DNA of 64,000 nt from Sulfuracidifex tepidarius. Its GTDB lineage: Archaea; Thermoproteota; Thermoprotei_A; Sulfolobales; Sulfolobaceae. Positions 1-64,000 of the stretch are shown one piece after another. Both the position numbers and the translations under genes were made by a program. The DNA lies in the NCBI RefSeq assembly GCF_008326425.1, contig NZ_AP018929.1:1626875-1690874 (forward strand), in the 5' to 3' direction. Below the pieces are notes generated by a model. It did not search any database and had not been told where the DNA came from. It saw nothing but the letters and a program-made list of their open reading frames with translations. Within the stretch, counting starts at the first letter, position 1. Each line of letters opens with the position of its first letter.

Positions 1-2
1 TC

Positions 3-170
3 ACTATAATGAAAAACCTAGGCATAAAGCCAGAAGACCTGCCATGGATAAGAGCTTCAGACCCGGTAGTTAAATCGATAGGAGGAAAACCAGGAGATAT
101 TATTAAAATTACCAGAAACAGTAAGCTTACTGGAACTTCGATAGCATTAAGATATGTTATAAGTGGGTGA
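3..170 (+). CDS. rpoH: RNA polymerase subunit H (RpoH/Rpb5), 3' end only
   Basis: The window opens inside this gene; the frame beginning at base 3 encodes about 55 C-terminal residues ending in ALRYVISG. The segments [28 protein letters not shown] and the closing R-Y match the C-terminal domain of archaeal RpoH, the homologue of eukaryotic Rpb5 that binds at the polymerase jaw. Its TGA (168-170) overlaps the GTG start of rpoB (167), the usual order at the head of the archaeal RNA polymerase operon. Only the start is missing, because of the window edge. Confidence 0.93.
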
Positions 171-3100
171 GTACAACGTCACAAACTAACTTAACTATAG
201 ACGAAAAATGGGTCATAGTAGAGGCTTACTTTAAGGCTAACGGTTTGGTTAGACAACATCTGGATTCGTTTAACGATTTCATTAGAAACAAATTACAAGA
301 GATTATAGACGAGCAAGGTGAGATAGAAACCGAGATTCCTGGCCTGAAAGTCAAACTAGGTAAGATACGAATAGGAAAACCGAGGCTGAGAGAAGCGGAT
401 AGAGGGGATAGAGATATAACTCCAATGGAGGCTAGGCTAAGAAATCTTACTTATGCAGCTCCTTTGTATTTAACAATGATACCTGCAGAAAATAATATAG
501 AAGGCGAACCGTCCGAAGTTTATATAGGAGATCTCCCGGTCATGCTTAAGTCTATAGCAGATCCTACTTCGCAACTATCTCCAGAAAAACTAATTGAGAT
601 AGGTGAAGATCCAAAAGACCCTGGAGGTTACTTCATTGTTAACGGATCTGAAAGGGTAATAGTAACACAGGAAGATCTGGCATCGAACAGAGCCTTAGTA
701 GATAACGGAAAATCTAGCTCTAATGTTACACATACTGCGAAGATAATTTCCAGCACTTCAAGTTATAGAGTTCCCGTAACTATAGAAAGAATGAGAGATG
801 GAACTGTTCAGATATCATTCTCAGCCGCGCCTGGAAGGATACCATTTGCTATCCTAATGAGGGCTTTAGGAATAAATACTGACCGTGACATTGTTTACGC
901 TGTCTCCCTAGATAACGAAGTGCAGAATGAGCTTCTACCTTCCTTGGAACAAGCAAGTTCAATAAATAACACGGAGGACGCTCTTGATTTCATAGGCAAT
1001 CGTGTAGCAATAGGTCAAAAGAGAGAGAGTAGAATTCAGAAAGCTGAACAAATTATAGATAAATACTTCTTACCTCATATTGGCACGTCTCCTGAAGACA
1101 GGCTAAAGAAAGCCTACTATCTAGCATCAAGCGTATCTAAGGTAATTGAGCTTTTACTTGGGAAAAGGGGACCAGACGATAAAGATCACTATTCCAACAA
1201 GAGGCTAAAGCTAGCAGGGGACTTGTTCGCTAGTCTATTTAGAGTTGCATTCAAGGCTTTCGTGAAAGATCTGAAATATCAATTAGAGAAGTCCAAGGTA
1301 AGAGGCAGAAGGCTAGCTCTAAATGCTCTTGTTAGACCTGATATAATTACTGAAAGAATCAGGCACGCTCTCGCCACAGGAAACTGGGTTGGGGGTAGGA
1401 CTGGAGTAAGTCAGCTATTGGATAGAACTAACTGGCTTTCCATGCTAAGCCATCTTAGAAGGGTTATATCGTCTTTAGCTAGAGGACAGCCTAACTTTGA
1501 AGCTAGAGATCTTCACGGTACTCAATGGGGAAGAATGTGTCCATTTGAAACTCCAGAAGGTCCTAATAGCGGTCTAGTGAAGAACCTTGCATTAATGGCG
1601 CAGATCTCAGTAGGAATAAATGAGTCTATAGTAGAAAAGGTGCTCTACGAATTAGGAGTAGTTCAGATCAGTGATGTGATAAGGAAAATAATAGAGGAAG
1701 GAGAAGATCAAGAAACTTATTTAAACTGGGCAAAAATTTACCTTAACGGAAGGTTAGTAGGTTATTATCCTGATGGGAACGAGCTTGCGCAGAAAGTACG
1801 TGAAAGAAGAAGATCTAATGAATTAAGCGATGAAGTGAACGTTTCATTCATTTCTACAGAATTTATAAATGAGGTTCAGATAAACTGTGACTCGGGCAGA
1901 GTTAGAAGACCTCTAATCATAGTTAAGGACGGCAAACCTTTGGTTGATAAAAATGATGTGGAGAAATTAAAAGCTGGAGAAAAGACTTTCGATGATTTAG
2001 TAAAGGAAGGAAAAATAGAATATCTTGATGCTCAGGAAGAAGAAAACGCATATATAGCAATTGAACCTGAAAACTTAACAGTAGAGCATACACACCTAGA
2101 AATATGGGCTCCATCAATTCTTGGAATAACTGCGTCCATAGTGCCATACCCTGAACATAACCAGTCTCCAAGGAACACATATCAATCTGCAATGGCAAAG
2201 CAAGCCTTAGGTCTATATGCAGCCAATTATCAGTTGAGAACAGATAGTAGGGCCCATCTTTTACATTATCCCCAAAGGCCTTTAGTGAGCACGAGAATTT
2301 TAGATGTGATAGGTTATAATGAAAGGCCTGCAGGCAATAACGCTGTAATGGCGATAATGTCCTATACTGGATATAACTTAGAGGACGCAATAATAATGAA
2401 CAAAACTTCCGTAGAGAGAGGAATGTATAGATCGACCTTCTTTAGACTTTACTCTACAGAGGAAGTGAAATATCCAGGAGGTCAAGAGGACACAATAGAA
2501 TTACCTGAGGCAGGAGTAAAGGGCTATAAGGGAACAGAATTCTACAGGTCTTTAGAGGACAATGGTATAATTCAACCTGAAGTTGAAGTTAAGGGAGGAG
2601 ATGTTCTAATAGGCAAGGTAAGTCCACCCAGATTTCTACAGGAGTTTAAGGATCTATCTCCAGATCAATCTAAGCGTGATACTTCAATAGTAACGAGACA
2701 CGGAGAGGTAGGAATAGTAGACCTTGTACTTGTCACGGAGACTTCAGACGGTAATAAGCTGGTGAAGGTTAGGGTTAGAGACCTTAGAATTCCAGAGATA
2801 GGTGATAAGTTCGCCACAAGACATGGACAAAAAGGAGTAGTAGGAATGTTGATACCGCAGTATGATATGCCCTATACTACAAAGGGGGTTGTTCCAGACG
2901 TTATATTGAATCCTCATGCACTACCTTCCAGAATGACATTAGGTCAACTTATGGAAGCCGTAGCAGGGAAGTACGCTGCATTAACTGGAAATAAAGTAGA
3001 CGCAACTCCATTTTATAAGACCCCTGTTGATAAACTCCAGGAAGATATATTCAAGAGCGGCTTCCTTCCCAATGGAATGGAAGTAGTTTATGATGGAAGG

Positions 3101-3559
3101 ACTGGGCAGAAGGTGAAATCGAATGTATTCTTTGGAGTAGTCTATTACCAGAAACTACATCATATGGTAGCGGATAAGTTACACGCTAGAGCCAGAGGTC
3201 CAGTTCAGATTTTGACCAGACAGCCTACTGAAGGTAGAGCAAGGGAAGGCGGTCTAAGATTTGGTGAAATGGAAAGAGATTGTCTAATAGGTTACGGAAC
3301 AGCGCTGTTAATAAAAGATAGGCTCCTAGATAATTCCGATAGATCTACAGTTTACATTTGTGATCAGTGTGGCTATGTAGGTTGGTACGACAGATCTAAA
3401 AACCGTTATGTATGCCCCGTACACGGAGACAAAACAAATCTATACCCTGTAACTATATCATACGCTTTTAAGCTCTTAGTACAAGAGCTGATGAGTATGG
3501 TGATATCACCTAGACTTGTTCTGGGCGACAAGATTTCCTTAGGTGATACGAATGAGTGA
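167..3559 (+). CDS. rpoB: DNA-directed RNA polymerase subunit B, undivided
   Basis: Second-largest subunit of the archaeal RNA polymerase (beta/Rpb2 family), 1130 aa, the normal length for an unsplit archaeal RpoB. Visible marks include [19 protein letters not shown], the conserved [12 protein letters not shown] loop around residue 885, and a C-terminal zinc site ([11 protein letters not shown] ... CPVHGD). Many euryarchaea split this gene into rpoB'/rpoB''; here it is whole, as is typical of Crenarchaeota. The GTG start overlaps the rpoH stop and the end overlaps the rpoA1 start by 8 bp, so the subunits are very probably translationally coupled. Confidence 0.98.
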
Positions 3560-6200
3560 ACATGAAAAAGTAATAAGAAAAATAAAGTTCGGAATAATCT
3601 CTCCAGACGAGATAAGGAAGATGTCAGTTACAGCAATAATTACATCTGATGTCTATGACGAAGACGGAACCCCAATAGAAGGAAGTGTCATGGACCCAAG
3701 ATTAGGAGTTATAGAACCTGGGCAGAAGTGTCCTACTTGCGGGAATACTTTAGGAAATTGTCCAGGTCACTTCGGTCATATAGAGCTAGTACGTCCTGTG
3801 ATACATATAGGCTTTGTAAAACACGTTTATGAATTCCTAAAGGCCACATGCGGAAGATGTGGTAGGCTCAAATTACCTCAGGACGATATTCTTAAGTATG
3901 AACGTATTTACAATGCTATAAAGAACAGATGGCCTTCAGCTGCGAAGAGGCTCAACGAACATATAAAGAAGACAGCAATGAAGGCTAATCAATGTCCTCA
4001 TTGTGGAGCTAAGCAAATAAAAATCAAGCTGGATAAACCTTATAATTTCTACGAGGAGAGGACAGAAGGACTTCAAAGACTTACTCCGTCAGACATTAGG
4101 GAACGACTTGAGAAAATACCAGACTCAGACGTAGAGCTAATGGGATATGACCCAAAGACGAGTAGACCAGAGTGGATGGTTCTCACAGTTCTCCCAGTAC
4201 CCCCTGTGACTATAAGACCATCAATCATGATTGAGAGCGGAATTAGGGCAGAGGACGATCTAACTCATAAATTAGTTGATATAGTCAGAATAAATGAAAG
4301 ATTGAAGGAGAGTATCGATGCAGGAGCACCGCAACTTATAGTAGAGGATCTTTGGGACCTGCTACAGTATCATATCTCAACATACTTCGATAATGAAATC
4401 CCTGGCTTGCCACCATCTAAGCATAGGTCAGGAAGACCTTTAAGGACAATGGCACAGAGGCTGAAGGGCAAAGAAGGAAGATTCAGGGGAAATCTTTCTG
4501 GTAAGAGAGTAGACTTCTCTTCTAGAACTGTAATCTCGCCTGATCCAAACATAAGCATAGACGAGGTAGGTGTCCCTGAACATATTGCGAAGATGCTCAC
4601 AGTTCCAGAGAGGGTAACTAACGCAAATATTGAAAGGATGAGGCAATACGTCATAAATGGACCAGAAGCATGGCCTGGAGCTAACTATGTAATAAGAAAC
4701 GACGGGAGAAGGATAGACCTTAGATATGTGAAAGATAGAAAAGAATTTGCGTCAGCCCTTTCTCCAGGCTTTGTAATAGAGAGACATCTAATTGATGGTG
4801 ATGTAGTAATCTTCAATAGACAACCTTCACTACACAGGATTTCCATGATGGGACATAGAGCTAGAATATTACCTGGGAGGACGTTCAGGCTAAACATATT
4901 GGTATGTGCTCCATATAACGCAGACTTTGATGGTGACGAAATGAATTTACATGTACCTCAGTCAGAAGAAGCCATAGCCGAAACTAAGGAGTTGATGATA
5001 GTACACAGGAATATACTCACACCAAGGTATGGAGGTCCTATAATGGGAGGTGGACAAGATTACATAAGCGGGGCTTATCTACTGACCGTGAAGACAACCC
5101 TACTAACCAAGGAAGACGTAATGAAGATATTAGGGGTAGTAGACTTCCATAAAGATATAGGAGAACCTGCAATTCTCTCTCCTAAGCCTCTGTATACTGG
5201 TAAGCAAGTGGTAAGTTTATTCCTTCCAGACGACTTCAACTTCCACGGCCAGTCTAATGTCTCAAGCGGACCCAGACTTTGCAAGGATGAGGACTGTCCT
5301 CACGACTCATACGTAGTTATAAAGGAGGGTAAATTGCTGGAAGGGGTGTTCGATAAGAAAGCCATAGGTAATCAACAGCCTGAAAGCATTCTTCATTGGC
5401 TACTGAGGGAATACCCAGAAGATTATGGACTGTGGATAATGGATAATTTGTTTAAAGCTTTCCTTAGATTTATCGAGATTCAAGGTTTTACAATGTCTTT
5501 GGATGACGTCACATTACCAGCTGATGCGACTAAGGAAATAGCTGAACAGTCAGATAAGGCTAAGAAGGAGGTAGAGAATTTAATTTTACAATATAACGAG
5601 AGAAAATTGGAACCAATACCTGGAAGAACATTAGAGGAAAGTCTTGAAAACTACATATTAGATGCTTTGGATAAGCTGAGAAATTCGGCCGGGGAAATTG
5701 CTACCAGGCACTTAGATCCATTTAACTACGCTTACATAATGGCAAGAACTGGGGCTAGAGGAAGCGTTCTCAACATCACTCAAATGGCTGCAATGCTGGG
5801 ACAGCAGTCTGTTAGGGGAGAAAGGCTAACAAGGGGTTACATGCACAGAACTCTACCTCACTTCAAACCTTATGATATATCACCTGAAGCTAGAGGATTT
5901 GTCTATTCGTCCTTCAGAACCGGATTGAACCCAGTTGAAGTATTCTATCATGCAGCAGGAGGTAGAGAAGGTCTAGTTGATACTGCGGTTAGAACTTCAC
6001 AGAGCGGATACATGCAGAGAAGGCTTATAAATGCTTTATCTGACCTCAGGGCGGAATATGATGGAAGCGTCAGAAGTCTTTACGGAGAATTGATTCAGTT
6101 AGCTTATGGTGAAGACGGAGTGTTTCCGATGCAGAGCGCTCATGGTAAGTCGGTAGATGTAAATAGGTTAATAGAGAGAGTAGTAGGGTGGAGGAAATGA
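3552..6200 (+). CDS. rpoA1: DNA-directed RNA polymerase subunit A' (N-terminal part of largest subunit)
   Basis: Largest-subunit N-terminal part (Rpb1/beta' family), about 882 aa. N-terminal zinc-binding motifs [17 protein letters not shown] and CGRCG are present, and the catalytic Mg-binding loop [15 protein letters not shown] is intact, so this is an active polymerase subunit. The ATG at 3552 ([14 protein letters not shown]) is preferred to an in-frame GTG three codons upstream, because homologues begin at this point. The end (TGA 6198-6200) overlaps the ATG of rpoA2. Archaea split the largest subunit into A' and A'', as seen here. Confidence 0.98.
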
Positions 6201-7378
6201 ATATGACTCCTGAAATTGAAAATTATCTAAAAGAGAGGCTATCTCAACTAGAAAAAATAGTTCCTCCTAAAATACTTCAGGACATAGAGAATGGCGTAAA
6301 GGCTAGCGATATAGATTTAACAAAAGAGGAAATAGATAAAATACTAAATCTTGCTATAGACGAATATGAGCGTGAGTTAGTGAATTCTGGAGAGTCAGTC
6401 GGAGTAGTTGCAGCTCAATCTATAGGAGAACCAGGGACTCAGATGACTCTGAGAACTTTCCATTACGCCGGTGTTAGAGAACTTAACGTTACTCTCGGTC
6501 TACCTAGATTAATAGAAATAGTTGACTCAAAGAAAACTCCTTCTACTCCAATGATGACGATTTATCTAACTGACGAGTATAAGACCGATCGAGACAATGC
6601 TTTAGATGTAGCAAAGAGACTCGAGTATACTAGAGTGGAGAACGTAGTAGGTTCTACGAGCATCGATATAGCTTCTATGTCAATAATTTTTGAATTTGAT
6701 AAAGATATGTTATCAGATAAAGGTATAACATTAGATGATGTGAAAAAAGTCCTTTCCAAATTAAAGTTAGGAGATGTAACTATTGAAGATGTAGACGAGA
6801 ATTCAATTTCAATTACGTTCAATGATGTAGATAGCGTAACTGCTTTGTTTAAAATGAGAGAGAAGATATTGAGTGCTAAAATTAAAGGTATTAAAGGAAT
6901 AAAAAGGGCAATAGTACAAAAACGAGGAGACGAATTTGTAATTATAACTGATGGATCTAATTTGGAGGGAGTACTTTCAGTTAAAGGTGTAGATCAGAGT
7001 AGAGTTGAGACTAATAATGTCCATGAAGTGGAGGAAACGTTAGGAATAGAGGCTGGTAGAGAAATAATTATTAAGGAAATTAAAAGGGTGCTAGATGAAC
7101 AAGGCTTAGATGTAGATATAAGGCATATAATGCTTGTAGCTGATATTATGACAAGAACTGGGATCGTAAGACAAATAGGTCGCCACGGAGTAAGCGGTGA
7201 GAAAACTAGTGTATTAGCAAGAGCAGCTTTTGAAGTAACCGTGAAACATCTACTTGACTCAGCGGCAAGAGGGGACATGGAAGAGTTTAGAGGAGTAGTA
7301 GAAAACATTATAATAGGGCATCCTATTAAACTGGGTACTGGTATGGTAGAATTAATGATGAAACCAAGTTTAGGGTGA
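6197..7378 (+). CDS. rpoA2: DNA-directed RNA polymerase subunit A'' (C-terminal part of largest subunit)
   Basis: C-terminal part of the largest polymerase subunit, about 393 aa. It carries the trigger-loop/jaw region: [20 protein letters not shown] followed by HYAG is essentially invariant in this family, and [19 protein letters not shown] is seen near the end. The start is taken as ATG 6197, which overlaps the rpoA1 stop (ATGA) and follows a GGTGGAGG ribosome-binding sequence; ATG 6203 is an alternative. It is followed after 6 bp by rpl30e, as in other archaea. Confidence 0.97.
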
Positions 7379-7384
7379 TATGTT

Positions 7385-7702
7385 ATGTCTCAACAGTTAA
7401 CATTTGAAGGGGAATTGAAAGTCCTCTTAAAGACGGGAAAGGTAGTAATTGGATCAAGGAATTGTCTCAAGATGTTAAAGACGGGAAAACTAAAAATGGT
7501 GGTAGTAGCTTCTACATTGCGCAGTGACATAAAAGATGATATAATCTATTTCGCTAAAATTTCTGGCATTCCTTTTTATGAGTATGGAGGAAGCGGATGG
7601 GATCTTGGGACTTTAAGCGGTAAGCCTTTCATGGTATCTGCTATGGGGATAGAGGATGAAGGCAGTTCTAGGATACTCGAGATAGGAAATAGGGGTGAAT
7701 GA
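7385..7702 (+). CDS. rpl30e: Ribosomal protein L30e
   Basis: A 105-aa protein of the L7Ae/L30e/S12e/Gadd45 fold, a large-subunit ribosomal protein. The pattern [20 protein letters not shown], then [15 protein letters not shown] and [15 protein letters not shown], is typical of archaeal L30e. The position between rpoA2 and nusA is the conserved archaeal arrangement. The 3' end overlaps the GTG start of nusA by 8 bp. Confidence 0.95.
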
Positions 7703-8135
7703 GCTGCCTGAAATAAGGCTAACTCCAGAGGAAATGCGATATATTTCTTTATTTCAGGATATTACTAAAGCTGCAGTTAAGGATTGCATTATAGATCAGG
7801 AGAATAATAGAATAATATTTCTTGTTGATAGCAAAGATATGGGTATGGCTATAGGGAAGAGTGGAATTAATGTAAAGAAATTAAAGAAATCCCTAGGAAA
7901 AGACGTTGAAATAGTAGCTTTCAGCGACAATCTAGACGATATGGTGAAATTTCTCATGTCTCCTGCGAGGGTTAGAAGTATAAGGCTGGTGAACAGTGAT
8001 TCTAAGAAATCAGTTTACGTTACTGTAGATCCGCAAGATAAGGGTATTGCAATAGGCAAAAGCGGAAAGAACGTTGTAAGGGCTAAGCTAATTTTAAAGA
8101 GGTATATGGACATTGACAATGTGGTAATAGTTTAA
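7695..8135 (+). CDS. nusA: NusA-like transcription factor (archaeal KH-domain form)
   Basis: A 146-aa protein made mostly of two KH domains: [20 protein letters not shown] (about residues 52-71) and [16 protein letters not shown] (about 117-132), both with the GxxG RNA-binding loop. Archaeal NusA lacks the N-terminal polymerase-binding domain of bacterial NusA, so the short length is normal. The GTG start at 7695 overlaps rpl30e. Its place between rpl30e and rps12 is conserved in archaea. A role in transcription elongation or termination is presumed from the family, not demonstrated by the sequence. Confidence 0.93.
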
Positions 8136-8145
8136 GGTGGAGTGA

Positions 8146-8589
8146 ATGGCAGGTAATAAGTCACCAAAGGGGATTTATGCAGCAAGGAAGTTGAAGCTTA
8201 AGAGGTTAAGATTCAGATGGAACCAAAGGAAGTTTAAGATAAGAATGCTGGCTTTAAAAGAAAAGTTTGATCCACTTGAAGGGGCACCGATGGCTAGAGG
8301 AGTAGTCCTGGAAAAGGTAGGTATAGAGTCTAGACAGCCCAACTCAGCAGTAAGAAAGTGTGTCAGGGTTCAGTTGGTTAAGAACGGTAGAGTAGTCACT
8401 GCTTTCGTTCCTGGAGACGGTGGAGTTAACTTCATTGATGAACACGATGAAGTGGTAATTGCAGGGATAGGCGGGACTTTAGGGAGGTCAATGGGAGACC
8501 TGCCGGGAGTCAGGTTTAAGGTAATTATGGTAAACGGAGTTTCGTTGGACGCATTGTATAGAGGAAAGAAGCAAAAGCCCTCTAGGTAA
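8146..8589 (+). CDS. rps12: Ribosomal protein S12 (uS12)
   Basis: Small-subunit protein of the decoding centre, 147 aa. The signature [19 protein letters not shown] is present, and [18 protein letters not shown] is the archaeal/eukaryotic form of the loop near the A site. A GGTGGAG ribosome-binding sequence lies just before the ATG at 8146. In most archaea rps7 follows directly; here a minus-strand gene (8592-9062) intervenes, so rps7 probably has its own promoter. Confidence 0.97.
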
Positions 8590-8591
8590 TT

Positions 8592-9062
8592 CTACTCTTC
8601 CCCGTTTCTATTTTCCCTTTCTTGTTCATCTACTAACTCCTTTTTGACGTAAATTGGTTTTTTAGTCAGTAAGCCGAGGTAAATCGCATGGCTCGGGATC
8701 ATCCTTTTTTCTATCAAGATGGAGTTACCAAAGTTTATTTCTATTGTTGCTGAATAAACTCCAATTTTATCATTTAAATCGTTTATAATGACTCTATTTA
8801 TATGATTCTCTAAATCCTGTCTTAGTTCTGGAACGAAATTGAGGATATCAAATATATTTTCTCTATCATCCAAAACTCCGTCCTTATTGTTTAATTTTCT
8901 TATAGCGAAAACAATTTCTGGGGTGACATTAGATAACATGAACTGTCTATTATCTTCTAAGTAGCATATTATAGCAGGTGAATTATAAATGGGTATAAAG
9001 AACGCATCTATGTTTATGACTTTCGATAGGTTTTCATTGTTATTCATACTCTCCATATTCAC
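8592..9062 (-). CDS. Bifunctional nuclease (BFN/DUF151) family protein
   Basis: A 156-aa protein with the DUF151 core. The C-terminal part HAIYLGLLTKKPIYVKKELV matches the conserved (S)xAIxLALRxxxPIYVxxE stretch of this family, and NRVIINDL earlier fits as well. Family members (for example plant BBD and Thermotoga proteins) have reported DNase/RNase activity; the archaeal function is not established. It lies antisense between rps12 and rps7, ending 2 bp from the rps12 stop and sharing a 58-bp divergent promoter region with rps7. Confidence 0.82.
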   Translation of the reverse strand: MNMESMNNNENLSKVINIDAFFIPIYNSPAIICYLEDNRQFMLSNVTPEIVFAIRKLNNKDGVLDDRENIFDILNFVPELRQDLENHINRVIINDLNDKIGVYSATIEINFGNSILIEKRMIPSHAIYLGLLTKKPIYVKKELVDEQERENRNGEE

Positions 9063-9120
9063 CTTAGTCTTTCATAAACTTAAATATCCAGCCAATTGAC
9101 TTATAGTTTGGTAAGAGTAG

Positions 9121-9705
9121 ATGGAATCAGCGGAAATCACGCCCGTTTCAATAAAGGTTTTTGGAAAATGGGATACTAAAGTAGAGATTAGGGATCCTAG
9201 CTTAAAGAGATATATTCCATTAATGCCGACCTATCTACCTCATTCAGGAGGCAGGCATGAGCATAGGAGGTTCGGAAAATCCCGAATATCGATAGTAGAG
9301 AGGCTAGTCAATAACGTAATGAGACCAGGTAGAAATAAGGGTAAAAAACAACTAGCATACAATATTGTTAAAATGACCTTTGATATTATCCATGAGAGAA
9401 CAGGAGAAAACCCTTTACAAGTGCTTGTTAGAGCTATAGAAAATAGCTCTCCACGTGAAGAGGTTACTAGAATAATGTATGGAGGAATAGTGTATTATGT
9501 TGCAGTAGACGTAGCTCCACAGAGGAGGGTAGACATGGCTTTGAGACACTTAGTGACAGGAGCTAAGGACTCTTCTTTCAATAATCCTAAGCCTATTGAA
9601 GAAGCACTTGCAGACGAGATCATAGCAGCTTTCAATAACGATAACAAAAGCTTCGCAGTAAAGAAGAAGGAGGAAATAGAAAGAATAGCTCTAAGCTCTA
9701 GGTAA
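9121..9705 (+). CDS. rps7: Ribosomal protein S7 (uS7)
   Basis: Small-subunit head protein, 194 aa, with the family segments [27 protein letters not shown] (read as two conserved blocks) and [17 protein letters not shown]. The ATG at 9121 follows a region with a TATA-like ACTTAAATAT (about 9075-9084), consistent with a promoter of its own after the antisense DUF151 gene. tuf follows after 44 bp, as in the archaeal str-type cluster. Confidence 0.96.
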
Positions 9706-9749
9706 ATTTTTATTACCTGCAGTATAGAAGGCTTAAGAGTGTGTGATAA

Positions 9750-11057
<1,308 letters not shown>

Positions 11058-11058
11058 A

Positions 11059-11093
11059 GGGAAGTATAATCTTTTATTTCCCGTTTTCTTTTT
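11059..11093 (+). terminator. Hairpin plus T-rich tract between tuf and rps10
   Basis: Directly after the tuf stop codon, GGGAA (11059-11063) can pair with TTCCC (11078-11082), with a 14-nt loop, followed by GTTTTCTTTTT. This resembles an intrinsic terminator or attenuator. Archaeal termination depends mainly on the T-run, so the hairpin may be incidental; partial read-through into rps10 is expected, because the genes usually form one unit. Confidence 0.4.
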
Positions 11094-11110
11094 AGTTGAG
11101 GTGCAATATT

Positions 11111-11419
11111 ATGCCTTCTAAAGCCAGGATTAGACTTTGGAGTACCAATGTAAAAGATCTTAACTACGTTGTAGGACAAATAAAGAACATAGTGGATAAG
11201 ACAGGGGTTAGCATGAGAGGTCCAGTTCCCCTACCAACTTCTACAATGCAAGTTCCGATAATGAGACTTCCTCACGGCGAGGGACATAAAAAATGGGAGA
11301 AATGGGAGATGAGGATGCATAAGAGAATCATGGATATAGCTGCAGATGAACGAATAATGAGACAACTCATGAGAGTAAGAGTACCAGAAGATGTATATAT
11401 AGAGATCGAATTGATCTGA
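11111..11419 (+). CDS. rps10: Ribosomal protein S10 (uS10)
   Basis: A 102-aa small-subunit protein. [20 protein letters not shown] and [20 protein letters not shown] are characteristic of archaeal S10; the end is VYIEIELI. The ATG at 11111, preceded by a GAGGTG ribosome-binding sequence, is preferred to an in-frame TTG five codons upstream because homologues start with MPxKARI. It follows tuf by 53 bp and precedes a tRNA pair. Confidence 0.95.
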
Positions 11420-11457
11420 AAAAACGTTTTAACCTCTATTACATTTTTTAAAGGAGT

Positions 11458-11540
11458 GCCGGGATGCCCGAGCGGTTAAGGGGGTGGCCTGGAGAGCCAT
11501 TGGGGGCAACCCCACACGGGTTCGAATCCCGTTCCCGGCG
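11458..11540 (+). tRNA. tRNA-Ser (GGA)
   Basis: A class II cloverleaf: acceptor GCCGGGA pairs with TCCCGGC; D-arm CCCGAGCGGTTAAGGGG; anticodon stem TGGC/GCCA with loop CTGGAGA (anticodon GGA); variable arm GGGG-GCAA-CCCC; T-arm CGGG-TTCGAAT-CCCG; discriminator G at 11540. The long variable arm and G73 fit serine. No intron and no encoded CCA are seen. It lies 38 bp after rps10. Confidence 0.96.
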
Positions 11541-11591
11541 TACGTCAAACTTTTAAGCGTTTACTACATTCTACACTTGGCGAGGTAAAAT

Positions 11592-11665
11592 AGCGAGGTA
11601 GGCCAGCCTGGTAGGCCGCAGGGCTCATAACCCTGAGGTCCCTGGTTCAAATCCAGGCCTCGCTA
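11592..11665 (+). tRNA. Initiator tRNA-Met (CAT), CCA encoded
   Basis: Acceptor AGCGAGG pairs with CCTCGCT, so the terminal pair is A1-U72, as in archaeal initiators. The anticodon stem holds three G-C pairs (GGG-CTCATAA-CCC), the hallmark of initiator tRNA. T-arm CCTGG-TTCAAAT-CCAGG; discriminator A at 11665, followed by an encoded CCA (11666-11668). A TATA-like CTTTTAAGC lies about 40 bp upstream. The 3' half overlaps the minus-strand treZ end. Confidence 0.95.
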
Positions 11666-13334
11666 CCATTTCAATTAATGTGCTTGTCTCCCTCATGGTG
11701 TATTCTTGTCCATTTTCCTGTATTTTCCCGTGTTTGAAAAGTGGTTTTCCCTCTTCTTTTCTCACCTTTAATTCTTTGGAGAAGAAATTCAACGTACATC
11801 TTATATTTCCCCTTTGAAATTGTATCCATCCATCTCCGTAACCTATCTTGACTTTTCTATCGCACTTATTAGTAATGAAATTCCTCCTTATACTGATCAA
11901 GGTTATGTAAGCACTCAGTAACTCATTGTCAATCTTCCAGCTTAGTTTAGACGACATGAAAGTTGATTCAGCTTGTGGATCAGTTGTCTGTCCATTGTCT
12001 TTTTTCCTTCCTTCTCTTACTCCTTGTATTATAGAAGAATCTGAAAAGTCAGAGAAATATAAAAATGGATTAGTTTCTCCGTACTCTTCCCCCATGAATA
12101 ACATTGGGATATAAGGCGAGAGAATGTATAAGGCAGCCATCGCTACGTTCTTCTCTTTATCAACAAGAATCGAGATCCTCTCTCCATTACCTCTATTCCC
12201 TACCTGATCATGATTTTGGATGTATACTATGAAACGACATCCGTCCAAATCGCCTACCTTAGCGCCGAATACTTTATCCCTGAAAGGTGAGTAAACTCCA
12301 TCATAAACAAAGACGTCATTGAGGCTCTTAATTACGTGATCTAATTTCCCAAAATCCTGATAATATCCATCTCTCTCTTTCGTAACATAAGAATGGATTG
12401 CATGATGAAAGTCATCAGTCCATTGAGAATCTATACCATAACCACATTGAGCCTTTTCCCTCACTATCTTGGGATCGTTTAAATCACTCTCAGCTATAAC
12501 AATTTTACCCATCTGATGTACCTTCTCAGCTATTTCTTCAAGAATGTTAACTGGTGACATGTCGAAAATTGCATGTATAGCATCCAGCCTGAAACCGTCA
12601 ATGTCAAAGTATTTGATCCAATACTCTACATTAGATAATATCATTTCCCTTACCATATCGCTGCCTTTGCCATCCAGGTTGAAAGATAACCCCCAAGGTG
12701 ATCTGTACACAGAGGAGAAATAAGGACCTAATTTACCCAGGTAGTTCCCTTCAGGCCCAACGTGGTTGTAGATAACGTCTAACAGGATAAACATGCCTCT
12801 TTTGTGAACTTCATCTACCATCCTCCGGAAGGAGTAAGGTCCGCCGTAAGAGTTCTGAACGGCGAATAGGAAAGTCCCATCATATCCCCATCCTCTATTC
12901 CCTGGGAACTGACCTATTGGCATTATCTCTATTACGTTTACTCCTAGTTCCTTTATGTAATCTAATTTCTCTATCACCCCGTCGAAGTTTCCCTTTTCTG
13001 TAAATGTCCCTACGTGTACCTCGTAAATGACCATGTCGTCTTTTCTGATATTCCGTTTCGAAAACCTTTCCTCCAGATCTATGACTTCAGAAGGTCCATG
13101 AACACCTTCAGGTTGAAATCTGGAGAACGGATCTGGAATCTTCTCGCTCCCATTAGTTTCTATTAAATATCTAATTCCTGGTCTGAAGTCAGCCTCTCCT
13201 TCAAAAATACCTCTGTCTTTTCTATCCAACTCAATTTTAGTCCCATCTGTCGTGATTATAGATATCTTATTTATATTAGGAGCCCAATAAGAGAATTCAA
13301 TTTTATTCCCAACTTTTTTATGACCGAATAGCAT
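11625..13334 (-). CDS. treZ: Malto-oligosyltrehalose trehalohydrolase (TreZ)
   Basis: GH13 enzyme that releases trehalose from maltooligosyl-trehalose, the second step of the TreY/TreZ pathway; about 569 aa, close to Sulfolobus TreZ. Motifs include DVIYNHVGPEGNY, GFRLDAIHAI (nucleophile Asp), IVIAESDLND (acid/base Glu) and YIQNHDQVGNRGNGER. ATG 13334 is chosen: a TATA-like AACTTAAG near 13366-13374 would place transcription start close to it; an ATG at 13361 is possible. The last residues (ARPGFEPGTSGL) are translated from the antisense strand of initiator tRNA-Met, and the TGA lies opposite its anticodon loop. No treY or treX is nearby. Confidence 0.93.
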   Translation of the reverse strand: MLFGHKKVGNKIEFSYWAPNINKISIITTDGTKIELDRKDRGIFEGEADFRPGIRYLIETNGSEKIPDPFSRFQPEGVHGPSEVIDLEERFSKRNIRKDDMVIYEVHVGTFTEKGNFDGVIEKLDYIKELGVNVIEIMPIGQFPGNRGWGYDGTFLFAVQNSYGGPYSFRRMVDEVHKRGMFILLDVIYNHVGPEGNYLGKLGPYFSSVYRSPWGLSFNLDGKGSDMVREMILSNVEYWIKYFDIDGFRLDAIHAIFDMSPVNILEEIAEKVHQMGKIVIAESDLNDPKIVREKAQCGYGIDSQWTDDFHHAIHSYVTKERDGYYQDFGKLDHVIKSLNDVFVYDGVYSPFRDKVFGAKVGDLDGCRFIVYIQNHDQVGNRGNGERISILVDKEKNVAMAALYILSPYIPMLFMGEEYGETNPFLYFSDFSDSSIIQGVREGRKKDNGQTTDPQAESTFMSSKLSWKIDNELLSAYITLISIRRNFITNKCDRKVKIGYGDGWIQFQRGNIRCTLNFFSKELKVRKEEGKPLFKHGKIQENGQEYTMRETSTLIEMVARPGFEPGTSGL

Positions 13335-13458
13335 CACTAAACATGAAATAATCAGCTCCATGTTACTTAAGTTTTGTAAAGGTATGCCAAGATATAGCTA
13401 CTCTTTTATATGAAAACGAATTACGATCATCTAAATGATGATATAAATAAAACTATGA

Positions 13459-14394
13459 TTGAGTGATATAGCGAGGCAGCCACTGATGTTATTTGCGGGA
13501 GTTGATCCAGGAAGTGAGAGCTATGCTTTCTCTATCATTAATGAAGTTGGAAATCAGGTTTCATATTTCGAGATTCCTACGCAGTCAATACCGCATTACT
13601 CTCTTTCTGCAGTGCGTAGGCTTTTGGATTACAAGCCTTACTGTATAGCTCTACCTTCAGGCCATGGTCTTCCCCTCGTCAGGGGTAACCAGTTAAACGA
13701 CGAATATATAGCACTTCTCACACTTTCAAAGTCTAAGGAAGGCCCTCTTCATTCGATATTGAATGCGTTCAGGTTCATGATAATTAATTCCTTCACTATT
13801 CCCTCCGTTGTAGAAATTGAATCGGTTCCGATTTACAGGAAGATATGGATAGATATGGGTACAGCAGACAAGGTAGCATCAGCATTCTTTTATAGGGCTT
13901 ACTTGTCGCTTTCAGACTTCGTGCTTTTAGAGATGGGTAGACACTTTTCTTCCATAATGGTAGTCAAGGATGGTAAAATCATAGACGGGTTTGGAGGGAC
14001 CGTGATACCAGGTCTAGCTTCGCCTGGAGCCATAGATGGAGAAGTTGTCTATCTGCTTAATAAGGCAGGAATTTCCGTGGATAAAGAAACTATTTATTCA
14101 GGTTCAAACGAGGAAAGATCAATAGAGATCTTAGAGATGATTTCTTCTTCCCTTGCCCATAAATACGATAGCAAAATAATAGTCTCTGGTCCTGCTAAGG
14201 ATAAGATATCTATCGGAGAGAAAATGAACCTTCCTTTTAAAGAAGCAGCTATTGGATCTGCAATGATAGCGTCTGGGATATGTGGATACGCTTATAGAGA
14301 TTACATTGATATGCTTAAAAGTAACGGTAATCCTGTTTCGTTCATGAGGTTGAAGGGATGGGACGAAGTTGTTTCTTGGATAAAGACGTTGTGA
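13459..14394 (+). CDS. DUF1464 protein, acetate/butyrate-kinase-like fold
   Basis: A 311-aa protein that I recognise as the archaeal DUF1464 family (distantly related to ASKHA kinases such as butyrate kinase). Support: N-terminal AGVDPGSESYAFSIIN, which resembles the phosphate-1 motif of ASKHA proteins, VLLEMGRHFSSIMVVKDGKI and GFGGTVIPGLASPGAIDGEV in the middle, and IVSGPAKDKI further on. Start is TTG 13459 (MSDIARQ) or ATG 13486. It overlaps the next gene by 37 bp and heads a four-gene cluster with a nucleotidyltransferase, a CitG-like enzyme and a phosphoesterase-like protein. The substrate is unknown. Confidence 0.75.
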   Translation: MSDIARQPLMLFAGVDPGSESYAFSIINEVGNQVSYFEIPTQSIPHYSLSAVRRLLDYKPYCIALPSGHGLPLVRGNQLNDEYIALLTLSKSKEGPLHSILNAFRFMIINSFTIPSVVEIESVPIYRKIWIDMGTADKVASAFFYRAYLSLSDFVLLEMGRHFSSIMVVKDGKIIDGFGGTVIPGLASPGAIDGEVVYLLNKAGISVDKETIYSGSNEERSIEILEMISSSLAHKYDSKIIVSGPAKDKISIGEKMNLPFKEAAIGSAMIASGICGYAYRDYIDMLKSNGNPVSFMRLKGWDEVVSWIKTL

Positions 14395-15269
14395 TAGATA
14401 AAGAAGGGAAAGGCATCTTCCAAGTCATAACGAACTATGATACAGCCAGGATGGGTTTCGTTTTCGCAATGCTGAAATATGAAAGAAATCAAAGCGGGTT
14501 GTGGAGAGGATACAGTAGAGTTCTGAAGAACTACGGGGTACATAATCTTGTTAAATTACCTCAAAAATTTGAATATCAACCATGTTTAGATGTAAGTTTT
14601 CCTATAGTCTATTCGTCAGAGATAGGAAAGCATCTAAAACCAGAAGAGGGGTTAGATAAAGTAATTAAGGGAAGAGTTAAGGAGGAGTTCTCAGATGTAA
14701 TACTTTCCATAGTGGATACTGTGGGATCTAGCGGACTAGGGATCGGAGGATCTATACTTACTGGTTTATATCATGGGAACTCCGACATAGACGTAATAGT
14801 ATATGGAAAGAGATCCTTAGAGGTTTACTTTTCCATGAGCCTCACGCCTGACAAGGAGTGGATCATCGAGACCTCTAGAAATTACGGAATATCATTAGAA
14901 CAGGCCAGAGAGCTTTACGATCCTAGAAGAAGGGGAATTATGATGGGTAAAAAGGTCTCAGTAAACTTCGTTGATGAGAGAACCCAAAAGCTGTGTGATA
15001 ACGTTTGCGTACAGAAGGGTAAAGTTAGCTTTGAAGCTTCAGTTGAAAAGGAACAAATTGAAGCTCTGTTCTATCCTTCCATAGTCAAATGCGATGGAAG
15101 CTCAGACTTGAAGATAAGTGAGATAGTTTCTTACGAAGGAATTTTTTCGTCTCTCCTATTTAATGGAGGAAGATTCCATGTTGAAGGGGTCTTGATGGAG
15201 TGCGATGACGGGAATAAGGTGATAATAGGTGACAGGAACTTTAGAGGAAATATTAGAAGAGTTATGTGA
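14358..15269 (+). CDS. Predicted nucleotidyltransferase (COG1665-like)
   Basis: A 303-aa protein with a clear polymerase-beta-type nucleotidyltransferase motif at residues 130-146: GGSILTGLYHGNSDIDV, that is, a G-S...SDIDV arrangement with the two metal-binding Asp. A conserved N-terminal domain precedes it, and a C-terminal region ends RNFRGNIRRVM. The architecture fits the archaeal family COG1665, whose function is unknown. It overlaps DUF1464 upstream (37 bp) and the CitG-like gene downstream (41 bp), so the three are probably co-translated. It could transfer a nucleotide-like group made by the CitG homologue; that is inference only. Confidence 0.75.
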   Translation: MGRSCFLDKDVVIDKEGKGIFQVITNYDTARMGFVFAMLKYERNQSGLWRGYSRVLKNYGVHNLVKLPQKFEYQPCLDVSFPIVYSSEIGKHLKPEEGLDKVIKGRVKEEFSDVILSIVDTVGSSGLGIGGSILTGLYHGNSDIDVIVYGKRSLEVYFSMSLTPDKEWIIETSRNYGISLEQARELYDPRRRGIMMGKKVSVNFVDERTQKLCDNVCVQKGKVSFEASVEKEQIEALFYPSIVKCDGSSDLKISEIVSYEGIFSSLLFNGGRFHVEGVLMECDDGNKVIIGDRNFRGNIRRVM

Positions 15270-16155
15270 GGAGGTCTCTCTAATTCTAGCTTCGTCCTCT
15301 TTAGAGGAGGCGTTAGTGAACAAACCAGGCAATGCGTCACGAAGGAAGGACATAAGGTCGGTAACATATATCTCGGTTCAGCAGAGTTCACTCTATCTCT
15401 CGTCAATATATAAGAAGGCATGTGTGATGGGGTATGCAGGCAGAGGCAAACCAATTTTCTCTCTTCTGGATCCAGCTAGATTCAGTTCCATTTTTGGCAG
15501 AGGGTTTGCGTTATTCGGTACCGCCATAACTCTTTTGCCGGTTTCCTTTGCGGCAATTCAGGTATCGAGCATAGACGAATTGATGGGAAAACTCAAGTCG
15601 CTAGTTCTTCTTCTTGACGAAAAGGAAGGGGAAGCTTTCATTCTCTCGCTCAGGTCAATGAATCCGTCATATAAGGGTAGATTAACGGGAGATATGGACA
15701 TCGGCTCTATAGAGGGCAAGACCTTACGTGAAATTCTGCTTTACTCTTCTAACTTCGACGAAGTAGCAAGGAATATTGTTCATGGATATTACCTAACTTA
15801 TCTGGGGTATAATGCGATAAAAGAACAAAAATGTGATTCCTTTGAACTGAACGTAAGACGGGCGTTCTTCAAGGTACTATCGTCTCAGCCGGACACTTTG
15901 ATCATGAAGAAATACGGGGCCCATGTATCAATCGAAATATCAAAAATGGCATCTCATATGAGTGAGTGCCCCTCCTGCGAGGAAATTGAGAACATGGACA
16001 AATACATGACGGAGAACGGGTTTAACCCTGGATCCACCGCAGATATAATAGCCTCTTCAATAGCTTTCTATCACTTAGAGAGGTGGTTCAGAGATAAGGC
16101 TATTGATGGTATCCGGCTTCCCCTGCCTAAGGGGTGCGATAGAGCAGGTAAATAG
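15229..16155 (+). CDS. Triphosphoribosyl-dephospho-CoA synthase family protein (CitG/MdcB-like)
   Basis: A 308-aa member of the CitG/MdcB family, which in bacteria condenses ATP and dephospho-CoA into the precursor of the citrate lyase/malonate decarboxylase prosthetic group. Family marks: VNKPGNASRRKD near residue 30, a helical middle, and near the end NPGSTADIIASSIAFYHLE, the conserved NPG(S/T)TAD motif. No citrate lyase or malonate decarboxylase genes are in the window, so the archaeal substrate is probably different. GTG start at 15229 overlaps the nucleotidyltransferase gene by 41 bp. Confidence 0.82.
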   Translation: MTGTLEEILEELCEEVSLILASSSLEEALVNKPGNASRRKDIRSVTYISVQQSSLYLSSIYKKACVMGYAGRGKPIFSLLDPARFSSIFGRGFALFGTAITLLPVSFAAIQVSSIDELMGKLKSLVLLLDEKEGEAFILSLRSMNPSYKGRLTGDMDIGSIEGKTLREILLYSSNFDEVARNIVHGYYLTYLGYNAIKEQKCDSFELNVRRAFFKVLSSQPDTLIMKKYGAHVSIEISKMASHMSECPSCEEIENMDKYMTENGFNPGSTADIIASSIAFYHLERWFRDKAIDGIRLPLPKGCDRAGK

Positions 16156-16156
16156 G

Positions 16157-16588
16157 TTGAACTTCGATGAGACAATAGGCCTTGGGGATATAGAATGTCC
16201 TCAACTCTTCAGAAACTTCCACGGAATACTTGGAGAGATGGACTCAGTGCATACATTCAAAGAGATGGATAGAAAAGGCATGCTCATCAAGGACCGCTTT
16301 TCTGTACTTTCGATAGACTTCTCAACGCATTATGTGATGTCTCACTTTCCACCATTAGGGTCTCACACCGGAAACATAATCGGAAAAGAGGAGGGTAACT
16401 CCAAAGTTACTGCGTCTTTGCTGAAAAATAAACCCAAAATTCTATTTCACGGTCATAGCGAGGCACAAGGAATAGGTGAGATAATGGGAACTACTGTTGT
16501 ATCTGTAGGAAGTCTTCTACGAGGCCATTATGTTATATTTGAAACTGATAACTTAGCGTTTGAACTCGGCAATCTCACATTTTCTTGA
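16157..16588 (+). CDS. Metallophosphoesterase-like protein, short, first metal motif not seen
   Basis: About 143 aa from TTG 16157, placed one base after the CitG-like stop; an in-frame TTG at 16103 would add 18 residues. The C-terminal half resembles Icc/COG2129-type phosphoesterases: YVMSHFPPLG, then FHGHSEAQGIG, then VVSVGSLLRGHYVIFETD, in the order SH-PP-G / GH-HE / PGS-RG-Y. The N-terminal DxH metal site expected 25-35 residues before GLGDIECP is missing from either start. It is therefore a short or degenerate member; catalysis is uncertain. It is the last gene of the DUF1464 cluster. Confidence 0.6.
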   Translation: MNFDETIGLGDIECPQLFRNFHGILGEMDSVHTFKEMDRKGMLIKDRFSVLSIDFSTHYVMSHFPPLGSHTGNIIGKEEGNSKVTASLLKNKPKILFHGHSEAQGIGEIMGTTVVSVGSLLRGHYVIFETDNLAFELGNLTFS

Positions 16589-16601
16589 AATTATCATGTT
16601 T

Positions 16602-17108
16602 TTAAAGGAGTGAAGCTGCCATCAAATAAGCGTCTTCGCCGTCAGCGTAATATCCCCTCAAGAGTTTGACTTTCTTATATCCGTTCTTTTCATACATACC
16701 GATGGCATTATCATTGCTTACTCTCACCTCAAGGTAAACCTCTTCTGCCTTGTATTTTTCTTTCATAGCTTTCATAGATTCTCTGAGGAGAGCAGTTCCT
16801 ATTCCCATCTTTCTGTAAGGACTTTCTACAGCTATGGAAACTATGTGCCCTTTCTTTACAATTGAAGGTATTTGCTTGAAGTTACTGAAGCCCCATTCTA
16901 TTCTAGGCATAACGTAACCAACCACATTATAATTTACAAGCCCCACAAAGAACGCTAACCCGTATTCCTTCAAATGTTCTACGAAGAAGTAATGTGGATA
17001 GTTTTCTGGTAGCGAGTCTCTGTTAATTCTGATTATTTGTTCTACGTCGTCCATTCTTGCGTTCCTTATTGTGAAGGACGAGCTTTTGTTGAATTCTGCA
17101 AACTCCAC
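16602..17108 (-). CDS. N-terminal acetyltransferase (Ard1/RimI type)
   Basis: A 168-aa GNAT-fold enzyme very like the Sulfolobus Ard1 N-alpha-acetyltransferase, which modifies Ser/Ala/Met N-termini of many proteins. The acetyl-CoA loop YRKMGIGTALL (about residues 97-107), VYLEVRVSNDNAIGMYEKNG and YYADGEDAYLM near the end are diagnostic. It is convergent with the gene at 16157 (13 bp gap) and divergent from coaBC, with 44 bp between start codons. Confidence 0.92.
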   Translation of the reverse strand: MEFAEFNKSSSFTIRNARMDDVEQIIRINRDSLPENYPHYFFVEHLKEYGLAFFVGLVNYNVVGYVMPRIEWGFSNFKQIPSIVKKGHIVSIAVESPYRKMGIGTALLRESMKAMKEKYKAEEVYLEVRVSNDNAIGMYEKNGYKKVKLLRGYYADGEDAYLMAASLL

Positions 17109-17152
17109 AGATTACGTTTTTATTGGAAGCTAATATATATGTGTCTGATCCA

Positions 17153-18379
17153 ATGGTACACCCTTCTAAGAAAATATTGCAAAGCAGAGGTCAATTATTC
17201 GGTAAACGCATCGTTTTGGGAGTAACTGCCAGTGTTTCCCTGTATAAGTCTTTGGATCTAGCTAGAGATTTGATGAGAAATGGGGCCGACATACACGTTG
17301 TCATGACTAGGGCAGCAGCGAAGCTAATTTCCCCCGAGATGTTTCGTTGGGCAACGGGGAACAACGTCGTGACAAAAATAACTGGAGAGATAGAACACGT
17401 GGAGCTCTCAGAGATGGACTCGATGGTAATAGCCCCTGCTACGATGAATACTTTAGTAAAGTTAGCTTACGGTATTTCCGACAACTCAGTATTACTGACT
17501 GCAATGAACTTTCTTGGAGAAAAGAAGACGGTATTTGTTGTCCCAGCCATGCATTTATCTATGTATCAGACTAACCAGTTGAATGAAGCAATACAGAAGC
17601 TTAGAGAAGACGGAATTGTAGTGCTTAAGCCTTACCTCAGAGAAGATGTTGCGCATTACCCAGACATTCCTCTAATGACTTGGGAAATATCCAGCGTATT
17701 GTTGAGAGGAAAAGACTTATCCAATTATAAGATCTTGGTTACTGCAGGTCCAACTAGAGAGTTCATGGATCCTGTGCGATTCATTAGTAACCCCAGTAGC
17801 GGAACTATGGGTGTAGCTATCGCTAATGAGGCGTACTTTAGAGGTGCTTCTGTTAGGCTTGTTCATGGACCACTGTCCACTCATCTGTCGCCTGTGATGT
17901 GGGACAGGAGAGAAGTTAGGACTACTCAGGAAATGATGGAAGAGGTGAAACGTGGGGTAGAAGAGGGATTCTCTATAGTGATACTAGCAGGCGCTCCTGC
18001 CGATTTCTCTTTCTCTACCAAGTTTGAAGGTAAGATAGATACCCATGGAGAAATCCCTAAGTTAGAGTTGACTAAAACTCCTAAGATATCTTCTGTCGCA
18101 GTAGGTAAAGCTTTCGTTGTTGGCTTCTCAGCAGAGACTGTGAACAGTGAGGTAGAGTTATTGGAGAAAGCCAAAGCTAAGATGAATAGACACGGCTTTG
18201 ATATCATCATTACAAATAACGTATCGAGAAGCGACATAGGCTTTAACTCTACTCAAAACGAAGTTACGGTCATTACTAAGAAGAGACAGATCAAGCTTGA
18301 TAAGGATGATAAAGTAATTATAGCCAGAAGAATTTTAGATATAGTAAAGGACGAGGTAGAAGAAGGTAGAAGAGTTTAA
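17153..18379 (+). CDS. coaBC: Bifunctional phosphopantothenoylcysteine decarboxylase/phosphopantothenate-cysteine ligase
   Basis: Coenzyme A biosynthesis; about 408 aa, normal for archaeal CoaBC. The N-terminal flavoprotein (CoaC) half shows GVTASVSLYKSLDLARDLM and IAPATMNTLVKLAYGISDN; PAMHLSMYQT replaces the more usual PAMN motif. The C-terminal CoaB half has VTAGPTREFMDPVRFISNPS, SSGTMGVAIANEA and the AGAPADFSF block. ATG 17153 is preferred to the TTG ten codons upstream, since homologues begin shortly before the conserved KxxxSR...GKRI segment. tRNA-His follows by 31 bp. Confidence 0.93.
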   Translation: MVHPSKKILQSRGQLFGKRIVLGVTASVSLYKSLDLARDLMRNGADIHVVMTRAAAKLISPEMFRWATGNNVVTKITGEIEHVELSEMDSMVIAPATMNTLVKLAYGISDNSVLLTAMNFLGEKKTVFVVPAMHLSMYQTNQLNEAIQKLREDGIVVLKPYLREDVAHYPDIPLMTWEISSVLLRGKDLSNYKILVTAGPTREFMDPVRFISNPSSGTMGVAIANEAYFRGASVRLVHGPLSTHLSPVMWDRREVRTTQEMMEEVKRGVEEGFSIVILAGAPADFSFSTKFEGKIDTHGEIPKLELTKTPKISSVAVGKAFVVGFSAETVNSEVELLEKAKAKMNRHGFDIIITNNVSRSDIGFNSTQNEVTVITKKRQIKLDKDDKVIIARRILDIVKDEVEEGRRV

Positions 18380-18410
18380 AAATTATTAAGAAGTTAGTTT
18401 TAATGGCGTG

Positions 18411-18484
18411 GCTCGAGTAGCTCAGCTTGGGAGAGCGCTGGGCTGTGGACCCAGAGGTCCCGGGTTCAATCCCCGGCTCGAGCC
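18411..18484 (+). tRNA. tRNA-His (GTG)
   Basis: Acceptor GCTCGAG pairs with CTCGAGC, discriminator C at 18484; the base before (G at 18410) supplies the G(-1) that identifies tRNA-His. D-arm GCTC-AGCTTGGGA-GAGC; anticodon stem TGGGC/CCAGA-like with loop TGTGGAC region giving anticodon GTG; T-arm CCGGG-TTCAATC-CCCGG. A TATA-like GTTTAAAAATT lies about 37 bp upstream. The 3' part overlaps a minus-strand integrase remnant, as at an attL of an SSV-type element. Confidence 0.95.
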
Positions 18485-18676
18485 CTGTATTAGGGGGGTA
18501 CCCCCTAAGACCCCCGATTTCAATTTCTCGTAAGTTTGAACCACGTCAGCTAAAGGACCAATGTAACGTTCCTTTGCGTTACCGTCCTCATACTCTAGCT
18601 TGTAAACGTAATACCTACCTTTCCTTTCCCTCAAGATGTAATCCCCGAATTTATAGCGGCGTTGTTTTTCCCTCAT
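18422..18676 (-). pseudogene. SSV-type integrase N-terminal fragment, int(N), at tRNA-His
   Basis: From ATG 18676 (an in-frame start at 18703 is possible) this encodes about 84 aa. [20 protein letters not shown] and [19 protein letters not shown] match the N-terminus of the SSV1 integrase almost residue for residue. The frame then runs antisense into tRNA-His and stops there. SSV-type elements carry their attachment site inside int, so integration splits int and leaves this N-terminal piece next to the intact tRNA. The catalytic domain, int(C), is not found in the window. A near-identical fragment lies at tRNA-Val (58358-58588). Confidence 0.88.
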
Positions 18677-18792
18677 TTTCACGCCTAGTATTATGGTTGT
18701 CAAAAAAACACGTTTATAAAAGTTGGCAACACGTCAATTTTTGCCTACAAAAAGTATAGTTGAAATGAGATAGAAAAGAATCCTCAGTAGTA
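18505..18792 (-). repeat. Left copy of the int(N) repeat (inverted relative to 58243-58530)
   Basis: Read on the minus strand, this stretch matches 58243-58530 on the plus strand by eye. It covers most of the int(N) coding part and about 90-110 bp upstream, with shared blocks such as TCTCATTTCAACT, TTTTTGTAGGCAAAAATTG and CAACCATAATACTA. The TATA-like TTATAAACG is in both. The copies lie about 40 kb apart in opposite orientation, each at the 3' end of a different tRNA gene. Boundaries are approximate. Confidence 0.8.
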
Positions 18793-19071
18793 ATAGTAAA
18801 AAAGTAGTATTACTTATCGTAATCTGTAAAGTGTGAAATGTGCTATGATATTGCGGGTCATTCAGGAGTCAATCACGAATTCAGTTTATTTATCGAAATA
18901 GAACGAATTTAATTGAACACTCTTACATGGACTGGGCAAGGATTCGAGCTTAACAATTTCCTTTATTTAATCTATTTTTACCATAATTACAATTTGCAAT
19001 GGAAACCTGAATCGTCCATACTGGATGAAAAGCTACAATACCCTTAAAAGTTTCAGTATAAGTACTAATAT
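18704..19071. other. Gene-free stretch after int(N)
   Basis: 368 bp without a credible gene. The first about 90 bp are the shared upstream part of the int(N) repeat, with its TATA-like box. The rest is AT-rich and unrecognised, probably eroded remains of the integrated element. I looked for a second copy of the tRNA-His 3' end (an attR) and for the integrase C-terminal part and found neither. The last 50 bp should hold the promoter for the next gene (TATA-like CTTAAAAG near 19043-19050). Confidence 0.5.
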
Positions 19072-20436
19072 ATGGGTAAATTATTCGGTACTGACGGAGT
19101 AAGAGGTATTATAAACAAAGAGTTAACAGTGGATTTAGCGCTTAAGTTAGGCAAGGCAATTGGAACTTATTTCGGTAAAAACTCTAACGTTATGATAGGT
19201 AGGGATGCACGAGCAGGGGGAGACATGTTCATGAGGGTCGTTGAAGGCGCGTTGCTTAGTACTGGAGTCAATGTGTATGAAGCTGGATATGGAGCTACTC
19301 CTGCTTTACAGTACGGAGTGAAGACATTGGGATACGATGGTGGAGTGATAGTAACTGCGAGTCATAATCCTCCAGAATACAACGGAATAAAGGTACTTTC
19401 TAACCAAGGTATAGAAATAGAGAGGGAAGAAGAGAAGAAAATAGAGGATATATACTTCGAGGATAGGTTCAACTCCTCGGATTGGACGTCGCTTAAGTAC
19501 GACGTGAGAAAAGAAACTAGGGTTCTTGACACTTATGTTAAGGGGGTCCTCTCTCACGTTGACGTCGAAAAGATCAGAAAGAAGAACTACCGTGTTCTTA
19601 TAGACTCAGCTAACAGCGTAGGTGGATTGGCAACCCCGATTGTCGCTAGGGAACTCGGATGCAGGGTGTTCACGCTGAACGGTAATTTGGATCCTCTATT
19701 TCCAGCCAGATACCCAGAGCCTACCTTCGAGTCCATACACGATACTGCAGAGGTAGCTAAAGTACTGAAGGCAGATCTTGGCGTGACTCATGACGGCGAC
19801 GCAGATAGGGCAATCTTCATAGACTCACAAGGTACAATACAATGGGGAGACAGGAGTGCATCCCTTCTCTCTTATTGGGCACATGTGAAGAATCCAAACC
19901 TACCTCCTAGGGTATTCACGGCGGTCTCCAGCTCCAGTTTGGTGGAAGAATTTCTCTCGAAGTTCGGTCTCGAGGTAAGGTGGACTAAGGTAGGAAGTGT
20001 TGATATAGCCCACACTTTGATGAAAGAGAAGGGTGTAGCAGGGTTCGAAGAAAACGGGGGCTTCATGTACCCTCCCCACCAGTACGTAAGGGATGGGGCT
20101 ATGTCAATGGCTTTAATGCTTGAACTCATGGCGAGCGAAAACGAGTCCTCAGCTTCACTTTTCGACAGATTACCCAAATACTATCTAGTGAAGACTAAGG
20201 TAAGGCTAACAGACAACATCGACGTTGAGAAGATATATAAAGAAATTGAAGATAAATACACTAACTCTGGTAAAATATTAACAATTGACGGAGTGAAAGT
20301 TACAGCTAGCGACTATTGGTTCCTTGTAAGAAAGAGCGGTACAGAACCGATAATAAGGGTTTTGGTTGAGGCTAAGGATCAATCAAAAGCTTCAAAAATA
20401 GCGGAGGAACTTGTGTCCTTCGTAGGTGGAAGCTGA
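19072..20436 (+). CDS. glmM: Phosphoglucosamine mutase/phosphomannomutase
   Basis: A 454-aa alpha-D-phosphohexomutase. Motifs: [15 protein letters not shown] at the N-terminus, the phosphoserine loop [14 protein letters not shown] (about residues 94-107), metal-binding [10 protein letters not shown], sugar-binding [10 protein letters not shown] and phosphate-binding [15 protein letters not shown]. Related Sulfolobus enzymes interconvert glucosamine and other hexose phosphates, supplying nucleotide-sugar synthesis. Which sugar is preferred cannot be read from the sequence. ATG 19072 fits the family start (MGKLFGTDG). The next gene starts 2 bp after the stop. Confidence 0.93.
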
Positions 20437-20437
20437 A

Positions 20438-20821
20438 GTGAAATATAAATTAATGGACGTCCTCGCATGTCCTATTTGCAAGAACTTCCCGCTTAAATTA
20501 AAGGTATTTTCTGAGAAGGAGGTAGAGAGGATGATAGAAGGTAACAAGCCTCTCTGTGAGCTTTATTGTTCCTTCAAAGACGTGGCAGTCAAAAGCCTAG
20601 AGAACGCTCCATGCGAAGAGTGCATCAGAAAGGAGATAGTGGAGGGCATAATAGTCTGCGAGAAATGTGGGAGATGGTATCCCATAGTCGATGAAATACC
20701 TAGGATGTTGCCGGACGGACTGAGAAAGAAGAACGATGACATTAAGTTTCTCAGGGAACATGAAAAATATCTTAGTGAAGATGTGAAAACTAAGGGTCTT
20801 CCATTTAACCTTTCACAGTGA
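20438..20821 (+). CDS. Trm112 family zinc-ribbon protein
   Basis: About 127 aa. MDVLACPICKNFPLKL at the start and IIVCEKCGRWYPIVDEIPRMLPD later are the paired zinc-binding CxxC knuckles and the conserved closing block of Trm112, the small activator subunit of several RNA and protein methyltransferases. An extra Cys pair (CEECIRKEI) lies between. GTG 20438, 9 bp after GGTGG and just beyond the previous stop, is preferred to GTG 20426, which would overlap. Its methyltransferase partner is not next door. Confidence 0.87.
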   Translation: MKYKLMDVLACPICKNFPLKLKVFSEKEVERMIEGNKPLCELYCSFKDVAVKSLENAPCEECIRKEIVEGIIVCEKCGRWYPIVDEIPRMLPDGLRKKNDDIKFLREHEKYLSEDVKTKGLPFNLSQ

Positions 20822-20858
20822 TTGCGAGTTCAAGGAATGAAACTAGTATTTATTAAGT

Positions 20859-21311
20859 GTGAAGCAGATAGTCTATCTGGTGTCTAGTTTGGAAAATACA
20901 TTCCTTAATAACTTGGACGAATGGATAAAGATGCAAAAGAACCTTCTAGCAACCCTGAAGGACATGGAGAACAAACAGCCCACGAGCGACATGGACAGGC
21001 TAGATTTAGTTTTGGCTTCCAGGACAGCGTTTCAGCACATGATAAGGACTTTGAAGGCCTTCGACCAATGGCTTCAAGATCCTATGGTTATAAGGCATAT
21101 GCCAGAAGAGATGTTACAAGACGTGAAGAACAATAGCTGGAAGCTTTTGGAACAACTATTGGAGCTCGATATAAGGCATACTAGTCAATTTAGGGAGCTA
21201 ATAACTAAGCTTGGAAAAGACGGAAAGCTTGATCCGTTAATTTGGGCTCGTGTGGTTGCAGAAGAAAATCAACAGCCACAAGAAAGAAGAAGTCCACTTT
21301 CCACTATCTAA
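20859..21311 (+). CDS. Conserved crenarchaeal protein, DUF2153-like
   Basis: Up to 150 aa, rich in helix-forming residues: [20 protein letters not shown], then [33 protein letters not shown] and [19 protein letters not shown] associate this pattern with the crenarchaeal family DUF2153, of unknown function, but the family name is from memory. There are no catalytic motifs or membrane segments. Start is unclear: GTG 20859 is used, but GTG 20880 or TTG 20889 would remove a short hydrophobic lead-in. Confidence 0.65.
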
Positions 21312-21363
21312 TTAGTATAACTTTTTATGTTATATATTATTTTTAAAAATTTATTTCAGTTTC
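21312..21363. terminator. T-rich region between convergent genes
   Basis: 52 bp between two convergent genes, almost wholly A/T, with runs of five T (around 21323 and 21343) on the plus strand and of five A for the minus strand reading. This is the kind of sequence at which archaeal RNA polymerase terminates, and it could serve both genes. Confidence 0.4.
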
Positions 21364-21837
21364 TTATCTTCTTCCATTCCTTAGCCTTCTTTCATTTCTC
21401 ATCTTTAGATTATATTCCTCGTCAATAGCGTTCACTTTCACTTTCAAGTCATTTATCATAGAGTCTAACTTGGACTTCAGCTCTTCGTCAATTTGAGACT
21501 TTTCTAGGAACTCTTTGCCATCATTAGAAAGAGATAATTTCTTTGTCTTCAGATCGTTTTCGACGAAACCTAGGTATAGTAAAGAAGTTATGTCTTCTTT
21601 CAATGAATGGCTGAACGTGTTGTTACCTATGTTATTGAACTCATATCCTAGGTCTAGACCTTTCTCTTTCATTTCGGCTATGAGCGTAGTCAACGCTTTC
21701 TCCGATACTCTTTCCATTCTATTAATAATGTAAAGAAGATTAAGCTTCCTCTTATCTTCGTTGACAATTGTGGGGTTTATTACTTGTTTACTCGATATCT
21801 TCAGATCCTTGGATTTCTGAGTAGGCTGAGAAGACAC
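21364..21837 (-). CDS. Hypothetical protein, possible winged-helix with C-terminal coiled coil
   Basis: A 157-aa charged protein I do not recognise by name. A disordered, basic N-terminus (residues 1-20) precedes a region with the helix-strand rhythm of a winged helix: LNLLYIINRMERVSEKALTT, then EDITSLLYLGFVENDLKTKK and LSLSNDGKEFL, which reads like the recognition helix and wing of a PadR- or MarR-type fold. The last 40 residues (LDSMINDLKVKVNAIDEEYN) could form a coiled coil, and the tail is basic. It starts 16 bp after the hps stop on the same strand. Confidence 0.6.
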   Translation of the reverse strand: MSSQPTQKSKDLKISSKQVINPTIVNEDKRKLNLLYIINRMERVSEKALTTLIAEMKEKGLDLGYEFNNIGNNTFSHSLKEDITSLLYLGFVENDLKTKKLSLSNDGKEFLEKSQIDEELKSKLDSMINDLKVKVNAIDEEYNLKMRNERRLRNGRR

Positions 21838-21853
21838 TTAATACACCTATTAC

Positions 21854-22537
21854 CTATTGTCTTTTCTCATTTATTATGTTAACTATCTCAGCGGTAGCAG
21901 AGTACGGATCGCTTTTCCTTGTGATAGCTCCTCCTACGACAAAGATATTTATAGGTAAATCTATGAGAGACTGTATCCTTTCCTTGTTCAGTCCGCCGGC
22001 GACAGAAACAATCACATTCATTTCTGAGATTTCCTTGATCTCCTTGGTCATGTTTGCTACAGTTATACCTCGTGTTTTCTGTACATCTAGACCTACGTGA
22101 AGTCCTATGATATCAACGCCAAGGGATTTAAGTTGTTTCGCTCTTGAGACTACGTTTTCCACGTTAATCAGGTCCGCTTGTACTAATATCCCAAGCTCAG
22201 ATGCCTTCTGTACTGCAGATCTGATTGTAGAATCGTCCATTATGCCTAGAACTGTCATGATGTTAGCTCCACCTTCCTTTGCTACAATTGCTTCCACATC
22301 TCCTGCGTCTGCTGTCTTAGTATCAGCAAGCATAATTCTATCTCCTACCGTTTCTTTGATTTTTCTCATGCCTTCAATTCCGCATGACTTTACCAGGGGA
22401 GTTCCTACTTCTATTATGCTAGCTCTTGCCTTCACCGAAGCCTCAGCAACTTTGATTGCGTCCTCAATTCTGATAAAGTCCAACGCTACTTGAAGGTTCT
22501 TTCCTTTCTTTAGGGAATCGAATAACTCGCTCTTCAT
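21854..22537 (-). CDS. hps: 3-hexulose-6-phosphate synthase
   Basis: A 227-aa (beta/alpha)8 enzyme of the orotidine-phosphate-decarboxylase superfamily. [18 protein letters not shown], the catalytic/metal motif [15 protein letters not shown] (DxKxxD) and GLHVGLDVQ identify HPS. It condenses formaldehyde and ribulose-5-phosphate; in archaea lacking the oxidative pentose phosphate route it probably works in reverse to make ribulose-5-phosphate. The partner isomerase (61304-61933) lies about 39 kb away. It is divergent from pyrG, with 92 bp between. Confidence 0.92.
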
Positions 22538-22629
22538 ACGCCTAGTGAATTCTACATGTTAATAAATGAAGCTATCAATAAATGACTTTTTATTTTGTGG
22601 ATTAATTCCTTCATTACTGTGGTTATTGA

Positions 22630-24228
22630 GTGGCAAAGTATATTGTAATAACGGGCGGAGTTCTATCAAGTGTAGGGAAAGGTACAGTAGCTGCTTCAAT
22701 AGGGATGCTTCTGAAGAGAAGGGACATTAAGATCACTGTAGTCAAGGTTGACCCCTATATAAATGTGGACGCTGGAACGATGAACCCTTACATGCACGGT
22801 GAAGTTTTTGTGACAGAGGATGGGTCAGAGACTGACCTTGATTTAGGGCATTATGAGAGGTTCATCGGTATAAATGTAACTAAATACAATAACATAACCG
22901 CGGGAAAGGTTTACTTTGAGGTCATAAACAAGGAGAGACGTGGAGAGTATTTAGGCCAGACAGTACAGATCATACCTCATGTAACTAGAGAAATAATATC
23001 AATGATAAAGAAAGCTGGGGAGGTTAACAATGCAGACGTTGTCATAGTGGAAATAGGAGGTACTGTAGGAGATATAGAAAGTCTGCCATTTCTAGAGGCC
23101 GTGAGGCAAATGAGACTAGAAGAGGAGGGAAACTTGATCTTTGTTCATGTGGCTCTGGCTCCTTACATGAAGGTTACAGGAGAGCTGAAGACAAAGCCGC
23201 TACAACACAGCGTCCAAGAATTGAGAAGAATAGGCATACAGCCTGATATCATTATTGTTAGATCTGAGGTATCACTAGACCCTGAAAGCAAGAATAAAAT
23301 AGCTCTCTTCACAAATGTGAAACAAAGTCTAATATTTTCAAGCTACGATGTTTCAACTCCATATGAGGTTCCGTTAATACTCGAAGGTCAAGGTCTATCA
23401 TCTAAGATCCTGAACCTTTTGGGACTTCCAGACGGTGCGGTCAAATTAGACGATTGGGAAAGTTTTGTATCGTCATTAAAGGACGGAGAGAAGGAAGTAA
23501 ACATAGTCTTGATAGGGAAGTACACTAAACTAAAAGACACTTATATGAGCATAAGGGAAGCATTGCTTCACGCAGGGGCTTTCCTGCACGTCAAACCTAA
23601 ACTCATGTGGGTGGAGTCCACTGACATCGAAAACAACGATGACAAACTGAGAGAGATAATGAAAACCGCTGACGGGGTCATAGTTCTACCAGGCTTTGGT
23701 GCAAGGGGAACAGAAGGAAAAATAAAGGCCATTAATTACGTCAGAGAGAACGACATACCTTTTCTCGGGATATGTTTTGGCTTTCAGTTAGCTGTTGTAG
23801 AGTTCGCAAGGAATGTTCTAGGGTTAAAGGACGCTAACAGCACTGAGATTAATCCTTCAACTCCAGATCCAGTTATAACGCTTTTAGACGACCAAAACAG
23901 AGCTACCCAAGTAGGAGGAACTATGAGACTCGGATCACAAAAAATAATATTAAAGGAAGGCTCATTAGCCAACAAAATTTATGGTACTAACATAATAACT
24001 GAAAGGCATAGGCATAGATTCGAGGTTAATCCGAAATACGTTGATTCCATTCAAAAGGCCGGTCTCGTGATATCTGGTGTGAGTGAAAATGGCTTAGTTG
24101 AGTTCATAGAGCTTCCAGGAAAGAGATTCTTCATAGCTACACAAGCGCATCCAGAATTTAAAAGTAGACCTATGAACCCTTCGCCTATTTATGTGAGTTT
24201 CCTAAAGGCATCTATGAGAGATCAATAA
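22630..24228 (+). CDS. pyrG: CTP synthase
   Basis: 532 aa. The N-terminal amidoligase domain has [18 protein letters not shown] and [20 protein letters not shown]; the C-terminal glutaminase domain has [20 protein letters not shown] (nucleophile Cys) and [12 protein letters not shown] (catalytic His/Glu). It converts UTP to CTP using glutamine. The start is GTG 22630 (GTG GCA AAG TAT). The 3' end overlaps the minus-strand regulator at 24212 by 17 bp. Confidence 0.97.
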
Positions 24229-24487
24229 TTATTCTTTCATATTTAGATTTTACTATTTTTCTTATTCCTTTTATTCCATTTTCGTATTCGCTTATTATTA
24301 ACCCAGCTTCCTCCAAGCTCGAGATATGATTACTTATATTACCCTTACTCATTCCTAACTCAGCGGTCAATTCACTTATGCTCATAGGTTTGTTGTTGAT
24401 AAGCTTTATGATATTTATTCTGCTTATAACTGAAAGTGAGGTAGCTATCTTCAGTATATCCTCTGGATCCTTTACAATCAATTCCAT
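24212..24487 (-). CDS. ArsR-type winged-helix transcription regulator
   Basis: A 91-aa single-domain regulator. [20 protein letters not shown] followed by [20 protein letters not shown] and [17 protein letters not shown] is a textbook ArsR-type helix-turn-helix and wing. There are no CxC metal-binding motifs, so it is probably not a metal sensor. A palindrome (24494-24506) just before the start codon may be its own operator. Target genes are unknown. Confidence 0.85.
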
Positions 24488-24493
24488 ACTTTG

Positions 24494-24506
24494 AACTGTT
24501 TCAGTT
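24494..24506. promoter_or_regulatory. Palindrome upstream of the ArsR-like gene, possible operator
   Basis: AACTG-TTT-CAGTT is a perfect inverted repeat lying 7-19 bp before the start codon of the ArsR-like regulator (start at 24487, minus strand). If that gene is leaderless, the site falls between the TATA region and the transcription start, where a repressor would block polymerase. Autoregulation is inferred. Confidence 0.4.
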
Positions 24507-24631
24507 TAGAAGAATTATGTCATGGCCTATAATACAACTCTTATCACGTCATGAAAGGCCTCATCTCTCTAAGGAAAGAAGCTTTAAATTGGAACCCGTA
24601 ATTTTTAATACCATACAAGGGATGAAGAACT

Positions 24632-24895
24632 GTGCAGGCAAAAGTCGAAAATCCATTGAAGAATTTAAGAATGGCAATAAATAAGTTAGTATTAGTAAAA
24701 CTGAAGGACGGTTCTGAATACATGGGGAAGCTAGAGCAGACCGATGGTACAATGAACATAGTGCTTAGAGATTGCAGCGAAATGAAAGAGGAGAGTGAAG
24801 ATCCAGTGGCAAGCTACGGGAGAGTTTTGATAAGAGGAAGTAATATATTGTTTATAAGTGTTGATTATGAAAGCATAGCGGAAAAATCGAAGTAA
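24632..24895 (+). CDS. Sm-like archaeal protein (LSm/SmAP)
   Basis: An 87-aa Sm-fold protein. Sm1 motif [19 protein letters not shown] and [15 protein letters not shown], Sm2 motif [17 protein letters not shown]. Archaeal SmAPs form hexa- or heptameric rings that bind U-rich RNA. The start is GTG 24632. A TATA-like CTTTAAATT (24581-24589) lies about 45 bp upstream, leaving a short leader. The protein is followed after 32 bp by metK, and may be co-transcribed with it. Confidence 0.9.
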
Positions 24896-24927
24896 GTAAT
24901 TTAAGCTAAAACATTAAGGTGCTTCAA

Positions 24928-26142
24928 ATGAAAAATATTAACGTTCAGTTAAATAGGACTGTAGACATAAACTCTTTAGAAGTAGAATTAGTAGAGAGAA
25001 AAGGGACGGGTCATCCTGATTACATTGCCGATTCAGCTTCAGAAGAGGCTAGTAGAAAGTTATCTCTTTATTACCTAAAGAAATATGGCGTAATTCTACA
25101 TCATAACCTAGACAAGACTCTGGTAGTTGGAGGACAAGCTTCTCCAAAGTTTAAAGGAGGAGATGTAATACAGCCGATTTACGTTATAGTTGCAGGACGT
25201 GCAACTACTGAGGTTAAAACTAGTGATGGAGTTGATGAAATTCCTGCAGGTACGATAATTATAGATAGTGTCAAACAGTGGATAAAGGAGAACTTTAGAT
25301 ATCTGGACCCAGAAAAACACGTCGTAGTGGATTACAAGATAGGTAAAGGTTCAACTGATCTAGTAGGTATATTCGATTCGAATAAGACTACCCCTCTTTC
25401 CAACGATACGAGTTTCGGAGTAGGCTTCTCTCCTATGTCGAAGCTGGAGAAAACAGTGTTCACAATAGAGCGTCAGCTTAATTCTAGAGAATACAAAGCT
25501 AAATTACCTGAGGTAGGCGAGGACATAAAAGTCATGGGACTACGTAAGAACAAAGACATAGAGATAACCGTAGCTGCAGCTACAATAAGCGAGCTAATAG
25601 AGGACATGGATCACTACATCAATATAAAAGAACAGATAAAGGAAACCGTAAATTCTATAGCAAGTAAAATAGCTCCAGATTATAACATCAAGGTTAATAT
25701 TAACACTGGTGACAAAGTAGATCGTAACATAATATACATGACAGTAACTGGTACTTCTGCAGAACACGGCGATGATGGAGTAACTGGTAGAGGAAATAGA
25801 GGTACTGGTCTAATTACTCCAATGAGGCCGATGTCTTTAGAAGCTACAGCTGGAAAGAATCCGGTTAATCACGTAGGTAAAATCTATAACGTAGTAGCTA
25901 ACTTGATAGCAAATAAAGTAACAGAGGAACTTTCGGAAGTTAGGGAAGTTCAAGTTCAAGTTCTAGGGCAGATAGGAAGACCCATAGACGATCCTCTAAT
26001 AGCGAACCTCGACGTCGTAACTGTAGATGGAAAGATGAATGGCAACTTGAAAAATGAAATTTCTGGAATAGTTGACGAACAGTTAAGCTCTTTCAGGAAG
26101 ATAACAGAGCTCATACTAGAAGGAAAAGTTACCATGTTTTGA
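24928..26142 (+). CDS. metK: S-adenosylmethionine synthetase, archaeal type
   Basis: 404 aa, the length of Sulfolobus MAT. The family start [20 protein letters not shown], then [20 protein letters not shown] and [20 protein letters not shown] are characteristic of the archaeal class, which shares little sequence with bacterial MetK. It makes SAM from methionine and ATP. ATG 24928, after GGTG, is used instead of GTG 24919. The 3' end overlaps the convergent DUF460 gene by 27 bp. Confidence 0.95.
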
Positions 26143-27936
26143 TCTTGAATTTCTATACGATTCTATAAGATCTTTTAGGTTAATTCTTTTTGAATTTTCT
26201 ATTTCCATTTCCTTGGAGAGCACCTTTAATGCTTCAGCAGTTTCCTTTGTGATTATAGCTATTTCTCCGTTAAAAAATGGAATCAGTGATGGATCTATCT
26301 CCTGATCTAGGAAGAATAGTTTCCCGTCTCTTATCGTGGCATAGGGACATTTGTCATAAGGTATCACTAGGGTATCGCCTTTCGCTAGCTTAACGATTAA
26401 GTCGTTAAGCTGATCTATCTTTAGTTTACTTTCATTAAGCTTGTTTTCAATATAGTTTATTATTTTCTCTTTTTCAGCCAGTTGTAGTTGCAGCTCGTAA
26501 ATTCTTCTATCTCTGTCTATCTCTTTTCTAGCATTGATCTTTATCTCTTCAATTTGTCTCTCTAACAACTCCTTCTCAGCTATCAAAGAGGATATAGTTC
26601 TACGATATCTCATGTTCTCCAGCTTAAGGATATTTATTTCCTCTTCGTTTCGTTGAGAGTCTACATGCTTGATTTGCGGTACTATCTTAGTTTCATTCTC
26701 GTCATTAAGCTGTCTGTCTATCTCCCTTTCTATACAGGAAGATATTGAATCCCCTCTTATCATGCAGTCAAAGACCTTTTCCGTGTCAATGTCTATTTCC
26801 AGCCTAGATAGGAGGCTCTCTGCTTGTCTCAGCTTGTTTTCTATCTCATGATATGCTCTTAGTGCAGCTGAAAGTGAGTCTCTGGTGTGGGCATCTAACA
26901 CTTTAACTCCGGTTTTCCTTGAGTATGCTGAAACTGCCTCCTGTTTCTCCTCTGCAGACATCTCCCTTTCGGGAACAAACAACTTGCATCCTAAGGCCGA
27001 GGCTATTTTCTTCACGGTGTCTGGTACTGGGTTCACGTCAGTGGCAACCATGATAGGGGTACCATAGTTTGAGATTATACTAATGATTTCTTCCCTATCT
27101 ATACTTCTCTTAGTGTCAAGCAGAAGAAGTTTCCCGTGTACGTCAAGAATAGCTATTCCCACCTCTAACCCTGGATCCAAGCCAACTATTGTCCTCCTTT
27201 TCGGTTCATTTTCTTTCTCATTAAATTCTATTTTATTTTTATAGACTGGTCTTATATCAACTACTACGTCGTGTCCCTTCATTTTCTTTATTATACCGTA
27301 GAGCCTCTCCCTGGGTGAGTAGACAGTGAACACAGCTCCCTCGATTCCAGCCCTAGTTCTCCTTATTACTACATCGTAATCGAATCCGTTCCTATCGAGC
27401 TTCTCTTTTACTTCGCGTGCAACTCTGAGTAGAAGGCCTCTAATGTGTCTTTTGTATCTGTTCTGGCTCATTCCTCCTGGTCCCAAGTTCCTTCCGCGTG
27501 CTACTATTATCTTAGTTCTCCTTTCCACTGGGTTTATTACCTTTCCGTACCCTTTCATTGCGAGGAGACAGTTAACATACGCTGTACGAAGCGGAGATAG
27601 CTTAGAGTTGTTTTCTATAATTCCATTTTCAAAAGCTAAGTCCTTAACGCTCTTGAACTCCCCTTTATTGAAGGTTGTTTGTACTATTCTAGTATAGTCA
27701 GGAAGTAACTTTATGAAATTTATAACTTCTCTATCTGTCTCTCCTAGTTCGTAAATATTGTCTATTGCTATCTCGTCTGCTCTCAACTCCCATGCTAACC
27801 TTATTATTCTACTCCTGGGCGCAAACTCGCTCTTTTCTAAAATTTCTCCTTTATCATTTATTATCACTGTAGCGTAATGAGGTTCTCCTTTAGATGGACT
27901 TTCTCTAGGCTCTATATCTATTCCAATTATTATCAT
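26116..27936 (-). CDS. DUF460 protein, RNase H-like domains with a coiled coil
   Basis: A 606-aa archaeal protein (COG2433). [12 protein letters not shown] at the start and [20 protein letters not shown] near residue 240 look like two RNase H/RuvC-type first strands, each with the acidic residue. A long coiled coil spans about residues 430-520 (repeated E/K/L/I), before a C-terminal domain with [20 protein letters not shown]. The molecular function is unknown; a nuclease or structure-specific RNA/DNA-binding role is inferred. It starts 2 bp after rio2 on the same strand. Confidence 0.82.
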
Positions 27937-27938
27937 CT

Positions 27939-28805
27939 CTAATCCCTAATATACGACAAGGTATCGTTAATTTCCCTATTAATATCGTATTTATTTCTAA
28001 AGAAGTCTAATATATGTCTTATGTCTTTCTCTAAGCTGTCTTCCGAAGCCCTAGAAGCTTGAGGCCAATCTATTACGTAAGGAATATTCCTCTCTGTGTC
28101 CATAACGACGTTATAAGGACTAAGGTCGTTGTGAGACAATTTGCAGTAAACGTAAGATATCCTGATAGTGGATAAGATATCGTCTAATACTCTAGAAGGT
28201 TCAAGTAGATCTGTCTTAAACAGGGGCTTTCCGTTTATGTATTCCATAGCAACCGCATTTACGCCTAGACCTAAAGGTCTGGGTACATATGCCCTGTTTT
28301 CCCATAGGCATGCAAGAGCGTTGTACTCAGATTCAGCGTTTTCGATTGACAACCTAACCCAACTTTTTCTTCCCTGTAAAGTTCTCTTCTTTCTCCTCAA
28401 TGTTTTATAACTGGTTTTACCTATTCGGTGGAACTTGACTACTATCGGGTTCTCATCGAAATCGTAACCCATGTAAACTACACTCTCCTTTCCTTCTCCA
28501 ATTACGGTAGACAAACTTTTCAATATTTTCATTTCATACAATTTTTTAATTGATAAAACATCTATTCCACTAAATGTTATTTTGAAGGAGTCTTTTCCTA
28601 AGTTTTTTTCATGATAAATGAGTTTTAATTTCAGTAGTTTAGAAAGATAGAAATCAAGTTGTGATGGATTTAGGTCAATCTCTTCTTCTATGATATCCTT
28701 AGGGATTAGTTCGTATGAGTCTGAATTATTGAGCAATATCTTCAGCAGATAAAACTCATGGGGACCTACAAGCGAGGCTCTATTAGATAACGGAACTATA
28801 GGCAT
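27939..28805 (-). CDS. rio2: RIO2-family atypical protein kinase
   Basis: 288 aa. An N-terminal winged helix (residues 15-80) precedes a RIO kinase domain with nucleotide loop IGEGKESVVYMG, VVKFHR (ATP-anchoring Lys), AMEYINGKPL hinge, catalytic SHNDLSPYNVVM and metal motif YVIDWPQA. Rio2 acts in late small-subunit maturation in archaea and eukaryotes. It lies between the RqcH-like gene (30 bp gap) and DUF460, in a run of translation-linked genes on the minus strand. Confidence 0.94.
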   Translation of the reverse strand: MPIVPLSNRASLVGPHEFYLLKILLNNSDSYELIPKDIIEEEIDLNPSQLDFYLSKLLKLKLIYHEKNLGKDSFKITFSGIDVLSIKKLYEMKILKSLSTVIGEGKESVVYMGYDFDENPIVVKFHRIGKTSYKTLRRKKRTLQGRKSWVRLSIENAESEYNALACLWENRAYVPRPLGLGVNAVAMEYINGKPLFKTDLLEPSRVLDDILSTIRISYVYCKLSHNDLSPYNVVMDTERNIPYVIDWPQASRASEDSLEKDIRHILDFFRNKYDINREINDTLSYIRD

Positions 28806-28835
28806 GTTTATGGTATAAATTTCACCTTGAAGGTT

Positions 28836-30578
28836 TTATGCATTTTCTCTGATTATCTTACTTTTCCCTGGTAAAATTTTTATAATCTCGTTCTTAAGAC
28901 CGCCTGACCCAGTAATACCCTCTTTCGTTAGTATCTTAATTATCTTAGATGAAGCTTTTTCCTGGTCATCTTCACCAGGCACGATTTTAACTACGAACTT
29001 AGAACGTGCCTTAACGGCCTTATCTGAACCTACCAAAAGTCTCATTTCGTTTGTGCTCTTCTCTTCCAGCCCTAACCAAAGCTCTAGTTTCACGTTTTTT
29101 ATGAAATTCTTTTTACCGTAAATCATGAAAGAGCCTTTAGGGAGATATTCACCTACAGGAGGGGACTTACTGACTTGTTCCCCTTTAACCCAGAACACGT
29201 CTATTGAGCCTAACCCCTCTTTCCAAGCCTTAGAGTAACACGCCGATATTATTGAAGCATCGTAAATATCGTCCTCACTCACTTCCGCTCCATTTGATTT
29301 GATGATAGTTGCTGGAGCTCCGTGAACGTCAGCATGAAGGAAAATGTCGTTATCTTCAAGCATCTTCTTAACCAGGCTCTCGTTTTGGTCTACATCCCTC
29401 CCCGCAATGACTAAAAAACCGTTTCTGGTTATGGTCCATCTATATTTCTCATACCACTCTTTCTCTCTAATCTTTATTTTGCTTGATTCTTCTTTTTGCT
29501 TTATAGAAGCTTCTAAATTGTTGAGCCTCTCCTTGAGCTCAACTGTGATCTCTTCTGCCTTCTTAGCCTTTGCTTCAAACTCTTTTGCTTTATCAAAATA
29601 AATTGAAGCGTTCTTGTTGGGATTCAGTCTGGGATTTAACGTGATTTCTATACCGTCTATGTTTGTTACAACTGAGTTTTTTTCCTTATTGTTATTTATA
29701 ATGTCCTCTATTTTTACATAATTCTCTAAGATTTTTCTTCCTGTCTCTCGAAGCTTCTCTGCTTGTTTGTTGTATTCGTTTATTTTCTCATTTATTTCAT
29801 TTAGAGTGGAAATTAGCCTACCTTTCTCCTCGTTTAATTTTTGAGTTGATTTACTAACTACCTCTTCTTTTTCAATTTTTGTGAAATAAGTGTCCAATGC
29901 GTCATTGAAAGAATCTGCTTGGGCACAATCCTCTACTTTGATTGGAATTACCGTGTCCTCTTTTACACAAGGATATATGTGCCCTTTTTTAATGTTATCT
30001 TCCAACTGCTCTACTACTTTCTTACCTTCTTCTATGTCAGTTACTCCTAGAGCCTCTATTATTTCTGACGGGACACCTAAAGCCGAAGGTAGCGATTGTT
30101 TCTTCGGAACGAATTGCGGAGGAGGTGAATAAATCTCTCCTTGTTTAATTTTTCTATCCTTAAATTGTTTAACTTCAGTTGAGAAAATGATCTTGTTGTT
30201 CTCATCAGTTACCACAAGAACTCCTCTAGGTAATAGCTCAACTATTACTTGTTTGCCGTTACTTGTTTCTATCAAATATATTCTTTCGTGACCTAATAAT
30301 TTAGTGGATTTTATGAAGGCTTCTCTAAGCAAGGTCCTTAAGAACGAAACTTGTCCATTAGTTTCTCTATCAACAGTAAATTTTGTAAAATGTATCCTCT
30401 TGCCGGGCTGAATTATCAAATCCTTGTCTCCATCTTTGCAGTGCAGATGAAACAGGAAAGTATTATCGGATTCCTTCGTAGTGTATATGTTATCTATTCT
30501 ACATCCTTCAAGTCTAGACTTATTTTCTATGTCCCACGCTAATAAGTCAAAATAAGTCATAGAACTTTTCCTTTGCAC
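28836..30578 (-). CDS. rqcH: RqcH/NEMF-like ribosome quality-control protein (NFACT)
   Basis: 580 aa. N-terminal NFACT-N domain (MTYFDLLAWDIENKSRLEGC; IQPGKRIHFTK), a helix-hairpin-helix-like part (GVPSEIIEALGVTDIEEGK), a coiled coil at about residues 240-390, then NFACT-R with DIFLHADVHGAPATIIKSNG. Relatives Rqc2/NEMF and RqcH bind stalled large subunits and add C-terminal tails. Start: GTG 30578, or ATG 30560 (MTYFDLL), which is closer to homologues. It is divergent from an EMC6-like gene, with only 22 bp between. Confidence 0.9.
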   Translation of the reverse strand: MQRKSSMTYFDLLAWDIENKSRLEGCRIDNIYTTKESDNTFLFHLHCKDGDKDLIIQPGKRIHFTKFTVDRETNGQVSFLRTLLREAFIKSTKLLGHERIYLIETSNGKQVIVELLPRGVLVVTDENNKIIFSTEVKQFKDRKIKQGEIYSPPPQFVPKKQSLPSALGVPSEIIEALGVTDIEEGKKVVEQLEDNIKKGHIYPCVKEDTVIPIKVEDCAQADSFNDALDTYFTKIEKEEVVSKSTQKLNEEKGRLISTLNEINEKINEYNKQAEKLRETGRKILENYVKIEDIINNNKEKNSVVTNIDGIEITLNPRLNPNKNASIYFDKAKEFEAKAKKAEEITVELKERLNNLEASIKQKEESSKIKIREKEWYEKYRWTITRNGFLVIAGRDVDQNESLVKKMLEDNDIFLHADVHGAPATIIKSNGAEVSEDDIYDASIISACYSKAWKEGLGSIDVFWVKGEQVSKSPPVGEYLPKGSFMIYGKKNFIKNVKLELWLGLEEKSTNEMRLLVGSDKAVKARSKFVVKIVPGEDDQEKASSKIIKILTKEGITGSGGLKNEIIKILPGKSKIIRENA

Positions 30579-30600
30579 TTAAAACACCTACTATCGATTA

Positions 30601-30858
30601 TTGATTGTGAATAGCTCGGATAAAATCTTGCTACTGAGAGGGATTCTAGGCCTATTATCTGGAGTGGTTACATTGGTTTTACCTAATTATACTGTATTTT
30701 TAATTTCAATTATTGTTTCATATTCAATTTCAGTGGTAGTATCTAAGGTAGTTTTCAATGTACAAGGGAAATGGGATACTTTAGGTAGAGGAGTAGTTAC
30801 GCTTTTGCTTTCATGGTTTCTCACGGTTTTAATAATTTATAATTTCATACATAGTTAA
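30601..30858 (+). CDS. Small membrane protein, EMC6-like
   Basis: 85 aa with three predicted membrane helices, about residues 8-26, 30-49 and 63-83. The N-terminal NSSDKILLLRGILGLLSG and the C-terminal LGRGVVTLLLSWFLTVLIIY fit the pattern of eukaryotic EMC6 (NSxxxxxxRxxLxxLSG ... LFxGGLxxxLFTYxLxWTFxY), which supports insertion of membrane proteins. An archaeal EMC6-related family is known; assignment here is by eye. TTG 30601 or GTG 30607 is the start. Mut7-C follows 2 bp later. Confidence 0.6.
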   Translation: MIVNSSDKILLLRGILGLLSGVVTLVLPNYTVFLISIIVSYSISVVVSKVVFNVQGKWDTLGRGVVTLLLSWFLTVLIIYNFIHS

Positions 30859-30860
30859 CT

Positions 30861-31370
30861 GTGAGAGATATTATGCAGAGGCAAAGTTTCATAGTCGACG
30901 CGATGTTGGGGAGGCTAGCTAGATGGCTGAGGATTCTAGGTTATGATACCTATTATAAGAACGATATTAAGGATTGGAAGATTCTAAAAATTGCAGAGGA
31001 AACTAAAAGAATAATAATTACAAGAGATAGGGGACTTTGTAACAGAGCTAAAAAGAAGGGTTTACCTTGTGAGCTCATTCAACCTGGAATAGGCATAGAA
31101 GAAATGTTAGTTCAATTAGCTAATAATTGGAAAATTGATTTAACTCTTGATATGGCAGCTACTAGGTGCCCAGAATGCGACTCCATATTAGAACAAATGG
31201 GAAAAGACAGATGGAAATGCCCCAAGTGTTCAAAGGAGTATTGGAAGGGAACTCATTGGATTACTATGCAAGAAATAATTATTAAGGCTAAGGCAAAAGT
31301 CAACACCAATGGAGAAGAACCTGATTTCGCTAGAAGACTTAACGTTAGACATAGGAACTCAGTTAGTTAA
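30861..31370 (+). CDS. Mut7-C RNase domain protein with zinc ribbon
   Basis: 169 aa. [20 protein letters not shown] and [20 protein letters not shown] are the PIN-like Mut7-C domain (COG1656), with conserved acidic residues; a zinc ribbon follows, CPECDS ... [14 protein letters not shown]. Such proteins are predicted single-strand RNases. Start GTG 30861 or ATG 30873. The 3' end overlaps the AMMECR1 gene by 62 bp in another frame, implying coupling. Confidence 0.86.
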
Positions 31371-31950
31371 GTTAGCACGTAATTCTATAAAGAGAAAATT
31401 AGGTTTGACGGCAAGCGAGTTAACTCTAGATCCCGTCTTGGAAAAGAAGGGTATGGCGTTTGTAACTCTTGAGAAGAATGATACTTTTAGATCGCTTAGG
31501 GGCTGTATCGGTTACGTACAAGCGGTCTCTTCCCTAAAAGATGTTGTCGAGCGGGCTGCTGAGGCAGCAGCTTTCTCTGACCCTAGATTTCCTCCTTTGA
31601 GCAGAGACGAAATAGACGATATTATAGTCGAGGTTACTGTCCTAACTAGTCCTAAGGAAATCATAGGGGATAGAGAAAGTCTTCCAAGTCAAATTGAGAT
31701 AGGCGTTGATGGTCTAATAGTGGAAAAAGGTATACTCTACAGTGGACTTCTGCTACCTCAAGTTCCAGTCGAATATAACTGGGACCAAGAGACCTTCCTT
31801 GCGGAAACTTGTATTAAGGCATCTTTAGAGCCAGATTGTTGGTTAGATACGCAAGTGAAAGTAAAGAAATTCTCTGGAAGAATATTCAAGGAAGTCAATC
31901 CTAACGGGGCAGTATATGAAGTTAATCTCAATAATATTATAAAGAGCTAG
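31309..31950 (+). CDS. AMMECR1-domain protein (AmmeMemoRadiSam system protein A)
   Basis: 213 aa. The six-residue family hallmark LRGCIG is present in [20 protein letters not shown], along with [20 protein letters not shown] and [20 protein letters not shown]. The family is found in archaea and eukaryotes; the biochemical role is not settled. The companion Memo and radical SAM genes are not in the window. It overlaps the Mut7-C gene upstream by 62 bp. Confidence 0.92.
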
Positions 31951-32023
31951 TTAAAGTGATAAAAAGATGAACAAGAATAATTTTTAAGCCTATGTGCGGT
32001 AGAATAATGTACATGGTGTTAAA

Positions 32024-32719
32024 ATGGAACAAGAATATGCAGAACTATTTAACGATGACGTAAAGAACGCGCTACAAGACGCTCTAAAGGATATGAAGAA
32101 CAATGTAGATGTATATGTTTTTATTGACTCAGCAGACGAGAATTGTCAATATTGCGACTTGACAGTTAAATTCATGAACTTTGTTGCTGATTCCTGTCCC
32201 AAAGACGAGAACGGATCATCCAAATTGAAAGTGCACGTTTTCGATAGGCAGAAAGACAAGGAAGCGTTTACTGAATATGAGGTGGAAAGGGTTCCTACTG
32301 TAGCTTTAGAGAAGGGTAAAATAAGATGGACTGGAGCACCTCTCGGAGAAGAAATACGAGCTCTGGTTGAGACTTTAGTTAGGATATCCCAAGGAGAAAG
32401 TGGTCTCTCTCCAGAGACTGTAGAGGCAATAAAGAGCAAGATAAATGGGAAAGTCAAGGTAGAAACGTTAGTTACACCTTCATGTCCCTACTGCCCTTAC
32501 GCAGCTTTAATAGCTCATATGGTAGCATATGAAGCTTGTAAGCAAGGCAAGTGTAATGTAGTTTCTGACGTTGTAGAGTCTTATGAGAATCAAGACATAG
32601 CTGAGAAATATCAAGTTATGTCAGTGCCTACAGTTGCAGTCAACGAAAGTGTAGAGTTCATAGGTGTGCCTACTGAAGAGAATTTCGTTAACTCTTTAGA
32701 GGAAAAACAAAAGGCATAA
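32024..32719 (+). CDS. pdo: Protein disulfide oxidoreductase (two thioredoxin folds)
   Basis: 231 aa with two glutaredoxin/thioredoxin units. The N-terminal unit has ENCQYCDL and the C-terminal unit SCPYCPYA, so both CxxC sites are present; each unit has the cis-Pro motif (ERVPTVA and MSVPTVA). This is the PDO of hyperthermophiles, which forms and isomerises the many cytoplasmic disulfides of such organisms. A TATA-like TTTTTAAGC (31981-31989) lies about 40 bp upstream, and GGTG just before the ATG. Confidence 0.94.
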   Translation: MEQEYAELFNDDVKNALQDALKDMKNNVDVYVFIDSADENCQYCDLTVKFMNFVADSCPKDENGSSKLKVHVFDRQKDKEAFTEYEVERVPTVALEKGKIRWTGAPLGEEIRALVETLVRISQGESGLSPETVEAIKSKINGKVKVETLVTPSCPYCPYAALIAHMVAYEACKQGKCNVVSDVVESYENQDIAEKYQVMSVPTVAVNESVEFIGVPTEENFVNSLEEKQKA

Positions 32720-32781
32720 ACGCATAACAGGCTCCTTTTTCAATATTTAAGTTATACTTTTTTATGTAGGGGCTTAAAACA

Positions 32782-33468
32782 TTGAATATGAAGACGCTTA
32801 TTTTGAAGCTTAGTGATGACGAGTATAAACGTCTTGAAGATGAAGCTAGGAAGGAAGGCTATGTTCTGTTATCAGATTATGTTAAACACGTGTTGTTCTC
32901 TCCTTCATCAGCTGATTTACCTAATTCCCAAAAGATAGAGAGACATATTCAGGATATGATCAATCCTTTCACTCAACAGATCGATGAGGTAAAGAGAAAA
33001 GTAGCAGACATAATAGAAAGAGTAGATCAGATGGAAGATCTCCTGAAAAGTCAAGATAAAGAGAAGGTTGTTGAAAAACCAGCGGAAAAGGACGAACAGG
33101 ACGGAAATCAAGCAGGGTTCTCTCAGCAGCAAGTTAAAAAGAAGACGGTGATAGACTTCTTACAAGAGAGAAAGGTTCTCTATGAGAGCGAGATGAAAGT
33201 AAGAGATCCTGATGCTGTTTTCAGTAAAATACGATCAGCTGACTTAGCTGTCATAATCTCCACAACTAAGGGAAGAATAGCGATAGAGAAGAATTTTCTT
33301 CAATTATTCACTAAAAAAATAGCTGAAATCCGTGCTAAAGACGTGGATGAGGCTTCATCCAAGCTTAGTGATAACGAAAGAAAACTCTTCAAGACTTTAG
33401 TAAGCGTTGGCCTCATATATTACGATAACGAAAAGAGTTCATGGATAATGGTTACTGCGAAAACTTAG
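32782..33468 (+). CDS. Ribbon-helix-helix protein with coiled coil and C-terminal domain
   Basis: 228 aa (TTG 32782; ATG 32788 is an alternative). Residues 1-40, [20 protein letters not shown] and ..[13 protein letters not shown], read as a ribbon-helix-helix DNA-binding unit. A coiled coil follows (about 50-95), then a charged, Q-rich linker (100-125) and a conserved C-terminal region ([20 protein letters not shown] ... [20 protein letters not shown]) with winged-helix rhythm. It may be a DNA-binding or chromosome-associated protein; no named family is recognised. It overlaps convergent dcd by 17 bp. Confidence 0.6.
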
Positions 33469-33970
33469 GTAATGTAACTCCTTTCTGGGTCTGATATTTT
33501 CCGTCATAAGGCCTTTCAACTGGTGTAAGTGTCTTTGCGAATATCAGATGAAGAAAGCGAGTTCCTGCCCTCATTTCTATGGGAAACTGGGAACCAATTA
33601 CTTCTATCGTGAGCTGTCCCTGAAACCCGGCGTCTACTATTGTAGGAGGTACGAATAACCCAAGGCGTGCAAACGATGACCTAAGGTTAACGAAAGCCAT
33701 GACGTCGTGTGGAAGTTTTACGTATTCCTTAGTGACTAGAAGGACGTGTTCGTTAGGCTTTATGATGAAGGATTCTCCGCTCTCCTTATAAAAGAAGTCC
33801 TCTATTGAAGAAGATGGCGTAAATATCTTGTCTGTATTTTTGAACCTTGCAACTTCTTCCCCTACTCGAAGATCAACTCCATTTTCACGGACTGTATCTT
33901 TTTCAAGAGGGTCTATTTCTATCCACTTTTTCTCTAGGTAATACTTTAAGTCGCGATCACCAAGTATCAT
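33452..33970 (-). CDS. dcd: dCTP deaminase
   Basis: 172 aa. [35 protein letters not shown], then [13 protein letters not shown] (catalytic Glu region) identify the Dcd/dUTPase fold; the tail [15 protein letters not shown] is the conserved nucleotide-covering segment. It converts dCTP to dUTP for dTTP synthesis. It is divergent from lig; a TATA-like CTTTTAAG (about 33996-34003, minus strand) would give a leaderless transcript. Confidence 0.95.
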
Positions 33971-34012
33971 TTAGATGGAAGTTGTTTCGCTTAACTTAAA
34001 AGATATAGGTCT

Positions 34013-34029
34013 CTCAGAGTAACTCTGAG
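34013..34029. promoter_or_regulatory. 17-bp perfect palindrome between dcd and lig
   Basis: CTCAGAG-TAA-CTCTGAG lies in the 123-bp region between the divergent starts of dcd and lig. It is just upstream of the presumed dcd TATA box and about 30 bp upstream of the presumed lig TATA box (TTATAAG, 34062-34068). The position suits a factor controlling both DNA-metabolism genes. No known motif is recognised, and an RNA hairpin role is less likely here. Confidence 0.45.
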
Positions 34030-34093
34030 TCTTCATCGATCTGATACTTTTTCCTCATCATGTTATAAGTGGTTCTAAGACAAATAGTATATC

Positions 34094-35875
34094 ATGAACT
34101 TTAAACTCATAGCAGAGTATTTCGACAAGTTAGAAAAGATTTCGTCTAGGATTCAATTAACAACACAGCTGGCCGAGTTGTTCAAATCTTCAGACCCAAC
34201 GATAATAGACAAGGTGGTCTATCTAGTTCAAGGTAAATTAGGTCCTGATTTCGCTGACATTCCAGAGTTAGGAATAGGAGAAAAATTTCTCATAAAGGCA
34301 TGTAGCTTATCTACGAGAGTTCCTGAAAACGAGGTAGAGGAATTAGGAAAGAAAACTGGGGACTTGGGTCAAGTAATTTTCGACTTAAAGAATAAAGAAG
34401 ATAAAAATGATATTCTTTCGTTTTTAGGAGTCGAAAAATCGGCTAAAGCATTGACTGTAATCGAGGTATATGACACTTTACTTAAGATAGCCATGCAAAC
34501 TGGAGAGAAAAGTAGAGACATGAAAATAGGTCTATTAGCAGGTCTTTTACGAAAGGCAACTCCACTTGAGGCTAAGTTCATCATAAGGTTTGTGGAAGGT
34601 AGGCTGAGAGTTGGTATCGGTGACTCTACTATTATAGACGCTTTGTCGGAAGCCTTTAATGGTAAAGCCGAACTTATAGAGAGGGCATACAATCTAAGAG
34701 CTGATCTAGGCGAGATAGCGAAAATAGTTGCTGAGAAAGGAGACGCAGAGCTATCCAACATCAAGCCTAAAATAGGAATACCAATAAGGCCCATGTTAGG
34801 CGAGAGGCTTCAGGACCCAGCAGAGATACTAAACAAGTTAGGAGGGAAGGCACTAGCAGACTATAAATATGATGGAGAGAGAGCTCAGATACATAAAGAG
34901 AAAGACGAAGTGAAGATATTTTCTAGAAGGATGGAAGATATCACTTCACAGTATCCAGACGTGGTTAACATGGTAAGATCGTATTTAACATTAGACAATA
35001 CCATAGTTGAAGGCGAAATAGTAGCAGTAGATAAAATCTCTGGAGAAATCCGTCCATTTCAAGAACTAATGCATAGAAGAAGGAAAAACGATATTGATGC
35101 TGCAATGAAAGAATATCCCGTTAATCTATTTCTGTTCGATTTGATGTTTGCATCGGGAGAAGACTACACTAACAAGCCTTTACTAGAGAGAAGAAAATTG
35201 TTGGAATCTTCTATAAAAAATAATACGGATGTTAAGATAGCTAAGTATATTATTACAGATAATGTAGACGAAATAAGGAAGTTTTTCCTTCAGGCAATTT
35301 CAGATGGGGCAGAAGGGTTGATGTTGAAATCTATTGCAGACTCCAGTATATATCAGGCTGGAGCCAGAGGATGGCTCTGGATAAAATTTAAGAAAGATTA
35401 TCAAAGCGAAATGGCTGATACAGTAGACTTGGTGATAGTGGGAGGCTTCTACGGTAAGGGAAAGAGAGGAGGTAAACTGAGCTCATTACTGTTAGCTAGC
35501 TATAATCCTGAAACGGAGTCTTTCGATAGTGTCTGTAAAGTCGCCTCAGGGTTCACAGACGAAGAATTGGATATGATCCAGGGGAAATTAGGTGAGATTA
35601 AACGCAACTCGAAACACCCTAGAGTTAATTCCAAACTAGAGGCCGATGTCTGGGTGGAGCCAGTGTATGTTATTGAAGTAATAGGTGCAGAAATAACACT
35701 CTCACCTCTACACACATGTTGCTTTAATAAGTTTCAAAGTGATGCAGGTCTATCGATCAGATTTCCAAGATTTATAAGATGGAGAGAAGACAAATCTCCT
35801 GAAGACGCTACAACGCCCCAGGAAATTATGGAAATGTATAAATCTCAAACGAAACGATTGACTCAAGTACCATGA
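34094..35875 (+). CDS. lig: ATP-dependent DNA ligase
   Basis: 593 aa, the archaeal replicative ligase. The adenylation motif is [14 protein letters not shown] (Lys nucleophile, about residue 258), with VEGEIVAVD (III), GAEGLMLK (IV) and [10 protein letters not shown] (V); an N-terminal DNA-binding domain spans roughly residues 1-230. It joins Okazaki fragments with FEN1 (also in this window) and PCNA. A TATA-like box 25-30 bp before the ATG suggests a leaderless transcript. The exonuclease-like gene 35913 follows on the same strand. Confidence 0.97.
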
Positions 35876-35912
35876 AAGAAACATTTTTCACGGATTTCAA
35901 CAATGTTTCCTA

Positions 35913-36893
35913 GTGCTTCCTAAGATATTGAAAAACGGTGCCATTATTTTAGGCGAAAATTTCGTTGCTGATGGTTTCGACGAAAAACCATTTAGGATAA
36001 TTTCCCATTTTCACGCTGACCATATAGGAGAACTGTCGAAAAGTATTTCTAAGAGTCTAGGACTGGTCGCCACCCCGGCTACATTAGAGGTTCTCAATTT
36101 GGATTTCAATATTCCACCAAGGAAGACATTTGCAATAAATTACGGTATTCCTACATATTTTGATAACGAAGTTTTAACCCTAGAGAAGGCAGAGCATGTT
36201 TTCGGTTCATGTCAAGTATTAGTAAAGTTAGAAAATGGGACAACAATAGGCTATACAGGAGATTTCAAGAATCCACTAAAAGGCACTCCGATACTTAAGT
36301 CGGATGTTCTAGTTATAGAGTCAACTTACGGTAGCGAAAAGTATAGAAGACGCTTCAAGCACGAGGTTGAGGATCTATTTTACGGCTATGTAAACGATGC
36401 TCTGACCCGTGGTCACGTGACAATTTATAGCTATCATGGAAAGGCTCAAGAGGCAATGTTATTGTTGAGACAGTCGGGAGTAATAGCTCCTTTCATTACT
36501 CAAGGGAAGATGATGAAAATAACGGAGATAGCTAGGAAGTACGGTTACAAAATAGAGGATGTGTTTGACTCGTCTAGTGAAGAGGGGAAACAAGTGATGA
36601 AAGATGATTGGTATATTGAGTTCAGACACTATAACGAGTTCAAGAAGAGATATAGTAGAGGAACTAATTTCGTCCTTTCTGGATGGGAATTTGGATCGGC
36701 AGTAAGAAGAATAGATCCAAACAGCTACGTTATTTCTTTCAGCGACCATGCAGACTTCGATGACCTTTTGTATTACGTTGATAACTCACCAGCCTCCATG
36801 ATCATTGTAGATGGAGGGAGGAAAGGGCATGCTAAGGAGCTAGCAGAAGCGATAAGGACGAAACTAGGTAGGAAATCTACTTATATGCCGTAA
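35913..36893 (+). CDS. MBL-fold (beta-CASP) predicted exonuclease
   Basis: 326 aa. The metallo-beta-lactamase site HFHADH is in ISHFHADHIG, with IGYTGDFKNP (metal Asp), VIESTYGSEKYRRR, and the beta-CASP part with VLSGWEFGSAVR and ISFSDHADFDDLLYYV. Closest in pattern to COG1236 nucleases and to bacterial 'ligase-associated exonuclease' proteins. Adjacent to lig, so a DNA-repair or end-processing role is inferred. Start GTG 35913. Overlaps the convergent phosphodiesterase gene by 13 bp. Confidence 0.85.
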   Translation: MLPKILKNGAIILGENFVADGFDEKPFRIISHFHADHIGELSKSISKSLGLVATPATLEVLNLDFNIPPRKTFAINYGIPTYFDNEVLTLEKAEHVFGSCQVLVKLENGTTIGYTGDFKNPLKGTPILKSDVLVIESTYGSEKYRRRFKHEVEDLFYGYVNDALTRGHVTIYSYHGKAQEAMLLLRQSGVIAPFITQGKMMKITEIARKYGYKIEDVFDSSSEEGKQVMKDDWYIEFRHYNEFKKRYSRGTNFVLSGWEFGSAVRRIDPNSYVISFSDHADFDDLLYYVDNSPASMIIVDGGRKGHAKELAEAIRTKLGRKSTYMP

Positions 36894-38497
36894 TTAGCTA
36901 AGACCTCTGTCAGTGCCCTTCCATCGCTTTTAGCGTCCATATTATAAATCTTTAGAATAGTGGGCATTATATCTATTATCCTACAATTCACTTTTAATCC
37001 TTTTTTAAAATCCTTTCCATGCATTAAAATAACCCCGTCCATGTCTTCGGCTCTATAATATCCATGATCTGCGGAGGATGTTCTGTATGGGACTACGCTC
37101 TCTATGATATCGGTATTCCCTATCTGAGAGGAAATAGAATATCCCTTAGTTACTCCCATAATCGCTATATCTGCTTTTCTGTCCTCTGCTGGAACTTCAT
37201 TGGCATAAATTGATGTGAATATTCTGACTCGTGATTCAGGATCTTCCAATGACTCTAAGTTCCTCATTATATATCTTATTAGTTTTGGAAACTCCTTTTT
37301 ACTAACGATTCCATATTTTTCTCTATTAACTAGGTTGATCCTTATTATACCTCCACCGCCGTAATATGCCTTCGTTCTTTTCCAGTTTATTCTATCCCCC
37401 TCTAACGAAAGTAAATTTATTCTCTCCAAAAATTTATTTAAATAGACTTTCTTTCTAACTTTTGCTATCCCATGGTCAGAGCAAATTATTATGTTGTCTC
37501 CCATGGACGAATGTTCCCTGACAAACTCGTCTCCTAGCTGGTATGCGCGCCTTATATGCTCCGTAGCTGTAGCATCGTCTATTCCATACAGCAAATGTTG
37601 AAGGTTATCTATCAAAGGTAAGTATGTAATTGCGAAGTCCCAGTCGTATTTGTTTAGAACGAACTTAGAATAACTTAGAAAGAATTGAAAAGCAAAGAAC
37701 ACTGTTTGCATGTATTCCTCTAAGTCTATGATTCCGCTTGATAGACCGTGGTAATCTCCATCTAAAATCATTCCTTCTTTTATTGAAACGTTTTCCCATA
37801 CGTCCTTTCCTAACTCTTTAACGTTATACCACTCCTCGTTGTCGAAAGCTGGAGGTAAAATGTAGACCTTGTTGTCCTTCTGGATTGCTCTCGTAACACC
37901 GATAAGCTCTTTCCTTTTACATGTGGCTTTTATTAAAAATGGGTTGCTCCATTTGCTCTTCTCCAACTCTATTTCTTCCTCCCCTTCAGGTGAGGGGTAA
38001 TGCAGTGTACATAGATCATCGTGGCAAAGTAATTTCCATTTACCTTCCATAATCCAGTTCTCCCCTTCATTTATCAGGAATCCTCTATCACAACCTTTCA
38101 TTTTTGCTCTATAAGGATCGAAGAGAATCATGTTTTCTATTTTCCATTTATCAGGAAGAGATTGTGGTGCAGAAAGAACTATGCTCTTATATCCTTTCCT
38201 TGCCAAGTGAGCCCAAACCGGATCTTCAATTAAGGAAGCACTAGAAAATGCTGATAAAGGTTTGCTTAGAGGTCTATTTTTAATAAATATCTTAGGTCCA
38301 GTAACCCCATTATGTTCTGGTTGCTTCCCAGAAAATAGGGAAGCTAAAGCAACAGGGGTGATTGATGGAAATACGCTTTGTAAATTTCCGAAAACACCAT
38401 CTTTCATGATTTCATATAAAAACGAAAGGTCTTGCTTCAGATCCATCATTATGTGAAATGAAGCACCATCTAACACTAAGAGAAGTGCCTTTCCCAA
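36881..38497 (-). CDS. Alkaline-phosphatase-superfamily phosphodiesterase
   Basis: 538 aa of the type I phosphodiesterase/nucleotide pyrophosphatase clan. Metal and nucleophile motifs: LLLVLDGASFH, FPSITPVALASLFSGKQPEH (Thr nucleophile), DNIIICSDHGI and SADHGYYRAED. There is no signal peptide, so it is probably cytoplasmic. Substrate unknown; related archaeal enzymes cleave nucleotides or sugar phosphates. It starts 10 bp after the stop of a small gene on the same strand. Confidence 0.82.
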   Translation of the reverse strand: MGKALLLVLDGASFHIMMDLKQDLSFLYEIMKDGVFGNLQSVFPSITPVALASLFSGKQPEHNGVTGPKIFIKNRPLSKPLSAFSSASLIEDPVWAHLARKGYKSIVLSAPQSLPDKWKIENMILFDPYRAKMKGCDRGFLINEGENWIMEGKWKLLCHDDLCTLHYPSPEGEEEIELEKSKWSNPFLIKATCKRKELIGVTRAIQKDNKVYILPPAFDNEEWYNVKELGKDVWENVSIKEGMILDGDYHGLSSGIIDLEEYMQTVFFAFQFFLSYSKFVLNKYDWDFAITYLPLIDNLQHLLYGIDDATATEHIRRAYQLGDEFVREHSSMGDNIIICSDHGIAKVRKKVYLNKFLERINLLSLEGDRINWKRTKAYYGGGGIIRINLVNREKYGIVSKKEFPKLIRYIMRNLESLEDPESRVRIFTSIYANEVPAEDRKADIAIMGVTKGYSISSQIGNTDIIESVVPYRTSSADHGYYRAEDMDGVILMHGKDFKKGLKVNCRIIDIMPTILKIYNMDAKSDGRALTEVLANYGI

Positions 38498-38507
38498 AAA
38501 GGCGCAC

Positions 38508-38765
38508 CTATTTGTCGTAGACTTTCTTCTCTATGTCTTCCCTAACTCCAGAAGGAGATATCATATTGACGTGTGACCTTTTGATGTTGACTTTTTTATC
38601 AAAGCTTATCGCAAATTCGAAGTATCCTCTCTCGTTTCTGAATTGGCCAAAAACATCGTATCTATCTTTAAATTCTTGATAATATTTTATATCTAAATTA
38701 TTTACATTAGTATAACCTAATTTAGAGAGAGCTTTTCCTGTTAGGTCTTTAATAATTTCACTCAT
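38508..38765 (-). CDS. Hypothetical small protein downstream of hemD
   Basis: 85 aa, not recognised. It is an alpha-beta pattern without cysteines or catalytic motifs: LTGKALSKLGYTNVNNL, then FGQFRNERGYFEFAISFD and SPSGVREDIEKKVYD. It begins 7 bp after the hemD stop, so it is likely to be the last gene of the haem operon, or to link it to the phosphodiesterase gene. A coupled function is only suggested by position. Confidence 0.6.
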   Translation of the reverse strand: MSEIIKDLTGKALSKLGYTNVNNLDIKYYQEFKDRYDVFGQFRNERGYFEFAISFDKKVNIKRSHVNMISPSGVREDIEKKVYDK

Positions 38766-38772
38766 TTTTGCA

Positions 38773-39474
38773 TTACCTCATGTTTTCAAGAAGTTTCATT
38801 ATTCCTTCTATACTATGCTCTTTACTCTCAATTATTTTTACCTCTTTCCTCAAAGCCTCCGTAGTGAAAGGGCCTATGCTGATCACAGAATAGTTGCAAT
38901 CAGGAGAAATGTATTTCGAAACAAGTTTGGTTATCCCCGCACTTGTCAAAACTATTATATCTGGAACGCACTCTTCAAGCTGTTTTTTAGCCTTTTCTAA
39001 ATTTTCATCGTCCACTCTTACAGTATATGAATAGATTTCTTTATAAATTATTTTAGATGATAGATAATTTCTAAGATATTCATTTCCTTTATCGCTCCTA
39101 ACTACGATGAGAGATTTTACACCATCCTCTAGCACTTTTTCTGCTAAGGAACGGCTATCGAAAGTCCTTGGAATTGTAGGTTCAACTCCTTTTCTTTTGA
39201 GTATTGACGCAGTTTCCGGTCCTACAGCATAAACTTTCATTGATGCTGGTATTTCAAAATTAAAACAAACTGTGGCTCTCTCACTCATGAAAGCTATAGC
39301 TTCATAACCAGTTATATTAATATTATTAATTTCATTGCAGTAAGTCCTTTCAACAGAGATATTAATTATTTCATATCCATTTATAGGAGGAATGGTTTTA
39401 TCGTCAGGCCTGAATGCTAATACCAGTTTTTTTCGCTTCCTCTCTAAGTCTCCTTGCAAGAAGCTCACCTGCAT
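38773..39474 (-). CDS. hemD: Uroporphyrinogen-III synthase
   Basis: 233 aa at most. Weakly conserved, as usual for HemD, but VYAVGPETASILKRKGVEPT, VVRSDKGNEYLRNYLSSKII and VISIGPFTTEALR match the two-domain fold, and the place after hemC is typical. It closes hydroxymethylbilane to uroporphyrinogen III. The expected first strand (LVLAFRPD) has no start codon of its own; ATG 39474, GTG 39468 and TTG 39459 all lie inside hemC, giving overlaps of 55-71 bp. Confidence 0.88.
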   Translation of the reverse strand: MQVSFLQGDLERKRKKLVLAFRPDDKTIPPINGYEIINISVERTYCNEINNINITGYEAIAFMSERATVCFNFEIPASMKVYAVGPETASILKRKGVEPTIPRTFDSRSLAEKVLEDGVKSLIVVRSDKGNEYLRNYLSSKIIYKEIYSYTVRVDDENLEKAKKQLEECVPDIIVLTSAGITKLVSKYISPDCNYSVISIGPFTTEALRKEVKIIESKEHSIEGIMKLLENMR

Positions 39475-40291
39475 CTTTAGGTTCTTTGCTTGTACTCATT
39501 GCAACGCTTAATTTAATCTTAGGTGTATAGATCGTACCAATACCTTCAAGTCTATTTCCGTCTTGGTTGAAAAGTATTCCAAGGGAAGAATTGCAGCCCG
39601 CGCCTAAAGCCTTGGAAGCTTCTCTTTCAGCTAAAGCTTCGTTATAACTTTCTTCGGAAGAAAGATTTCTGATTATAGTTTTAATTTTGTCGTTATCGCG
39701 TCTGGCAACCACAGCAATTATTCCTTGATTAGGAGCAGGGGTAAGATCGTAAGGGTCTATTTCCTTATACTTAACGTCTAACTTAAGCCTTCTTATTCCA
39801 GCCTCTGCTACAATTATAGCATCAAAATTCCCTTGCTGTAACCTTAAAATCCTCGTGTCCAGGTTCCCCCTCAACTCTTTCACAGTTATTAAAGGGTTGA
39901 CGAAGTTGACAAAGTTACGTCTGCGTTGACTGCTTGTTCCTAATGTCTCTCTCTCCATTTCATATACGGAGACGTTCCTTGGGCTCACTATAACGTCTAA
40001 AGGGGATTCTCGTGGTAGAGTTGCAACTATTTCAAGTCTATTGTCTAAATCGCTTTCCATATCTTTCATGCTGTGAACGGCAAGGTCTGCCTCTCCTTCT
40101 AAGACTTTCTGGTTCACTTCCTTCTCAAATACGCCCTTCCCCAGTTCTGCTACTTTTTGTGTACTAAATACATCTCCTCTCGTCTTAACTTCGAGAAACT
40201 CTACCTCATATCCTATTCCCTTAAGGTAATCTATCACTAAATTGGCCTGGGCTCTACTCAGTTTGCTTCCTCTGGCTGCAACTCTAATCAT
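39404..40291 (-). CDS. hemC: Porphobilinogen deaminase (hydroxymethylbilane synthase)
   Basis: 295 aa. [38 protein letters not shown] and the dipyrromethane-cofactor Cys in [12 protein letters not shown] are all present. It polymerises four porphobilinogens. Start ATG overlaps the hemL stop by 4 bp (ATGA), so it is translationally coupled. Confidence 0.97.
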
Positions 40292-41541
40292 GCTAATTCT
40301 CCTAATACTTTCTTAAATTTATCTATAGTAATATTAATAACCTCATCGTTATGCGATGTGGAAGTGAAAATGGTCTCTAATTGGCTTGGAGGTATGAAGA
40401 CTCCTTCTTTTAACAACATTTCATGGATCTTAAGATATAACGCTCTGTTTGTGATTTTTGCATCAGAGGCGTTCTTTACATCTTTAACACCTAGAAAGAA
40501 CTGGAACATACTTCCTATTCTGTGAGTTACGTGCTCTGTCTTTATCATTTGATCTATCTCGTCCGCAAGGACTTCTGCGGCTCTATTTATCTCCGTATAT
40601 GGGTTTTTGTTTTCAAGTTCTTCTATAGTTGCGATTCCTGCTGTCATAGAAAGCGGATTTGCGTTGAACGTACCTGCATTAAATACACTCCCTGCAGGGG
40701 TTATGCTTTCCATGATTTCCCTCTTTCCTGTTATAGCTCCAATAGGTAATCCACCACCTATTATCTTACCTAATGTAGTTAGGTCTGGGACTACCTTAAA
40801 TAGTGACTGAGCTCCTCCTATATCCAGTCTAAATCCCGTAATTACTTCATCGAAAATAAGTAAAGAGCCGTATGTCGAAGTGAGTTCCTTTACTCCTCTT
40901 AAAAATCCATCCTCAGGCGGAATTACTCCGTAATTTCCCATAACTGGCTCTAGTATCACTGCGGCAATATTTTCACTTTTAAGTCTCCTTTCCACACATT
41001 CTAAATCATTATATTCACAAACAGTTACAGTTCTAACTACTTCTTCCGGTACACCTTTGGAAATTGTTATGCCATATTCTGATACCGCACTTCCCGCCTC
41101 TATTAGAGCATAGTCGTGAGCACCATGGTAGTTTCCGTTAAATTTCAGAATCTTCGTTCTGCCGGTGAAACCCCGTGCTAGCCTTATAGCGTTCATAGTA
41201 GCTTCGGTCCCGCTGTTAACGAACCTAACTTTCTGTGCTGAAGGTATGTGATTTATGATCTTCTTTGCAAGTTCTACCTCTATTCTCGAAGGTGTACCAT
41301 AGAGCCATCCTTTGTCCACTTGCTCTTTTATTTTCTGTTTTACACGCTCAGGCGAATGTCCCAGAATTAGAGGACCGTAACCTAGAACATAATCTATTAT
41401 CTTCTTGCCATCCTCTGTAATTAAAAATGGCCCTTCTCCCTTCGCTGTAAAGAAAGGAGATGGTCTGACCAAAGCTCTAACTGGGCTATTTACTCCTCCA
41501 GCGAATAAAGAAAGCGCTTCCTTCCACAGTTCGTAACTCAA
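40288..41541 (-). CDS. hemL: Glutamate-1-semialdehyde 2,1-aminomutase
   Basis: 417 aa, PLP enzyme of the C5 route to 5-aminolevulinate. [11 protein letters not shown] near the start, [26 protein letters not shown] and the PLP lysine in [16 protein letters not shown]. The stop overlaps the hemC start, and the start overlaps the hemB stop by 4 bp. Confidence 0.97.
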
Positions 41542-42560
41542 AACACATCACCTTCTTTCAACCATTGCATTATTTTATTTGCATAGTATGTAATAACTAT
41601 GTCAGCTCCAGCCCTAAAGATAGATGTAGTAACTTCTAGTACAGACCTTTTTTCATCTATCCATCCGTTTATCGATGCAGCCTTAATCATGCTATACTCG
41701 CCGCTTACATGATATGCAGCTAACGTGTAAGAAGGAAAATTTCTTTTCACTTCTGATATAACGTCTAAGTACGTATGCGCAGGTTTTACCATAACAATGT
41801 CAGCTCCTTCTTCTATGTCTAAATAAACCTCCCTCAATGCCTCCTCTTTGTTACGAGGATCCATTTGGTATCCCCTTCTATCTCCAAATGCAGGTTTGGA
41901 ATAAGCTGCGTCCCTGAAAGGACCATAGAAGCTAGAAGCGTACTTAGAACTATAAGCCATTATCGGTATATCCTCATAACCATTTTCATCTAAGGTTCTT
42001 CTTATCTCGCCAACCACACCATCCATCATACTAGAAGGAGCTATAACATCTGCACCAGCTTTAGCTTGGCTTAACGCTATTTTAGCATGTAACTTAATGC
42101 TCTCGTCATTATCCACTTTATAAGAACTTCCGTTAACCCTTACAATTCCGCAATGTCCATGGGAAGTATACTCATCCGTGCATTCATCGGTGATGACTAA
42201 CACCTTATCTCCGAAGGTTTCCTTGATTATTTTTGTAGACCTTTGAATTACTCCGTTAGAGTCCATAGCTGAGCTCGCTATGTCATCTTTGTATTTAGGT
42301 ATACCAAAAAGAATAAATTTATTTATGCCATTTTCAATAGATAATTCAATAAATTTTATCAGTTTATCATTAATTGGATATCTATAAACGTCTGGCATAG
42401 ATGGGATTTCCTCTGGGGAAGAGATATCCTCTTTTATGAAAACTGGAAGTACAAGTGAATCCTTCCTGATATAACTTTCAGCCGTCAGATCTCTCAGGAG
42501 TTTCTTTTCTCTTAATCTCCTCGGTCTTATCGTCGGGAATGTGACCATAGTTAAATACAT
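41538..42560 (-). CDS. hemB: Delta-aminolevulinic acid dehydratase (porphobilinogen synthase)
   Basis: 340 aa. [35 protein letters not shown] (a Cys-bearing, zinc-type metal site in part: C-x-D-E-Y-x-S-H-G-H-C-G), [20 protein letters not shown] (Schiff-base Lys) and [13 protein letters not shown] (second Lys). Start ATG 42560 or ATG 42548 (MVTFPTIRP). Either lies within the 3' end of hemA, an overlap of 71-83 bp. Confidence 0.96.
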
Positions 42561-43782
42561 CGATTAGAAAGTTAATGTATCTTCTTTCGTCGTTTTCCAC
42601 CATTACCTTTATGTTTTTTATTAAGGGCTCTAAACCCTTGTTTATAATCGATTTAGACATCACGTCAAGCACTTCGTCAATGTCCTTATCTACATTGATG
42701 TTTCTCTTCTCCAGTTCCCTCTTAGCCTTTTTTACTTCTGTTTCTCTTACTCTTTCTACATTACCTAAGATTCTAGAAATTATTTCATTTTGTTGCTCTT
42801 TTATATGGTCTATCATGAATTCTTGAACTCCCTCTTCGACTATTTCGTCTATCTTAGGTAACTCCTCTAATCTATTTGCCATATTAAGCATTGAATAATC
42901 CTGAAGGTCGGTGAGCGTGAGTACGTTTTTCCCATAAAACAAAGAGGGAACAGACAAGTCTACTAGAATTAAAGGTCTATCGCCCTCCAATTTAATTTGG
43001 TTTCTTATGCCTGAAACCGCTGAAATGACCACGTCAAAGTCAGAGACCCTTGAGAAATCTAAACTCATAGAGTTATAGCCATATTTCTTACCTAATTCTT
43101 CCGCCTTGCTTAGTGTCCTATTCATTATGGTAACGTTTTTTATGCCTTCCTTGTAGAGAAGCTCAGACATCTTGGAGCCTATCTCTCCTGCTCCTATCAC
43201 TAGAACGCTAGCTTTTTCAAGATCATTTATAACACTTTTAATTTTATCTAAAGTAAGGGAATATATTCCCACCTTTCCTTTCGAGATGTTTGTTCTACTC
43301 CTAGCGTTACGACCTACCCTCAAAGCTCTTTCAATTAACCTTTCTATCTCTTTATCCATGATCCCCATTTTTTTAGACTCTAACATAGCGTTCTTTATTT
43401 GATTGAGAATTTCGTATTCGCCGACTGCTATGGAGTCAACGCCACTTGCAACGTAAAACAAATGTTTAATTGTCTCTAGACCATTTTTTATAATGCTTTC
43501 ATGTCTCTCAAGTTTACCGTTATGTATCGAATAAATATGTTCTAGAAGGGACTCTGCTACATGTTTCGCGTTTTCGCTGTGTATGTAAATCTCAACTCTA
43601 TTACAAGTTTGAAGTACGAAGAATCCTCCTTTAACTAGCTCATGTATTTTTTTAATTTCACATTCATTTAGATAATAGTTATGTAAGTATTTTATTCCTA
43701 CATTTTTATAAGTGAAAATTAAAGCTGAGAAATTATCATTCAATTGATCCTCTATTTTCTTCTTGTCGAGCATGCCCCTCAC
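42478..43782 (-). CDS. hemA: Glutamyl-tRNA reductase
   Basis: 434 aa. LQTCNRVEIYIHSE with the catalytic Cys, GVDSIAVGEYEILNQIKNA, NADPH-binding VLVIGAGEIGSKMSELL, and MNRTLSKAEELGKKYG. First committed step of the C5 tetrapyrrole route. Its start overlaps the siroheme synthase gene by 47 bp (ATG 43782; 43773 possible) and its end overlaps hemB. Confidence 0.96.
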   Translation of the reverse strand: MRGMLDKKKIEDQLNDNFSALIFTYKNVGIKYLHNYYLNECEIKKIHELVKGGFFVLQTCNRVEIYIHSENAKHVAESLLEHIYSIHNGKLERHESIIKNGLETIKHLFYVASGVDSIAVGEYEILNQIKNAMLESKKMGIMDKEIERLIERALRVGRNARSRTNISKGKVGIYSLTLDKIKSVINDLEKASVLVIGAGEIGSKMSELLYKEGIKNVTIMNRTLSKAEELGKKYGYNSMSLDFSRVSDFDVVISAVSGIRNQIKLEGDRPLILVDLSVPSLFYGKNVLTLTDLQDYSMLNMANRLEELPKIDEIVEEGVQEFMIDHIKEQQNEIISRILGNVERVRETEVKKAKRELEKRNINVDKDIDEVLDVMSKSIINKGLEPLIKNIKVMVENDERRYINFLIDVFNYGHIPDDKTEEIKRKETPERSDG

Positions 43783-44428
43783 CTATTAATTCTTTAGCTC
43801 GTTCAAGTGACCTTGTGATATCATCTGTTTTTGCAAGGTTCCTGAAAGACTCATCGTTGAAAATGACATGGTATAGATTATACCTTACTTTCGGGTCTTT
43901 TACGTTTTCCTTCAAGAAAGATTTAACGTAGGTCATAGACTTCAAGAGGTTTACCATTTCACGTGAATCAGCAATTTCTATTACTTTTTTTAATAATTCT
44001 TTTGATACTAAACTAGAATTTCCAAATGTAGTAATCGCGATACCAAAGTTATCGTTAACGGACGATATGGGAACTATGAAGTCTGATGATTCCCTATCAG
44101 AAGGGTTGTTGCACAGCTTTCCCAGGAATCTACTAATTTTGCAAACTTCTCGGTTTAAGTCATGATCGCTTGTAGCAGATATTATAATTAAAGAGTCCCT
44201 TATCACATTTGGAAGGTTTTCCAGCGTTACTTTCATTTTCACTAATGACAGATTATTATTATTTTGACTCTCTCTTATTAACTCTTCTGAAAAATTTTCA
44301 CTAATTACTTTAACTGGAAATCCAGCTTTAGCCATCTCTTTCGCTCTAATAGTTCCCACTGTACCTCCTCCAATTATGGCTACTTTAATATTGCTAGTAC
44401 GCAGGAAGATGGGAAAGAAATAACTCAT
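43736..44428 (-). CDS. Precorrin-2 dehydrogenase/sirohydrochlorin ferrochelatase-like (siroheme synthase, Met8/CysG N-terminal type)
   Basis: 230 aa. MSYFFPIFLRTSNIKVAIIG and GGGTVGTIRAKEMAKAG form the NAD-binding fold; CNNPSDRESSDFIVPISSVN is the diagnostic loop of this family. It converts precorrin-2 to sirohydrochlorin and may insert iron. It is the first gene of the haem cluster. In archaea sirohaem is also the precursor of haem by the alternative route, so the gene fits the pathway well. Confidence 0.92.
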   Translation of the reverse strand: MSYFFPIFLRTSNIKVAIIGGGTVGTIRAKEMAKAGFPVKVISENFSEELIRESQNNNNLSLVKMKVTLENLPNVIRDSLIIISATSDHDLNREVCKISRFLGKLCNNPSDRESSDFIVPISSVNDNFGIAITTFGNSSLVSKELLKKVIEIADSREMVNLLKSMTYVKSFLKENVKDPKVRYNLYHVIFNDESFRNLAKTDDITRSLERAKELIGEGHARQEENRGSIE

Positions 44429-44464
44429 ATAAGAACTTACGTTTCTCCGTCTTTAAATACTAGG

Positions 44465-45517
44465 TTAGAACCACTTGTCGAGTCCAGTCTGCCTTTCCAT
44501 GTTTTTGCTTATCTTCATTCCCTTATGAAGCCTGGCTATACCATTAGCTACTCTATCTTCATTAAAGTCGTGTTCGTTAACCAGGATTTCCCTTATACGA
44601 TCTTCATTAGGGTTCTCCATTTCTATTGTAGAGTTAGGTTCGCTCACTTTAGGATCTAGAAAAAGCTTTCTAATATGCTTATAATCAAAGTCTATATCTT
44701 TCTCATCTAAATCTTTCCCTATTGCATTTTCGATGCTGCCATATTTCTTTATAATTTTTAGAGCTGTCTTAGCTCCTATCCCTTTTACCCCTTCTGGGTT
44801 GTAGTCAGTTCCTACCAAAATTCCTATGTCTATTAGTTGTTCTCTAGATAGTTCCAATTTTTTGGCTAAGGTCACGAAATCTATAAATTGAGGCGAAATA
44901 TCAACGTAAACGTCTTTGTTAGGAAGCTTTCTTTTTCCTGATAGGGTCAGATTCCTTACCAATCTGTCAGCGCCGAAAAGCAATGAGTCATAGTCTTGGC
45001 TTGCGGATGCCCACGTGTAACCTTTATGAGTTAAGTATGCCGCCTCCGCTTCACCTTCAGAGGGAGCCTGTAATACTGGTATCCCCATAGCTTGGAGTAA
45101 CTCTTTACTTTCTTCAGCGACGGCATTTGTAAGTCTAGAAGACATTTGGGCATATTTCTTCATTGACCTGATCTCTCCCTCTTTCCTTGCTTGTTCATAT
45201 TTTTCCATAGCTTTCTCTTTAATTTCTATTCTACGGCGTAACTCAGCAGATTTTTCTTCTGGCGGTTTTCCGTCAAATACATATACTGGAATAATACCTG
45301 ACTCTACTATATTTATTGTTCTATAAAATATTCCGCTAAGGTGGCTAGTAGGTCTACCTTTACTGTCCATCAATGGAGTCCCATCTGTTTGCCTTATAGC
45401 TGCAAGAAACTGATATATTGCATTATATGCATCTATAGCTATCTTTTTTCCCTTCAATTCATTAAAGGATATATCTCTAGCTATATCCTCTACTATGTCT
45501 GAAAGATCTACTCCGAT
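44465..45517 (-). CDS. fen: Flap endonuclease 1, apparent ATC start
   Basis: About 350 aa. KIAIDAYNAIYQFLAAIRQ, VYVFDGKPPEEKSAELRRR, APSEGEAEAAYLTHKG, ASQDYDSLLFGADR, IGILVGTDYNPEGVKGIG and a PIP-box-like QTGLDKWF at the end. FEN1 proteins begin (M)GVDL; here the frame reads GVDLSDIVEDIARDISFNEL just upstream of KGKKIAID, but the codon in the Met position (45515-45517) is ATC, with TGA before it. The first usual start, TTG 45457, would remove about 20 conserved residues. It overlaps the upstream gene by 10 bp. Confidence 0.9.
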   Translation of the reverse strand: MGVDLSDIVEDIARDISFNELKGKKIAIDAYNAIYQFLAAIRQTDGTPLMDSKGRPTSHLSGIFYRTINIVESGIIPVYVFDGKPPEEKSAELRRRIEIKEKAMEKYEQARKEGEIRSMKKYAQMSSRLTNAVAEESKELLQAMGIPVLQAPSEGEAEAAYLTHKGYTWASASQDYDSLLFGADRLVRNLTLSGKRKLPNKDVYVDISPQFIDFVTLAKKLELSREQLIDIGILVGTDYNPEGVKGIGAKTALKIIKKYGSIENAIGKDLDEKDIDFDYKHIRKLFLDPKVSEPNSTIEMENPNEDRIREILVNEHDFNEDRVANGIARLHKGMKISKNMERQTGLDKWF

Positions 45518-45744
45518 TCATAATCACCTAAATAAGTTATCATTCTGGTATCTTCTTTTATGAGAGAAACTGAAATAATTCCTCTCATTTCGAGGGCCAT
45601 TAAGGCCTTTAAAAAATCTTTATGTGATACTTCATATTTCACGCTTTTTTGAACTTCCTTGTATAAATCATCCTCAACTATTGGGGCATTGAGTTTCCTT
45701 ACTTTTTCCATAATTACATAAGATATAGGTACTTCCCTCCACAT
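45508..45744 (-). CDS. Small winged-helix-like protein after cdc48
   Basis: 78 aa. ISYVIMEKVRKLNAPIVEDD, LYKEVQKSVKYEVSHKDFLK and ALMALEMRGIISVSLIKEDT have the rhythm of a winged helix. It lies between cdc48 (4 bp gap) and FEN1 (10 bp overlap) on the same strand. I recognise no named family; similar small proteins next to cdc48 may occur in Sulfolobales. Function unknown. Confidence 0.65.
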   Translation of the reverse strand: MWREVPISYVIMEKVRKLNAPIVEDDLYKEVQKSVKYEVSHKDFLKALMALEMRGIISVSLIKEDTRMITYLGDYESE

Positions 45745-45748
45745 GCTA

Positions 45749-48043
<2,295 letters not shown>

Positions 48044-48107
48044 ACTTGATCTCCAAAGAAATATATGGCTTCGAAGGTAATAAGAACTTGTGTATCAAAA
48101 GATTTAT

Positions 48108-48383
48108 TTAGAACCCTAGTCTTGTCATTCCAACAACTTCGGCGTGGCTTACTCCTTCAACGGAGCTTGCAGTATCTTCTAAGAAATCAGTTCCTCCTTC
48201 GGTCTGCTCTGGCATTTGTATATACAAAACAAGTGAGTTCAGGCCATAAGCTATGGGTTCAGTTTCTTTCTTTACGATCTTGTACCCCTCGGGTAATTTC
48301 GAGGCTATGCTTTGATAGATATTATCTAAACTTACCTCGTCTCCATCAGGAAATACTTTTAAGACTACTAAGAGTTCTGTCAT
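48108..48383 (-). CDS. Translation elongation factor EF-1 beta
   Basis: 91 aa from ATG 48383 (GTG 48392 is possible), preceded by AAGGTGAT. Nucleotide-exchange factor for EF-1 alpha: LLVVLKVFPDGDEVSLDNI, KKETEPIAYGLNSLVLYIQM and the end HAEVVGMTRLGF, typical of archaeal EF-1B. It begins just after the zinc-ribbon gene stop, an arrangement seen widely in archaea. Confidence 0.93.
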   Translation of the reverse strand: MTELLVVLKVFPDGDEVSLDNIYQSIASKLPEGYKIVKKETEPIAYGLNSLVLYIQMPEQTEGGTDFLEDTASSVEGVSHAEVVGMTRLGF

Positions 48384-48393
48384 CTTTATCACC

Positions 48394-48594
48394 TTAAGGT
48401 CCTTTGAAACCGCATTTAGGACAAGTGTACTCTACAGTTTGCTCTCTGCATAAATAATCTCTGATTATAGTTACTTCTCCACAGTTTGGACAAGTGAACT
48501 CAACACCTCTTTCCTTGGGATGCAATAATTTCCCGCAACTAGAACATACTAAAGGTTCAACTTCATCCCTAATGCTTAACTTAATTGATGACAT
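48394..48594 (-). CDS. Zinc-ribbon RNA-binding-type protein (COG2888-like)
   Basis: 66 aa with four CxxC knuckles: PLVCSSCGKLL, FTCPNCGEVT, a lone Cys in DYLCREQ, and YTCPKCGFKGP. It matches the small archaeal zinc proteins coded next to EF-1 beta. Function not established; RNA binding is presumed. About 60 bp to the divergent pth2. Confidence 0.88.
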   Translation of the reverse strand: MSSIKLSIRDEVEPLVCSSCGKLLHPKERGVEFTCPNCGEVTIIRDYLCREQTVEYTCPKCGFKGP

Positions 48595-48655
48595 GTGTTA
48601 CAGCCCTCAGGTAAATTAATATTAAGCATATTTATGTTTACTCTATCGCTCTATC

Positions 48656-49015
48656 ATGAAAATGGTAATCTTGGTAAGAACGGATCTTCAAATGGGTAAG
48701 GGTAAGATAGCAAGCCAAGCGGCTCACGCTGCAGTGTCTTTAGTTATTGACATATTGACATATCATAAATCAACATATAAAGAATGGCTTGACCAATGGA
48801 TTATGGAAGGTCAGCCAAAAATCGTAGTGAAAGTAGCCTCGGAGGGAGAGCTTATAGAGAGAATTAACAAGGCTAAAGCGGAGAATCTTCCTACTACTAT
48901 GATTCATGATGCAGGGAGAACCCAGATAACCCCGGGTACGCTAACATGTGGAGGGATAGGCCCTGCACCAGATATGTCAATAGATAAGATAACTGGTGAT
49001 TTGAAATTACTTTGA
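48656..49015 (+). CDS. pth2: Peptidyl-tRNA hydrolase, Pth2 type
   Basis: 119 aa. MGKGKIASQAAHAAVSL, TTMIHDAGRTQITPGTLTCG and GIGPAPDMSIDKITGDLKLL are the complete Pth2 signature. It releases peptides from peptidyl-tRNA that falls off ribosomes. The stop TGA (49013-49015) overlaps the TTG start of truD. Confidence 0.97.
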   Translation: MKMVILVRTDLQMGKGKIASQAAHAAVSLVIDILTYHKSTYKEWLDQWIMEGQPKIVVKVASEGELIERINKAKAENLPTTMIHDAGRTQITPGTLTCGGIGPAPDMSIDKITGDLKLL

Positions 49016-50157
49016 AGCCGAATGAAATCGATTTAGCAATAGGTATGGAGAAATATTTCTTCGATTGGACGGAAGTCAAGATGAATATATCCCGTCCAGA
49101 AGGTTTCAAAGTAACTGAAGAAATAGATGATAAAAGCTGCGAATCGTGGAAGGGCCTAGAAAACGGCAAATATGCTGTTTTTCTTCTGACTAAAAAAGGA
49201 AGGGATCATTTTTCAGTTATGAGGGAAATTAACCTAAATTTTAGATCCAAAATCAGCTATATAGGAATAAAAGACGCTAATGCAGTGTCGTCACAGTTGA
49301 TTTACGCTGACGCACGGTCTTTCTCTAACATACCTCAATTTTACGAAGCAGAGGACGGTTCGTTTACCATGAAGTTCGTTGGGTTTGCAAATGAAAAACT
49401 TCCTCACACAGGAAATTTTTTCTCAATTACGGTGGAAACTAAATCTAATGACGAGTTGCAGGAAATGAAACAGAGAATTCTCGAGATTTCAAAAGAAGGC
49501 TACTTGCCTAATTTCATCGGTTATCAACGTTTCGGAACTCGCAGGCCAATATCTCATGTGATAGGTAAACTACTCTTGAAAAGAGAGTGGGAAAAGGCGT
49601 TTAAGTGGATTATAGGATTTCCGTTTTTAGCTGAGAACGAAAAGATAAGGAAAGTAAGATCAGTTTTTCACTCAAGCAGAAGAGATAAAGTAAGAGAATT
49701 CCTTGAAGCGTTTCCTTCTTCCTCTTTCTACGAAAGAAACTTGTTAAGAAATTACGTTATCACGGGGAGCTATTACGAAGCTCTAAAAAGATCTTCGTTG
49801 CCATTAGATATCTACATTGACGCTTTTCAAGCATACATTTTCAACAGATACCTATCTAGACTTATGGGCGAAATAAAAGACAAGGAATGTGTAATAAAAA
49901 TGCCAATTTATTTCAGTGGCTGTGATGATTTGTGCAAGGAACTCTACGAGGAAGAGGGAATAGATAGGGGAATGCTTACAGGCGTATTCAAGGTGAAGGT
50001 AAGAGAACTCCAGAGAAAAGCATTCATGAAAGTTAGATCCGTGTCATTCAGTGAGGAAAAAAATAGACTTATCATAAACTTTTCCTTACCCCGAGGTTCA
50101 TATGCCACAATTTTCCTGAGGGAACTAAGCCATACAAACCCGTTGATGTTTACATAG
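49012..50157 (+). CDS. truD: tRNA pseudouridine synthase D
   Basis: 381 aa. Catalytic Asp in SYIGIKDANAVSSQL, then HTGNFFSITVE and LPNFIGYQRFGTRRPISHVI. TruD/Pus7 modifies U13 of certain tRNAs and other sites. TTG 49012 overlaps the pth2 stop; the MKPNEIDLAIGMEKYF start fits archaeal homologues. It is convergent with aspS (6 bp gap). Confidence 0.94.
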   Translation: MKPNEIDLAIGMEKYFFDWTEVKMNISRPEGFKVTEEIDDKSCESWKGLENGKYAVFLLTKKGRDHFSVMREINLNFRSKISYIGIKDANAVSSQLIYADARSFSNIPQFYEAEDGSFTMKFVGFANEKLPHTGNFFSITVETKSNDELQEMKQRILEISKEGYLPNFIGYQRFGTRRPISHVIGKLLLKREWEKAFKWIIGFPFLAENEKIRKVRSVFHSSRRDKVREFLEAFPSSSFYERNLLRNYVITGSYYEALKRSSLPLDIYIDAFQAYIFNRYLSRLMGEIKDKECVIKMPIYFSGCDDLCKELYEEEGIDRGMLTGVFKVKVRELQRKAFMKVRSVSFSEEKNRLIINFSLPRGSYATIFLRELSHTNPLMFT

Positions 50158-50163
50158 AAGGAT

Positions 50164-51453
50164 TTAAGGTACGAGCCTCTTTTTATCTCTAGGGAAAGGC
50201 ACTATTTCCTTAACATTTTGAAGACCCGTTAGCATTAACATTAGTCTTGATAGACCCATTCCGAAGCCAGCGTGAGGTGGCATTCCGTAATCGAACCATC
50301 TGAGGAAGAATTCAAAACTGGAAGGATTTAGTCCCCTAGCCTTGAGAGCGTTCTCTAAGACTTCTCTTCTATAGTTTCTGCTACTTCCTGAGACTATTTC
50401 TAAGAACCTGAATATGAGGTCAAAGCTCTCGCTTAAATCGCTGTTTTCATTCTTTGCTCTAGTATAGAAAGGTCTGCTTAAAGTGGGCCAATCTGTAACG
50501 AAATAGAGGTCTTCTTTGAGTTCTTCGTTTAGAACTCTAAGTTCAGGTGTTCCTATATCATCTCCGAATTTCAGATCTATACCTTTTCCATTAAGTATTT
50601 CTAACGCCTCTGAGTATGTTATTCTCTTTAACGGAAATCTCACTTCTGGTAAGCTGTAATTTAAAGCCTTGAGTTCATTTTCGCACTCGCTTCTAACTTT
50701 TTCTAGAATATTACTGATTATGTCTTCTAAAGTATGCATAACTTCATTATAATCTGAGAATGCCATCTCAACATCCATGCTTACAAACTCCGACAAGTGG
50801 TATGGTGTGTCTGAATCTTCTGCCCTCCATGCGGGAGCTATCTCAAAAACTCTCTCCACTGCACCAGCCATTAATTCTTTATATAACTGCGGACTCTGAG
50901 CTAGAAAAGCTTCCTTTCCAAAGTAAATTACTGTGAATAATTGAGCTCCGCCTTCTGTTCCAGTAGCTATAAGCTTAGGCGTGAAAATTTCATAGAAGCC
51001 TTTTTTATATAATGTCTCTCTGAATGCTTTAACTGCAACTGACTGGATTTTAATTACTGCATTCATTTCTTCTCTTCTGAGATCAAGAAGCCTCTCCCTT
51101 AGTCTTGTATCTAGATCCGCTTTCACCTTTCCTGTCACATCAAGCGGTAAGGGAGATTTAGCTTTGCTTATTAATTCTAGCTCTTCTACGTGTATCTCTG
51201 CACCCCTAGGAGCCCTTTTGTCGGCTTTTACTTTCCCTTTAACCTTTACCACGGACTCCTGCGAAAGTTCGTTCGCTAATGAGAAAGAAGGAGAATCCTT
51301 TGCCAGAACGGCTTGGCCTAGCCCAGTCTTATCTCTTATTAAGAGAAATTTCTTTCCCCCTAAATCTCTAACGTTAAAAATCCACCCAGCTATTTCAACC
51401 TCCTTTCCTTCAAGTTCGGGTCCTATTTCTGAAACAAAGTGAGTCCTATACAT
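50164..51453 (-). CDS. aspS: Aspartyl-tRNA synthetase (class II, archaeal type)
   Basis: 429 aa from ATG 51453 (TTG 51465 would overlap the upstream gene). N-terminal OB-fold ([20 protein letters not shown]), class II motif 2 [20 protein letters not shown] and motif 3 [16 protein letters not shown]. Charges tRNA-Asp; in archaea lacking AsnRS it may also mischarge tRNA-Asn, which I cannot decide here. It starts just after the KH-like gene stop. Confidence 0.96.
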
Positions 51454-51457
51454 TTTT

Positions 51458-51964
51458 TTATTCAACCCTTATGCGTACAGCAGTAGAATGGATTTTTGAA
51501 AGTGCTGATTCTAAGATCCCTGCTTCGGCTGGTAACATTCTCCTCTCGGATCTTGATACCCGTATGACGTATTGCACTGATCCATCAGGCAACCAAACAG
51601 TGTTCACTCCTAATACCCTTGCAGGTGAGAGAAGTTGCATAGCACTGTTCTTTATACTATTAGTTTTCTCCAAAACTCGCACTTTAACCTTTAATTTATC
51701 TTGTAGAACCTTGGCCACCTTTATCCATTTCTGTTGGTTCATTGATGGACCGCTATTTACTAAAAGAATTACTAAATGATTCAACTTAATGGCCTTATCA
51801 TAAGCGGAATCTTTTAATTCTTTAAACTGAGACTCCTCCAGATCTAGTAACATCTTTATGACTTCTACATCAAAGTCATTCACTTTTCCTTCATCAAGAA
51901 GAGATTGACATCTATCACAGAAAAGACCACTTCTAACGCAAACATAATCTAGAGGTATCTTCAT
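51458..51964 (-). CDS. KH-like (NusA-type) RNA-binding protein with Cys motif
   Basis: 168 aa. N-terminal [20 protein letters not shown] (three Cys, possible metal site), then an alpha-beta region and C-terminal [20 protein letters not shown], then [20 protein letters not shown], which resembles NusA-type KH modules. I take it for a conserved archaeal RNA-binding or transcription-related protein, but am unsure of the family. It is upstream of aspS by 4 bp and likely co-transcribed. Confidence 0.68.
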
Positions 51965-52030
51965 TCTGATCCACTCCGTTTACCGCAATACTTTTGAATA
52001 TGAGCTAATATAGTTATGCAGGGAATATAA

Positions 52031-52201
52031 ATGCCTCTTACAGATCCGGAAAAGCTACAAATAGTTCAGAAAAGAGTGTTTATTAAGAAGGTATGTAGAG
52101 AGTGTGGAGCTTTAAATTCAGTGAGAGCGACAAAATGTAGAAAATGTCACAGTACTAATCTTAGGTTAAAGAAAAAGGACTTACCTACAAAGAAGAGTTA
52201 A
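52031..52201 (+). CDS. rpl40e: Ribosomal protein L40e
   Basis: 56 aa: [20 protein letters not shown], then [20 protein letters not shown] and the basic tail. Two CxxC knuckles form the zinc site of L40e. A leaderless ATG at 52031 after a TATA-like region (about 52005) is likely. The stop (52199-52201) overlaps the convergent gene at 52198 by 4 bp. Confidence 0.94.
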
Positions 52202-52758
52202 AACTTTATCCCTATGCTGTTTAGCCTTTCCTTTATACTTTTCGAATTTTCCTCGAAATGCTCTACATGCTCAAGTAATATCTCTTTATTTATCACGATT
52301 TTTCTTTCACCTACCATCTTAACTATCTCTTTCAATTCTCTCTCATCCTCTTCTCTGAATGCGTTAGCCTTCAGTAAAATATAATCTTCAAGTAGTATTA
52401 TTTTTGCACTAAAATCTCCTATTTTTTTCTCTGTTGAACTTTCTATCACTATAGGAGGTACAAAGAAATCTTGAATGTTCTCGTACAAGTCTATTTGGAG
52501 TTGATCGTCAGCTATAGGAACTAGAAACCTGGGTGTATCTATAGGTGTCTTTCCTAAATCCCATCCATGTCTCTGGGAAAAATCATCTATAACATCTTCA
52601 TCTGTAAAGACGCTTATAGAAGTTAAGAAAACATCTATATCGCTTTCGACATTTTTACGCCCAAGCGTTACATCGAGTACCGTATCACCTATTATAACGA
52701 AGTCTGTAAGAGAACTTAGTTCCTTCAATACATCTCCTACTTGAGCTAGCTGGATCAT
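52198..52758 (-). CDS. Predicted nucleotidyltransferase
   Basis: 186 aa. [20 protein letters not shown] and [16 protein letters not shown] give the nucleotidyltransferase pattern (G-D...-SDIDV), with a third acidic strand in [13 protein letters not shown]-terminal helices. It is a stand-alone minimal member like those predicted in many archaea; the substrate is unknown, and an antitoxin-like partner is not present next to it. Confidence 0.75.
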
Positions 52759-52812
52759 GGATACTAACTACGAAACAGTTTTAAAACCTTTATTCTATAT
52801 TTTAAATTGTAT

Positions 52813-52919
52813 GCCGGGATAGCCAAGCGGTAAGGCGGCACTAGCCCATCGTTAGCGCTAAGGGCCGCAGTGGGTGGTTGGTCACCCGTTTATCGAGGGT
52901 TCAAATCCCTCTCCCGGCT
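52813..52919 (+). tRNA. tRNA-Cys (GCA), appears to need two introns
   Basis: Acceptor GCCGGGA/TCCCGGC, D-arm GCC-AAGCGGTAA-GGC, T-arm GAGGG-TTCAAAT-CCCTC and discriminator T73 all point to tRNA-Cys. The middle is 35 nt too long. Removing 52840-52861 (22 nt, within the 5' anticodon stem) and 52871-52883 (13 nt, at 37/38) leaves stem GCGGG/CCCGT and loop CCGCAGA with anticodon GCA, 72 nt in all. Position 33 is then C, not T, which is odd, and exact splice points are uncertain. Isotype confidence is high; the intron model is moderate. Confidence 0.8.
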
Positions 52920-52925
52920 CTAAAG

Positions 52926-52935
52926 GTTTATCTAA
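52926..52935 (+). promoter_or_regulatory. TATA-like box for the ThDP-enzyme-like gene
   Basis: GTTTATCTAA lies just after tRNA-Cys, with its centre about 28 bp before ATG 52958. This distance fits a leaderless transcript starting at that ATG and favours it over the ATG at 52940. Confidence 0.4.
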
Positions 52936-52957
52936 TAGAATGATAATACTACAAAAG

Positions 52958-54589
52958 ATGAGTCAGCCTAAGAGAAAGGAGGAGACGCTAGGGCGTGAGA
53001 TGAGCGGGCATGAGGCTCTAGCATGCGTCCTCAGAGAAATTGGAATAAAGGTAGTTTTCTCAACGTTCGATTTACCTAACTTCATAGCCGAAGCTCTAAA
53101 ATCTAAGGAAATCAAGGTAGAGAGTTCGCCTACAGCAAGAGGGGCTGTGTTAATGGCAGACTCTTTCGCTAGGGAGAACAACACTACTGGTGTAGTCATA
53201 CAGATTCCCGGTTCTGGCCTTTTACAAGCAGTAGATGTCGTTGCACAAGCGTTTATGGACTCTGTTCCTCTCTTGTTAATATCATCTATGAGGTCATATA
53301 GAGACGCAGGGAGAGCTAGGATTGGTGAGCTAAAGACCAATGACGATTTATCAGCCGTTTTTGCTCCAATTACAAAATTTAGAGATAAGATAATCAGTAT
53401 AGAGGAAATTACAGTTAACATAGAAAAAGCTAACAAGGAATCTCTAAGCAATAGAAATAGACCTTCATACATCGAGGTTGCTGAGGACCTTTTCAAACTT
53501 AAAGCATACCCATTGTCTACCGCTGGGCAGAAACCAGAGAAGAGAACTCCCGACAAAACTACTGCAGCTAAGGTCGCAGAGTTGCTTCTAAACGCTACAA
53601 GACCGGTCATCATAGCAGGCTACGGAGTTGTTGCCAGTGATGCTGAGAAAGACCTGAGAGAGCTAATAGAATTACTTGATATTCCTCTAATTTCTACCTT
53701 TAGAGCTAAGGGAGTAATACCTTCTTCTCATCAGCTTTATGCAGGGGAGGGGATAGGGTTAGTTGGAACTCAAGAAGGTAATAGAATACTCGAGCAAGCA
53801 GATGTAGTTGTTGCTCTGGGTACTAGGTTAGACCAGTTATCAACTGGGGGTTGGACCTTCAAGATTAAGGGTAATTTAGCACACAACAACATTGATGGAG
53901 AGGATGTAGGAAAAACCGTAATGCCTCAGCTCCCGATAGTAGCAGACACGGGGCTTTTCGTGAAGGAAGTACTTAATATAGTGAAGAGCAAGGTTAAGGA
54001 CAAAATAGATAGGGATATACGAAAGGAAATTACGGTATATAGGAAGGGAATAATTCTAAATTCTCACGCCGACATCTGGCCGTTTGACGTTATAAGACTT
54101 CTCTCTCAGCTTAAGAACTACTCCAAGGTATTTGTTGACTTAAGTGCCACTACGATAGATTCGGTTAGGCTACCTATTGAAAACACAAAAAGTTGGTTTA
54201 CAAGTACGTCTATGATTCAAAGAGGACTGGCACTAGGTGGAGTTGCGCGCTCGATCGATTCTAGAACTATAGGTATAACCGATATTAAAGGGATAATTGA
54301 GAACTTGGAGCTACTTCAGAGCAGGATTGATAAATCTAAGGGCAAGCTTTTAATATTCAATGATGGGGGTTCTAACTACATTGACACATCTAGATCCGAT
54401 GTTCCGTTCATAATGAAGTCAGAGACATCTTATCAATTAGACTCTAAATTAGAAAAAGGATTAGGGGCAATTACAGTGTCTAGTTACTCAGAGCTTAAGG
54501 ACGCTCTTAAGGAGGAACAGGAAAAATTGCAAGTATTAAATATCAAGCTTGATGTGGACTTTTCTTCTATTGTTTTGGAAAGAGCATGA
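52958..54589 (+). CDS. Acetolactate-synthase-like ThDP-fold protein, catalytic motifs degenerate
   Basis: About 543 aa with the three-domain layout of ThDP enzymes: PYR-like (SGHEALACVLREIGIKVVFS), central domain (RPVIIAGYGVVASDAEKD; STFRAKGVIPSSHQLYAGEG) and PP-like end. The catalytic Glu of the usual RHEQGAAxMAxGYAR is replaced (SPTARGAVLMADSFARENN), and the GDGxF...N Mg-ThDP motif reads GITDIKGIIENLEL. It is therefore probably inactive as a normal ThDP enzyme. A longer frame begins inside tRNA-Cys; ATG 52958 is chosen on promoter spacing. Confidence 0.8.
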   Translation: MSQPKRKEETLGREMSGHEALACVLREIGIKVVFSTFDLPNFIAEALKSKEIKVESSPTARGAVLMADSFARENNTTGVVIQIPGSGLLQAVDVVAQAFMDSVPLLLISSMRSYRDAGRARIGELKTNDDLSAVFAPITKFRDKIISIEEITVNIEKANKESLSNRNRPSYIEVAEDLFKLKAYPLSTAGQKPEKRTPDKTTAAKVAELLLNATRPVIIAGYGVVASDAEKDLRELIELLDIPLISTFRAKGVIPSSHQLYAGEGIGLVGTQEGNRILEQADVVVALGTRLDQLSTGGWTFKIKGNLAHNNIDGEDVGKTVMPQLPIVADTGLFVKEVLNIVKSKVKDKIDRDIRKEITVYRKGIILNSHADIWPFDVIRLLSQLKNYSKVFVDLSATTIDSVRLPIENTKSWFTSTSMIQRGLALGGVARSIDSRTIGITDIKGIIENLELLQSRIDKSKGKLLIFNDGGSNYIDTSRSDVPFIMKSETSYQLDSKLEKGLGAITVSSYSELKDALKEEQEKLQVLNIKLDVDFSSIVLERA

Positions 54590-54827
54590 AAAAGGATTGG
54601 TTGCTATAAAACTCTGCAACTTAATGAGCTGAAAGTATCAACCCAGAGGTGTTGATCAGAGTAAAACTATTAATTTCATCTTACCCCTTATATCTAGATT
54701 TTTCAATTAAAGATATAGAGATTGCCAGAAGAGAATATTACGAAGTTCTTTAATTACATTGCAATTGCCTACCTTCTAATTCCAAAGGTTAGAGCACTTT
54801 TAGAAAGGATTCCACTAAGCTATATTT
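54590..54827. other. Non-coding stretch with possible gene remnant
   Basis: 238 bp without an intact gene. A short frame from GTG 54648 encodes KLLISSYPLYLDFSIKDIEI and a few further residues to a TAA at 54751-54753; one base on, another frame reads NYIAIAYLLIPKVRALLERI. Joined, they could be a decayed gene end, but chance cannot be excluded in such AT-rich DNA. The last 30 bp should hold the promoter of the Lrp-like gene. Confidence 0.3.
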
Positions 54828-55622
54828 ATGGACGACGTTGACAGAAAGATAATTTTCCATTTGCTTAAAGATGGGAGAATTTCTCAGAATAAATTAGCAA
54901 AATTACTTAACATTTCCTCACCTAGTATTAACGAGAGATTCAGACGATTGATTAAGGAGGGAGTAATAAGGGGTTTCAAGCTGTTTATAAATCCAAATAC
55001 ATATGGAAAATATTTCGTATATGTGGCATTTCCAAATCTGAGAGATATAGAAGACGATAGGGTATTCGTTAAATTTAGATGTTTAGAAAACTTTGATGTT
55101 TACGGGATAGAGGCTGATAATCTATCTGAAATAGATCGAATAATTCAAGATTTTTCCCTGAATTTAGGAAGTCCCATTATGAAGTATGCTCCTACTCAAA
55201 AACTTACATTAATGAAGAAAAATATAGCTAAAATTTTATCTATTCTTTCTGAAAATCCTAGAGCAGAAATAGGAGAGATAGTACTGAAGTTGAATTACAA
55301 GGCAGAAAAAATAAGAAGAATATTATTGGAATTGAACGAAACAATCAAAATCGTCCCTGAAGTCGATCTAATGAAAGCTGACTCGATACTTTTAGGAATA
55401 TTTAGTAGAAGACTTTACGAAATTAAACACTTCACTGTTCCTTGTTCTATAATTACCATTGATAATACCTACGGTGATGGTGTGGAAGTATGTTTTTCTG
55501 GTGATATCAAAGAAAGTAAAAAGATAGTTGAGCTAGTTAGAAGAGTCGACCCATATGCCCAAGTTATGGTAATTCACGAATACTCAATTAGAGGTATAAA
55601 AATTTTCCTAGCTAGTGGCTAG
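54828..55622 (+). CDS. Lrp/AsnC-family-like regulator with two HTH units
   Basis: 264 aa. N-terminal HTH: DRKIIFHLLKDGRISQNKLA and KLLNISSPSINERFRRLIKE, the standard Lrp helix-turn-helix. A second region (KNIAKILSILSENPRAEIGE, then YKAEKIRRILLEL) looks like another winged helix, in the double-HTH layout known from some archaeal regulators; no normal RAM effector domain is obvious, though VEVCFSGDIKESKKIVELVR may be one. It lies 36 bp before an MMPL transporter gene and may control it. Confidence 0.72.
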   Translation: MDDVDRKIIFHLLKDGRISQNKLAKLLNISSPSINERFRRLIKEGVIRGFKLFINPNTYGKYFVYVAFPNLRDIEDDRVFVKFRCLENFDVYGIEADNLSEIDRIIQDFSLNLGSPIMKYAPTQKLTLMKKNIAKILSILSENPRAEIGEIVLKLNYKAEKIRRILLELNETIKIVPEVDLMKADSILLGIFSRRLYEIKHFTVPCSIITIDNTYGDGVEVCFSGDIKESKKIVELVRRVDPYAQVMVIHEYSIRGIKIFLASG

Positions 55623-55658
55623 AAAGCTCTTTTCATCATAAATATTACTTTAAATCTC

Positions 55659-57780
55659 ATGGTTTGGAATAATATAATCAAGAGACGTAAGCTCATAGTA
55701 ATAGTCTGGATTATAATCATTTTCTTGATGATAATCCCTGCACTAAATTATAATAAATTCATAACTTATAATCAGCAAAATCCTGCACTTCAAAACAGCG
55801 AGAGCTATATTGCTGATAAAATATTATCGCCTATAAGTAATGATACCTTAATTTTAATAGTTAAACAGAGCCCATATAATGTATCACCAAGTAATATTCT
55901 AAAATTTCAACAGAATGTAGAAGAATTACCTTACGTATCGAAAATAGAATCTCCTTTCTCAGATTATATAACTTTTCTGTCAGCCGTAAACCCATAATAA
56001 CACTTTTGCATATCAGTATGTTGAAAAGAACGGACTTAAAGGCGCTCCATCTTTCATTTCGGAAAAGTACATAAGTAAGGATAATTCTACTTTTATTATA
56101 TTTATAGTTTTTAATGTATCTAGTAATTATTACTTAGCTAATGGAGAAACAGTCTCCCAATACGATTACCCACAAATAGAAAAAATAACCTCAAATTATT
56201 TTAATTCCTTCTATATAACGGGTAACGGAGCAATTCTTTATGATACTCAAAGCGTAACATCTAAAAGCGGATTCGCTTTTGGTTTGATTTTCGTAGTTCT
56301 AGCGATAGCCGTAGGAATTACCTTATACAGCTATAGAGCCTCAATTCTATCATTACTTTTCATCTCAATATCGACGCTAATAGGATATTTAGCAATTGTA
56401 ATGGCAGGACTGTTAATAGGTTCTGTAGATTATGTAGTGAATTACACTTTAACCGCAGTATTAATAGGAATTACTACAGATTATTTAGTATTTATACTAA
56501 GCAGGTACAAGAACGAACTTTCGATAGGCAAATCAGATAACGAAGCCAGTCTAGAGACTGCGAAGAGAGCTGGGAAAACCGTGTTAATAAGCGGATTAAC
56601 CGTAGGCCTCAGCTTGTTAACATTCTCATTAATTCCGGGTTTCTTATCTTGGGGAGTCGTCTTAGTAATTTCAGTCTTAATTACTGTAACGTTTATAGTT
56701 ACATTCGTTCCCTCAATAATCTCTATAATAGGAAAGAAAATTTTAACCAATTCAGAAATTAGAGAAAATAAACCAATTAGAAAATCATTTTTCTATAGAA
56801 CAGCTATAGCTTCCGTAAAACACAAGTTTCTAGTTATAGGAATTATCTTAGCTTTTGCAATTCCTTCCATTTTGTTTTTTATAAACCTACCTACTACATA
56901 TAATATTCAATCCGGTCTGCCTAATAATTTACCAAGTGTTCAAGGGTTAAATTACCTTGAGTCTAAATTCGGTTCTAATTATATTTTCCCAATATATATA
57001 ATAACTAATAATACTAATAATCTAAATAATATATCTAGTTACCTTCTAACCGTGAAAGGAATGACCGGCGGATTCGGTCCTTTCTTACAAGGTAACTCAA
57101 CCGTTAATAATAATATTTCTGAATTTAAAATTGGTAATTATTATTATGTGCTTTATTCTAACTATTCCCCTTATTCTTCTGAAGCTATAAATTTAGTTCA
57201 ACACCTAAGACAAAACAAGGACTTAATAGTAGGAGGATTAACATCTACTATAATAGATCAACAGAGGGTAAATGGAGTCTATTATCCTCTTCTAGAAATT
57301 CTCATAACCATTGTTGCAGCTGCTGTGATAGGGTTATCTTTCAAATCTATTAAATATGCTTTAATTTCAATCTCAGGTGTTATAATAAGTATTAGCTGGT
57401 CGACTGTATTACTTTATCTTATTTCAACAACCTTGTTACATCAACAGTTGATATATCTGATTCCTATAATATTATTTGTTATACTGATGTCATTAGGGAG
57501 CGACTATAGTACTTTCATTATCTCCATTGTAGAAGAGGAGTCCTCTAAGGACGTTAGAGAAGCCGTCCCGAATGCGTTTTCAAAGACTGGTAAGATAGTG
57601 ACTTCTTTAGGAATAATTTTAGCTATATCTTTGGGTGTTTTAGCGTTAATACCAGTAGGGTTTTTGGAACAATTAGGAATAGCTTTTATAGTTGCTATAA
57701 TATTAGATACTTTTATTATTAGAAATTTCTATTTTCCTGCAATGCTGTCTATATTAAAAAATAAAAACAATCAATTATAG
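55659..57780 (+). pseudogene. MMPL/RND-type transporter interrupted by one frameshift
   Basis: The N-terminal frame (55659-55997, 112 aa) has a membrane helix (LIVIVWIIIIFLMIIPAL) and an outer loop, then stops. The downstream frame, open from before 56000 to 57780, continues with NNTFAYQYVEKNGLKGAPSF and many membrane helices, including IGITTDYLVFILSRYKNEL and MSLGSDYSTFIISIVEEE, the paired MMPL motifs. Dropping one base from the CCC at 55991-55993 joins both into a 706-aa protein. It is either a real frameshift or a sequence error; MMPL proteins export lipids or other hydrophobic compounds. Confidence 0.85.
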
Positions 57781-57790
57781 TCTAAGGTAG

Positions 57791-58108
57791 TTGCTGGAAG
57801 AACAACGCTCTTACTATGGAACTTATGCAGATCCTTTAGCTGACATGGTTGATACTTACGAAAAAGTGAAAGAGGATAGCAGTGGGGGTGGTAGGAGGTA
57901 CCCCCCTACAGACGACTATGAGATCGTGGAGTGGGTTTGGCTAACGCCTTTTGGCGAGTTGAAGAGCGACTACGTGGAGGTAAAGCTAACCGACGATAGT
58001 AAGAAGTCTTTCATATATAATAATAAGAAATTCCCGCCGGGCGTTTATTACCTAATACGGCGTAACGGAAGAGAGTCGTTAGTTAGTGAGAGCGTATTGA
58101 AGCCTTAA
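57791..58108 (+). CDS. Composite ORF: degenerate int(N)-like start fused to an unknown domain
   Basis: 105 aa (TTG start). Residues 12-30, YADPLADMVDTYEKVKED, echo the integrase segment [16 protein letters not shown] of the two int(N) copies, and the DNA also aligns there, including GTGGGGGT. After SSGGGRRYPP the rest (YEIVEWVWLTPFGELKSDYV, then FIYNNKKFPPGVYYLIRRNG) is unrelated to integrases and not recognised. This looks like a third integrase remnant joined to an element-borne gene. Expression is uncertain. Confidence 0.5.
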   Translation: MLEEQRSYYGTYADPLADMVDTYEKVKEDSSGGGRRYPPTDDYEIVEWVWLTPFGELKSDYVEVKLTDDSKKSFIYNNKKFPPGVYYLIRRNGRESLVSESVLKP

Positions 58109-58330
58109 ACGTTTTTCTCTACCCGTGTACTTTTATTTGAGCGTCCCCTTCACCACAGGGAAGCACGTTACTTTTTAGGGCGAATTGAAAGATAGTCGTG
58201 ATAGACTTTGTTTACTGAACGTGGTACTAACTCAGTTTGTCTTGGCACTGAGGAATCTTTGCCGTCTCATTTCAACTCCACGTTTTTTGTAGGCAAAAAT
58301 TGACGTGTTGTCAACCCTTATAAACGCGTT
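58109..58330. other. Gene-free stretch before int(N)
   Basis: 222 bp with no credible gene. The right-hand 90 bp belong to the int(N) repeat (from about 58243), with TCTCATTTCAACT, TTTTTGTAGGCAAAAATTG and a TATA-like TTATAAACG at 58318-58326. The left part is unrecognised element-derived sequence. Confidence 0.5.
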
Positions 58331-58530
58331 TTGGCAACCATAATACTAGAAGTGAAAATGACGGAAAAACAACGCCGTTATAAGTTCGGGTATTTCATCT
58401 TAAGGGAAAGGAAAGATCGGTATTACGTTTACAAGCTAGAGTATGAAGGCGGTAACGTAAAGGAACGTTACATAGGTCCTTTAACTGACGTAGCCGAAAC
58501 TTACGAGAAATTGAAAAAAGAGGAGTGGGG
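58243..58530 (+). repeat. Right copy of the int(N) repeat (inverted relative to 18505-18792)
   Basis: Homologous by eye to the minus strand of 18505-18792, including the promoter region and int(N) coding part. Similarity fades as the sequences enter their different tRNA genes (Val here, His there). The limits are approximate. Confidence 0.8.
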
Positions 58531-58588
58531 GTCTGGGATACCCCCAGTGGGCCCGCGGGGATTTGAACCCCGGATCACTGCCGTGTGA
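58358..58588 (+). pseudogene. SSV-type integrase N-terminal fragment, int(N), at tRNA-Val
   Basis: About 76 aa from ATG 58358 (TTG 58331 is in frame). [20 protein letters not shown] and [19 protein letters not shown] match the SSV1 integrase N-terminus and the copy at tRNA-His. The frame ends antisense inside tRNA-Val ([12 protein letters not shown], stop). As at tRNA-His, this is the piece left at attL by an SSV-type element; the catalytic int(C) part is absent. Confidence 0.88.
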
Positions 58589-58620
58589 GGGCAGCGTCCT
58601 AACCACTAGACTACGAGCCC
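58548..58620 (-). tRNA. tRNA-Val (CAC)
   Basis: On the minus strand: acceptor GGGCTCG pairs with CGGGCCC (one G-U pair), discriminator A; anticodon stem CTGCC/GGCAG with loop CTCACAC, anticodon CAC; T-arm CGGGG-TTCAAAT-CCCCG. A TATA-like TTATATTAAG lies about 35 bp upstream (58658-58649). The 3' end overlaps the int(N) remnant. Confidence 0.95.
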
Positions 58621-58655
58621 ATTATGTTTTTCTCCACAGAAATCTTCTTTCATGC

Positions 58656-58868
58656 TTAATATAACTTTTCCGGCACTTCAATTGATACACAGTATCCGTT
58701 GAAATCTGCCATATCTGGATCTATATCTACTGCATGAATTTTATCGTCTATTTCGTTTAGATCTAGAAGGCTTGTTGTAAAATCAGGATAAAGTGAAGCT
58801 GCCTTTTTTAAGATTTTCACCGCTTCATCCTTGGACGAAGAACAACCAAATATAGCTGATCCATTCAA
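58656..58868 (-). CDS. Hypothetical small protein
   Basis: 70 aa, TTG start (no ATG or GTG between the upstream stop and 58868). FGCSSSKDEAVKILKKAASL and ADFNGYCVSIEVPEKLY suggest a compact alpha-beta protein. Not recognised. It is divergent from the gene at 58954, with TATA-like TTTAAAAG at 58913-58920 in between. Being next to an integration site, it could be chromosomal or element-derived; I cannot tell. Confidence 0.45.
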   Translation of the reverse strand: MNGSAIFGCSSSKDEAVKILKKAASLYPDFTTSLLDLNEIDDKIHAVDIDPDMADFNGYCVSIEVPEKLY

Positions 58869-58953
58869 TATAATTGAACCTAATTGTGACCTCGTAATAT
58901 CTACCCCATCCCTTTTAAAGAAATGGAGTGTAAGCTATATTTTTGATTAGCAT

Positions 58954-59265
58954 ATGTTTACAATTAAAGTTATCTTTGGTCCGTCTGGAGACTTAGGCGT
59001 ACTAAAGGCGTTGTATAAGAGGCTTTCTCTGGAGAACTACAGTAAAATGGCTTTAGATATAGAGTTTAATCTGCTATATGACGATAACCCAGAAATAATA
59101 ATAAGCGAGAGGCAATATAAAGTCCCATTCTTAAGTGAACTGGAAATAGATGAATTTATAGACCGTTTACTTAAAGGAGAGGAAGTGGCCGATAACTCTA
59201 TGATTGAACTTCCAGTAACTAACAGGCAATACCCTCCACCTCATGGTGTTGCAACAGCTTTTTGA
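58954..59265 (+). CDS. Hypothetical protein upstream of an FAD-like gene
   Basis: 103 aa. FTIKVIFGPSGDLGVLKALY at the start and FLSELEIDEFIDRLLKGEEV near the end; the tail is Pro-rich (YPPPHGVATAF). No motif is recognised. It precedes the Rossmann-fold gene by 27 bp and is probably in the same transcript. Confidence 0.6.
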   Translation: MFTIKVIFGPSGDLGVLKALYKRLSLENYSKMALDIEFNLLYDDNPEIIISERQYKVPFLSELEIDEFIDRLLKGEEVADNSMIELPVTNRQYPPPHGVATAF

Positions 59266-59292
59266 ACCTTCAATAAGGTTGATTTTACAACT

Positions 59293-60189
59293 TTGATCTT
59301 AAGTAATGCAGTTATCGGCGGTGGGTTGACTGGACTGTTAATTTCCGTAAATAGAGGATATACCGTAATAGAGGAACAACCTCATGTAGGAGGAGTTCTT
59401 TCTACATTTCAACTTGACAACATAAGTCTGACCTTAGCTGTTCCTTTGGTGAATACTAGATTAGATTTTCTAGAACAATATGGCGCTAGATTCAGGCAAA
59501 TTAAGTTTGATATTAGCATTAACAAGGAGAAATATTTTGCAGCGAAGATATGTCCTTTTTGCGATGAAATCCCAGACTGGCTCTTTCCAAAGAGCGAAAA
59601 CATGTTTCTAATTGAAAATGTCTCTACAGTGTTATCGAACATCGAGAAGAAAGTTCATATAATGAAAGATAGCGCCAAGATAATAGATAAAAAAGGAATT
59701 TTAACTAAATATCATGGCTTAATACAGATTGAAGGAGATATAATAAATACAACTTCTATTAGATTATTTCTACGCGATCGAGGCAAAGACGTCTCAAATC
59801 TGAAATATAATAATGCTTTACTATCAGTTTTTATAAGTAAAAAGAAAGCAGATCAAAATTTTATCAATTTAGAAGGTGGATCATCCACATCGTTTTCTCA
59901 CGTTTATCACATAAACGACTTTCCAAGTGCAGGACTATCATCAATTTACGTTTACTCCTTTTTCGATATAAAAGATAAGATTATAGATATATACAGATTA
60001 TTGTCAGATCTCAGGAGAGAGAAGATCCTAAACTACGAAGACATCATTTCTCAAAGAAGCAAGGTTATTAGCGAAGCTATTCTTTACGGTTCTCCCGAAA
60101 ACACGGAGGATTACATTTTTGAAGGTAGATTAGGGAGATGGAGGAACTACTCTATAGAGCAAATAGTAGAGAAATATTCTCATTACTAA
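59293..60189 (+). CDS. Rossmann-fold (FAD/NAD-binding-like) protein with CxxC
   Basis: 298 aa. SNAVIGGGLTGLLISVNRG and TVIEEQPHVGGVLSTF look like the dinucleotide-binding start of amine-oxidase/protoporphyrinogen-oxidase-like flavoproteins. A CPFC pair follows at about residue 92. It is much shorter than the family norm (about 400-500 aa) and the usual C-terminal FAD motif is not seen, so the cofactor and activity are uncertain. Start TTG 59293. It overlaps the convergent kinase-like gene by 38 bp. Confidence 0.65.
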   Translation: MILSNAVIGGGLTGLLISVNRGYTVIEEQPHVGGVLSTFQLDNISLTLAVPLVNTRLDFLEQYGARFRQIKFDISINKEKYFAAKICPFCDEIPDWLFPKSENMFLIENVSTVLSNIEKKVHIMKDSAKIIDKKGILTKYHGLIQIEGDIINTTSIRLFLRDRGKDVSNLKYNNALLSVFISKKKADQNFINLEGGSSTSFSHVYHINDFPSAGLSSIYVYSFFDIKDKIIDIYRLLSDLRREKILNYEDIISQRSKVISEAILYGSPENTEDYIFEGRLGRWRNYSIEQIVEKYSHY

Positions 60190-60943
60190 ATTTATCTGAC
60201 AATTCTCCCGCCTTTTTAACTGCATCGCTTATTTCCACCCTGCTCAACCTCAACGCAAAGTAAGAGCCTATAAGGAAGTCTCCGTTACCAATCTCGTTAG
60301 GGCCTATAACTGTAGGATTGTAATAGTACGATTTATTATCGCTTGTAAGTAATTCAAAACCATCATGCCCATATGAGATTAATATCTCTCTAAAACCAAA
60401 TTTAAAAATGGTATGTAAATTATCATAAATGGAATTTATTTCATCTGAGTTTCCATGAAGAACTAGATAACTTTTTGATACAGGGAACTCAGGCTCAGAA
60501 AGCGATACTTCCATATTTTCCTTGCAGATTCTAGAGAATCCCTGAATATCTATTGCTATAGGAATTTCTATTCTATAAATACTTTCTCCATCTATTTCTC
60601 TACAAACAGGGTTAAGCAGAACTCCGATTCCGTCATTCGGAAGTGCATTAATCTTTGGCCCGCTTTTCAAAAGCTTTACCTTCTTCTTTCCATCGCTAAG
60701 CGTTTCTATTTTAAAATAAAAAGTATTTTTACCCAGTATTAATTTATAAATAAAATCTTCAATTAATTTTAGACTAAAATGGAAATCGGATCCTCTTCCT
60801 ACTATTAGGCTAGGAAGACCTCCACCTCTTATAATTCCGAGAGTAGAAAACAGAGCAGGCCCACCAGGTCTTTCATTATTTTCATAATTATCTATGGTAA
60901 AGCTGGACATAAGAACGATATTATTCGTTCTCGATTTCCTCAT
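60152..60943 (-). CDS. PfkB/ribokinase-like sugar kinase, divergent
   Basis: About 263 aa from ATG 60943 (60970 would overlap the zinc-finger gene further; 60910 would lose the first strand). IVLMSSFTIDNY is the first strand, RPGGPALFSTLGI the GG substrate-binding site, and GPNEIGNGDFLIGSYFALRL the phosphate loop with catalytic Asp (GNGD where GAGD is usual). The substrate is unknown. It lies on the minus strand after a zinc-finger gene. Confidence 0.72.
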   Translation of the reverse strand: MRKSRTNNIVLMSSFTIDNYENNERPGGPALFSTLGIIRGGGLPSLIVGRGSDFHFSLKLIEDFIYKLILGKNTFYFKIETLSDGKKKVKLLKSGPKINALPNDGIGVLLNPVCREIDGESIYRIEIPIAIDIQGFSRICKENMEVSLSEPEFPVSKSYLVLHGNSDEINSIYDNLHTIFKFGFREILISYGHDGFELLTSDNKSYYYNPTVIGPNEIGNGDFLIGSYFALRLSRVEISDAVKKAGELSDKFSNENISLLFAL

Positions 60944-61205
60944 CCTCACTCTCCTCAACTTTCGTTTCATTTGCTCTTGTCATTTTCTTCTTCCACAGTT
61001 CATACTTATGTGCTTGCATATGTCTCTTCATATCTTCTAAGTTAAAGAAATATGAACTATATGTAGGGAGCTCGCCTCTTTTACATTCTGGTGAGCATAA
61101 CGGACAGACATAGAGCTTTGAGGACGAATCATAGCACACATCAACTTCTTCCTTGTCTATGGTTGTTTTCACTATTTTCCACGAAGGATTCCATCTTGTA
61201 GACAT
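60921..61205 (-). CDS. Small zinc-finger-like protein
   Basis: 94 aa. VCPLCSPECK and, about 25 residues later, HMQAHKYELW give a C-x2-C ... H-x3-H arrangement like a C2H2 finger with a long loop, or a CPLC knuckle. The tail is very acidic (VEESEDEEIENE). It overlaps the kinase-like gene start by 23 bp. Not assigned to a family; nucleic-acid or protein binding is likely. Confidence 0.62.
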   Translation of the reverse strand: MSTRWNPSWKIVKTTIDKEEVDVCYDSSSKLYVCPLCSPECKRGELPTYSSYFFNLEDMKRHMQAHKYELWKKKMTRANETKVEESEDEEIENE

Positions 61206-61259
61206 AAGTTAATAGTAAATGCCATTGAGTATATAACTCAACTCGCCCTATCAGAAAAA

Positions 61260-61272
61260 GCTTTAAATTTTT
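61260..61272 (+). promoter_or_regulatory. BRE/TATA-like element for the PHI gene
   Basis: GCTTTAAATTTTT lies 32-44 bp before TTG 61304, with an AGGCGG ribosome-binding sequence (61290-61295) between it and the start, so this gene would have a short leader. Confidence 0.4.
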
Positions 61273-61303
61273 AAGCAGTATAATGAAGGCAGGCGGTTAG
61301 ATT

Positions 61304-61933
61304 TTGTCAAATTCTTCTCAAAATTTGCCCCTCGCTACCAAAACCATGTATGATATAGCAGAGTTTATACTTAGAGCCGCTCAGTCAATAAAACCAGAAC
61401 AAGTAAATAAGATGGTAGAAGAATTGGAAGATTTCTATAAGAATCATCATGATAGAAAAGTCCTTGTAATGGGAGCAGGCAGAAGCGGTCTTGTAGGAAG
61501 AGCATTTGCTATGAGACTTCTTCATTTAGGATATAATGCTTATGTTTTAGGGGAAACAATAGTTCCAGCTATAGGAGATAAAGATCTAGTTATAGCAATA
61601 TCTGGTTCAGGTAGGACAAAGCTGATATATACTGCAGCAGAAGCCGCAAAGGAAGCAAAAGCTAAATTAATTGCTATAACGAGCTATGCAGATAGTCCAT
61701 TAGCAAGAGTAGCTGATGTAGTAGTTGAAATTCCTGGAAGGACTAAATATTCTAAGGGAGAAGACTACTTTACGAGACAAATATTGGGCATAACAGAACC
61801 TTTAGCTCCGTTAGGAACACTTTTTGAGGACACTACACAGATATTCTTAGATGGAATAGTTGCCGACTTAATGATAAGACTTAAGAAAACCGAAGAAGAC
61901 CTACGTTTAGTTCACGCCAATATAGAGCTATAA
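61304..61933 (+). CDS. phi: 6-phospho-3-hexuloisomerase
   Basis: 209 aa SIS-domain isomerase. [40 protein letters not shown], and [20 protein letters not shown] are characteristic of PHI. It interconverts hexulose-6-phosphate and fructose-6-phosphate, the partner step to HPS (21854-22537). Many organisms fuse or adjoin the two genes; here they are about 39 kb apart. TTG start at 61304 after AGGCGG. Confidence 0.93.
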
Positions 61934-62060
61934 CGTGTCAAAAATGCACTTTATTGCATTTATATCTCTTATCTTCAAAATAAGCTAAGTTATATGTAAA
62001 ATATTGTTCGTTTTACTTTCACTCCCATCTGCGTGTCATTAAATTCAAAGTCATATTATT

Positions 62061-63851
62061 ATGATTACCGTAGACAAAGAGAAGTTGCTATTTATTTCTC
62101 TGCTTTTGCTCGGATTTTTTGCTATCTATTCATTTTTTTCATCTACGTATCTTGCATCTGTTGTTTCAATAATATCAATTGTTTTACTTATTATCTTCTT
62201 TAAGTATCAGCATAACGAGAAATTAAGTATAACAGTTGACAGAAATCTCATTCAACTCAACAGGAACTCATATAAAGCCGTACTGGTCGTAGAGGACATC
62301 CGTGCAGATTATAGAGACTTTACTGAAACTTCATTAAAATCTAAAATAGCTTCGTTCTACAAAATTATTGGAACCGTAAACGGTGTAGATTTGATACTAA
62401 GGAAAATACCTATCGATAAAACAAAATATTTAGACTCTATTGTATCAAATATACAGAACCTCAAGGTAATCTTGGAAAACGATCCCTCTAATGAGAAAGC
62501 GAAAAGGAAGGTTGAGGTTTTAACTTCAATTCTTTCAAAAATTGAAGAAGGAGAAGTCCCGTTCAGATATCAGATGTTTATTTTAATATCATCAACTGAT
62601 AAGGGTACAGCCTTAGAATCTGTTAGGGTAATCAAAAGAGGTCTAGAGGCAATAGGTATAAGGTGCAGAGAAGCAGACGAAAAGGAAACACAGACTGTTC
62701 TTTCAAGCTTGATATATCCTGTAAGAAAAGAAAAAACCAAGGTCACTACTTCTTTTCATATTCCTTTTATGACCCCATTTTCTATAGAAAAGGAGCCTAA
62801 CTTTGACCTAATAGAGTCAGGAATACCTATAGGAAAGGAAATCATACATAATAAGCTAATTTTCTGGAATCCGTTTTTAACTTCAAATAGACATGCAATA
62901 GTTATAGGACCTACCGGTTCTGGTAAAACTGAATTTCTGCTGTGGCTTGGTTCTCTTTATAATCTAAGTCTAGACTCATCAGTTGTATTCTTCGATATAA
63001 AAGGTGATATAAAGAAAAGATTAAGAGAATATAAATTGCCTTTTAAAGTTATAAACCCATTAGTTTACTCTGTAGGATCTTTTCAGGAATGGAGTGTTCC
63101 TGATGAGATAAAAGTGCTTCAGTTGGAATCTGTAATATCTGCATCATTCAGACTAAATCGTGTGGAATCATCTATTTTATATAAGCTCCTTAGGGACTCA
63201 GTTAATGGTAGGATTAGATCATGGAAAGAAATGAAAAATCATGTAAGGGGTTCAATTGAGAATTTTGACGAGCAAAACTTATTTGAAAAAATATTCGATA
63301 TACTGGATTATATTGAGCCATCGTCAAACTCTAATGGTGACGTTCTCTCAAGGTTGGAGTACGGAGGAATAAACGTTGTGGATTTAACATTAATAAAGTC
63401 CGATGAATTAAAAAAATTTATAATATACACGGTCATTCTTAGAATTTATAACAAGTTTTCTCAGAAAATTACTGATGAAAGTAATAGAATTGCTATTATT
63501 GTCGACGAGGCGTGGACGTTACTTAAGGATGAAAACTCTACTTATTCGATAATTGCAGACATAATAAAGAAAGGCAGAGGCCATGGAATCTCAATTATTA
63601 TGTCTTCACAGAATCTAGAGGATCTTGGAGAGAACCTTCCTATCTATATAGACAATTCAGGTCTGCTTGTAGTGTTAAATAATGGTGATAAAGAGTTCTG
63701 GAAGGAAGTCAAACGTTTCATGGACATCAATGATGAAATTTTATGGAATACAATAGAATACTTAGGAAAAGGAGAGGGCGTAATTAGATTTCTGGGAGAT
63801 CCGAGGCCTCTAGTAGTATCTCTGTTCAATTTCATTAAAGAATCTCACTGA
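62061..63851 (+). CDS. cedB: CedB-like VirB4/HerA ATPase (crenarchaeal DNA exchange)
   Basis: 596 aa. Two N-terminal membrane helices (about 9-24 and 29-47), a middle domain, then a P-loop ATPase: Walker A GPTGSGKT (283-290), SSVVFFDIKGDIKKRLREY, Walker B IAIIVDEAW (about 485) and IIMSSQNLEDLG. Length and architecture match CedB of Sulfolobus, the ATPase of the Ced system that imports chromosomal DNA from partner cells for repair. The channel genes cedA/A1/A2 are not in the window, as in S. acidocaldarius, where they are apart. Confidence 0.85.
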   Translation: MITVDKEKLLFISLLLLGFFAIYSFFSSTYLASVVSIISIVLLIIFFKYQHNEKLSITVDRNLIQLNRNSYKAVLVVEDIRADYRDFTETSLKSKIASFYKIIGTVNGVDLILRKIPIDKTKYLDSIVSNIQNLKVILENDPSNEKAKRKVEVLTSILSKIEEGEVPFRYQMFILISSTDKGTALESVRVIKRGLEAIGIRCREADEKETQTVLSSLIYPVRKEKTKVTTSFHIPFMTPFSIEKEPNFDLIESGIPIGKEIIHNKLIFWNPFLTSNRHAIVIGPTGSGKTEFLLWLGSLYNLSLDSSVVFFDIKGDIKKRLREYKLPFKVINPLVYSVGSFQEWSVPDEIKVLQLESVISASFRLNRVESSILYKLLRDSVNGRIRSWKEMKNHVRGSIENFDEQNLFEKIFDILDYIEPSSNSNGDVLSRLEYGGINVVDLTLIKSDELKKFIIYTVILRIYNKFSQKITDESNRIAIIVDEAWTLLKDENSTYSIIADIIKKGRGHGISIIMSSQNLEDLGENLPIYIDNSGLLVVLNNGDKEFWKEVKRFMDINDEILWNTIEYLGKGEGVIRFLGDPRPLVVSLFNFIKESH

Positions 63852-64000
63852 GTTGTTGCCCTTTCTAGAATAGATTGCAAACCAGCCTTTATTTTACTAA
63901 ATATTATATCATTATTTACATTTCTAATTATTATCTCTCGTAATTCGTCTTTGTCTATATTTATGTCGTAATCTATCTTGCTAATAATTTTCTCGGAGTC
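63845..64000 (-). CDS. C-terminal end of an unknown gene (runs off the window)
   Basis: 51 C-terminal residues on the minus strand, with IISKIDYDINIDKDELREII and IIFSKIKAGLQSILERATTQ, then TGA (63847-63845). The composition is helical and charged. It overlaps the cedB stop by 7 bp, in convergent orientation. No family can be assigned from this fragment. Confidence 0.6.
   Translation of the reverse strand, partial: DSEKIISKIDYDINIDKDELREIIIRNVNNDIIFSKIKAGLQSILERATTQ

Follow-up and report, generated by a model that had tools for sequence, protein, structure and literature searches.

Which pathway does a CitG homologue serve in an archaeon when its gene overlaps those of a nucleotidyltransferase (NT), a DUF1464 protein and a phosphoesterase-like protein? 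CitG uses ATP and dephospho-CoA, and a first-pass annotation of this locus had proposed one system, an archaeal pathway that makes and attaches, or recycles, a nucleotide-type cofactor. We analyzed the locus within a stretch of 64,000 nucleotides from Sulfuracidifex tepidarius, hereafter the window, and in related genomes. The operon probably encodes late steps in the synthesis of a methanopterin-type one-carbon carrier, a modified folate that is 'sulfopterin' in Sulfolobus. Carriers of this type have a central place in methanogenesis and anaerobic methane oxidation, in the one-carbon metabolism of archaea and in bacterial methylotrophy.

Gene organization of the operon

The four open reading frames of the first-pass annotation were all found at the stated coordinates, on the + strand. 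They encode a DUF1464 protein possibly akin to ASKHA/acyl kinases (13459..14394; PF07318, 280 bits, E 3e-83), a Pol-beta-type NT with a GSx9-10DxD signature (14358..15269; NTP_transf_2 PF01909, 24.4 bits, cut-off 21), a CitG-family protein of a derived Sulfolobaceae subfamily (15229..16155; PF01874, 113.8 bits, cut-off 27) and a calcineurin-like phosphoesterase-related protein (16103..16588) whose Pfam matches are sub-threshold (PF14582, 25.0 vs 28.2; PF12850). From first to last, the three junctions have overlaps of 37, 41 and about 53 bp. The last gene had been placed 1 bp after CitG; it actually overlaps CitG by about 50 bp, with its start at 16103/16106, because the N-terminal strand (LMVSGFPC in the window) is conserved in 9/10 Sulfolobaceae homologues. 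The true start of DUF1464 is probably the ATG at 13486 and not the TTG at 13459, since a short leader would fit the AT-rich, TATA-like stretch gatataaata read from the sequence at 13440..13449 (+ strand), about 40 bp upstream of this ATG.

Gene order was identical in 10/10 Sulfolobaceae genomes sampled, which represent six genera, and the overlaps recur in these relatives (34-46, 32-59 and 47-89 bp, excepting one homologue called short). Such recurrent overlaps and fixed order are well above chance. In genomes from outside this family, most of the genes lie scattered, usually unlinked to one another. The coaBC gene lies about 0.5 kb downstream of the operon, with a gene on the opposite strand standing between them, and is found nearby in 9/10 Sulfolobaceae.

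Association with H4MPT biosynthesis genes

The distribution of the genes was assessed in 201 Thermoproteota genomes, as raw counts that ignore kinship. NT and CitG occurred together in 90 genomes, NT alone in 9, CitG alone in none and neither in 102. NT was likewise paired with RFAP synthase (RFAPS) or Mch: 96 genomes had both, 3 NT only, 4 RFAPS or Mch only and 98 neither. For DUF1464 and RFAPS, the corresponding counts were 51, 1, 25 and 124. CitG and NT without RFAPS were found in 17 Mch-positive genomes, and CitG and RFAPS without NT in 30/120 Halobacteriota; one of the latter (G283), read whole, carries the full Mpt gene set. The first-pass annotation would have been contradicted by genes scattered in most archaea with no co-occurrence: they are indeed scattered outside Sulfolobaceae, but co-occurrence is very strong.

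Relatives of DUF1464, NT and CitG were found among H4MPT genes in Thermoproteia, Bathyarchaeia, Hadesarchaea and one Asgard archaeon. At locus L118, where a DUF1464 homologue lies within the H4MPT cluster, and at the loci pooled with it for DUF1464, CitG or NT (L112-L114 and L117-L121), the linked families include RFAP synthase (TIGR00144), DUF447, MptA (TIGR00294), MptD (PF04038), MptE (PF01973), a DHPS-like enzyme (TIGR00284) and a homologue of the TIGR02700 reductase. Further linkage loci came from Hadesarchaea (L131/L134), Bathyarchaeia (L135/L137/L139/L140/L147/L151/L157) and a Thermoprotei MAG (L149). The order is RFAPS-DUF1464-DHPS-like-MptA-NT-NT in a Helarchaeota locus (L234) and CitG-DUF447-DmrX-DHPS-like in G283. 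In some Bathyarchaeia, CitG and NT have fwd or ftr as neighbors.

The association extends to bacteria. CitG lies inside an RFAPS-MtdB-MyfA-mch-MyfB-CitG-fae cluster in Phyllobacterium and Thiodictyon, and close to RFAPS and mch in Azospirillum; among the best RFAPS plasmids, 20/20 also carry it. The proteobacterial homologue stands where methylotrophs have orf7 (mch-orf5-orf7-fae), whose product has been named tetrahydromethanopterin-linked C1 transfer pathway protein (PMC3615186). The NT family is absent from the three bacterial clusters inspected, which do carry CitG. Bacterial dH4MPT has neither the phosphate nor the hydroxyglutarate (PMC8141765), as would follow from a scheme in which the ribose comes from CitG and the phosphodiester tail from NT.

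RFAP synthase, DUF447 and the DHPS-like enzyme are present in Sulfolobaceae, including the genome of the window, outside the operon, and Sulfolobus RFAP synthases fall in group I along with methanogen enzymes (PMC6787355). The window NT groups with copies from methanogens, ANME and other Halobacteriota in a single tree clade, 'NT-B' (support 100/100), so that this clade is common to the window NT and the single copies of methanogens and ANME. The role in a carrier pathway is the most likely one because relatives of three operon genes sit with known methanopterin-building genes, and the assignment of CitG, NT and DUF1464 to the H4MPT-type biosynthesis gene set is well supported. The ideas of one system and of an archaeal cofactor pathway are both supported; nothing in the evidence points to cofactor recycling. 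That the four genes share an operon for convenience alone and are functionally unrelated, as their usual lack of linkage outside Sulfolobaceae could suggest, is hardly credible given the strong co-occurrence and the repeated linkage to the same H4MPT set in different lineages.

The same context bears on two other pathways. A CoA-type cofactor, triphosphoribosyl-dephospho-CoA put on a protein by NT, would agree with the CitG homology and with the proximity of coaBC. This reading is very improbable: coaBC is cut off from the operon by the opposite-strand gene, the window protein scores 11.9 bits for the curated citrate-lyase CitG equivalog (TIGR03125, cut-off 272.3), NT has no CitX or MdcG family match, and many lineages show the H4MPT-gene context. 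The proposed CoA-derived prosthetic group on a protein was set aside on account of the missing partner families and of relatives that sit with H4MPT biosynthesis genes instead; among the gene clusters inspected, no partner genes for citrate lyase or for malonate decarboxylase were seen. Since the relatives adjoin H4MPT genes, the acceptor is most likely pterin-aryl-ribitol and not dephospho-CoA plus an acyl-carrier protein. A role in the methanofuran side chain was judged less likely, as CitG also clusters with RFAPS, DUF447 and DHPS-like genes without fwd and bacterial methylofuran genes have other assignments (PMC8141765).

Sequence features and proposed reactions

The window CitG keeps E27, K32-P33-G34, D177, D222, P267-G268 and D272. 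The Asn of its GGNTxLG (GxNTxxG) motif is replaced by Phe93, with F/Y in 10/10 Sulfolobaceae, and is present in 40/40 other CitG family members compared. A narrower alignment was used for the CitG contig scan; that of diverse CitG proteins was too variable. A PDB sequence search of the operon genes gave a relevant match for the CitG gene only (3h9p, a putative CitG). Loss of this otherwise invariant Asn means that the reaction of the Sulfolobaceae protein may have changed. The operon could then still serve a modified-folate pathway, with a Sulfolobus-specific tail that CitG would make from another donor or on another acceptor (e.g. some other sugar-phosphate) and for which DUF1464 would supply an activated group. 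Beyond the lost Asn, with E27, KPG, D177, D222 and D272 staying in place, two observations agree with this: the four genes share an operon only in Sulfolobaceae, and Mch was not found in this family, whose carrier need not be true H4MPT. We nevertheless consider changed chemistry rather unlikely, since most other conserved CitG residues are retained and the window NT shares the clade of methanogen NT.

The NT catalytic motif, GIGGS...SDID (residues 128-145; 14739..14792, + strand), contains G128, G131, S132, S142, D143 and D145, all invariant in alignments A1 and A4, as is the nucleotidyltransferase signature GSx9-10(S)DxD. MdcG has this signature too. NT matched neither CitX nor MdcG in Pfam (only PF01909, PF18765 and PF22600 at E<=1) or NCBIfam. 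Foldseek comparison of its AlphaFold2 model (pLDDT 85, pTM 0.84) with the PDB gave no match below E 0.001; the weak matches were OB-fold proteins and, lower, poly(A) polymerase and other nucleotidyltransferases.

In DUF1464, the phosphate-loop-like motifs G14-D16-P17-G18 and D176-G177-x-G179-G180 are conserved in at least 95% of 21 homologues, and a homologue matched butyrate kinase (NF002834, 5e-11) in its C-terminal half. It is a candidate kinase of the carrier pathway; its AlphaFold model (pLDDT 33, with only 5 sequences in the alignment) was unusable. Its apparent relation to acid kinases would agree with the possibility that NT activates a phospho-acid with an NTP, like CofC with 2-phospho-lactate in F420 synthesis, leaving the transfer to another enzyme and only a ribosyl monophosphate product to CitG. 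Ordinary NTPs are the substrates of many Pol-beta enzymes, as this would require. We regard it as improbable: inspection of the clusters by eye revealed no CofD-like partner, and DUF1464 was not found in methanogen and haloarchaeal control genomes and so cannot be a general acid kinase of H4MPT makers.

The phosphoesterase-like protein has an incomplete two-metal ligand set (DxH, GD, GN, H, GHxH). Most Sulfolobaceae homologues retain GD and the first GH; DxH is changed to SGF-like residues, GHxH to GHSx and GN to GE/GD, so that DxH, the final His and the metal-1 ligands are gone. It is a candidate for a dephosphorylation step.

For the carrier pathway that we favor, we infer the individual reactions, the donor (ATP or PRPP), the Sulfolobus acceptor and what DUF1464 and the phosphoesterase do. 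Beta-RFAP synthase and the DHPS-like enzyme, encoded elsewhere in the genome, would make a pterin-aryl-ribose-phosphate core, whose reduction DUF447 may assist. The phosphoesterase-like protein, if active, would strip the ribitol 5-phosphate. The CitG homologue, as a putative alpha-ribosyl-5-(tri)phosphate transferase on pterin-aryl-ribitol, would then put a ribosyl-5-phosphate or -5-triphosphate in alpha linkage on the ribitol hydroxyl, by analogy with the use of ATP and dephospho-CoA by CitG. CitG is known to use ATP, whereas White reportedly identified PRPP, not ATP, in 1996 as the donor of the ribose when H4MPT is made. NT may treat the activated ribose-5-(tri)phosphate as an NTP and form the phosphodiester of the carrier tail to a terminal group, which would be 2-hydroxyglutarate in H4MPT, and DUF1464 would act as a kinase on an unspecified target. 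The lost GxNT Asn, the lost metal ligands, the NT-less Halobacteriota, the RFAPS-less Mch-positive genomes and the reported PRPP donor count against the pathway reading.

CitX and MdcG join triphosphoribosyl-dephospho-CoA to a serine. Archaea might, as a more tentative proposal, build carrier tails by this bacterial citrate-lyase prosthetic-group chemistry: CitG would make a ribose-5-triphosphate conjugate from ATP, and the Pol-beta NT, hitherto unassigned, would spend it as a pseudo-NTP, linking the terminal hydroxy acid through a phosphodiester. Only the first step would be kept in bacteria, and DUF1464 would be an extra, new kinase in Thermoproteota, Hadesarchaea and some Asgard archaea. 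If the carrier assignment is right, the label 'triphosphoribosyl-dephospho-CoA synthase' on archaeal and methylotroph genes would need correcting. The literature searched, which excludes most subscription journals, yielded no paper tying CitG, DUF1464, COG1665 or COG1767 to the methanopterin pathway and no enzymes that would carry out its late steps with ribosyl and hydroxyglutarate. Seven unknown proteins were counted in the methanogen H4MPT pathway as of 2011 (PMC3087415). CitG/Orf7, the COG1665-like NT and DUF1464 are candidates for the late-step gaps, testable in tractable organisms.

Comparison with known systems

One close parallel is methanogen H4MPT biosynthesis (MptA, B, D, E, RFAP synthase, DHPS-like, MptN), in gene set, co-occurrence, repeated linkage and the NT-B clade, although Sulfolobaceae lack Mch and carry DUF1464. 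The methylotroph 'archaeal-like' H4MPT/methylofuran cluster (orf7 by mch, orf5/myfB, fae) similarly has a CitG-family protein by H4MPT enzymes, with RFAP synthase, DUF447 and a DHPS-like gene, but it has no NT-family gene (three clusters inspected) and no DUF1464, and bacteria make dephospho-H4MPT (PMC8141765). The CitG/MdcB and CitX/MdcG pairs of citrate lyase and malonate decarboxylase also combine the CitG family with a nucleotidyltransferase in one pathway, and the proposed order of ribosyl-triphosphate transfer and then phosphodiester formation would be the same. Unlike them, the operon has another nucleotidyltransferase family and another gene neighborhood, its proposed acceptor is a small molecule and not a protein, and Sulfolobaceae lack the conserved Asn. 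Finally, the coenzyme F420 tail made by CofC/CofD belongs to other protein families, with no CofD-like partner noticed in the operon clusters inspected, but it too has a hydroxy acid joined to the carrier by a phosphodiester.

An operon conserved in Sulfolobaceae

The operon (window 13459-16588, + strand) consists of four real, co-directional ORFs, with Pfam matches to DUF1464, NTP_transf_2 and CitG; the last gene resembles calcineurin-like phosphoesterases below the cut-off only. The four-gene cluster described by the first-pass annotation is real and conserved, as the order DUF1464, nucleotidyltransferase (NT), CitG homologue, phosphoesterase-like gene was kept in 10/10 Sulfolobaceae genomes sampled (the window and loci L102-L110 of its relatives). 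Overlaps between the longest ORFs measure 37, 41 and 53 bp and are of similar size in L102-L110. The start previously placed 1 bp after CitG is wrong, because residues upstream of it are conserved among homologues of the last gene. Next after the operon come a RimI-like acetyltransferase gene (16602-17108, - strand) and coaBC (17123-18379, + strand), a neighbourhood shared by most Sulfolobaceae; coaBC is nearby in 9/10 genomes, in most with the rimI-like gene in between. On the other side lies a trehalohydrolase-like ORF of the alpha-amylase family (11625-13361, - strand), whose C-terminus, MVARPGFEPGTSGL, resembles read-through into a non-coding (tRNA-like) region.

Linkage to tetrahydromethanopterin genes

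Outside Sulfolobaceae, operon genes lie among those of tetrahydromethanopterin (H4MPT) synthesis. In a genome of the window's taxonomic order (L118), a single run carries, in this sequence, a nucleotidyltransferase, DUF447, DUF1464, MptD (PF04038), a below-cut-off homologue of the TIGR02700 dihydromethanopterin reductase, a DHPS-like protein (TIGR00284), beta-RFAP synthase (RFAPS, TIGR00144), MptE (PF01973) and MptA (TIGR00294). RFAPS adjoins or is near DUF1464 in 8/12 non-Sulfolobaceae DUF1464 loci read. A scan of named genomes revealed the orders CitG-DUF447-DmrX-DHPS-like-DUF1464-RFAPS in Hadesarchaea (L131, L134), CitG-NT-DUF447-RFAPS-DHPS-like (L135, L137, L147, L151, L157) and DUF1464-DmrX-MptE-DUF447-CitG-NT-NT (L139) in Bathyarchaeia, and a similar linkage in a Thermoprotei MAG (L149). 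An Asgard Helarchaeota genome (L234) has RFAPS-DUF1464-DHPS-like-MptA-NT-NT, and in a fully read genome of the Halobacteriota the order is CitG-DUF447-DmrX-DHPS-like. In Bathyarchaeia-like loci L073, L089, L096, L098 and L100, three NT paralogues adjoin CitG and, in several loci, a formylmethanofuran dehydrogenase operon; some genomes among the L073-L100 loci have Mch and lack an RFAPS match.

Co-occurrence of DUF1464, CitG, RFAPS, DUF447, NT and Mch was assessed in the window's genome and 200 others from Thermoproteota, using presence sets compiled by hand (RFAPS at E <= 1e-15; a few weak DUF447 matches dropped). The first-pass annotation had set scattering without co-occurrence against a common system. 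The genes are mostly scattered, DUF1464 and CitG usually being far apart in Thermoproteota other than Sulfolobaceae, but they do co-occur: NT and CitG were found together in 90 genomes, NT only in 9, CitG only in 0 and neither in 102. The corresponding counts were 96, 3, 4 and 98 for NT versus RFAPS or Mch; 88, 2, 12 and 99 for CitG versus RFAPS or Mch; 51, 1, 25 and 124 for DUF1464 versus RFAPS; and 67, 1, 9 and 124 for DUF447 versus RFAPS. Fisher values are extreme and descriptive only, because genomes share ancestry. The NT profile drew partly on sequences adjoining CitG, a mild circularity, yet nine CitG-less genomes gave NT. Mch, CitG and NT occurred without an RFAPS match at threshold in 17 of the 201 genomes. 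Overall, the cluster very probably belongs to methanopterin-type carrier biosynthesis; this and the gradings for single proteins are matters of judgement.

All 10 Sulfolobaceae genomes have RFAPS and DUF447, and all relatives sampled have the DHPS-like protein; a search for Mch gave 0/10. A published classification assigns the RFAP synthases of Sulfolobus to group I, which also includes methanogen enzymes (PMC6787355), and Sulfolobus uses sulfopterin, a modified folate (PMC3697235, PMC9931769, PMC3432047). By eye, the window's genome carries, ~5 kb from RFAPS, a gene resembling FolE-type GTP cyclohydrolase I (L247, 3626-4249, + strand), suggesting that pterin synthesis in Sulfolobaceae begins with FolE rather than MptA.

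Candidate reactions for the carrier tail

Sulfolobaceae CitG retains Glu27, Lys-Pro-Gly, Asp177, Asp222 and Asp272; the otherwise invariant GxNT asparagine is replaced by Phe/Tyr. The GS...SDxD signature of NT has no exceptions in the alignments. Its predicted structure is good (pLDDT 85), a PDB search with the model gave no significant whole-fold match, and the tree groups it, with strong support, in one clade with the single-copy genes from Methanobrevibacter, ANME and other Halobacteriota. DUF1464 is possibly related to acid kinases. Ordinary two-metal phosphatase activity of the phosphoesterase-like protein is doubtful, because it has lost the DxH motif and the final histidine of GHxH.

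The terminal part of H4MPT is an alpha-ribofuranosyl 5-phosphate in ester linkage with 2-hydroxyglutarate. CitG moves an alpha-linked ribose-5-triphosphate from ATP onto dephospho-CoA, and CitX/MdcG forms a phosphodiester at the expense of that product's triphosphate. By analogy, this pair of activities would match the two missing tail steps, with the CitG homologue acting at the ribose step and NT at the phosphodiester step; in an older scheme the ribose donor is PRPP, which would conflict with ATP. These assignments are testable proposals: the CitG homologue is probably a ribosyl transferase, NT is tentatively a phosphodiester-forming enzyme, and the roles proposed for the phosphoesterase-like protein and DUF1464 are speculative.

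CitG and RFAPS occur without NT in 30/120 Halobacteriota, and reading the entire 987-kb contig of one such genome confirmed a full Mpt set and no NT. NT is therefore not universal for the H4MPT-type gene set, a finding easier to reconcile with a peripheral tail step than with one in the core. In the Halobacteriota sample (G225-G343), haloarchaea-like genomes retain CitG and a divergent RFAPS homologue but lack NT. In Haloferax volcanii, genes for CitG, an RFAPS-like protein and DUF447 are all present; as tetrahydrofolate is the reported haloarchaeal carrier (PMC8305020), their products must have another or an altered role there.

Bacterial counterparts

NT-family homologues occur on 21 plasmids of Streptomyces. 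Three of these were read (L257, L258, L259); in them a phosphotransferase-like gene adjoins the homologue, often also a histidine phosphatase or SAM methyltransferase gene, and no H4MPT genes were found near it; this is a use of the family unrelated to H4MPT.

A CitG homologue is present on 20/20 best RFAPS plasmids. In the RFAPS regions of proteobacterial plasmids, the H4MPT cluster includes a gene annotated "triphosphoribosyl-dephospho-CoA synthase", which in Phyllobacterium and Thiodictyon sits between a RimK-family ligase gene and fae, and in Azospirillum after mch. This position equals that of orf7 in the Methylosinus order mch-orf5-orf7-fae (PMC3615186), from which we infer that Orf7 is the CitG homologue. 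The NT profile gave no match in these three bacterial stretches, and the dH4MPT of bacteria has neither the phosphate nor the alpha-hydroxyglutarate (PMC8141765). CitG without NT, alongside a carrier without these two groups, is the pattern expected if CitG performs the ribose step and NT the phosphodiester step.
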